A stretch of 31,413 nt of DNA, from IMG/VR virus record IMGVR_UViG_3300036846_001187, positions 1 to 31,413 of that record; one strand, given 5' to 3'. The notes beneath the pieces are model-generated. The model did no database searches, was not told the DNA's origin, and saw only the letters and a program-made list of their open reading frames with translations. Positions 1 to 31,413 of this stretch are shown here, piece after piece; the first letter of the stretch is position 1; each line of letters opens with the position of its first letter. This stretch comes from a virus. The translations under genes were made by a program, and so were the position numbers.

Positions 1-202
1 GTGCGCGGAAGTGGTCGAGGATCGCTCGTTCCAGGCCCATCGCATTGAAGCAGGGGAATGTGGCGTACAACCCCAGTTCCACCCAGTTGGCAACTTGCAG
101 TCCTATCAAGCGCTTAGTGACATCCGTCGCCACCCCAACCTTGCACGGGATCAGTTCCTGGGTAGTGATAACGTAGAGCTTTCGCGGCCTGTACAACAAC
201 AT
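1..202 (-). CDS. GIY-YIG / T5orf172-like protein, 5' part, runs off left edge
   Basis: The reverse strand opens at an ATG (202-200) preceded by a near-perfect ribosome site (AGGAGG, six bases upstream) and stays open to the edge: 67 codons. The translation contains KLYVITTQELIPCKVGVATD, then DVTKRLIGLQ and GLERAILDHFRA. This is the pattern of the T5orf172/MUG113 branch of the GIY-YIG superfamily: a Tyr-containing strand, a K-V/I-G strand, an 'xxxRLxxLQ' helix and an 'E-x-A-I-x-x-x-F' helix. Family members are nuclease-like proteins common in phages, often of unknown role. The Arg in TKRL matches the usual catalytic Arg position; the C-terminal part is outside the window. It is transcribed divergently from the MoxR gene. 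The family call is by eye. Confidence 0.65.
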   Translation of the reverse strand, partial: MLLYRPRKLYVITTQELIPCKVGVATDVTKRLIGLQVANWVELGLYATFPCFNAMGLERAILDHFRA

Positions 203-362
203 GGGGCACCTCCTGTGCGACAGGTTGCACCATAGAGCAAACGGTCGCAGGCAAAAACTCAAGCCTGCGTCGATTTGCCGCACCTTGTCGCACCAAGTTT
301 TGTTCAACTTTTGCCAAGTATCCAAGTAAACTACCAATCACTCGCTGAGAAGGAAAAATACC
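203..362. promoter_or_regulatory. Divergent intergenic region with two inverted repeats
   Basis: This 160-bp spacer lies between the minus-strand GIY-YIG-like gene and the plus-strand MoxR gene, so it should hold both promoters. Two nested inverted repeats are visible. GTGCGACA at 215-222 is mirrored by TGTCGCAC at 286-293. Inside them CGCAGGC (246-252) pairs with GCCTGCG (263-269) around a 10-nt loop. They are plausible operator sites. No convincing sigma70 -35/-10 pair was found. The MoxR start has a modest ribosome site (GAAGG). Confidence 0.4.
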
Positions 363-1397
363 ATGATCTTCAACCAGGTAGTTGATCACCTCACCAAGCT
401 CTACATGGCTGGCCTCCGCCAGACCACCTACCTCTCCGGCCCCCCCGGCATCGGCAAGTCGGCCTGTGTCCGGGCCGCCGCCGACGTTGTGCGTGAGCAG
501 CTGCCCGATTTCGAGTTCCGCGCCATCCAGATGACGGTGGTCGACCCGCTCGACTTCGGCGGCCTCCCTGCCATCGTTGACGGCGAAGCCCGCCGCATAG
601 CCTTCAGTGATCTGGTGCCCAAGACCGGCCGGGGCTACATCCTCTTCGACGACCTGCCCACCGCTCCCCCTCTGACCCAGGCGGCCGCCTATCGGACGGT
701 TTACGAGCGGGACAACATCGGCCCCGATTGGATGATCGTCGCCACCGGCAACCGGGCCGAGGATCGGGCCGCCGTCCAGCAGATGCCAAAGCCCCTCGTC
801 TCAAAGATGGGCTGGATCGAGTTCGAGCCTGACCGCGACGGCTGGACCCAACACATGGCGGCGACCGGCGGCTCTGTCCTGGTGCGCGCCTTCATGCAAC
901 ACGCTCCCATGAACTTCGTCAACTTCAAGCCCGAAATCCCCGGTCCCTTCGCCTGCCCCCGCACCTGGGACGAGTTGTCCAAGGTCTGCAACGCCTACGC
1001 CCCCTCTATCCCTCCCTTTGAGGCGATCAAGGGATGGGTGGGCGAAGGCCCGGCCACCGAGTTCGTCGCCTTCGCCAGCATGGCCTCCGAACTCGTCTCC
1101 GTCGCCCAAATCCTCGCCAATCCCGACACGGCGCGTGTCCCGACCAACCCCGGCGCGCTCTACGTGGTCACAACCGCTCTCTCCTCTGCGGCCACCAACA
1201 ACAACTTCGATCGCATCGTCCGCTACCTGGACCGCGTGGAGCCGGAGTTCGCGGTCTACACCGTCCGCTCCGCCCTCGCCGTCGACGCCGCCCGTCTCAA
1301 GGCTCTCCCTCCCCTGGACCAGAACCGCTACCAGCGGCTCCAGAAGAGCGGTGCCTTCATCCGCTTCTGCGCCAAGTTCCAAGACCTCCTCTCCTAG
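363..1397 (+). CDS. MoxR-type AAA+ ATPase
   Basis: A 344-residue AAA+ ATPase. Walker A is GPPGIGKS (residues 26-33), Walker B is ILFDD (93-97) and sensor 1 is VATGN with N130. The short spacing between these and the small all-helical C-terminal part fit the MoxR/AAA_5 group. MoxR proteins usually act as chaperone-like remodelling ATPases together with a VWA-domain partner encoded nearby. A VWA/metallopeptidase gene follows at 2995, two genes on, which supports this reading. The ATG has a GAAGG ribosome site, and the next gene starts 23 bp after the stop. The substrate is unknown. Similar pairs occur in some phages and bacteria; a role in host takeover or counter-defence is only inference. Confidence 0.85.
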   Translation: MIFNQVVDHLTKLYMAGLRQTTYLSGPPGIGKSACVRAAADVVREQLPDFEFRAIQMTVVDPLDFGGLPAIVDGEARRIAFSDLVPKTGRGYILFDDLPTAPPLTQAAAYRTVYERDNIGPDWMIVATGNRAEDRAAVQQMPKPLVSKMGWIEFEPDRDGWTQHMAATGGSVLVRAFMQHAPMNFVNFKPEIPGPFACPRTWDELSKVCNAYAPSIPPFEAIKGWVGEGPATEFVAFASMASELVSVAQILANPDTARVPTNPGALYVVTTALSSAATNNNFDRIVRYLDRVEPEFAVYTVRSALAVDAARLKALPPLDQNRYQRLQKSGAFIRFCAKFQDLLS

Positions 1398-1420
1398 CCC
1401 GCCAAGAAAGGAAGGTAGCC

Positions 1421-2323
1421 ATGAGTCTTCTCACAGAACGCGCCATGCTCGTCCGCCCCTCAATCAGTGTCTGGCGAGGTGAAGTCCTCGACCGCGCCGC
1501 CTCTAAGGATACCGCCGAGCGGCACAAGGCCGACCGTCATCAGGTCAAGACCACCAAGTACCTGATCGCCAAAGCGGCCATCGACCCCATCCACACGGCG
1601 GCCAACGGGCTGCGCTCTTTCGTGCGCCAGGAAACCCTGCCGTGGCGCTGGGATGGCGTCACCCTCCTCCCTGTCGAAAACTTCTTCCCCTTCACCGAGG
1701 GCTGGCGTATCCGGCGGATGGAGTTCGAGGCCGCCGTCAACGCCCTCACCCTGCGTTGGTCCCAGCATGTCGCCAACGGTCAGCGCGCCTTGGGCGACCT
1801 GGCTCGCGAGTTCGACTACCCGACCCGCGAACAGGTCCAGGCCCGCTTCTCTGTCTCCGTGGAGATGTTCCCGGTCCCCGATGCCGAGGACTTCCGGGCC
1901 GGCGTCGCCGAGGACGAGGCCGAGGCCATCCGTTGCTCGCTTCGCTCGCAAAACGACGCCGACATCCTCCAGATGCAGTCCTTCATATGGCAGGAGATGA
2001 CCGATGCCGTCACCCGCATCGTCGACCGCCTCTCCGAGTACGAGAAGGACGACTCTGGAAAGGTGATCAAGGGCCGCATCCACGACAGCCTGATCGGCAA
2101 CCTCTCCGAACTCACCGACCGCCTCAGCCGCCTCAACGTCACCAAGGACCCGGCCCTTGAAGCCATGCGTGTCGCCCTCTCCACCAAGCTCTGCGGCTAC
2201 ACGCCCGACGACCTCAAGAAGGACGACTACCTCCGCACCACCGTTCGGGACGAGGCGGTCGACCTACTCGACCAGCTCCGCGCCGTCCGCGCTCCGCCTT
2301 CGGCGTCGCTCGGACAAGACTAA
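1421..2323 (+). CDS. Hypothetical protein, DUF3150-like, in MoxR/VWA cluster
   Basis: A 300-residue protein of unknown function. The ATG at 1421 is chosen over longer in-frame extensions because it has an AAGGAAGG ribosome site and because the extension would overlap the MoxR gene. The protein is soluble and mostly helical, with many charged residues, a probable coiled stretch around residues 190-240 (IWQEMTDAVTRIVDRLSEYE) and no obvious catalytic motif. Its length, composition and place between a MoxR ATPase and a VWA protein resemble DUF3150 proteins, which I recall in similar clusters; this is tentative. Residues 170-177 are encoded across a core-hairpin repeat (1933-1951), and the last codons carry a related hairpin (2285-2315). 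Confidence 0.6.
   Translation: MSLLTERAMLVRPSISVWRGEVLDRAASKDTAERHKADRHQVKTTKYLIAKAAIDPIHTAANGLRSFVRQETLPWRWDGVTLLPVENFFPFTEGWRIRRMEFEAAVNALTLRWSQHVANGQRALGDLAREFDYPTREQVQARFSVSVEMFPVPDAEDFRAGVAEDEAEAIRCSLRSQNDADILQMQSFIWQEMTDAVTRIVDRLSEYEKDDSGKVIKGRIHDSLIGNLSELTDRLSRLNVTKDPALEAMRVALSTKLCGYTPDDLKKDDYLRTTVRDEAVDLLDQLRAVRAPPSASLGQD
1933..1951. repeat. Core-hairpin repeat, copy 1
   Basis: TTGC, core TCGCTTCGCTC, GCAA. The arms are complementary (4 bp) around the 11-nt core. It lies inside the coding sequence of the 1421-2323 gene and encodes part of 'CSLRSQ'. Confidence 0.75.
2285..2315. repeat. Hairpin related to the core-hairpin family
   Basis: GTCCG (2285-2289) pairs with CGGAC (2311-2315). 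The 21-nt loop holds an inner CGCC-TTC-GGCG hairpin. The core differs from the main family but has the same TTC tip and position logic: it sits in the last codons of the 1421-2323 gene. Confidence 0.45.
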
Positions 2324-2346
2324 CCCCAGCACAGGAGTAGCCAGAC

Positions 2347-2901
2347 ATGGAAAAGACCCGTAAGACACCTCTCACCGCTGCGGCCCGCAAGGACCTCCGC
2401 CTGACACTTGTCGGCAAGGCCCGCCGCGAAGCCTGGATCCCCCTCATCGACACCGAGGATGCCCTGGCCCGCGCGGTCCTGGCCGAGAACTTCGGCTCCG
2501 ACTGGGCGGCTAAGTTCGCTGCCGTTCCCGCCGGCTGGCTGCACAACACAAACCACATCCACATCGAAATGCCCTACTGGATGACTCTTTGCTTGAAGGA
2601 GCCGAGGCCCTTACCCGCCCTCTGCAACAACAGGCTGCCGGTCAGCGAGGGCCTTCTCGATAAGGTCCAGGCGCACCAGGCCGCTGTCTCGAAGCACCAC
2701 GCCGACCTGGAGGAGTTGGACCGCAAACTGACAGTCACCCTTGGCTCCATCCGCAGCGTGGAGGCCCTAAAGGAGTCCTGGCCGGAAGCCTACGACCTCC
2801 TCGACGAAAAGTGGAAGGCAGGCGCTTACCCGTGCCCGGCCTTCCCGCTCGAAGCCACCCTCGCCCTCTACACCATGCTCACCCAACGTGGCGCGGTGTG
2901 A
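2347..2901 (+). CDS. Hypothetical protein in MoxR/VWA cluster
   Basis: A 184-residue protein with a good ribosome site (AGGAG, ten bases before the ATG). I do not recognise it with confidence. The N-terminus is basic (EKTRKTPLTAAARKDLRL), a predicted helical pair spans about residues 100-140, and the C-terminus has SVEALKESWPEAYDLL, a 'WPEA' helix of a type found at the end of several phage protein families, including the putative nucleotide-modification family Nmad5. That resemblance is weak and should not be used as a function. It sits between the helical DUF3150-like protein and the VWA protein, so it may belong to the same module. Confidence 0.6.
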   Translation: MEKTRKTPLTAAARKDLRLTLVGKARREAWIPLIDTEDALARAVLAENFGSDWAAKFAAVPAGWLHNTNHIHIEMPYWMTLCLKEPRPLPALCNNRLPVSEGLLDKVQAHQAAVSKHHADLEELDRKLTVTLGSIRSVEALKESWPEAYDLLDEKWKAGAYPCPAFPLEATLALYTMLTQRGAV

Positions 2902-2952
2902 CGGAATGCGGCGCGGCAAAAGGCCACATCGACCTTGGCCGCGCGGCCTAAC

Positions 2953-2981
2953 ATACTGCGATTGCTGCTGGTTTTGTGCAG
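2953..2981 (-). repeat. 29-bp inverted repeat, copy A
   Basis: On the minus strand this 29-mer is identical to 13292-13320 on the plus strand. It occupies most of the 93-bp gap before the VWA gene and ends at that gene's ribosome site. The gap also has a 12-bp palindrome GGCCGCGCGGCC at 2937-2948. Confidence 0.85.
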
Positions 2982-2994
2982 GAAGGATACTTCG

Positions 2995-4215
2995 ATGAAC
3001 CTCGATGAAGCCATTGCCATCGCCGACCGCCGCATCCGTCGCGCCCGGTCCCACATGCTCACCACCCACGACGCCAACGGGAAATGCACCTTCGCCTTCT
3101 GGGCGACGGCGGCCCTTCACCTACAGCTCAAGCCCGTTCCCCACCTCGGCCAGATGGCTGGCGGCAACATCGGCACCGACGGCACCTACATCATCTACGA
3201 CCCCCTCGTTTATGCCGACAAGACGCAGGTCAGCGACTCCCAACTCATCGCCACCATTGCCCACGAAACCTCGCACTGCACCAAGGGCGACGGCTGGCGG
3301 CGCGGCTCCCGCGATCCCCTCGGTTGGAACATCGCTTGTGACCAACGGATCGACCCTGAGTTGATCTTCCATGGGTTCGAGCCTCCCGACCACGGTTCGC
3401 CGGAAGCCAACGACATCTTCCATAACTCTCAAAACAAGGGCAAGGCCGCCGAGCAACTCTACGAGGAGAACAAGACCAACCGGCCCCAACTGCCCCCCTG
3501 CGGCCTCGACGGCGACATCCACGACCCGACCGATCCCGCCGCTAACGCGGCGACGGCTTCGGAGCGCAAAGCCATCCTCGAAGAACTGGAGCGGAAGTGG
3601 ACGATCATTGCCCGTCAGGCCGCCGAGATTGCCAAGTCACAGGGCCATCTGCCCGGCTCCTACGAGCACCTCGTCCGCCCGGTCAAGCCCCGCCTCAACC
3701 CGTGGGACCTGATCCGCTACTACGTCAGCATGTGCCGCAAGGACGACTACAGCTGGTCCCGGCCCAACCGCCGCTCCATACACAGCAACCTCATCCTGCC
3801 CTCTCTCCACAGCCAGGGCATCGGTGAGATCGTCATCGGCATCGACACCAGCGGCAGCTGCCGGGACCTCGTTCCGCGCTTCCTCGGCTTCCTCGCCCTC
3901 ATCCTCTCCGAGGTGAAGCCGGAGCGCACGATCTTCATCCAGTGCGACACCCGCGTTCACAACGTCACCGAATACACCGCCGATGACGAGCTGCCCCAGG
4001 AGGTTCCCGTCCGTGGTTACGGCGGCACCTCGATGCGGCCCATCTGGCAAGCGGTCCACGACGGCAACTACCAGCCCCGCTGCGCCATCGTCCTCTCCGA
4101 CATGGCGATGACCAAGGCCGACTTCGGCGACCCCCAGCCCTTCCCGGTCCTCTGGCTCAGCGGCGAGCGCGGCGCAGAGGCCCCCTGGGGCGAAAACGTC
4201 CAGCTTGGGGACTAA
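2995..4215 (+). CDS. Metallopeptidase-like / VWA-domain protein (DUF2201-type)
   Basis: A 406-residue protein with two recognisable parts. The N-terminal part has a zinc-peptidase signature HETSH (H90, E91, H94), as in the DUF2201 N-terminal metallopeptidase-like domain. The C-terminal part is a VWA-like domain: IGIDTSGS with the MIDAS residues D284, S286 and S288, then GGTSMRPIWQAV (T345) and VLSDM (D369). This architecture is the usual partner of MoxR ATPases. The start at 2995 is chosen over an upstream in-frame codon because AGGAAGG lies just before it and MNLDEAIAIADRRI is a typical start for the family. Whether the peptidase site is active cannot be told from sequence. Partner and target are unknown. 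Confidence 0.85.
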   Translation: MNLDEAIAIADRRIRRARSHMLTTHDANGKCTFAFWATAALHLQLKPVPHLGQMAGGNIGTDGTYIIYDPLVYADKTQVSDSQLIATIAHETSHCTKGDGWRRGSRDPLGWNIACDQRIDPELIFHGFEPPDHGSPEANDIFHNSQNKGKAAEQLYEENKTNRPQLPPCGLDGDIHDPTDPAANAATASERKAILEELERKWTIIARQAAEIAKSQGHLPGSYEHLVRPVKPRLNPWDLIRYYVSMCRKDDYSWSRPNRRSIHSNLILPSLHSQGIGEIVIGIDTSGSCRDLVPRFLGFLALILSEVKPERTIFIQCDTRVHNVTEYTADDELPQEVPVRGYGGTSMRPIWQAVHDGNYQPRCAIVLSDMAMTKADFGDPQPFPVLWLSGERGAEAPWGENVQLGD

Positions 4216-4251
4216 CGTCCCCTCGCTCCACTCAACACAGGGAGACTGACC

Positions 4252-4694
4252 ATGGGACTCGATATGTACCTCTACAAGCGGCACAGCTTTTGGGCCTACC
4301 AGGGCGACACTGTGACACACCTTGTCGCACCCAAGCACGGCTCCATCCGGCCGGAGCGGATCAACACCATCACCGAGAAGGTGGGGGAGTGGCGCAAGGC
4401 CAATGCCATCCACGCCTGGTTTGTCGCCAACGTCCAGAACGGCGAGGACAACTGCGCCGAGTACGAGTGCAGCCCCGACCAGCTCCGCGCCCTGTCATCG
4501 ACGTGCTGGAGGACCCGGCCAAAGCCCCCGAACTCCTGCCCACCCAGGAGGGCTTCTTCTTCGGCAGCTACGAATACGACGAATATTACTTGGACGACCT
4601 GCGGGACACCCACGACATGCTCGCACTGGAACTGAGCGAGGAGCGGCTCTGCGGCGAACCCAACGTCTACTTCGTCTACCGGAGTAGCTGGTGA
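4252..4694 (+). pseudogene. Conserved phage protein (MGLDMYLY family), frameshifted
   Basis: Two reading frames together make one intact-looking protein of about 147 residues. It starts MGLDMYLYKRHSFW at 4252 behind a GGGAG ribosome site and runs through EWRKANAIHAWFVANVQNGE to SPDQLRAL. The expected continuation (VIDVLEDPAKAPELLPTQ, then EGFFFGSYEYDEYYLDDL) lies in the -1 frame from about 4494 and ends at 4694. The break is at CTGTCATCGAC, where CTGGTCATCGAC would keep the frame, so one G appears to be missing. The family is common in phages and has no assigned function that I know. No slippery heptamer is visible, so programmed frameshifting is unlikely; a real mutation or a sequencing error is more likely. 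Confidence 0.75.
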
Positions 4695-4698
4695 GGCC

Positions 4699-4935
4699 AT
4701 GGACCTCCCCAATGCTGCCGTTGACCTCTTCTTGATGCTGTGGGCGGGGAAGCCTCACCAGGCGATCCGGTGGGACTACCCCCACTCGTCGGAGTTCATC
4801 GCCCTGCACAAGGCCGGCCTCATCGAGAACACCGGCTTTGGCAGCGACGGCGGCAGGGCACCCGGCTACGGGATGTATAAGCCCACCACCGCAGGCCGCG
4901 CCTACCTCCGTCTCAACAGTGGAGGCAAACGATGA
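4699..4935 (+). CDS. Hypothetical small protein, possibly winged-helix-like
   Basis: A 78-residue protein (MDLPNAAVDLFLMLWAGKPH...). It begins four bases after the stop of the frameshifted gene, with a weak GTGAGG ribosome site. A helix-turn-helix-like order (HSSEFIALHKAGLIEN), then a Gly-rich hairpin and TTAGRAYLRLNS, resembles short phage winged-helix proteins that end 'T..G...L'. That is a structural guess. Its last codons form the first copy of a 19-bp direct repeat. Confidence 0.6.
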   Translation: MDLPNAAVDLFLMLWAGKPHQAIRWDYPHSSEFIALHKAGLIENTGFGSDGGRAPGYGMYKPTTAGRAYLRLNSGGKR

Positions 4936-4991
4936 CGGCTCGCTGCGCTCGCCGTCAAAGGCTTCTCACATGCAGTGGAGGCAAACGATGA
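4917..4991. repeat. 19-bp direct repeat flanking a core hairpin
   Basis: CAGTGGAGGCAAACGATGA occurs at 4917-4935 and again, exactly, at 4973-4991. The first copy ends the upstream gene; the second supplies the ribosome site (GGAGG) and ATG of the next gene. The 37 bp between the copies contain most of the hairpin at 4934-4956. The layout looks like a duplication that accompanied insertion of the hairpin segment. A 19-codon ORF from 4932 bridges the two copies but is not convincing as a gene. Confidence 0.85.
4934..4956. repeat. Core-hairpin repeat, variant copy
   Basis: GACGGC, core TCGCTGCGCTC, GCCGTC: a perfect 6-bp stem around the core with one base changed (TTC to TGC in the tip). It is intergenic, inside the 19-bp duplication. 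Confidence 0.75.
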
Positions 4992-5089
4992 ATGACTATC
5001 TCTGGGCCGCCGGCCTCGTCTTCTCCCTGATCGCCGCCAGCATCACTGTCGCCGCCGTCAACTTCCTCTTCTATCATTGGATACACTAA
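4988..5089 (+). CDS. Small single-TM membrane protein
   Basis: A 33-residue protein, MNDYLWAAGLVFSLIAASIT..., dominated by one hydrophobic segment (about residues 5-28) and ending YHWIH. GGAGG precedes the ATG by seven bases, in the second copy of the 19-bp repeat. Its TAA overlaps the ATG of the next gene (TAATG), which indicates translational coupling. No function is recognisable. Confidence 0.65.
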   Translation: MNDYLWAAGLVFSLIAASITVAAVNFLFYHWIH

Positions 5090-5988
5090 TGAAACTCAAC
5101 CACACCAAACGGGTAGCCATCCTCAACGAGATCGTCCGCCTCCACAACATGCTCACGGCGAGCCGGCGAGACATCGACACCTTTGCCACCAAGCGCCGGG
5201 AGCATATCGACGAGATGTTCGCTAAGCTCGCCTTTTTTCTCGCCCCCAAATCACCCCGCCGCCACCGCCTCTGGTCAGAGCTGAGGCCGCAGGACCAGGA
5301 GCGCCTGATCAGGAAGCTCGCCCGCAAGGCCGATCACGTCACGACCCCCGTCAAGCTGCGCGACATGGGCTTTGTCGGCAACGTCGGCGAGCTTCCCACA
5401 GACAAGATCATCGAGGCCCAACCCAATGCCCAGCCGGGGCGCAGCCGTTACGCCGCCTCCCCCACACCCCACCTGCCCAAGTATCTCAACCGGGGCGACC
5501 CCATCCTTATACCCCAGGGCACTCCAAGCGAACGTGTCCAGGAGATGCGGCACCAGCTACTGCGCGCCTTCCGCGCCCGCATTACCCCCCGCCCCGGGTT
5601 CTATGTCCGGGACCCCGAGTTTGTCGCCGGCCTCCATCCCGACGACGCCTGCTGGGAAACAGGGGAGGCCGCCATCCATGTGATCGCCGCCCGCGACATA
5701 TGTGCTCTCAACAAGCACTTCGCCGGCCAGCACTCTCTCCTCGCCGGCAACCTCTACCTCTCCGACCTGGAGGTGAACACCGAGGTCTGGTACTGCGCCC
5801 GGCTCCACTTCCCCCGCAAGGGCAACCCTACCCTCGACCGTTGTTACCTGGGCCGCACGGTCCTCCCCCGCACCAACCAGGTGGTGGTCACCCAGCCTTA
5901 CAAGACCGGGACCGCCCCCTTCATCGTCGCCCGCGACACCTTCGCCGGCGCAATGTCGAGCATCCTCTACCAGGAGGAGAAGGTATGA
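5089..5988 (+). CDS. Hypothetical protein, 299 aa
   Basis: A 299-residue soluble protein of unknown function. I take the ATG at 5089 because it overlaps the preceding stop (TAATG); an in-frame start at 5077 would lie inside the upstream gene. The N-terminal 40 residues look helical (RVAILNEIVRLHNMLTASRR), followed by a basic region (PKSPRRHRLWSELRPQD). The C-terminal third reads as mixed beta-sheet (NLYLSDLEVNTEVWYCARLH). The stop overlaps the next start (ATGA). I do not recognise a family. Confidence 0.7.
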   Translation: MKLNHTKRVAILNEIVRLHNMLTASRRDIDTFATKRREHIDEMFAKLAFFLAPKSPRRHRLWSELRPQDQERLIRKLARKADHVTTPVKLRDMGFVGNVGELPTDKIIEAQPNAQPGRSRYAASPTPHLPKYLNRGDPILIPQGTPSERVQEMRHQLLRAFRARITPRPGFYVRDPEFVAGLHPDDACWETGEAAIHVIAARDICALNKHFAGQHSLLAGNLYLSDLEVNTEVWYCARLHFPRKGNPTLDRCYLGRTVLPRTNQVVVTQPYKTGTAPFIVARDTFAGAMSSILYQEEKV

Positions 5989-6007
5989 CCTCGCTTCGCT
6001 CAGTCAT
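5985..6007. repeat. Core-hairpin repeat at a gene start
   Basis: ATGAC, a C/A mismatch, core TCGCTTCGCTC, GTCAT. The hairpin contains the start codon of the 5985 gene. A closely similar arrangement contains the tail-spike start at 22662 on the other strand. Confidence 0.7.
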
Positions 6008-6206
6008 CGGCGATCCCGTCATCTGGCCCCTGCGGCACGGCGACACGATGGTGGTCATGATCCTCCATGGCCCCCAGGACGATGCCGGCGAATGCGAGAT
6101 CGCCGGGGCCTACTACCACGTCCACTGGTGTGATGTTCATCACAGGCTCGAACTCATCTTCTCCCCAGCCAACTTTAGCGAGGAGTCCCTCGATGCAGAC
6201 TTCTAA
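5985..6206 (+). CDS. Hypothetical small protein, 73 aa
   Basis: A 73-residue protein starting MTSLRSVIGDPVIWPLRH. The ATG overlaps the previous stop (ATGA) and follows GGAGGAGAAGG, so the start is well supported. The sequence is acidic and beta-rich (DTMVVMILHGPQ, YYHVHWCDVHHRLELIF), with a short His/Cys cluster (HVHWCDVHH) that could bind metal. The first eight codons are a core-hairpin repeat, so the element contributes the protein's N-terminus. No family recognised. Confidence 0.65.
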   Translation: MTSLRSVIGDPVIWPLRHGDTMVVMILHGPQDDAGECEIAGAYYHVHWCDVHHRLELIFSPANFSEESLDADF

Positions 6207-6588
6207 GCCTCTCACCGTGCCCGCCATGCAGCTCCTCAACAAGGCCAAGTGGACCGGCCCCGACAGCGTGACGATACCCCGGCCACGAGGCCGCCCGACG
6301 ACACCGGTGCGGCGTGACTGGCGTGAGTTCCCCATTGCCTACGCCGACCACCTCCGCGAGACACAGCGCACGCTGCCCCTCCAGCTAGGCCCTATGAGCT
6401 GGAACGATGCCCGCTTCGCGCAACGTGAGCTGCGCTACTTCTTCCGCGCCCTCGCCGCCCGCCGCCACGACCCCGAGGCAAGCGTCCTGTATAGCCTCTC
6501 CCAACGCCTGCGCATCTCCTGCCCACGCGTGGACGGCAACCCCACCCAGCACTGGGTGGTCCTCAAGCTCAACCCCCTCACCCCATGA
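6193..6588 (+). CDS. Hypothetical protein, 131 aa
   Basis: A 131-residue protein (MQTSKPLTVPAMQLLNKAKW...). The start at 6193 has GCGAGGAG upstream and overlaps the previous gene by 14 bp; a longer in-frame version would cover that gene entirely and is rejected. The protein is basic, with a Pro/Arg stretch (PRPRGRPTTPVRRDWREFP), then a helical part with RFAQRELRYFFRALAARRH. Spacing of basic residues would suit nucleic-acid binding, but there is no recognisable motif. Its TGA overlaps the next ATG. Confidence 0.6.
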   Translation: MQTSKPLTVPAMQLLNKAKWTGPDSVTIPRPRGRPTTPVRRDWREFPIAYADHLRETQRTLPLQLGPMSWNDARFAQRELRYFFRALAARRHDPEASVLYSLSQRLRISCPRVDGNPTQHWVVLKLNPLTP

Positions 6589-7352
6589 TGGAGCCCCCCA
6601 TGCCTACCGACCCCAAGCAGAGTGAAGCGGACGCCATCGTGGCTGCGTGTGAAGCCTGGCCGACCGTAAGCGGTTACGTGCCGTGTCACTACAAGCAGGG
6701 CTGCGGCTGCGAAATGGTGCCTGCCCGAGTCCGCGCCGCCATCGCTGCTACGGGCGAGGCTGCGCTAGGACCGGCAGGTCTTGCGCTTGGCCCCGATGGT
6801 AGCGAGTGCGACGGTGCCCCGACCCCGCCAGACGAACCATATTTCCTTGACCGTGCTTACATAAAGCCGACCCCGCCAGCGAGCGATCTGGAACGGTCGC
6901 GGGCGTTGTGGAAAAGACTCGTGCAGACCGCTCGCGCATATGATGCAAACGATGAAACGCTTGAACAAGCAGTAGCTGTCGAGTTCGCCGCCGTCCGCGC
7001 CGAGGCCACGGCCCCGCCAGCGAATGATGAGCCGGTGACGGACGATATATACCGGGCGATCTTCGCCTACTATGGCGAACTGATCGACCAAAACGAAATC
7101 GATCCAGATGGCGGCGACTGCGCTGCTGTTGAGCGCATCGTGTGTTTGATGAACGCCGTCCGTGCCGAGGCCAAGGCCGAAGAGCGCAACGATCCGCTCG
7201 CCTTCTCAAAGAAAGTCGATGCCGCGATCAGGTCGGCGGTCGCCGAAGCCAAGGCCGAGCAGCTCGCGGCACTTCGAGAGAAAGCCGCCGCTGAGAAAGC
7301 GCGAGGCTATGACGGTCGTTGGGCTACTCGAGCCGCCGACTTCCTCGAATAG
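6585..7352 (+). CDS. Hypothetical acidic, Ala/Glu-rich protein
   Basis: A 255-residue protein rich in Ala, Glu and Asp. ATG at 6585 overlaps the previous stop, but there is no clear ribosome site, so the start could also be 6588 or 6600. It includes CHYKQGCGCEMVPARVRAAI (a Cys cluster), a linker with repeated CCCCGCCAG-type DNA encoding 'PTPPDEP', 'PTPPASD' and 'APPANDEP', and a long helical C-terminus (AVAEAKAEQLAALREKAAAE). Codon use is less GC-extreme than in neighbouring genes, which may mark recent acquisition. Proteins of this look, with 'VRAAI' after a short Cys motif, occur in phages without known function. Confidence 0.6.
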   Translation: MMEPPMPTDPKQSEADAIVAACEAWPTVSGYVPCHYKQGCGCEMVPARVRAAIAATGEAALGPAGLALGPDGSECDGAPTPPDEPYFLDRAYIKPTPPASDLERSRALWKRLVQTARAYDANDETLEQAVAVEFAAVRAEATAPPANDEPVTDDIYRAIFAYYGELIDQNEIDPDGGDCAAVERIVCLMNAVRAEAKAEERNDPLAFSKKVDAAIRSAVAEAKAEQLAALREKAAAEKARGYDGRWATRAADFLE

Positions 7353-7363
7353 AGAGGGCCCAA

Positions 7364-7570
7364 ATGAAGACCCTCGCGCGCATCACCGACCGGCTCCTCC
7401 ACGCCCCTCGGCGTCAAGCCGACCTCGACATCCTGTGGCCCGCCCTCAAGGAACAGGCCCGCACCGTCGCCCAGGCCCGCGCCGCCTTCACCGCCCACGC
7501 CCTCCAGGACCCCGCCTGGCTCGCCCTCGGCCGCGACGAACTCATGGTTCGCATGGAGGCCCTGCGTTGA
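7364..7570 (+). CDS. Hypothetical small helical protein, 68 aa
   Basis: A 68-residue protein, MKTLARITDRLLHAPRRQ..., with GAGAGGG ahead of the ATG. It is probably a pair of helices ending 'LGRDELMVRMEALR'. It is the last plus-strand gene of the left block; its stop codon is immediately adjacent to the stop of the convergent minus-strand gene at 7571, with no terminator-like hairpin between them. Function unknown. Confidence 0.55.
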   Translation: MKTLARITDRLLHAPRRQADLDILWPALKEQARTVAQARAAFTAHALQDPAWLALGRDELMVRMEALR

Positions 7571-7669
7571 TCACCAGCCGCAGCTAACGCCCCGCCACAC
7601 CTCCCACAGGACGAGCCACGCGAGCAGGGCCATGCCCAAGATGAAGAGCCAGCGCTGCCCCACGGTCAC
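7571..7669 (-). CDS. Very small membrane protein, GTG start
   Basis: A 32-residue product with one hydrophobic helix (RWLFILGMALLAWLVLWEVW). The GTG start overlaps the stop of the upstream minus gene as GTGA, which supports coupled translation. A much longer same-frame ORF exists but would overlap the 7666-7878 gene almost completely. With its neighbour it could form part of a lysis or membrane module; that is inference only. Confidence 0.5.
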   Translation of the reverse strand: MTVGQRWLFILGMALLAWLVLWEVWRGVSCGW

Positions 7670-7878
7670 GGGCCACCCAGCGCACGCGCGAGGTGCTGAA
7701 TGAGGTCGCTGTTCGCCTGGGTCTTTGCCGAGGTGTCGTCCACCCGGCTGTCCAGCGTGCCCAATTGTCTTTCGATGGAGGCCAGCCGCTGCTCCACCAT
7801 GTAGCCAATGGTGGAGAGCAGCACCCCGACGATCACGATGGCACCCCGCCATATGTGCCTCCAGGCATCGTCGGGCAT
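7666..7878 (-). CDS. Small membrane protein with coiled-coil tail
   Basis: A 70-residue protein with a good ribosome site (GGGAGG). A transmembrane helix at about residues 11-27 (RGAIVIVGVLLSTIGYM) is followed by a heptad-like stretch (VEQRLASIERQLGTLDSRVD). This N-in membrane anchor plus coiled coil recalls small phage proteins annotated as holin-like or spanin-like. Its gene lies far from the lysis-like genes near 20 kb, so a different membrane role is equally possible. Confidence 0.6.
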   Translation of the reverse strand: MPDDAWRHIWRGAIVIVGVLLSTIGYMVEQRLASIERQLGTLDSRVDDTSAKTQANSDLIQHLARALGGP

Positions 7879-7887
7879 ACTGCCTCC

Positions 7888-8082
7888 CTATCGTGTGCGC
7901 GTCACCTGCATAAACCCGCCGGTGAAACGTACAAGGAACCGTATGTCCTTGTAATAGTAGCGGGTGCTTTCTATTGCGGCTTCCGCTCTGTCGAACAACT
8001 GTGGATCATACACCGTCCTCGTCTCCTCAACCTCCATCTTGCTGAACCCCCAGGGGCGTCTCCTCTTCTTCTCCCCTGTCAT
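7888..8082 (-). CDS. Small phage protein, paralog of the 8079-8327 product
   Basis: A 64-residue protein. RRRPWGFSKMEVEETRTVYD, then the helix FDRAEAAIESTRYYYKDIRF, then LVRFTGGFMQVTRTR lines up in order with the upstream gene: PF/GF-x-x-M-x-V-x-E-T, a short helix, F-x-hydrophobic, G-x-x-V-x-R. These short proteins with a conserved 'PW/PF..M.VG/E' start and 'RV.R' end are widespread in phages, often as several copies, and are unassigned. ATG overlaps the upstream stop (ATGA). Confidence 0.6.
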   Translation of the reverse strand: MTGEKKRRRPWGFSKMEVEETRTVYDPQLFDRAEAAIESTRYYYKDIRFLVRFTGGFMQVTRTR

Positions 8083-8327
8083 GCGACACGCTGAACCCGC
8101 AGCCCGGCTTCACACTTGCCCAGTGTGAACCGCTTGCCGCTCTTGCGGTGGATGTTAGATGCCGAGTTGTAAGCTGACTGGAAGCGCTTGGGGTTCTCGA
8201 TATAGAGCGTCTCCCCTACTACCATCTGCTCGAAGGGCCAGACTGGGCGAGGTCCCTTCCTCACTGGCAACGTAATCTCTATCGGCTCCATGCCGAGAGC
8301 GAAGCCGTTCACGATACGATTGTCCAT
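8079..8327 (-). CDS. Small phage protein (PF..M.VGET / RVQRV type)
   Basis: An 82-residue protein, first of a four-gene minus-strand operon. It has PVWPFEQMVVGETLYIENPK, a helix (FQSAYNSASNIHRKSGKRF) and the terminal GLRVQRVA. This matches a very common short phage family of unknown function in which the mid-helix and final R-V-x-R are conserved. The ATG is behind CAAGGAG. It is transcribed away from the palindrome at 8340-8624, which should contain its promoter. Confidence 0.65.
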   Translation of the reverse strand: MDNRIVNGFALGMEPIEITLPVRKGPRPVWPFEQMVVGETLYIENPKRFQSAYNSASNIHRKSGKRFTLGKCEAGLRVQRVA

Positions 8328-8359
8328 TCCACTTGCTCCTTGAAGTTTCTCAAACGCCC

Positions 8360-8389
8360 ATTAGAGTTTCTTTGGATCACCGTAATCAA
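8360..8389 (-). promoter_or_regulatory. Candidate promoter for the minus-strand small-gene operon
   Basis: On the minus strand, TTGATT (8389-8384), an 18-bp spacer and TCTAAT (8365-8360) point toward the 8327 gene. The mirrored arm carries CTGATT (8575-8580), 18 bp and TCTAAT (8599-8604) pointing the other way, so the palindrome encodes two outward-facing promoter-like sites. Confidence 0.4.
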
Positions 8390-8448
8390 GTATTTCGACC
8401 CCCTTTATACTTTAAAACTGAAGACATCGAAGAGAGGAGAGTTCTCTG

Positions 8449-8497
8449 TGTATATGTATGTGAATTATTATGTAATAACATTTCACATACATATACA
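8449..8497. repeat. Perfect 16-bp stem-loop at the palindrome centre
   Basis: TGTATATGTATGTGAA (8449-8464) is exactly complementary to 8482-8497. The 17-nt loop itself contains TTATTA/TAATAA (8465-8470/8473-8478). It could extrude as a cruciform or act as an unwinding element. Confidence 0.85.
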
Positions 8498-8610
8498 GAT
8501 TACTTCACAATTTCTCGATCATGTCAAGCGCGATCTGCACGCTCAGTTTTAAAGTATAAAGGGGGTCCAAACACCTGATTACGGTGATCCAAAGAACTTC
8601 TAATCGACGT

Positions 8611-8639
8611 TTGACAATCTTCAAAGTCGAACCTAGAAT
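8611..8639 (+). promoter_or_regulatory. Sigma70-type promoter
   Basis: TTGACA (8611-8616), 17-bp spacer, TAGAAT (8634-8639). It lies 29 bp before the start of the 8668 gene and overlaps the outer edge of the palindrome's right arm. CCTA/TAGG (8632-8635/8641-8644) brackets the -10 and could be an operator. Confidence 0.7.
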
Positions 8640-8667
8640 ATAGGAACTACACAGATAGGAGACGCGC

Positions 8668-9027
8668 ATGACTAACAAGCGACACTGGAGCGACTTCCCA
8701 GTGGTCATGATCGAGCTAGTCCAGAAGTTCGAGGAGGCTCCCTCGGGACGGCTGGTCCTCAACGGCCTCTCCAAGTCGGATGCCTACGCCATGAGGAACG
8801 AGTTCCATCGCTTCCGCCGGGCCATCATCGACGCGGTCCACAAAGGGGAACAGGACCTGACCCTCAACGAACTCTACGCATCCACGCGGGACATGGGATT
8901 GTCTCTCCGTCCCATCGGTACCTCTGACCTCTACCAGCTGGCGTATACCAAGCACATAGCTATCAGGTACTTCGACAAGTGGGAACCTCCCGAGCCACTT
9001 GTTGTGATAGAGGACGAGGATGTTTGA
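8668..9027 (+). CDS. Hypothetical protein, 119 aa
   Basis: A 119-residue soluble protein with a strong ribosome site (TAGGAG) and its own consensus-like promoter. It has LVLNGLSKSDAYAMRNEFHR and FRRAIIDAVHKGEQ, then a region ending with the acidic tail VVIEDEDV. The 'NGLSKSDAYAMRNEFHRFRRAI' part reads like a helix-turn-helix or small regulatory helix bundle. With the promoter placement this would suit an early regulator, but no family is recognised. Confidence 0.65.
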   Translation: MTNKRHWSDFPVVMIELVQKFEEAPSGRLVLNGLSKSDAYAMRNEFHRFRRAIIDAVHKGEQDLTLNELYASTRDMGLSLRPIGTSDLYQLAYTKHIAIRYFDKWEPPEPLVVIEDEDV

Positions 9028-9028
9028 C

Positions 9029-9056
9029 TTGAATATCACAAACATATTCACTACAA
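9029..9056 (+). promoter_or_regulatory. Candidate promoter with operator-like inverted repeat
   Basis: TTGAAT (9029-9034), 16-bp spacer, TACAAT (9051-9056). A perfect 6-bp inverted repeat GAATAT/ATATTC (9030-9035/9043-9048) sits across the -35 and spacer. A terminator-like hairpin lies before the next gene at 9199, so the role is uncertain. Confidence 0.4.
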
Positions 9057-9128
9057 TCTCGATGTTGGGTTTTCGCCTTTCTTCCATGTAGAGCGCGGCG
9101 ATGACCTGGCTACCTGTGTAGACTTAGG

Positions 9129-9170
9129 GGGGCCGCCCCGCCTCGCTGGCGCTCGGCGGCCCCTCCCTTT
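9129..9170 (+). terminator. GC-rich hairpin with short T-run
   Basis: GGGGCCGCC (9129-9137) pairs with GGCGGCCCC (9155-9163), followed by CTCCCTTTT. It lies 100 bp downstream of the 8668 gene. The T-run is weak. The alternative inner pairing CCGCC/GGCGG belongs to the core-hairpin family. Confidence 0.5.
9138..9159. repeat. Core-hairpin repeat, variant copy in the terminator
   Basis: CCGCC, core TCGCTGGCGCTC, GGCGG: a 5-bp stem with one inserted base in the core. It can pair this way or as the longer terminator stem. Confidence 0.5.
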
Positions 9171-9198
9171 TCCATCAAGCAAGAGGAGCATCCCCTAG

Positions 9199-9762
9199 AT
9201 GACCGACGCGCAAGTAGTAAACCTCCCGACCGCTCCGGCCCCCTACGGCAAGCGCAAGATCGCCAACGCGACCATCACCGGCCCCGTTGTCGAGATACAG
9301 TTCTCCGATCTCTACGGCAGTGCCAAGCTCACCATCGACACCAGCAAGACCGGCGACAACACGCGCGCGCTCCTGGCCGCGCAGGGTGCAGCTTCCGTCA
9401 TCCAGACCTCCTATAGTGCCGCCGAGGACCCCGTGGCCGCCGCTACCTCCGCCATTGACCGGATGATGTCGGGTGACTGGCGGCCGGGTCCACCGCGTGG
9501 CGAGCCTCCCATGGACCCGTTGGTCCAGGCCATCGCCGAGCACCTCGCCCACGAAACCAAGAAACCCTACTCCCCCGAGAAGGTGCTGGAGGAGTTCATC
9601 CCCGCCTATCAGGCCCGCCACGCCCTCACTAACATCTCCGTGGCCCGCCGCCGCCTGCGCGCGCACCCCGACATCGCCGCGCGTGTCGCCCACATCGAGG
9701 CCGCCCGCGCCAAGGCCGCCTCCGACCGGGTCAAGGGCACCTCCGCCGAGTCCCTCCTCTAA
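9199..9762 (+). CDS. Hypothetical protein, 187 aa
   Basis: A 187-residue protein starting MTDAQVVNLPTAPAPYGKRK behind an AGAGGAG ribosome site. The N-terminal 60 residues look beta-rich (ANATITGPVVEIQFSDLYGS), then comes a flexible Gly/Pro part (SGDWRPGPPRGEPPMDP) and a helical C-terminus (VARRRLRAHPDIAARVAHIE). No catalytic motif. The C-terminal helix pair with repeated Arg could bind nucleic acid. It precedes a small membrane-protein gene and a strong terminator. Confidence 0.65.
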   Translation: MTDAQVVNLPTAPAPYGKRKIANATITGPVVEIQFSDLYGSAKLTIDTSKTGDNTRALLAAQGAASVIQTSYSAAEDPVAAATSAIDRMMSGDWRPGPPRGEPPMDPLVQAIAEHLAHETKKPYSPEKVLEEFIPAYQARHALTNISVARRRLRAHPDIAARVAHIEAARAKAASDRVKGTSAESLL

Positions 9763-9765
9763 CCC

Positions 9766-9867
9766 ATGCGCGACGTAGCCCTGCTGGTTTTCCTCGGAGC
9801 AATCGGCGGGGCTATGCTTGGGTTCGCTCTTGGCAGCGGCCTCATCCGTATCCACATACCCGCGTAG
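9766..9867 (+). CDS. Small single-TM membrane protein
   Basis: A 33-residue ORF, three bases after the previous stop: a hydrophobic, Gly-rich segment (ALLVFLGAIGGAMLGFALGS) followed by GLIRIHIPA. The Gly-x-x-x-Gly spacing suits helix packing. There is no clear ribosome site, so translation may be coupled. It ends just before the terminator at 9909. Confidence 0.5.
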   Translation: MRDVALLVFLGAIGGAMLGFALGSGLIRIHIPA

Positions 9868-9908
9868 CGGCACCCATTACTGCCCCCCAGTAAACCCCCG
9901 GGTGCCCA

Positions 9909-9944
9909 GGCCCGCCATCACCCCCGATGGCGGGCCTTCTCTTT
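9909..9944 (+). terminator. Rho-independent terminator
   Basis: GGCCCGCCATC (9909-9919) pairs perfectly with GATGGCGGGCC (9926-9936) around a 6-nt loop, followed by TTCTCTTT. It closes the 9199-9867 unit. Confidence 0.85.
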
Positions 9945-9952
9945 GCGCGCGC

Positions 9953-9979
9953 AAAAAGATGGCGGCCCCATAGGCCGCC
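9953..9979 (-). terminator. Candidate rho-independent terminator on the minus strand
   Basis: GGCGGCC (9961-9967) pairs with GGCCGCC (9973-9979) over a 5-nt loop. Read on the minus strand the stem is followed by ATCTTTTT. It faces the plus-strand terminator head-on, and no annotated gene would be transcribed into it, which hints at a minus-strand transcript from the 10.0-10.3 kb gap. Confidence 0.6.
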
Positions 9980-10298
9980 AAGTTTATGCCACCCACTCAC
10001 CCGCCAATCTAGGCTACGCCTTTCATGGCAAAGGTTAGCAGGACGGCCAAGTTAGCACGCGCCACCCCCCACACCAAGACACCCGCCCCTCTTTTAGAGT
10101 CCTTCTAAATCCCCGACTAGATGTGGACCGGCTTAACCTGTCATGTCCACATGTAGACCTGCGTGCTAACTTCCCAACCACTGTTCAATGGAAGGACTTC
10201 GCCACCTGGTCCGGCGGCCAGGCCTTCCCAACATCTCCCGCCAACCTCTCGATGTTAGCATCCTCTTGATAATCTTCGACAACAACCAAACAAATCCC
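9980..10298. other. Repeat-rich non-coding region, possible origin or control hub
   Basis: No credible gene is present. The heptamer GTTAGCA occurs at 10034-10040, 10051-10057 and 10254-10260, and inverted at 10164-10170. GTTAGCACGC (10051-10060) is exactly mirrored by GCGTGCTAAC (10161-10170). Nested between these are TTTAGA/TCTAAA (10093-10098/10104-10109) and ATGTGGAC/GTCCACAT (10121-10128/10145-10152). CCTGG/CCAGG pairs at 10205-10222. The last 60 bp are AT-rich. Repeated short sites plus AT-rich DNA before a strong promoter would suit a replication origin or a repressor-binding region. Confidence 0.6.
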
Positions 10299-10326
10299 TT
10301 GACACTCGAAATCAAAGTTGTATGAT
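10299..10326 (+). promoter_or_regulatory. Strong sigma70-type promoter of the replication operon
   Basis: TTGACA (10299-10304), 16-bp spacer, TATGAT (10321-10326). It is the closest match to consensus in the window. A small hairpin CCGGC-ATAA-GCCGG (10341-10354) lies in the 5' leader before the 10383 gene. Confidence 0.85.
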
Positions 10327-10382
10327 CCGAGGTTCAAACACCGGCATAAGCCGGCATCGGTTAACTAGCCGAGGCGCTCTAC

Positions 10383-10670
10383 ATGGATACCCTTTCACAC
10401 GCTACCTTGCGTGCTCAGCTCCTCAACTCCGGGGCCATCGATGGCTCCGCAGGAGCCATGACCATGACCTCACATGAAGATCGCTCCTCTATGTTGCGCT
10501 TACGTGTACTCAATGGCGAGGACCTCACCGCCGAGGAGATGCTCTACGAGGTCAACAAGATACGCGAGGGCCGCCGCACCGCCGAACCCCGGGCCAAGGC
10601 ACCCGCCCGCGCGAAGAAGTCCCCCGCACCCAAGGAAGACCTCACCGACCTCCTGGACCAGTCGCTATGA
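10383..10670 (+). CDS. Hypothetical protein, 95 aa, first gene of replication operon
   Basis: A 95-residue protein of unknown function. GAGGCG precedes the ATG. The middle part is helical (LRLRVLNGEDLTAEEMLYEV, NKIREGRR), followed by a basic Ala/Lys/Arg/Pro linker (AKAPARAKKSPAPK) and a short acidic tail (EDLTDLLDQSL). An acidic tip after a flexible linker is seen in phage proteins that dock on replication partners, but this is only analogy. The stop overlaps the next start (ATGA). Confidence 0.65.
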   Translation: MDTLSHATLRAQLLNSGAIDGSAGAMTMTSHEDRSSMLRLRVLNGEDLTAEEMLYEVNKIREGRRTAEPRAKAPARAKKSPAPKEDLTDLLDQSL

Positions 10671-11653
10671 GCCGGGTCATCGAGCATCCCTCCGGCCTCG
10701 TCGACCTCCTGCCGCCCTTCCCGGAAGTATGGGACTCATCGATGCGCTCAGCCTGGGTGGCCTGTCCAAGGCAATGGTATTACGGCTATCTCCTGGGTCT
10801 ACGTAAGTCCGCCTTCTCCATCCACCTGCACTTCGGCGGAGCCTTTGCTCATGGCCTGGAGGCCACCCGCAAAGCCTTCTATGTCGCCGGCATGGACGAA
10901 GTGAATGCCGTCAACCAGGGCTTCCATGCGCTCATCAAGTTCTGGGGGGACTTCGAGCTGACCGACGAACTCCGCCGGTCCCGCGCCGGCGTCAAGGACC
11001 TCAGCGCCTGTCTCGACGCCCTCCTCTCCTACTTCGAGACATATCCCCTATCGGACGACCAGGTGATCCCGCTGGTCATCAACGGTGAGGCCATCATCGA
11101 GAAGAGCTTCGCCCTCCCCATCCCTGGCACAGTCCACCCTGTGACCGGCCAGCCCGTGGTCTATGCAGGGCGGTGCGACATGGTGGCCCAGCACCGTGGC
11201 GGCAGCAGCCTCTTCATTGTGGACGAGAAGACCGCTTCCTCCCTTGGAACCACATGGTTAGCTAACTGGCCGCTGCGCGGACAGCTCTCCGGCTACGTGT
11301 GGGGGATGCGCTCCTACGGCATCGAGCCCGACGGCTGCGTGATCCGGGGCGTGGGCATCCTCAAGCAGGACATCACCCACATGCAGAGCATCCTCACCAG
11401 GCCGCCGTGGCAGATCGACCAATGGCTCGAACAGCTGCGCCGCGATGTGACCCGTGCCGGCGACATGTGGCTGATGGCCACCGACCTCAACAACCCGCAC
11501 ATCGCTTTCGATCAAGCCTTCGACAGCGCCTGTAGCTCCTATGGCGGCTGCGGCTACCTCGACCTGTGCAACGCCCCCTCACCTATCCCCTGGTACGAGA
11601 ACTTCGAGGTCCGCCACTGGGACCCCCTCCAACGCGAAGGCGACATCCCATGA
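10667..11653 (+). CDS. Cas4/RecB-like PD-(D/E)XK nuclease with Fe-S cysteines
   Basis: A 328-residue protein of the PD-(D/E)XK superfamily, PDDEXK_1/Cas4-like. C33 (ACPRQWYY), H62 (FAHGLEA), D171 (GRCDMVAQH), D186-E187-K188 (IVDEKT) and Q206/Y210 (GQLSGYVWG) fall in the order expected for the nuclease core. The late C289, C295 and C301 with C33 match the four-cysteine iron-sulphur cluster of Cas4/AddB-type nucleases. Such enzymes resect DNA ends, and in phages they often sit next to a recombinase. Here it precedes a Sak4-like ATPase and an ssDNA-binding-like protein, so a recombination role is likely. Confidence 0.85.
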   Translation: MSRVIEHPSGLVDLLPPFPEVWDSSMRSAWVACPRQWYYGYLLGLRKSAFSIHLHFGGAFAHGLEATRKAFYVAGMDEVNAVNQGFHALIKFWGDFELTDELRRSRAGVKDLSACLDALLSYFETYPLSDDQVIPLVINGEAIIEKSFALPIPGTVHPVTGQPVVYAGRCDMVAQHRGGSSLFIVDEKTASSLGTTWLANWPLRGQLSGYVWGMRSYGIEPDGCVIRGVGILKQDITHMQSILTRPPWQIDQWLEQLRRDVTRAGDMWLMATDLNNPHIAFDQAFDSACSSYGGCGYLDLCNAPSPIPWYENFEVRHWDPLQREGDIP

Positions 11654-11811
11654 GCGAAGACAGCACTCACCCCCCAGGCGCGTACATCATCCAAGGCCAG
11701 CTGTTCTTCGTCCTCAAGGACGGCAGCATCGTGACATGCAACTGCATCAAGGAACCATTCGCTTCTCAAGTAGTGGAAGCGTGCAACCGGGAGCGTCACA
11801 CCCATGAATAA
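11650..11811 (+). CDS. Hypothetical small protein, 53 aa
   Basis: A 53-residue protein, MSEDSTHPPGAYIIQGQLFF..., with the ATG overlapping the nuclease stop (ATGA). It resembles a short beta-meander (AYIIQGQLFFVLKDGSIVTC) with two Cys (CNC) and ends RERHTHE. It overlaps the next gene by 8 bp. The tight packing supports a real gene; its function is unknown. Confidence 0.6.
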   Translation: MSEDSTHPPGAYIIQGQLFFVLKDGSIVTCNCIKEPFASQVVEACNRERHTHE

Positions 11812-12616
11812 CCGCACCAACGCACTCGTCATGGGACCCGTCCAAACCGGCAAGACCTGGGGCACCCGCACCCTCCTGCGCGAGTACCCCGACATCAAAG
11901 GCAAGATATGCAAGGGCGCGGGCAAGATCGTCTGCACCGTCAGCCTGGAGCCGGGCTGGGAGGACACCAACGGCGACCTCACCTGCGACATGGGGATGCA
12001 CCTTGTCTACATCCCGCCGCTCCCCGCCAGTTGGGACGAACTCGAAACCATCACCAAGCTGGTCAACACGGCCACCGATATACAAAAGGTCAATGACCCC
12101 AACCGGCGCTACTACACCCAGCTCATGGAAACCTACAGCACCCTCAAGGACTACACCTGCCAGCGCTGCGGCAAGTCCTTCGGCAACTGCGCCAAGCTCG
12201 ACGGTCACCACGCAGTGGTGATGGACGGCCTGACAGGCCTGTCGCGCAATGCGATGACCGCAGTCGTCGGCCTCAAGCCGGCGAAGACATGGCCCGAGTT
12301 CGACGCCGCCCAACAACATATCGAGAACCTTCTGCGGGCCTGCGTCTCCATCGACGCCAGTTTCATCCTCATCGCCCACGTCGACCGTGAGGTCGACAAG
12401 GAGACGCAACGCACCAAGCTGATGATGCACACCATCGGCCAGAAGCTGGCACCCCGGCTCACCAAGGACCTGTTCAGCGAGATCATCCTCGCCCGGCGCG
12501 ACGACCGAGGGAGTTTCTTCTGGTCGACCAGCGAACCGGACATGGACCTCAAGGCCCGGAAGCTACCTTTTGGCGACAAGATCACCCCCGACTTCCGCCA
12601 AATCCTCAGTGACTAA
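11804..12616 (+). CDS. Sak4-like RecA-fold ATPase with zinc-finger-like insert
   Basis: A 270-residue RecA-fold ATPase of the AAA_24/Sak4 type, phage recombinases that work with an SSB in single-strand annealing. Walker A is GPVQTGKT (residues 11-18), Walker B is VVMDG with D141, and a later strand FILIAHVDREVD (188-198) matches the 'AH' motif of this group. Just before Walker B there is CQRCGKSFGNCAKLDGHH (C119, C122, C129, H135, H136), a possible zinc site. The neighbouring nuclease (upstream) and ssDNA-binding-like gene (downstream) complete a recombination cassette. Confidence 0.8.
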   Translation: MNNRTNALVMGPVQTGKTWGTRTLLREYPDIKGKICKGAGKIVCTVSLEPGWEDTNGDLTCDMGMHLVYIPPLPASWDELETITKLVNTATDIQKVNDPNRRYYTQLMETYSTLKDYTCQRCGKSFGNCAKLDGHHAVVMDGLTGLSRNAMTAVVGLKPAKTWPEFDAAQQHIENLLRACVSIDASFILIAHVDREVDKETQRTKLMMHTIGQKLAPRLTKDLFSEIILARRDDRGSFFWSTSEPDMDLKARKLPFGDKITPDFRQILSD

Positions 12617-12665
12617 CCAGCCCGGCCGGCAGGGCTACGACCAACGCCGGCAGAAAGGACCACTG

Positions 12666-13187
12666 ATGGCACAGGAAGACACGTTTGACACCAGCGCACT
12701 CATCGAGACCGAGAACACCGGCGACCTCAACCGCTACATGGAGCCGGTGCCCGAAGGCGAGATGATGGCGCGCATCAACGCCGACAGCGTCAAGGTCGAG
12801 CGCTTCACCTCCAAAGCGGGGAATCTCGTCACCCTCTGCCGCATGGTCTTCACCGTCGAGGACGAGGATGTGAAAGCGGCGATGAAGATGGACAAGCCGA
12901 CCATCAACGCCAGCATCTTCTTGGACATGGAGAACGGGCGGCTCACCACCAAGGACGACAACCCCAACGCCAACGTCGCCCTGGGCAAACTCAAGTACGC
13001 CCTGCGCATCCCGGAGGGCAAGCCCTGGTCGCTGCGCCAGTTCGAGGGCCTCTCCTGCTTTATCAAGGTGGCCCACGATCCCAACCCCGAGGACATCGAG
13101 CATCCCTACTCGCGTGTCACCGGCTTCTACCGCGACCGCAAGGACGCCGGCGCAGCCCCAGCGACCAACAACCGGCGGGGCCGCTAG
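12666..13187 (+). CDS. Single-stranded DNA-binding-like protein (DUF669-type look)
   Basis: A 173-residue protein. The start at 12666 follows AAAGGA and gives MAQEDTFDTSALIETENTGD; longer same-frame forms run into the recombinase gene. The body reads like the phage DUF669/SSB fold: PVPEGEMMARINADSVKVER, CRMVFTVEDEDV, NASIFLDMENGRLTTKDD, LGKLKYALRIPEGKPWSLRQ, LSCFIKVAHDPNPEDIEHPY. The tail is basic (ATNNRRGR) rather than the acidic tip of bacterial SSB. Position right after a Sak4-like gene, a frequent pairing in phages, supports the call. Confidence 0.6.
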   Translation: MAQEDTFDTSALIETENTGDLNRYMEPVPEGEMMARINADSVKVERFTSKAGNLVTLCRMVFTVEDEDVKAAMKMDKPTINASIFLDMENGRLTTKDDNPNANVALGKLKYALRIPEGKPWSLRQFEGLSCFIKVAHDPNPEDIEHPYSRVTGFYRDRKDAGAAPATNNRRGR

Positions 13188-13291
13188 ACTCACAAGCTCC
13201 TGGGGCGACGACTGATCCTCCTCCATCGATCAGTTGGTCCCCTGTTTGAGCCCGTTGCCCGGTGCGGGTGGAGAAACACCGGGCGCATGCG

Positions 13292-13320
13292 CTGCACAAA
13301 ACCAGCAGCAATCGCAGTAT
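13292..13320 (+). repeat. 29-bp inverted repeat, copy B
   Basis: Identical to the minus strand of 2953-2981. Its last four bases (GTAT) are the first bases of the core-hairpin stem at 13317-13339; copy A lacks that hairpin. Confidence 0.85.
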
Positions 13321-13339
13321 CCTCGCTTCGCTCGGATAC
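13317..13339. repeat. Core-hairpin repeat, intergenic copy
   Basis: GTATCC, core TCGCTTCGCTC, GGATAC: a perfect 6-bp stem around the exact core. Confidence 0.8.
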
Positions 13340-13404
13340 GGGTAGCGAAGCGGCCTCAAGTAGCAGGCCCCACAGAGGGCACCGCACACACAGGAGACTA
13401 CCCG

Positions 13405-13605
13405 ATGCTAGAGAAACTCATACGCGGCCACCATGCCCCCCGCTGCCTCCTCGCGGCCCAGCCCCGCCGGCTCAAGCGGCCCCTCGGCTGGACCTCTTCC
13501 ATCGAAGAGGAGTGGCCCCTCGAAGTCGCTCAGCCCCTCCCCTGGTCATGCGTACCGGAGGAACCCCTTGGCCCACCCGTCGGCAAGAACTCACCCATAC
13601 CCTAG
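13405..13605 (+). CDS. Hypothetical small protein, 66 aa
   Basis: A 66-residue protein, MLEKLIRGHHAPRCLLAAQP..., with AGGAG nine bases before the ATG, which is why the longer in-frame form starting at 13234 is not used. The first half is basic and the second half Pro/Glu-rich (SIEEEWPLEVAQPLPWSC). It ends at the ribosome site of the kinase gene. No family is recognised. Confidence 0.5.
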   Translation: MLEKLIRGHHAPRCLLAAQPRRLKRPLGWTSSIEEEWPLEVAQPLPWSCVPEEPLGPPVGKNSPIP

Positions 13606-13615
13606 GAGGAATGCC

Positions 13616-14239
13616 ATGCCCCAGATCATCGCCTTTATTGGGCCGCGCGGCTGCGGCAAGACCAGCGCCGCCAACATCCTCACCAACCGCTGCGGCTTCC
13701 TTCCCCTACCCTTTGCCGCCCCGATCAAGGAAATGGTCGCCGCGCTCCTGCACTACCAAGGCGTCCCGCCCTACAGCATCCAGGCCATGCTGCTTGGCAG
13801 CCGCAAGGACGCCCCCTCGGTCTACCTCGCCGGCCAGTCGCCGCGCTATGTCATGCAAACTCTTGGTACGGAGTGGCGCGACCTGATCGACCGCCGGCTC
13901 TGGAGCGACATCTGGCAGCAGCGGCTCAAGCTGATTGGCTCGCGCAACATCGTCGTCGACGACATGCGCTTCCACCATGAGGCGGAGGCTGTCAAGGCCG
14001 CCGGCGGCCGCATCCTCACCGTGTCCAGGCCCACCCACAAGGTCTGCGCCCGGCACATCTCTGAACAAGAGTGGAAGGAGATCGAACCCGACGGCATCCT
14101 GGTCAACGACGAGGGCAAGCAGGAGGAGCTATTCGACCAGCTCTCCGCCCTCGGCCTCGTCCCCCTCAACACCCTGCCGCACGACGTGCCCCTCCCCCTC
14201 GACATCCCCGGCTCGCTTCGCTCGCCGTCGCGGAAGTAG
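13616..14239 (+). CDS. Deoxynucleoside monophosphate kinase-like protein
   Basis: A 207-residue P-loop kinase. The start at 13616 has an excellent AGGAGG site. Walker A is GPRGCGKT (residues 9-16). FLPLPFAAPIKEMVAALL, then the QTLGTEWRDLIDRRLW stretch and NIVVDDMRFHHEAEAVKAAG, match the phage dNMP-kinase family (T4 gp1-like), which phosphorylates dNMPs for phage DNA synthesis: 'FA.pLK', a 'GTE..R' motif, and a 'DvRf.nEa' strand. It sits directly upstream of the DNA polymerase. Its last codons (SLRSPSRK) are encoded by a core-hairpin repeat, which may have replaced the native C-terminus. Confidence 0.8.
   Translation: MPQIIAFIGPRGCGKTSAANILTNRCGFLPLPFAAPIKEMVAALLHYQGVPPYSIQAMLLGSRKDAPSVYLAGQSPRYVMQTLGTEWRDLIDRRLWSDIWQQRLKLIGSRNIVVDDMRFHHEAEAVKAAGGRILTVSRPTHKVCARHISEQEWKEIEPDGILVNDEGKQEELFDQLSALGLVPLNTLPHDVPLPLDIPGSLRSPSRK
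14209..14227. repeat. Core-hairpin repeat at a gene end
   Basis: CGGC, core TCGCTTCGCTC, GCCG: a 4-bp stem around the exact core, in the last codons of the dNMP-kinase gene. Confidence 0.75.
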
Positions 14240-14244
14240 TTGAC

Positions 14245-16017
14245 ATGCGCTTGATCCAGGAGGGGCCGCGCACGCCTGGGGGAATACTCCTCCTAGGTGA
14301 AGCTCCTGGCGTGGAAGAGGACCGCTCCGGGCGGCCCTTCTCCGGCACCAGCGGGTGGGAGCTGGACAAAGAACTCAGCGCCTCAGGTCTCCTGCGCTCC
14401 CAGCTCTTCATCACCAACGTCTGTCACGAGCGCCCCCCTGGCAACGAGATCGAGAAGTTCTTCGCCACCAAGACCGAAGCCAAGAATGCACCCAAGCTCG
14501 ACACCCTAAGCCTCGCCAACGCAGCCTCGCGCTTAGCTGCCGACATCACCGTGATCGCGGGCCGGTGCGCCCGCCGCCCAGTGATCGAGGGCCTTGTCCA
14601 ACTGCAAAAGGACATCGACGCCCTCCGGCCCCGCCTGATCATCGCCATGGGCAACACGGCCCTCTGGGCACTCACCGGCCACACAGGCATCCGCTCTTGG
14701 CGTGGTAGCATCCTGGAGGCGTCTGGCGGCCCAGTGGATGGAAAGGGGATCAAACTTATCCCCACTGTTCACACCGCCTCGGTCCTCCGCGAATACCAGT
14801 GGAAGGGGATCGTCATCCATGACCTCAAGCGCGCCCTCCGCGAGTCCCGCTACCCCGAAGTGCGACGGCCCACCTGGAGCTTCACGGTTCCGGGTTCACT
14901 CCGCGAGCTTCGGGACTGGCTGGGAGACAACTTCGCGACGCTCCCCGAAGACGCCTACGTCACCGCCGACGTTGAGAACGACTACTCCACCGAACGCGTA
15001 CATGACGCTCGCATTTATTGCCTTGGCCTTGCTGTTGACCCTCACACTGCTTGCTGCGTGCCTTTTGCTCATCGAGCCGGCGACAACCCCCATTGGTGGG
15101 CCTCTCCAGAGGAGGAGCGGGACGCCGTGCTCCTCCTCCGCGATTACCTGCGACGCCGGCCTGTCCTCTTCCACAACGGCCTCCACGACTGTCAAGTCAT
15201 AGCTCACAACTGGGGTTGGATGCCGCGCTTCACCCACGACAGCATGGTGGCCCAGCACACCCTCTTCCCAGCCCAGCTCGGCGGCAAGATCGATCCCATC
15301 ACCGGCCGCACATCGAAGAGCGGCAGCTCCTACTCCCTCCTCTTCTGCTCCTCGATCTACTGCGATTACCACCGTTACTGGAAGGACGACGGCAAAGGCT
15401 GGGACCCCTCGATCCACGACGAACTCCAGTACTGGCACTACAATTGTACCGATCTTGTCCGAACCCACGAAGTATTCTCCAAGCAACGCGACATGCTTCA
15501 CAGCAACAAGCTGTGGGCGCAGTACGAGTTCCTAATGAGCCTCTTCCCCGCCGTCTTCGAGATGATGTTCTCCGGCCTCGCCTTTGACGACACCGCCCGC
15601 CGCACCTACCGGGCCGACGTGGAGCGGCAGATCAAGGAGGCTCAGGCCTGGGTCAACGAGGCAGTGGGGCACCCGCTCAACGTCGAGTCCTCGCAGCAGA
15701 TGCAGCGGCTCTTCTACGAGGACCTCCGCCTCAAGCCGATCCTCCACCGCAAGACCCGCCAACCCACCGTCAACGACCACGCCCTCGAACGCTTCAAGAT
15801 CGTCCGCCCCATCCTGCGGCCCCTGGTCGAGCGCATCCAAGCCGTCCGATCCCTCGCCGTCTACAAGGAGAACTTCCTCGACATGCGCCTCTCCCGCGAT
15901 GGTCGCCTGCGGCCCGCGATCAATGTCGCCGGCCCCGAAACCTACCGCTTCTCGATGAACCACACCGCCCTTGGAGAGGCCGGCAATCTCCAGAACCTGC
16001 CACGAATGGAGGACTGA
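14245..16017 (+). CDS. UDG domain + 3'-5' exonuclease + N-part of family A DNA polymerase
   Basis: A 590-residue fusion. Residues 1-200 are a family-4-type uracil-DNA glycosylase domain: GEAPGVEED (18-26), RPFSGTSG, then TVHTASVLR (174-182) at the motif-B position. Residues 235-410 are a DnaQ-like proofreading exonuclease: D242/E244 (ADVEND), FHNGLHD (309-315) and NCTD with D403. Residues 425-590 are the first part of a Pol I polymerase domain, ending PETYRFSMNHTALGEAGNLQ then NLPRMED and a stop, just before motif A. The remainder is encoded separately at 16421. The start at 14245 lies five bases after the kinase stop with no strong ribosome site. UDG-like domains fused to phage PolA proteins are known. 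Confidence 0.85.
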   Translation: MRLIQEGPRTPGGILLLGEAPGVEEDRSGRPFSGTSGWELDKELSASGLLRSQLFITNVCHERPPGNEIEKFFATKTEAKNAPKLDTLSLANAASRLAADITVIAGRCARRPVIEGLVQLQKDIDALRPRLIIAMGNTALWALTGHTGIRSWRGSILEASGGPVDGKGIKLIPTVHTASVLREYQWKGIVIHDLKRALRESRYPEVRRPTWSFTVPGSLRELRDWLGDNFATLPEDAYVTADVENDYSTERVHDARIYCLGLAVDPHTACCVPFAHRAGDNPHWWASPEEERDAVLLLRDYLRRRPVLFHNGLHDCQVIAHNWGWMPRFTHDSMVAQHTLFPAQLGGKIDPITGRTSKSGSSYSLLFCSSIYCDYHRYWKDDGKGWDPSIHDELQYWHYNCTDLVRTHEVFSKQRDMLHSNKLWAQYEFLMSLFPAVFEMMFSGLAFDDTARRTYRADVERQIKEAQAWVNEAVGHPLNVESSQQMQRLFYEDLRLKPILHRKTRQPTVNDHALERFKIVRPILRPLVERIQAVRSLAVYKENFLDMRLSRDGRLRPAINVAGPETYRFSMNHTALGEAGNLQNLPRMED

Positions 16018-16018
16018 C

Positions 16019-16258
16019 ATGCCTGACAGCTATCCGCTTTGCACCGACTGCCGCTGGTGCGTCATCAACGAGGAGCTTTACGAGGAGCCGCAGTGCACCT
16101 CGCCTAAGCAGCCCATGTCGCTGGTCGACGGCAAGCCCCGCTGGCCCGAGTGCTACATCCAGCGCGGCGAAGACGAACCACCTATCCACCACTACGACCT
16201 GTGCCGCGCTGACGGCCGCTACTTCGAGGCCAAGGAAGCGGACGACGCCAGCAGCTAA
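16019..16258 (+). CDS. Small Cys-rich, probably zinc-binding protein inside the split polymerase locus
   Basis: A 79-residue protein with LCTDCRWC (C8, C11, C14), then QCTSPKQ, RWPECYIQR and DLCRADGRYFEAK. This is the pattern of a common short phage family: CxxC near the start, 'C..P...lv.G' in the middle, 'C...R' and a final 'CG.dG.yFe'. Function unknown; the Cys spacing suggests zinc. It starts one base after the stop of the polymerase N-part. Together with the HNH remnant it makes up the insertion that separates the two polymerase ORFs. Confidence 0.7.
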   Translation: MPDSYPLCTDCRWCVINEELYEEPQCTSPKQPMSLVDGKPRWPECYIQRGEDEPPIHHYDLCRADGRYFEAKEADDASS

Positions 16259-16259
16259 T

Positions 16260-16424
16260 CCACCGAAGGGGCATGAATACACTGTAGAGAATACATACGT
16301 GAACGGCGGCAAGCGGAACTGCCGGATATGTCACAACGATAAGACCAAAGGCCGGAAAGAACAGCGGCGGGTTTGGCACTACAAGCACAAGTACGGCGAA
16401 GACAATTTACTGGAAGTGCTATGA
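16260..16424 (+). pseudogene. HNH endonuclease C-terminal remnant
   Basis: In frame, PPKGHEYTVENTYVNGGKRN then CRICHNDKTKGR matches the C-terminal zinc half of phage HNH homing endonucleases ('C.kGHeyt.eNty...ggkR.CR.C'). The catalytic HNH part that normally comes first is missing and there is no proper start; GTG at 16299 could begin a 41-residue peptide. The TGA (16422-16424) overlaps the start of the polymerase C-part (ATGA). A decayed mobile endonuclease between two polymerase pieces suggests how the gene was split. Confidence 0.65.
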
Positions 16425-17176
16425 CGTTCAAACCAGACCTGCCCCCTATACGAAGTCTGCTCAAGCCAGACCCAGGATGGATTTTTGTCGACCTCGATTT
16501 TGAGAGGGCCGACGCCCAGATCGTCGCGTGGAGCGCCAACGAGCCGGCCCTCAAGGTCATTTTCCAAGAGGGCCTGGACGTTCACACCGAGAACGCCGCC
16601 CTAGTCTCCGGCTGGGCCAAGAAGCCAGTCTCCAGGCAGGCTCTCAAAGCTGGCCTCCACCTCACCAACTACGGCGGCAAGGCCCGCACCTTGGCGGCAA
16701 CCCTTGGCGTGACAACCATCATCGCGGAGGACTTCCAAGCCTACTGGTTTGGCAAGTACCCCGGCATCCACCAGTGGCACTACAGCACCCTCGTCGCCCT
16801 GCGCCTGCAACATTACATCCGCAATGTCTGGGGCTTCCGCCGCTTCTACTTCGAGCGGCTCGACGGCCACAATGCCGAGGTCCTGCTGCCCCAGGCTCTC
16901 GCTTGGCTCGGCCAATCGGGTGTTGCCATCGCCATCAACCACGCCATGCTCCAGGTCAGGTCCAGCTTCCCCCGCACGGACCTCCGCCTCAAGCTACAGG
17001 TCCACGACAGCCTCCTCCTCGAAGTGCGAGAGGACCTCTGCCCCGGCATCTTCCCCGAGATCATCCAGGCGATGCAGGTCCGCATCCCTTTCGACGACCC
17101 GCTCTACATCCCCGTCAGCCTGAAATATTCACCGAGCAGCTGGGGCGAGGTCCACAAATGGAGCCAAGCAGCATGA
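16421..17176 (+). CDS. C-part of family A DNA polymerase (split gene)
   Basis: A 251-residue polypeptide carrying the catalytic motifs missing from the 14245 product. Motif A: GWIFVDLDFERADAQIVAW (D24/D26). Motif B helix: RQALKAGLHLTNYGGKARTL (R72, K76, Y84). Motif C: LQVHDSLLLEV (H195-D196-S197), where most Pol I enzymes have HDE. MTFKPDLPPIRSLL aligns with the segment just after NLQNLP in an unbroken Pol I, so the two ORFs together cover one polymerase with nothing essential lost. ATG overlaps the HNH-remnant stop. The two parts must act as a heterodimer or be joined at RNA level. Confidence 0.85.
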   Translation: MTFKPDLPPIRSLLKPDPGWIFVDLDFERADAQIVAWSANEPALKVIFQEGLDVHTENAALVSGWAKKPVSRQALKAGLHLTNYGGKARTLAATLGVTTIIAEDFQAYWFGKYPGIHQWHYSTLVALRLQHYIRNVWGFRRFYFERLDGHNAEVLLPQALAWLGQSGVAIAINHAMLQVRSSFPRTDLRLKLQVHDSLLLEVREDLCPGIFPEIIQAMQVRIPFDDPLYIPVSLKYSPSSWGEVHKWSQAA

Positions 17177-18405
17177 TCGAGCTGAGCGAACAACAACAGG
17201 CGGCCCTTGCTACAATCAAGGATTGGTGGACAAGCCTGCGGCCAGCTCCCCCATCAAGCGCGCAACCCACAAACCCTTTGGATGAGTGGCATCTCCCCCA
17301 AATTGAGCCGGCAGTCCCACCGGGCCGGAGCCGGTTCTTCCTGCTCGACGGTGGGGCGGGGACCGGCAAGACCACCCTGGCCTACCATGCCGTCCAGGCC
17401 CTCGACCCCAAGCCTGTCCAAGTCTGCTTTGCCGCCTACACCGCCAAGGCTGCCCGTGTGATGCAGGAGAAGGGGATGGAAGGTGCACGCACCCTCTTCT
17501 CCGCCATGTACTACCCACGGCACGACGAGAAGGGTAAGCTGACCGGCATCTTCGAGCCGGCCTTCCTAGAAAGTCTGGACCTCCTAGTCATCGACGAGTC
17601 CAGCATGGTGCCCACTGCCATGGTGGACCACATCACCTCGACCGGCGTCCCCACCATCGTGCTGGGCGACCTCGACGGCCAACTTCCCCCAGTCAAGGGC
17701 GACCCCGGCTTCTTCAACTGGAAGCCCGACTTCCGCCTGACCGAACCCCACCGCTCCGTCCTCAACTCGCCTGTCGACCGCCTCGCTTGGCTAGTCCGCC
17801 AAGGCTCGCCCATCAAGCCGCACATGGGCGACGGCGACACGGTCCGCGTGATGCCGCTCATGGGCGAGGCCGTGTGGGACATTATCACCGACCCTGACAA
17901 CATGGTCATATGTGGCCGACACAAGAGCCGCTTCGCCGTCACGCGACGGTGCCGGGTCAAGTTCTCCTACGGCGGCCACACGCCCTGCCCCGGCGAGCCT
18001 CTCATCTGCTGCCGCAACAACTATGGCGAAGGCTTCATCAACGGCCAGATGGTCAACGTCTGGCGGGTCCACCTAGACCGCCCGGGCCTACCCTACTTCA
18101 CCGCCGATCTTTTAGTGGACGGTGCCGTCCACCCCAACGTCAAGATCGCCCGCTACCATTTCGAGTGCCACTTCAACCCCGACCTCCTCAAGGAGACTAA
18201 CCAGACCTGGCGGAACAAGGATCAGGTCGAGTTCGACTGGGCCTATGCCATCACTGCCCACAAGGCCCAGGGATCGGAGTGGCCGCGTGTCGTGGTCATC
18301 GACGACCGCCTAATGGCCTATGACCGGGACTTCCGCCGGCGCTGGCTCTACACCGCCGTCACCCGCTCCTCCGAAAGGCTAACCATCTTGCAGACCGGAT
18401 CATGA
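17173..18405 (+). CDS. SF1B helicase (RecD/Dda-like)
   Basis: A 410-residue ATP-dependent DNA helicase. Walker A is GGAGTGKT (residues 60-67), Walker B is VIDESS (D141/E142), motif III is VLGDLDGQLPPV with Q170, and the C-terminal motifs WAYAITAHKAQGSEWPRVVV and LYTAVTRSSERLTIL are the V/VI motifs of the UvrD_C_2/RecD group. The order and size resemble T4 Dda, a 5'-3' helicase active at forks and in recombination. The start at 17173 overlaps the polymerase stop (ATGA) with GGAG nine bases before it; 17158 is a possible in-frame alternative. Confidence 0.85.
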   Translation: MIELSEQQQAALATIKDWWTSLRPAPPSSAQPTNPLDEWHLPQIEPAVPPGRSRFFLLDGGAGTGKTTLAYHAVQALDPKPVQVCFAAYTAKAARVMQEKGMEGARTLFSAMYYPRHDEKGKLTGIFEPAFLESLDLLVIDESSMVPTAMVDHITSTGVPTIVLGDLDGQLPPVKGDPGFFNWKPDFRLTEPHRSVLNSPVDRLAWLVRQGSPIKPHMGDGDTVRVMPLMGEAVWDIITDPDNMVICGRHKSRFAVTRRCRVKFSYGGHTPCPGEPLICCRNNYGEGFINGQMVNVWRVHLDRPGLPYFTADLLVDGAVHPNVKIARYHFECHFNPDLLKETNQTWRNKDQVEFDWAYAITAHKAQGSEWPRVVVIDDRLMAYDRDFRRRWLYTAVTRSSERLTILQTGS

Positions 18406-19640
18406 GCAAGCGGCACTTCGGGGACTGGATCAAGGCCTTCGTCAACACCTTTGACGCGAAGACCGAAGCCCCCGCTCGTCTTCTATTCTGGACCGCCGTC
18501 GCCACAATTGGTGGGGCGGTCACCCGGAGGGCCTACATCGACGAGGTGATCTTCAAGCTCTACCCCAACTTCTACATAGTGTTCGTCGCTCCACCCGGCG
18601 CGCTCACCAAGTCCACCACCATCAGCTTCGGCATCAACATCCTCCGCGAGCTGGATCATGTCTTCTTGGCCGCCGACAACACGACCTACCCAGCCTTCAT
18701 CAAGGACCTCTCTCAGCGCTATGTCGAGCTGCGCACCACCCTGGGCGACGACGTGGAGGACGACCAGTGGATCAAGCAGTGCGCGGTCACGGCGGGCATC
18801 TCCGAGTTGGGCACCTTCTTCAAGCCCGAGGACGAGGAGATGGTCAACGGCCTCACCGACCTGTGGGACTGCCGGCCCCTTATCATCAAGGATACCAAGT
18901 ACGGGGGGACCGATGTCCTCGAACACCCGTTCTTTAACCTGATCGCCGGCACCACCACCAAGTGGATCAAGGACAAGATCAAGTCCCAGCTAGGCGGCTG
19001 GGGCCTCTCGTCCCGGATCATCTTTGTCTACGAGAGCCGGAAGACCAAGTACGTGGCCCGACCCAGTAGGTTATGGTCCGTTGGCGAGTTCGAGCGTCTC
19101 AGCCAACGGCTGGTGGAAGACCTCCGGTGGATCTCCGACCTCGAAGGTCCTATCACCTTCTCTCCGGCCGCTGACGCCCTCGTCACATCGTGGTACGAGG
19201 CGCACTCCAGGAAGATGGCCGCGCATGCCGATCTACCCGACGCCGACCCTTGGCTGGGCTACTTCTTCGCCCGCAAACAGGCGCACATCCACAAGCTGGC
19301 GATGGTCCTCTCGCTCTCGCGAAGAGACACTCTCGTCATCGAGAAAGTCGACTACGTTGATGCGATGACCGCAGTAGATGCCGTCGAAGTGGAGGTGCCT
19401 TACATCTTCAAGCATGCGCCGGAGCCAACGGCCCTGGCCCTGCTCGAACACGATGCCCTCGAAAAGATCAGCAAGCTGTTAGCTGCGTCGCCCGCCAGCA
19501 TGATCCCGCGAACGACTGCCTTTGCGGCCGTGGCGCGCACGGTGGACAGCGCGACCGCCAATCGTATCTTGGATGCCGCCATCGGGCGCGGCGACCTCCG
19601 CCAACGGGTGGACAAGGGGAAGACTTACCTTCTGCCCTGA
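18402..19640 (+). CDS. DUF3987-like RecA-fold ATPase, replicative helicase candidate
   Basis: A 412-residue protein resembling DUF3987, the helicase-like part of many phage primase-helicases. VAPPGALTKSTT (residues 62-73) sits where Walker A is expected, but the usual Gly before Lys is Thr. AGISELGTFF (131-140) corresponds to the conserved 'SE' element, and LIAGTTTKWI to a sensor strand. The C-terminal 70 residues (SMIPRTTAFAAVARTVDSAT) look like a small winged helix. No primase domain is attached and none is seen nearby. It starts with an ATGA overlap and closes the plus-strand replication operon. Confidence 0.65.
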   Translation: MSKRHFGDWIKAFVNTFDAKTEAPARLLFWTAVATIGGAVTRRAYIDEVIFKLYPNFYIVFVAPPGALTKSTTISFGINILRELDHVFLAADNTTYPAFIKDLSQRYVELRTTLGDDVEDDQWIKQCAVTAGISELGTFFKPEDEEMVNGLTDLWDCRPLIIKDTKYGGTDVLEHPFFNLIAGTTTKWIKDKIKSQLGGWGLSSRIIFVYESRKTKYVARPSRLWSVGEFERLSQRLVEDLRWISDLEGPITFSPAADALVTSWYEAHSRKMAAHADLPDADPWLGYFFARKQAHIHKLAMVLSLSRRDTLVIEKVDYVDAMTAVDAVEVEVPYIFKHAPEPTALALLEHDALEKISKLLAASPASMIPRTTAFAAVARTVDSATANRILDAAIGRGDLRQRVDKGKTYLLP

Positions 19641-19699
19641 CATAATGGACTTTACGTCCTCCCGCACCTGGGCGCGCATCTCCTCCGTCAGCCTGAACA

Positions 19700-19987
19700 T
19701 CAGCGTGGCAGCGGACTATTTGGGGGTGAGGATGCCGGCGGCTCTCCCGAATGGTGCCGTGTCACATGCCGCCGAAGGTTGACCGGCAGCGCGTGCCTAT
19801 GGTGGACGCGTCTGTGGTGGCGATGATAGGCCGGCGGTTCGATATACTCGGCAGGGGCCGGCGGCGCATAAGCTCCCACCGGAGCTATCACGGGTGGTGG
19901 CGGCATCACAGAGACGGGGGACGGCGGTGCACAGGCCATCAGCAAGCTAAGCGGCGCGAGGCTTTTTAACACCTTCGACCAGTGCAT
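19700..19987 (-). CDS. Pro/His-rich lipoprotein, o-spanin-like
   Basis: A 95-residue protein with a typical lipoprotein signal: MHWSKVLKSLAPLSLLMAC, lipobox LMAC with C19. The mature part is Pro-rich (PPPPVIAPVGAYAPPAPAEY), like Rz1-type outer-membrane spanins, then strikingly His/Arg-rich (HRHHRRVHHRH). The ATG has AGGAG upstream. Spanin lipoproteins help disrupt the outer membrane at lysis of Gram-negative hosts. No i-spanin with an N-terminal membrane helix is evident immediately upstream, so the call is tentative. It is the last convincing gene of the minus block. Confidence 0.6.
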   Translation of the reverse strand: MHWSKVLKSLAPLSLLMACAPPSPVSVMPPPPVIAPVGAYAPPAPAEYIEPPAYHRHHRRVHHRHALPVNLRRHVTRHHSGEPPASSPPNSPLPR

Positions 19988-20156
19988 CTCCCCGGCTCCT
20001 TATGTTGGACATGAGGGCGTCGCGCTCCTCGCGCAGGCTCTCGCCCACGATGTTGGCCCCATAACCGAGGGCCGCCGCATTCTGTCTCATATGGATCATC
20101 GCCATCTCAATCTGCCACAGCCGGATCGCTGCGTCGTTGAGGCCGTCGTCGCTCAT
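19947..20156 (-). CDS. Hypothetical small helical protein, 69 aa
   Basis: A 69-residue protein behind a strong GGGAGGAG site. It is amphipathic and Ala/Arg-rich (IRLWQIEMAMIHMRQNAAAL, SLREERDALMSNIRSR), probably helical, without a membrane segment. It overlaps the lipoprotein start by 41 bp, as lysis genes often do, but it lacks the membrane anchor expected of an i-spanin. Function unknown. Confidence 0.55.
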   Translation of the reverse strand: MSDDGLNDAAIRLWQIEMAMIHMRQNAAALGYGANIVGESLREERDALMSNIRSRGDALVEGVKKPRAA

Positions 20157-20259
20157 CCTCAGGCTCCTCCCGTGGGGTCAACAGCTTGGCACGCTCCGGC
20201 AGCAACCGTGCCAGATCGCTTTTCATCAAGAGCTGGCTAAGCCGTTCGTTGGGGGTCAT
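20107..20259 (-). CDS. Possible small ORF after the tail-spike gene
   Basis: A 50-residue ORF, MTPNERLSQLLMKSDLARLL..., whose ATG directly follows the tail-spike stop codon (TAGATG) and which overlaps the next gene by about 50 bp in another frame. The first 32 residues look like a real helix; the tail (EDERRRPQRRSDP) looks like out-of-frame read-through. No ribosome site is visible. It fills a 103-bp gap that would otherwise be empty. Confidence 0.3.
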   Translation of the reverse strand: MTPNERLSQLLMKSDLARLLPERAKLLTPREEPEDERRRPQRRSDPAVAD

Positions 20260-22662
20260 CTACTTGAGATACCACAAGTTCGTCGACGAACTATAGACCA
20301 TGTTAAAATAGGTTCCCACTTGGGCGTTGAAGTTCCCCGCGATGTTTCCTCCCGTGACAAAAGCCGTGTCACCCGAGGGAAGCACAGTCACCGTGGTCCG
20401 GTTCGGCCAGGCCCCCTGGATCGCGCTCACCGTATTGCCACCCCCCGGGTGGGCATCCTGCAACACAATGTATGAGTTAACCGGCAACGTAATCGACATG
20501 TTTGGTGTCCCGCCCGCCGTACTCGGGACAAAGACGGTTGCCTGTACATTATCAATACCTAGATTGTCCCGGATCAGCCCAGAGCCGGGATAGCCGGTAA
20601 CCGGGGTGAGCGTGGTAGAGACAGTAAGATCATTATCCAATATAAGAATATCCTGATTACCGCTAACCAGATTTATCAAAGCGCCACCAGCAGGAGACTG
20701 TACGCTGTTATCACATTCATCACCGACTCGAGAACTTCGCAGATAGAAATTGTTGACGTTAGGTGCCAGCAATACAGCTGATCCTGGAACTTGTAGACCG
20801 CAAATGGAACTAGCATCGATGCTGACGTAGTTCCAAGCGCTGTTCGTTATACTAAATAGGTTCGTCGCTCCTGCATTATAATCCCGCAGCCCGTTAAAGT
20901 GGACGCCATAAAGAGTTGTTGCACCTCCAGTGTTTGATATGGTAATCCCACCACCAGCACCAATAACTCCAGCGGGCGCACCAACAGGAGAACCGGCACC
21001 GACTGCCCATGCATTAGTAAACTGAAGAGAAACTATAGATGCGCTAGCATCAGCAGTATCGATTTCGATTGCCGTCGCGACAGTCGTATCACCATCGAAG
21101 TTTCCAATGTCTTGTAACCCATAAACAGACTGGTTCGCACCAGGGATTATCTGTAATCCGACACTGGCAAGCACGTTGTCATTCTGGAAAATATGGCACC
21201 CTCCACAGTCCTCAATCCTTATCCCGGCGTTACCAGGGTCAAAAAACAGCGTGATTGTGCCACTAACTGTTGCAGCGGTGGAGAGCGCCAAGGAATTACC
21301 ACTGGTGTACGTAGCAGTAGCCCCACTAGGGATGCCATGCCCATAAACCGGCTTGCCATTAGGGATTTGGCTGAGGCACGCTGTTCCACCGCCACCACAC
21401 GTCAAGCCCGTGACACTTGCTGATCCGTTGGCGATCGTTCCATAAACACTAACATTAAAGCCCGAGGTGGTATTGCCGTTGATTATGGGATCAATCGTGT
21501 TAGCGCTGGTCGTGGCGTGCCCAATCCGAATGCCGTTGCACGCGGTGCCCTGGAAATTGGCAATGTAGTTGTGCTCCACCCGTGGCTGGTTGCCGTTGAC
21601 ATCGACGCCGGTGCAGGAGCCTACGATAAAATTGGCGCTCACCAACCCGCCGACACCGCCAGACATGGCGATTGTTGTGCCGCCGGTGTTCAGCCCAGCT
21701 GCGTTAGCAACAATGTAGCACCCGGTAATTGACGCCCCCTTTCCCTGCGTGGAGGGATCGCTGGCCAACTGGATCATCGGGTTAAGGTTGACCGCACCGG
21801 CAGACAGGGTAACGGCAAGATTTTCCTCGCATTGGATTGTGGTCCCTTTCCCTGCGGTGACGGTGGAGTCAAGACGGAAATTGTGCCCTGCTGGGAAGGT
21901 CACCACGCCGCCGGTGGCGAGCGCGGCATTGACTGTCGGGGCATCATTGACCACGCCGCTGCCGATAGCACCCCACTCACGGACATCCTTCCCCGACGAC
22001 GGGAATGAAGCTATCCAGCACTTGCCGTCGGCGCTCTGGACCTGGCTGCCGTTGTCGCCGGCACCACCGTTTAGAGTGCAGGGGCTTCCACTGGAAACGT
22101 ACAGCAACGGCGGTGCATCGCCGGGGGTGGCAAAGCCAGCACGCACCACCGAGGAGAAAGTCGTCGTCGCCAACGTCTTCAAGGTCGGATTGTTCGCCGC
22201 CTCGGGCAATCCGGTGATGGACCCGGGAACCGGGAGCGGAACACCATTGAGGTTGATCACGAAACTGCTGGGCGGTGCACCACCCAATGCTCCTACATCG
22301 ATGGCGGCCGTGCTGCTGCCAATATTGGGAGAGAAGCAAAGATAGTGGCCCGGCGTACCCAGCGGGCTATCATAAAGGCAAGCCAGCTCACCATTAGGGC
22401 CTGTCCCCGTCGCCGTCGCCGGGAACGGGTTGCCGGTCTTGTTGGGCGGCGCAGTCAACCCAAGCTCATGCGGCAACAGGCCCTGCGGCTTGTTGGCCGC
22501 CCCGCCCGCATCCATCACCGTGTTGTTGGTCGACCACATGGTGAGATGCTGGGGTATTACGCCGCCTTGCTGAAAGACTTGGCCGCTGGCGCTTCGCGCC
22601 AGCTCGACGAGCACGAGTCCAGCGAAACCTACCCACCCAATGATCGAGCGAAGCGAGATCAT
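20260..22662 (-). CDS. Tail spike / receptor-binding protein, right-handed beta-helix
   Basis: An 800-residue protein. The N-terminus MISLRSIIGWVGFAGLVLVE then LARSASGQ looks like a signal peptide or hydrophobic anchor, followed by QVFQQGGVIPQHLTMWSTNN, a start seen in tail proteins of alphaproteobacterial phages. From about residue 230, KDVREWGAIGSGVVNDAPTV then GGVVTFPAG is the Pectate_lyase_3 beta-helix entry, and Gly/Asn-rich repeats continue to the end. Such spikes bind or cut host polysaccharide. The ATG at 22662 overlaps the upstream stop (ATGA); an in-frame ATG at 22740 would lie within the upstream gene. The start region is a core-hairpin repeat. DNA for the C-terminal half (about 20.6-21.3 kb) is clearly less GC-rich than its neighbours. 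Confidence 0.8.
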   Translation of the reverse strand: MISLRSIIGWVGFAGLVLVELARSASGQVFQQGGVIPQHLTMWSTNNTVMDAGGAANKPQGLLPHELGLTAPPNKTGNPFPATATGTGPNGELACLYDSPLGTPGHYLCFSPNIGSSTAAIDVGALGGAPPSSFVINLNGVPLPVPGSITGLPEAANNPTLKTLATTTFSSVVRAGFATPGDAPPLLYVSSGSPCTLNGGAGDNGSQVQSADGKCWIASFPSSGKDVREWGAIGSGVVNDAPTVNAALATGGVVTFPAGHNFRLDSTVTAGKGTTIQCEENLAVTLSAGAVNLNPMIQLASDPSTQGKGASITGCYIVANAAGLNTGGTTIAMSGGVGGLVSANFIVGSCTGVDVNGNQPRVEHNYIANFQGTACNGIRIGHATTSANTIDPIINGNTTSGFNVSVYGTIANGSASVTGLTCGGGGTACLSQIPNGKPVYGHGIPSGATATYTSGNSLALSTAATVSGTITLFFDPGNAGIRIEDCGGCHIFQNDNVLASVGLQIIPGANQSVYGLQDIGNFDGDTTVATAIEIDTADASASIVSLQFTNAWAVGAGSPVGAPAGVIGAGGGITISNTGGATTLYGVHFNGLRDYNAGATNLFSITNSAWNYVSIDASSICGLQVPGSAVLLAPNVNNFYLRSSRVGDECDNSVQSPAGGALINLVSGNQDILILDNDLTVSTTLTPVTGYPGSGLIRDNLGIDNVQATVFVPSTAGGTPNMSITLPVNSYIVLQDAHPGGGNTVSAIQGAWPNRTTVTVLPSGDTAFVTGGNIAGNFNAQVGTYFNMVYSSSTNLWYLK
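22585..22603. repeat. Perfect 8-bp hairpin with TTC loop
   Basis: GCTGGCGC-TTC-GCGCCAGC. It shares the GC-TTC-GC tip with the core-hairpin family and lies 37 bp inside the tail-spike copy of that family, encoding part of the signal-like peptide. Confidence 0.6.
22640..22662. repeat. Core-hairpin repeat at the tail-spike start
   Basis: On the plus strand ATGATC, GAGCGAAGCGA, GATCAT: a perfect 6-bp stem around the core in reverse orientation. The start codon of the tail spike is part of the stem, as at 5985. Confidence 0.8.
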
Positions 22663-23033
22663 GGCCGGAGCCTGTATTCCAACAAGATCATGGGCAGGAC
22701 CACACCCACCGAGAACACGCCAAAGACACCCGCGCTCCACATATCCTCGACCTTCCAGCCCAGTGCGAAGGCTCCCACCACAGCAATCATCATAAAGAAA
22801 CGCACGGCCAGGATGCGGCTGATCACCTCAAAGATGACCGCAACCTGCACGTCCCTAGTGCGTGGGGCGGGTTGCGGTGGAGGAGGCCCCGGGTCGGTCG
22901 TGGGGGGCGGCTCCAATAGGCCGTCTTCGTTGGGGCCTCTTGATGAGCGAGGCCTCCGGCGGTCCGGCGCTATCCTCTCGCTCACCACTTCCAGCCGGCG
23001 CGGCTCCTCCGGAAAGCTGTTCTCGGAACTCAT
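22659..23033 (-). CDS. Two-TM membrane protein with Pro-rich N-terminus, holin candidate
   Basis: A 124-residue protein. Residues 1-60 are polar and Pro-rich (EPPPTTDPGPPPPQPAPRTR). Two hydrophobic helices follow: about 72-92 (SRILAVRFFMMIAVVGAFAL) and 99-119 (WSAGVFGVFSVGVVLPMILL), with a short charged end (YRLRP). Size and two-helix layout would suit a class II holin or another small phage membrane protein. The ATG at 23033 has AGAGGA before it. Its first 60 codons overlap the end of the 22855-23214 gene in another frame on the same strand, an unusually long overlap. Confidence 0.6.
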   Translation of the reverse strand: MSSENSFPEEPRRLEVVSERIAPDRRRPRSSRGPNEDGLLEPPPTTDPGPPPPQPAPRTRDVQVAVIFEVISRILAVRFFMMIAVVGAFALGWKVEDMWSAGVFGVFSVGVVLPMILLEYRLRP

Positions 23034-23214
23034 CAAAGCCGTTCCTCTCGTCGGGCATGTTGAGCCGGTTCTTGACTGCAACCCACCGCGTCGCAGCCTG
23101 CATGACCGCCAGCCGCTTATCAAGCGGCAGCTTCTCCGCCTCCTCGATGATGCTCCGCATCATCTCATCGGCGGAGTTCACGACATCGCTGCGCTGCCCC
23201 AGTGTGTTCGCCAC
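22855..23214 (-). CDS. Hypothetical protein, 119 aa, overlapping the next gene
   Basis: A 119-residue protein with a GTG start just after the stop of the 1236-residue virion gene and a good AAGGAG site. Residues 1-65 look like a structured helical domain (DEMMRSIIEEAEKLPLDKRL, AVMQAATRWVAVKNRLNMPD). The remainder is low-complexity and basic (KRPQRRRPIGAAPHDRPG) and is encoded by the same DNA as the N-terminus of the two-TM protein. One of the two disordered tails is probably a by-product of overprinting. Position among virion genes suggests a structural or assembly role. Confidence 0.55.
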   Translation of the reverse strand: MANTLGQRSDVVNSADEMMRSIIEEAEKLPLDKRLAVMQAATRWVAVKNRLNMPDERNGFDEFREQLSGGAAPAGSGEREDSAGPPEASLIKRPQRRRPIGAAPHDRPGASSTATRPTH

Positions 23215-26200
23215 CTACTTCTCCTTCAACCTACGCCGGTAATCTTTCAGTTCCTGCATCTGCTCGAACCGCTCGATCTTCTTCGGGTTGGTGATGACCA
23301 CGGGGGCCGGCACAAACCCGAAGAAGCTCATCAAGTAGGGGAACCAATCGGCGTGTTCCTTCGCCTGCCGCTGTACCCCCCGAAAGCTGAAAGGCGTGGC
23401 CGAATACACCAGGTACTTGCCGAACTGAAGACCGCCATAAGTCTTGTCCAAGTCCGACACGATGGCCCCGCCATAGTAGTCCTTGTTATTGTACAACTCC
23501 AGCATCGTCGACCATAGCGGGTGCAGCTTGTTCATCAACGTGCCACCCGGACTATTGTTATAGCCCACCACATCCTTGACATAGGTCGGCATCGCCAGCC
23601 GCTCCTTCGTACCCTCCGGCGTACTTCTTCCCGTCGGCGGATAGAAGTAGTCGACCATGCCCTGCGGGCCTTTACCCGTGAACAAATAGGTCAGGATGGC
23701 TCCCTGCCACGCGACAACAATAGGCAGAGCAATGGAATATCTCGCGCGCTCGGTCATCTCGGCGATGTTGCTTCCCGTCGACAGGTGGTAGCCAAACTGC
23801 GTCAGGTCGGCCAGACCTCCCCCCAACTCTCGTATCGTCCCTAGGTTCCAACCCACCGCGCGCACCGCCAGGAAGGACGTATCCTTCAACATACGGTCCC
23901 AGAACAGATTGTCGTAGACCATCTCGCCCATCCGATTATCCACGCTCTCCCAGGCCCGCTGCGCAAACTGGTCGAACTCGGCATTCGTCGGCCCCGGATG
24001 GCCCTGCATGAAAACATCTCTCGGCACGCCAGGGTTCTTGCGGGAGAACTCCTGCCAGGCCGCCTCCGCGTGTCCCTGCACAAACTCCCGCGCCATGTCC
24101 CGCATGACACCCAGCTTCGCCAGCGGCACAAACTGAGTCATGATCGGCTCGGCCACAGTCTCTATCGTCCGTGACGCCAGCTTCAACCCGGTCAGCACCG
24201 CCCGCGTCGGCATCGAATACTTCTCGGTCGACCCAAATGTTTCCTTGATGCTCTCCCAGATATACCCCTCATAGGGTCCTTTGCCGGCCAGGTTCTTCCC
24301 CAGCTGCGTAGGCTTCCATGCCCGCAAGAACCCACCCATGCCGTTGGACCGGTGGATCATGTCCATGTTCACCCGGCCACCACTGTGCAGGAAGAACTTG
24401 ACCGCCGCCGCCCGGTCACTTGTCAGACTCATCGGGTCGTCGACATACTTCATGATGTCGCGGCGGAACTCCCTGCCCCGCGCAACATTCCGCACGCCGG
24501 CATAGACCCCAAGAGGCGTGGCCGCCGCCAGCCCCAGGTCGGCGGCATGCTGCAAGTCCCCTCTATAGAGCGCTCTCGGTATCATCGTCAGCGCCGATAC
24601 CGCATTCTCGATGCTCACCATCCCCAAGTGGAAGAAGCTGAGGCCCAGCTGAAGCTGATTGAAGCCGTTGGCAAAGCCCCTCATGGAGTCCACCAGGTCC
24701 CGGTTCTTAAAGCCCTCCGACACAAAGTTGTTGAAGACCGTCGCCACCTGCTCCGGCGCAAACCAACCCCCCAAATACCGCAGGCCGGGGAACACCTTGT
24801 GGAAGTGCTCCTCAAAGCTCTGGACCCGGTCCGCACCCCCTGTCACCAAGCTGGGCTTCACATTATCGACCACCCCCCGCAACGCCCTGTTAACTGGCAA
24901 CGCCAGCCAGTCCTTCAGCGCCTTGTCGGCGTCGGGCGCGATCTGCTTCAACAACTCGGGAGCGTGCCAATAGGCATGAAACAGGTTGGCGATCCGCTCG
25001 TCGGCATTGATCAGGTAATCGTAGTATTGCTGGACCCTCGGACTCTGCCGGGCCGCTGCCAGCAACGACGCCTCATCCATACCGCTGCGGGCTATCCCAA
25101 GTTTCCGCAGCCCCTCCCAGGCCGCCGGGAAGTTGTTCTTGAAGTAGTCGGCGAGGTGATACTGGAACTCGATGTGATGCCCGATCTCGTGCATCATGAT
25201 GCCTTCGTAGGTCCCAAACTGCGCCACCAGCTCCGGTATCCGAGAGGCATAGCCCTGCGTCTGCGGGTTCGCCGCCAGGAAGGGGTCCTCGCTTCTTAAA
25301 GGCCGCTTGGGATCAAGCCCCAGGAACTTGGCTACATCCTCGATACCCTTCCTTAGCTTTGCATCGAAGCCTTCCTGGTGAAGAGCCTCGGCCCTGAACG
25401 TCTTGTCCACCTCCGCCGGCATCAAGTGGGCCTCGAAGAACTTGTCGTTGAGCTTGACCATGCCGAGGTCGGCGGCCTCTCTCTCCTTGTTCCAGGGGAA
25501 GAACTTGGCGATGCCCGTCCCCTTCATCTCCTGGCCCTGCAACTTGCCGTACACATGGTGCATGATGCCGTCATGTCGAACGAGGAAGGCATCAATGGGG
25601 TTGGTGAACTTGAGTTCGAGGCCCTTATCGAGACTAGCCTGCAACGTCGGCACAGTCCTCGGCAGGAGGCCGGCGGCCCCCTTGGACCCCTGCATCGGCC
25701 GCCGGCTACGCGACGCCGCCACTGCCCGCTCGTGCTCCTCCCACAACCCGATGGCCTTCTCCGGGTCCTTGAACTGCCGCGACCAATACTCGCCGGTCGC
25801 CCGCGCTAGAGACCCCACGGCGACCAGCATCTCCTCATCCCGGTCAACCCATCTTCTCAAGACATCCGCCATCGGCTGAAGGCCGGTCAGCACCTTCGGG
25901 TCCGTCGGCGACAACGCATGGGGTTCGCCCGACATCAACAGCTGGAAGTTGATCCCCTCCTCGGGCGTCATCCGCTTCGCCACATGCTGGAAAGGCTCCA
26001 GCTCGTCTCTCACCTTCTGCTCCATCAGCGCCCGCATGGTCTGATGGCGGCGGATGATCTCGGCGAACTTGGCCGGCGTCTTCAGCCACTTGTACTCAGG
26101 CACTCCCAAGCCGGCGTCGGGACCCTCCTTGATAAACTTCTCCGTGCTCCGCAGCGGCATCATCCCGCCCGCTGGGTCCGGCACCAGGCTCGGCACCTTC

Positions 26201-26925
26201 TGCCTCCGGGTAGAGGCCGACACCGCCGCCTCGACGCCCTGGCCGAACCCGCTCTCCCTCACCCGTTCAAGCCCCTTGCCCACCAGTGACGCCGGCTGGC
26301 CTAGCTTGCTCACGCCCAACGTACTCTGGACAACGGGCATCTTCCCCACCAACCCCAGCAAGGGGTCGGCAAAGACCTGGGCTGCCATCGTCCCCACCTC
26401 GCCCGTCCGGTGGGCCAGTCCCGGCACCCCCGTCACCCGCTCCAACGGCTCCCCCACTGCCTCCTCGACAGCGGCCTGAATGGGTGAGGTCACCATCCCG
26501 ACGCCGCCGCCCAGCGTCCTCAACACTTGCCACGCTCTTCCTTGCAGAGAGTGCCTCTTCCACTGCTCCTTGAGGGAGTCCTTCAATTCGTTGAAGTTCT
26601 CGTAGAGGTCCTGCCGCACCAACCCGAAGTATTCGGGCACCAGGTCGCTCAGTCCCATGCCGTGTGGATAGCGGTGAGCCAGGACCGGATCAAAGCCCTG
26701 CGGCCCATACGGCGTCTTCCAGGGCTGCCTCGCTCCACTCGGGGCAGGCGTCACCTCGGGAGTAGCGGTGCCTCTCATAGCCCGTTGGCGAAAAAGCTCC
26801 GAGGCCGACGGTGGCTCGGAAGGCGTCGCAGGAGCTGCCGGACCAGGTGCGACGCCAGTTCTTCGGTGGGCACGCTCGCGGAAAAGCTGCGAGTTGTCTG
26901 CGAGGACATCATCACCCTCGGCCAC
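23215..26925 (-). CDS. Large polyvalent-type internal virion protein with gluzincin metallopeptidase site
   Basis: A 1236-residue protein. HEIGH (residues 579-583) with surrounding YEGIMMHEIGHHIEFQYHLA is a zinc-peptidase motif, and ADERIANLFHAYWHAPE with E642 fits the third ligand of a gluzincin. The C-terminal half, through GGTLMNKLHPLWSTMLELYN and PFSFRGVQRQAKEHADWFPY, resembles the large-polyvalent-protein domain LPD38. Such proteins are packaged and delivered with phage DNA and may act on host targets. Two N-terminal repeats, SQLFRERAHRRTG and SELFRQRAMRGTA (residues 12-24 and 42-54), are linked by a Pro/Ala stretch. Translation starts at GTG two codons after the upstream stop. It may work in ejection; the peptidase target is unknown. 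Confidence 0.7.
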   Translation of the reverse strand: MAEGDDVLADNSQLFRERAHRRTGVAPGPAAPATPSEPPSASELFRQRAMRGTATPEVTPAPSGARQPWKTPYGPQGFDPVLAHRYPHGMGLSDLVPEYFGLVRQDLYENFNELKDSLKEQWKRHSLQGRAWQVLRTLGGGVGMVTSPIQAAVEEAVGEPLERVTGVPGLAHRTGEVGTMAAQVFADPLLGLVGKMPVVQSTLGVSKLGQPASLVGKGLERVRESGFGQGVEAAVSASTRRQKVPSLVPDPAGGMMPLRSTEKFIKEGPDAGLGVPEYKWLKTPAKFAEIIRRHQTMRALMEQKVRDELEPFQHVAKRMTPEEGINFQLLMSGEPHALSPTDPKVLTGLQPMADVLRRWVDRDEEMLVAVGSLARATGEYWSRQFKDPEKAIGLWEEHERAVAASRSRRPMQGSKGAAGLLPRTVPTLQASLDKGLELKFTNPIDAFLVRHDGIMHHVYGKLQGQEMKGTGIAKFFPWNKEREAADLGMVKLNDKFFEAHLMPAEVDKTFRAEALHQEGFDAKLRKGIEDVAKFLGLDPKRPLRSEDPFLAANPQTQGYASRIPELVAQFGTYEGIMMHEIGHHIEFQYHLADYFKNNFPAAWEGLRKLGIARSGMDEASLLAAARQSPRVQQYYDYLINADERIANLFHAYWHAPELLKQIAPDADKALKDWLALPVNRALRGVVDNVKPSLVTGGADRVQSFEEHFHKVFPGLRYLGGWFAPEQVATVFNNFVSEGFKNRDLVDSMRGFANGFNQLQLGLSFFHLGMVSIENAVSALTMIPRALYRGDLQHAADLGLAAATPLGVYAGVRNVARGREFRRDIMKYVDDPMSLTSDRAAAVKFFLHSGGRVNMDMIHRSNGMGGFLRAWKPTQLGKNLAGKGPYEGYIWESIKETFGSTEKYSMPTRAVLTGLKLASRTIETVAEPIMTQFVPLAKLGVMRDMAREFVQGHAEAAWQEFSRKNPGVPRDVFMQGHPGPTNAEFDQFAQRAWESVDNRMGEMVYDNLFWDRMLKDTSFLAVRAVGWNLGTIRELGGGLADLTQFGYHLSTGSNIAEMTERARYSIALPIVVAWQGAILTYLFTGKGPQGMVDYFYPPTGRSTPEGTKERLAMPTYVKDVVGYNNSPGGTLMNKLHPLWSTMLELYNNKDYYGGAIVSDLDKTYGGLQFGKYLVYSATPFSFRGVQRQAKEHADWFPYLMSFFGFVPAPVVITNPKKIERFEQMQELKDYRRRLKEK

Positions 26926-26928
26926 AAC

Positions 26929-29187
26929 TTACCTGCCAACCTGCGGGGCCAGACCGAGAGGCATCCCGCCATAGTCTCCGCCGGCCGGGGCATCACCCGG
27001 CAGATAGGATGAGGCCGGAGTCGCCACCGGACCCGAAATCGTCTCTGTCTCCTCCGGCCACACCGCATCGAAGTCGTCCTCGGTCAAGCCAAAGCGGGCA
27101 GCGTACTTGGCGAAGTAAGCCTTGGCCGTCTCCCTGCTTACTCCCCCGCCCCTATCCTCGACGATCTTGTCAGCCAGTTCCTGGGCATCGCGGGGTTCCG
27201 CCTGCTGGGCTGCCGCCGGCCCCGTCGGCGTCTGCTCGCCGACAACATACTGCCGGCCCCGGTTCTTTGGCTTGGTCGCCATCTCATACTGCTTGATGAG
27301 CTGTGCGTTCCTGGCGACATCACTCCCCGGCTTGACCAGCGCGTTGTAGAGCTTGATCTGGTCGTCGGTGTAACCCTTGGCTTTCAAGGCCGCCTCGTCC
27401 AGTGCCCCGTCGGGCGCGGCTCTCCCCAGCGCCACATCCCTCCTAAAGCTCTTCGGCCAGTTGTCTGCGTCGAGGTCCTCGCGGGCGGCATCAATTTGGT
27501 CGTTCATCTCCTGCTGCGGCGTCGTCAGCCCACCCTGGACCGTGTGGCTAAAGGTCGCCGCCTGCCGCTGCAACTCCAGTTTCTCGGCATCGTTAAGATC
27601 GCGGCCGCCCACCTCGGCCTGCTTATTCCGGTACAGGTTCTTGTAGTAGACCTTGGCGTTGCCGGTCATCCCATAGGAGCCGTCCTTCTTGTCCTGGGCA
27701 TCCTCGACAAAACCATCCATGTCGCGCTGATACTTCAGCCGCAACTCCTCCCGCCGCAGCTGGGTCAGGTCGTTCTTCTCGATCCTCTCGTAGACCTCCT
27801 TCCACTGGTTGCTCTGGGCCAGCCTGAGGTCCTGGTCCATCTGCCATAGCCGGAAGTAATCCGTCAGCTTGTGCTGCTTCTCTGCATCCGTCAGCGTCAT
27901 ATCCCGCACGATGTTCTGGATGCCCTGGTTCTGCATCTCGAAGGCCGTGTGGGCCATGTTGGTCTGCGTCTTCCACAGGTCGACGTTGTTGGCGAACTGG
28001 GCATCATTGCCCTCCTTCAACCCCTGTAACGCACCTGACAAGGCGTTGATCGCACCCAGCCCCGGTCTTCGCGTGGCGAAGCCTCCCATCGCCACCAGGA
28101 ACGTGAGAAGGGGCGTGATCCCGCTGGCGGCCTCCATCGGCGTCCGCGATGTGGGCATCTTGGTGCTCAACTGTTGATACTGCTTGGCTAGCCGGTCGGA
28201 CTCGTCCATCGCCTCGTGCAGCCGCCGGTGCATCTCCTCTGACGCTGGATCGCTGGCCCGGATGATCTTCTCAAGCTCCCCCATCCTCACCCGGCCCGCA
28301 TCAATAGCTTCCTGATTGGTCCGCTGCATGTTGGCGAAGGCCTCGTCGGACCGGGCCTGACCAGCACTCCCCTGCCCCAACGTCGGCCAGATGCCGTGCA
28401 GGACATTGTCGATGCTGGCATATTGGCCGGCCTTAAAGTCCGCCAACAAATCGCGGCCCGTGTGCGCCTTATAGGCTTGGGCGGCCATCATCAGGTTGCC
28501 CTTGACCTGGTTCTCCGGCGTCATCCGTGTGTCGCCGCCCAGAAACTTCGGGGCAATCGTCTGTGTCCAAGTGTCGTACTCGTCCTGGAAGTAACCGTAG
28601 GCCGAGGTCGGCCTGCCGTCCGGCCCGACATCCCCAGGCCAGCCCAGCGCCTTGGGATGATTAGTATTGGCCCCCTCCCACGGCTTCCCATTATACAGTT
28701 CGGTGAAAGCACCAGTGCCCTGGCTTTTGTGCTCACCCTTGGTAATGTAGTTGGCGAGCGAGGCCCAGTCGGCGGCCGTCTCCTTGGGGAAGCCGGACCT
28801 CACCGCCAGATCGGGGGTGACCGCTCCAGGCCAGCCGCCTGTCAGCGGCTGCTGCCCCCCACTGCTCGGGTAGAGTGACGAGGCCGGCGGCTGAACCCCA
28901 GGCGCGTCGGTCGAGAAGGTGGCCGGCGTCTGCCCATGGGGTCGTAGGTTGCTGACATCGTCCTTGTTGGCCGGTGTCTTGCCCTCGGGGTCGGGCCGCT
29001 CAACTTCTTTGCCCTCCGCTTCTGGAGGGGGAACCGGCTTGACCGGGACGATTGGCTTATAGTCCGCAAGCTCCTTCGGCGGCTTGACAGCCAGCAGTCC
29101 CGACAACAGCCCACTCGGCTTGACCTTGGGCGTATCGCCATAGATGCCCTCGATGCCGCCCAGCGGGTCGGCAAAGAACCCGGTCAT
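26929..29187 (-). CDS. Internal virion protein with lysozyme-like (transglycosylase) domain
   Basis: A 752-residue protein. Residues about 138-275 read as a lysozyme-superfamily domain: ADWASLANYITKGEHKSQGT with the catalytic Glu likely E152, NHPKALGWPGDVGPDGRPTS, AYGYFQDEYDTWTQTIAPKF, and MTPENQVKGNLMMAAQAYKA, matching 'I...EG... HP....S.AaG.yQf...TW....' of phage muramidases. This part would open peptidoglycan locally during DNA entry. Long charged helices follow (TDYFRLWQMDQDLRLAQSNQ, YERIEKNDLTQLRREELRLK), as in ejection proteins. The first 130 residues are Pro-rich and flexible. The gene lies between two other large virion genes, four bases from each. Confidence 0.75.
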   Translation of the reverse strand: MTGFFADPLGGIEGIYGDTPKVKPSGLLSGLLAVKPPKELADYKPIVPVKPVPPPEAEGKEVERPDPEGKTPANKDDVSNLRPHGQTPATFSTDAPGVQPPASSLYPSSGGQQPLTGGWPGAVTPDLAVRSGFPKETAADWASLANYITKGEHKSQGTGAFTELYNGKPWEGANTNHPKALGWPGDVGPDGRPTSAYGYFQDEYDTWTQTIAPKFLGGDTRMTPENQVKGNLMMAAQAYKAHTGRDLLADFKAGQYASIDNVLHGIWPTLGQGSAGQARSDEAFANMQRTNQEAIDAGRVRMGELEKIIRASDPASEEMHRRLHEAMDESDRLAKQYQQLSTKMPTSRTPMEAASGITPLLTFLVAMGGFATRRPGLGAINALSGALQGLKEGNDAQFANNVDLWKTQTNMAHTAFEMQNQGIQNIVRDMTLTDAEKQHKLTDYFRLWQMDQDLRLAQSNQWKEVYERIEKNDLTQLRREELRLKYQRDMDGFVEDAQDKKDGSYGMTGNAKVYYKNLYRNKQAEVGGRDLNDAEKLELQRQAATFSHTVQGGLTTPQQEMNDQIDAAREDLDADNWPKSFRRDVALGRAAPDGALDEAALKAKGYTDDQIKLYNALVKPGSDVARNAQLIKQYEMATKPKNRGRQYVVGEQTPTGPAAAQQAEPRDAQELADKIVEDRGGGVSRETAKAYFAKYAARFGLTEDDFDAVWPEETETISGPVATPASSYLPGDAPAGGDYGGMPLGLAPQVGR

Positions 29188-29190
29188 GAC

Positions 29191-31248
29191 CTAGGCCGTC
29201 ACATTGACCGTGGAGGGGCTGATCTGCGACAGCGCCAGGTTCTTGCTTAGGGCCGCCAAGGCCGTGTTCAACTCGTTGTCCGCCTCAAGCTGCAACTTGG
29301 CTACACCCAGGTCGGCCTGGCTGATCGTCTGCGCAGCATTGGTCACGGCGTTGGCTGCATTGGTGACGCCGCCGGCCGCCCCTGTCTCTGTACTCACTGC
29401 CTGGTTAAGGCCCTGGATACCATTCAAGATGGAGGTTACGCCGGCCAAGGCATTGCCACTCGCGACACCAGACCCCTGCGCCTCCTGGATACCCTGGCTC
29501 ACCAGGCTGGAGAGGATGCCGGGTATCTGGGCGATAATATTCCCGCTGGCCGCCGCCACGTCCTCGCCCTCGGTCGAGGACCCCGCCAGTCCCAGGTTGG
29601 CGTAGCGATTGGTCACCGCCCCCCGGGCCGTACTAAGCGCTGACCGGATCGAGTCGGCGATACCAGGTGGCAACTGGCCGGTCGTCTCAGCCGACAACAG
29701 TGGTGTGGCGGCGGCACCCTCTCGCGCCGACAGATCGCTCTGCTGCTGGATAATCGGCGACGCACTCTGGATCGCCGTCGCCAGCCCCGTTTGCGCGGCT
29801 GGTATAAGTTGCTGGGCCGCCGTCTGGAAGCTCTGGTTGGCAGGACCCTGTGCCGCAAAGGCATTGGCCCCGGCTTGCGTTGGCGCGTTGGTCGCCTGCC
29901 CCGGCACCGTCGGCTTGTTGAGGAAGTTCATCCCCAGCCCGCCAACTAGGCCAGCCAGACTCAGCAGCCCCTGGTTCTCGTTGGCCCACGCCTTGAGGTT
30001 GCCGAACAACCCCTTGTCCGCACCTGCCTCGTCGGCTGTCACGCTGCTAGACAGGTCCGTCCCGCTTACAGTCCCCTTGGTTGCCCCCGGGAAGAACTCC
30101 CCACCACTTGTGCCTGCGGCACTCGTGGTCGGCGCTGTGGTAGTTGTCGGCGTGGTCGTAGGTGGTGTGATGGCCGACGTATTGACAGGGCCAGTTGTGG
30201 TTGCTGTGGCGGGTGGGGTCGTCGGCGACGGCGCAGCGGTCGTGCCTGCGGTCGACCCTGACACATCGGTGGTGGTGTCCAGCCCCAGACCGCTGGGGGT
30301 CTGAAGCTCGATGGGAGCGCCACCCGGCGCAGGGGGTGCCGCTGCTGCTCCACCCGTCACCAACGAGCTAGGTGCCGTCGTCGGCCCCCCTCCAGGCAGT
30401 GGAGGCACGCTCCCCACTCCCATCGGCCCGCCTGTCACCGGGTCGAGTTTCCCGCCAACATTGGGAGCCTCGCTCAATGAGGGGAAGTCGGCCCTCGGCC
30501 CAGCCGCCGGCAGACTTGGTGTCGAGACAGATGGCAACCCACCCGCCTCCGCCGTCCCGATGGGGTTGATCGCGCTAAGCAATCCACTTGGTGACGGAAG
30601 GGGGATGCCAAAGAGGCTCGGCCCCGCCCCACCAGCAGCCGCAGCTTCAGGGGCAGCCGCCGCGACATTGACATCCGGCAAGGCGATCCCTGTCGCCGTC
30701 GCATCGGTCGCCGGCAGGTAACCAAACGCCTGGAGGAACTGTGCCGCATCAGCCGGGGTAGCAAAGCTGCCCGAAGCGAACGCCTCGCCTATCAGTTGCG
30801 GCGCGAACTGCTCCCCCACCGCCGCTGTCTCGGCCCCCAGCTGACCGGACCCCAGCACTTCCCCTAGCGCCTGTGTCTGACCCAGCTCCCCGGCCCCGCC
30901 TGGCTCCTGCAACAGGGTGGCGGCCCTAGCCAGGTTAGGCTGGATTTGATTGGCGATCTGCTCCGGGCTGTAGGTAAAGCTGGCATCGGGTCCCAAGCCG
31001 GCCGCGCCGCCTATGCCACCTTCGGCACCACCGAGGGCACCAATGGCGCTCGGTATGGCCCCGCCAAGCGCCAGTGCACCCGCCCCTACGCCGCCGAGGA
31101 TGTCTCCCAGTCCGACAGTCGCTCCGAGGACCTCGGGTGCCACCGCGCTGACGGCCACCTCCGGCAGGACAACCTCCGGCAGGATGGCGGCCGAAAAGAT
31201 GTGGCACCGAAAATGTGCGTCGGGATCAGTCCACGGAGTGCTTTTCAT
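29191..31248 (-). CDS. Low-complexity internal/structural virion protein
   Basis: A 685-residue protein rich in Ala, Gly, Thr and Pro. A Gly/Ala-rich N-terminal part (LGDILGGVGAGALALGGAIP) could be membrane-active. A Thr/Pro linker follows in the middle (encoded at about 30100-30280: TPPTTTPTTTTAPTTSAAGT). The C-terminal third is helical (NENQGLLSLAGLVGGLGMNF; NALAGVTSILNGIQGLNQAV) and resembles phage internal or injected proteins encoded beside lysozyme-type ejection proteins. No enzyme motif. The ATG at 31248 lacks a clear ribosome site and overlaps the upstream gene by 23 bp, so the start is uncertain. Confidence 0.6.
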   Translation of the reverse strand: MKSTPWTDPDAHFRCHIFSAAILPEVVLPEVAVSAVAPEVLGATVGLGDILGGVGAGALALGGAIPSAIGALGGAEGGIGGAAGLGPDASFTYSPEQIANQIQPNLARAATLLQEPGGAGELGQTQALGEVLGSGQLGAETAAVGEQFAPQLIGEAFASGSFATPADAAQFLQAFGYLPATDATATGIALPDVNVAAAAPEAAAAGGAGPSLFGIPLPSPSGLLSAINPIGTAEAGGLPSVSTPSLPAAGPRADFPSLSEAPNVGGKLDPVTGGPMGVGSVPPLPGGGPTTAPSSLVTGGAAAAPPAPGGAPIELQTPSGLGLDTTTDVSGSTAGTTAAPSPTTPPATATTTGPVNTSAITPPTTTPTTTTAPTTSAAGTSGGEFFPGATKGTVSGTDLSSSVTADEAGADKGLFGNLKAWANENQGLLSLAGLVGGLGMNFLNKPTVPGQATNAPTQAGANAFAAQGPANQSFQTAAQQLIPAAQTGLATAIQSASPIIQQQSDLSAREGAAATPLLSAETTGQLPPGIADSIRSALSTARGAVTNRYANLGLAGSSTEGEDVAAASGNIIAQIPGILSSLVSQGIQEAQGSGVASGNALAGVTSILNGIQGLNQAVSTETGAAGGVTNAANAVTNAAQTISQADLGVAKLQLEADNELNTALAALSKNLALSQISPSTVNVTA

Positions 31249-31413
31249 CCGAGGCTTCCCCTATCAAGCGAGTGTAGTTGACCTCGCTAATCCTATAGCC
31301 CAAAAGCGTGAGGAAGGCATCCGCCGCATTGGCTTCCGTCTTCACCCGGATGTTGATGATCTGCGCGCCATACCGCTCTACGGCGTATCGCTCGACAAAA
31401 CGGATCAGCGTCC
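31226..31413 (-). CDS. GNAT-like acetyltransferase, 3' part, runs off right edge
   Basis: The minus strand is open from the right edge to TGA at 31228-31226. The 61 residues include FVERYAVERYGAQIINIRVK, TEANAADAFLTLLGYRISEV and NYTRLIGEASDEKHSVD. The order 'A...G...i.i.V...N..A..f...LGY' is the end of the GNAT acyltransferase fold (strand, N-x-x-A helix, G-Y/F strand). GNAT-like genes occur near virion genes in some podovirus-like phages. The catalytic N-terminal part is outside the window. Confidence 0.5.
   Translation of the reverse strand, partial: TLIRFVERYAVERYGAQIINIRVKTEANAADAFLTLLGYRISEVNYTRLIGEASDEKHSVD

Follow-up and report, generated by a model that had tools for sequence, protein, structure and literature searches.

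Architecture of the palindrome

The 31,413-bp phage contig analyzed here (IMG/VR record IMGVR_UViG_3300036846_001187; the window, abbreviated W in comparisons) displays a near-palindrome spanning 285 bp between two divergent genes, 8082-8327(-) and 8668-9027(+). A preliminary description offered three candidates: (i) a cruciform-forming replication origin, (ii) a symmetrical genetic switch, and (iii) a captured inverted-repeat element.

The element comprises a left arm of 82 bp (8340..8421) and a right arm of 82 bp (8543..8624), complementary at 73 of 82 positions, a measurement that bears out the 72 of 81 identities counted earlier by hand. Between them lies a central AT-rich palindrome (8449..8497), in which the perfect 16-bp inverted repeat already reported, where TGTATATGTATGTGAA pairs with TTCACATACATATACA, extends to 23-nt arms (8449-8471 and 8475-8497; 91% match, 3-nt gap). 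The contrast in composition noted from the outset is also found, the element having a GC content of 37% and the contig one of 62%. The self-palindrome score of the window reaches 298, whereas dinucleotide shuffles score 49 ± 10 (z = 25), and the palindrome is the top inverted repeat of the contig at 169 bits, the runner-up scoring 42; folded as single-stranded DNA with DNA parameters, the region yields −82 kcal/mol. The view that protein coding is not what is conserved holds as well, the open reading frames across the element changing their ends, by inspection, between W and its nearest relative. The possibility that the repeat represents one arm of a gene was rejected.

Conservation of complementarity in close relatives

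The close relatives L003/L012, L004/L011, and L010 were recovered by scanning with both flanking genes and with the polymerase, and the same nested palindrome occupies the same place in W, L003, L004, and L010. Within a genome the two arms are 89% (W), 74% (L003), and 81% (L004) identical to each other, whereas between these three genomes the left arms are 48-64% and the right arms 49-68% identical; despite this divergence, the proteins of the flanking genes in L003 and L004 are 73-91% identical. In the four-phage alignment, 47 of 105 pairs have changed on both sides, a number not reached in any of 500 shuffles (mean 21.9). When the partner is slid by 1-3 columns, both-side changes drop to 6-15 and paired cells fall from 82% to 31-45%, the pairing structure having been taken from W, which biases the paired-cell percentage upward and does not explain the both-side changes. 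The left and right arms thus covary, and the element is a DNA-level cis element conserved in structure. The exact arm sequences found no match among viral contigs, as a consequence of the rapid divergence of the arms, and a DNA search of annotated phages returned no match to the element. A close relative represented by L062-L064 (IMGVR_UViG_3300036846_001227) shows a 97-bp end overlap in its contig, so that this assembly of about 57 kb is probably circular and complete.

The compensatory changes occur in runs, a pattern also expected from mutational homogenization, in which template switching copies one arm onto the other with no selection for structure, a process documented to both repair and create hairpins (PMC8794818). 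Template switching may be what maintains the arm match; as the entire explanation it appears improbable, leaving unaccounted for a single element, at a fixed place by an early promoter, that usually coincides with the melting minimum in distant phages. The element offers material to separate selection for structure from homogenization by template switching.

Occurrence across distant phages

The distant set comprises 40 viral loci retrieved with an exonuclease alignment, many of which display an equally long palindrome of unrelated sequence. Altogether, a palindrome of ~160-410 bp with an AT-rich center is found in three close and more than a dozen distant relatives, with palindrome scores of z = 8-25 across 16 loci. 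It adjoins replication genes and occurs once per genome. In the full contigs, the palindrome is located between a leftward terminase/endonuclease-I block and a rightward block of exonuclease, polymerase, and primase; in the clade of the window, it separates a small leftward operon from the replication operon. Full-length reading was extended to ten more family contigs in which no clear repeat had appeared within 10 kb: (i) G020, G021, G022, and G025 carry the palindrome farther off, that of G022 barely above background; (ii) G018 and G024 contain palindromes at background level, that of G018 at the expected place; and (iii) G017, G019, G023, and G026 disclosed none over the full contig. The cultured phages Mel-JY34, a Microcystis phage with Microcystis elabens as its recorded host, and ABTNL-3 present short versions only. 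Hence in 5 of 27 contigs (G017, G019, G023, G026, and ABTNL-3) the element is short or not clearly present, in a set of relatives biased in both directions by the choice of contigs. A scan of genome contigs with the exonuclease found no relative, and hence no clue to the host.

The source metagenomes of the relatives differ, and one record comes from GenBank (MW202489). Long palindromes can be produced by assembly, the concern raised alongside the earlier proposals; independent contigs from different metagenomes and MW202489 carry the palindrome, which excludes an error of this kind. The proposal of a captured element is left unsupported because the palindrome is syntenic across distant phages. 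Contigs of many metagenomes, and a GenBank record too, have it at one and the same position, and both arms have acquired substitutions; these independent relatives can be considered to refute both an artefact of assembly and the recent capture of an inverted-repeat element.

The arms of some relatives are further organized. Iteron-like 6-mer repeats are present in both arms of G009, G010, G011, and G015 (p ≤ 0.025 per arm), and repeats phased at ~10-13 bp occur in the arms of some relatives; the arms of the window are devoid of iterons, and no universal iteron motif was found, the repeats being confined to some relatives. The arms of L046 (5111-5414), L053 (2824-3122), and L039 (1896-2158) are composed of short direct repeats with a phase of ~10-12 bp (GTCT.., GCCTA.., and TGGC.., respectively), inverted across the AT-rich center. 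Such arms resemble the lambda ori and iteron origins in placing repeat arrays beside an AT-rich segment; in lambda, however, direct iterons lie inside gene O, whereas here arm-to-arm complementarity defines the element and the window has no iterons. The phased short repeats of G009, G010, G011, and G015 suit either an origin or a promoter switch/operator.

The telRL site of phage N15 displays nested inverted repeats about a central palindrome, a layout similar to that described here. A comparable role, as a site of hairpin-telomere resolution, concatemer resolution, or packaging, would be in keeping with the nested palindrome and with the endonuclease-I homologues nearby in many relatives. On the other hand, a search of six contigs, some of which are fragments, with the protelomerase model PF16684 gave no match. 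In no contig does the element stand at an end, and the unique genes to its left differ from those to its right; several contigs also show the end overlaps of circular assemblies. We regard this role as very unlikely.

Promoters at the arm ends

The promoter TTGACA-N17-TAGAAT (8610..8638, plus strand) is present as first described. Its −35 box falls within the outermost part of the right arm, and relatives conserve the promoter: TTGACA-N17 also occurs in L003, L004, L010, and L015. In most loci, TTGACA-N16..18 followed by a −10-like box starts near the outer end of the right arm. Of 20 loci, 13 have TTGAC between −20 and +25 bp from the right arm end, where 0.93 would be expected, and 4 have it at the left arm end, the arm ends being approximate for the last four of the 20 loci. 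Boxes of the −35 type are located at both arm ends in G005, G007, G012, and G013.

The leftward promoter of the window seems to lie inside the spacer, where the minus strand carries the conserved CGCTTGACATG..AGTAAT. A strand-specific stretch at 8499..8530 (minus strand), CGCTTGACATGATCGAGAAATTGTGAAGTAAT, is identical or nearly so in W, L003, and L004 and reads TTGACT in L010; it is likely a leftward promoter, with TTGACA as −35 and a putative weak −10, AGTAAT, at N17. The mirrored TTGATT/CTGATT-N18-TCTAAT boxes of the preliminary description are found as written, and again in L003, but are absent from L004 and L010; conservation of the TTGATT/TCTAAT boxes does not extend past the nearest relative.

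This arrangement lends itself to the main rival explanation, a supercoil-sensitive promoter switch or dual operator that, in the form of a cruciform or of paired arrays of protein sites, sets the activity of the early promoter(s) and takes no part in the start of replication. The placement of −35 boxes at the ends of the arms (at both ends in the four contigs named above) and the ~10-13 bp phased repeats in some arms are consistent with it, and supercoiling influences divergent promoters (PMC4469952). However, operators keep their sequence or short dyads, whereas here arms of 40-90 bp remain complementary with little sequence kept, and the neighborhood of the element disclosed no regulator gene. 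A pure switch is conceivable, and we consider it rather unlikely. Promoter hairpins of the N4 type are likewise extruded by supercoiling beside early promoters; they measure 5-7 bp and are recognized by a virion RNA polymerase. In contrast, the promoters here look σ70-like, and no virion RNA polymerase was seen among the ORFs tested.

Pairing at the level of DNA or RNA

If an RNA strand were under selection, G·U wobbles on that strand should exceed A·C mismatches. Pooled over 16 loci, G·T (82) and A·C (87) mismatches are balanced (p = 0.76), indicating that no single RNA strand is preserved, although single contigs are skewed in opposite directions (G·T:A·C of 11:2 in G010 and 11:1 in G014; 1:9 in G013 and 3:12 in G012). 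In addition, the outward orientation of the promoters implies a rightward transcript without the arms and a leftward transcript with at most the left arm. The absence of an RNA-strand bias, together with the promoter at the outer tip of the right arm, argues that pairing is kept as DNA, outside that transcript.

A transcribed palindrome working as a long RNA hairpin could draw on the strong fold predicted with DNA parameters, on the skews of G010, G014, G013, and G012, and on the Rfam matches. Against these stand the pooled mismatch counts, the outward-facing conserved promoters, neither of which would give a transcript with both arms, and the low Rfam scores, so that we attach little probability to it. 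Rfam returned no family at gathering score, only sub-threshold models of plant microRNAs. These matches, at 8371-8593, reach E ~1e-14 and remain far below the gathering cutoffs, such models responding to any long hairpin; they are a trap for automatic annotation.

Covariation, usually a mark of RNA structure, is thus met here in DNA next to, and not inside, an early transcript. It spans many phages with unrelated arm sequences, which makes a cruciform function in phages testable.

Melting, strand composition, and a possible origin of replication

Nearest-neighbor energies were computed for all 50-bp windows of each contig. In the window, the least stable 50 bp start at 8451, inside the central palindrome, and in 14 of 17 contigs the palindrome center ranks first for instability among all such windows, with ranks 2, 6, and 30 in the others. 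The top palindrome coincides with the stability minimum in 18 of 27 family contigs and in none of seven control phages (T7, lambda, YuA, LUZ24, PaP2, LS06, and Kuura), a comparison that is partly circular, many contigs having been chosen for showing an inverted repeat. The cumulative GC skew, suggested earlier as a check, shows no switch at 8.5 kb, and in the clade of the window no switch occurs at the element where the genes on both sides share direction; in phages, such a switch is a weak test, confounded by gene strand, and a supporting sign more than a strictly defining one.

The rightward genes constitute a replication module, including a DUF3987 primase, an SF1 helicase, Sak4, an exonuclease, and PolA; no known initiator gene was recognized, and no conserved initiator-binding motif was identified.

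The earlier proposals are borne out in part. That of a cruciform origin or symmetrical switch is reinforced: complementarity is conserved, and the element lies beside an early promoter at the easiest-melting site; the GC skew lends no support, and the outward boxes are not kept in relatives beyond the nearest. Because a single-copy, structure-conserved, and easily opened palindrome adjoins the promoter of the replication operon, we favor an origin of replication that is prone to cruciform formation and coupled to early promoters, with a confidence just short of even; a palindrome linked to a promoter might just as well have a regulatory role. Outward transcription from the early promoter(s) would cause negative supercoiling to accumulate in the palindrome, the AT-rich center would then open and a cruciform or paired hairpins be extruded, and phage replication proteins from the adjoining operon could load at the opened palindrome. 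A tailed-phage lineage would accordingly start replication at a giant palindrome under selection for its secondary structure and not for its sequence, the cruciform being extruded by outward early transcription and origin firing tied to the activity of the early promoter, a fuller scenario that we put forward more tentatively still.

The oriL of herpes simplex virus (HSV) has an AT-rich center, is flanked by two divergently oriented replication genes, and is a near-perfect palindrome with conserved UL9 sites. In comparison, the phage arms are imperfect, longer overall, and without a motif common to the lineages, and no evolutionary relation is implied. What the two share is a large palindrome, a candidate origin in the phages and, in oriL, a sequence of about 136 bp that acts as replication origin (PMC3726392). 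Plasmid origins of the pT181 type form a supercoil-dependent cruciform stimulated by the initiator (PMC9180970; Noirot 1990, as cited there); they rely on a rolling-circle Rep and a short inverted repeat, whereas no Rep nickase emerged from the present analysis. Palindromes at origins and at promoters are both known kinds. A literature search found no report of a palindrome conserved by complementarity throughout a phage lineage with little sequence conservation, which is not proof of absence. In uncultured phages of this lineage, the palindrome can serve to locate the candidate origin and the early promoter independently of sequence.

Flanking genes and other genes of the window

The left gene (8082..8327, minus strand; 82 aa; RBS AGGAGC) has homologues in L003, L004, L010, and L015 and no match in PHROGs or Pfam. 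The second gene of the leftward operon (7888..8082, minus strand; 64 aa) resembles it by inspection; the operon thus opens (7888-8327, minus strand) with two mutually similar small proteins that display an F..M.V.ET motif and a basic C-terminus, a family with more members in L015. The right gene (8668..9027, plus strand; 119 aa) heads the rightward replication operon; its family was not recognized, and its predicted fold, with a confident core, found no fold match at E ≤ 0.001. L015 contains two divergent copies of this family (1044-1376 and 3437-3952), one on each side of the palindrome.

Elsewhere in the window, two large minus-strand genes beside a tail-fiber gene (26929-29187 and 29191-31248; 752 and 685 aa) matched no PHROGs family. 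The gene at 2935-4215 is annotated as an HNH endonuclease by PHROGs and as a DUF2201 metallopeptidase domain with a VWA-like domain by Pfam; it and the AAA ATPase encoded at 363-1397 resemble a pair of the MoxR/VWA type.
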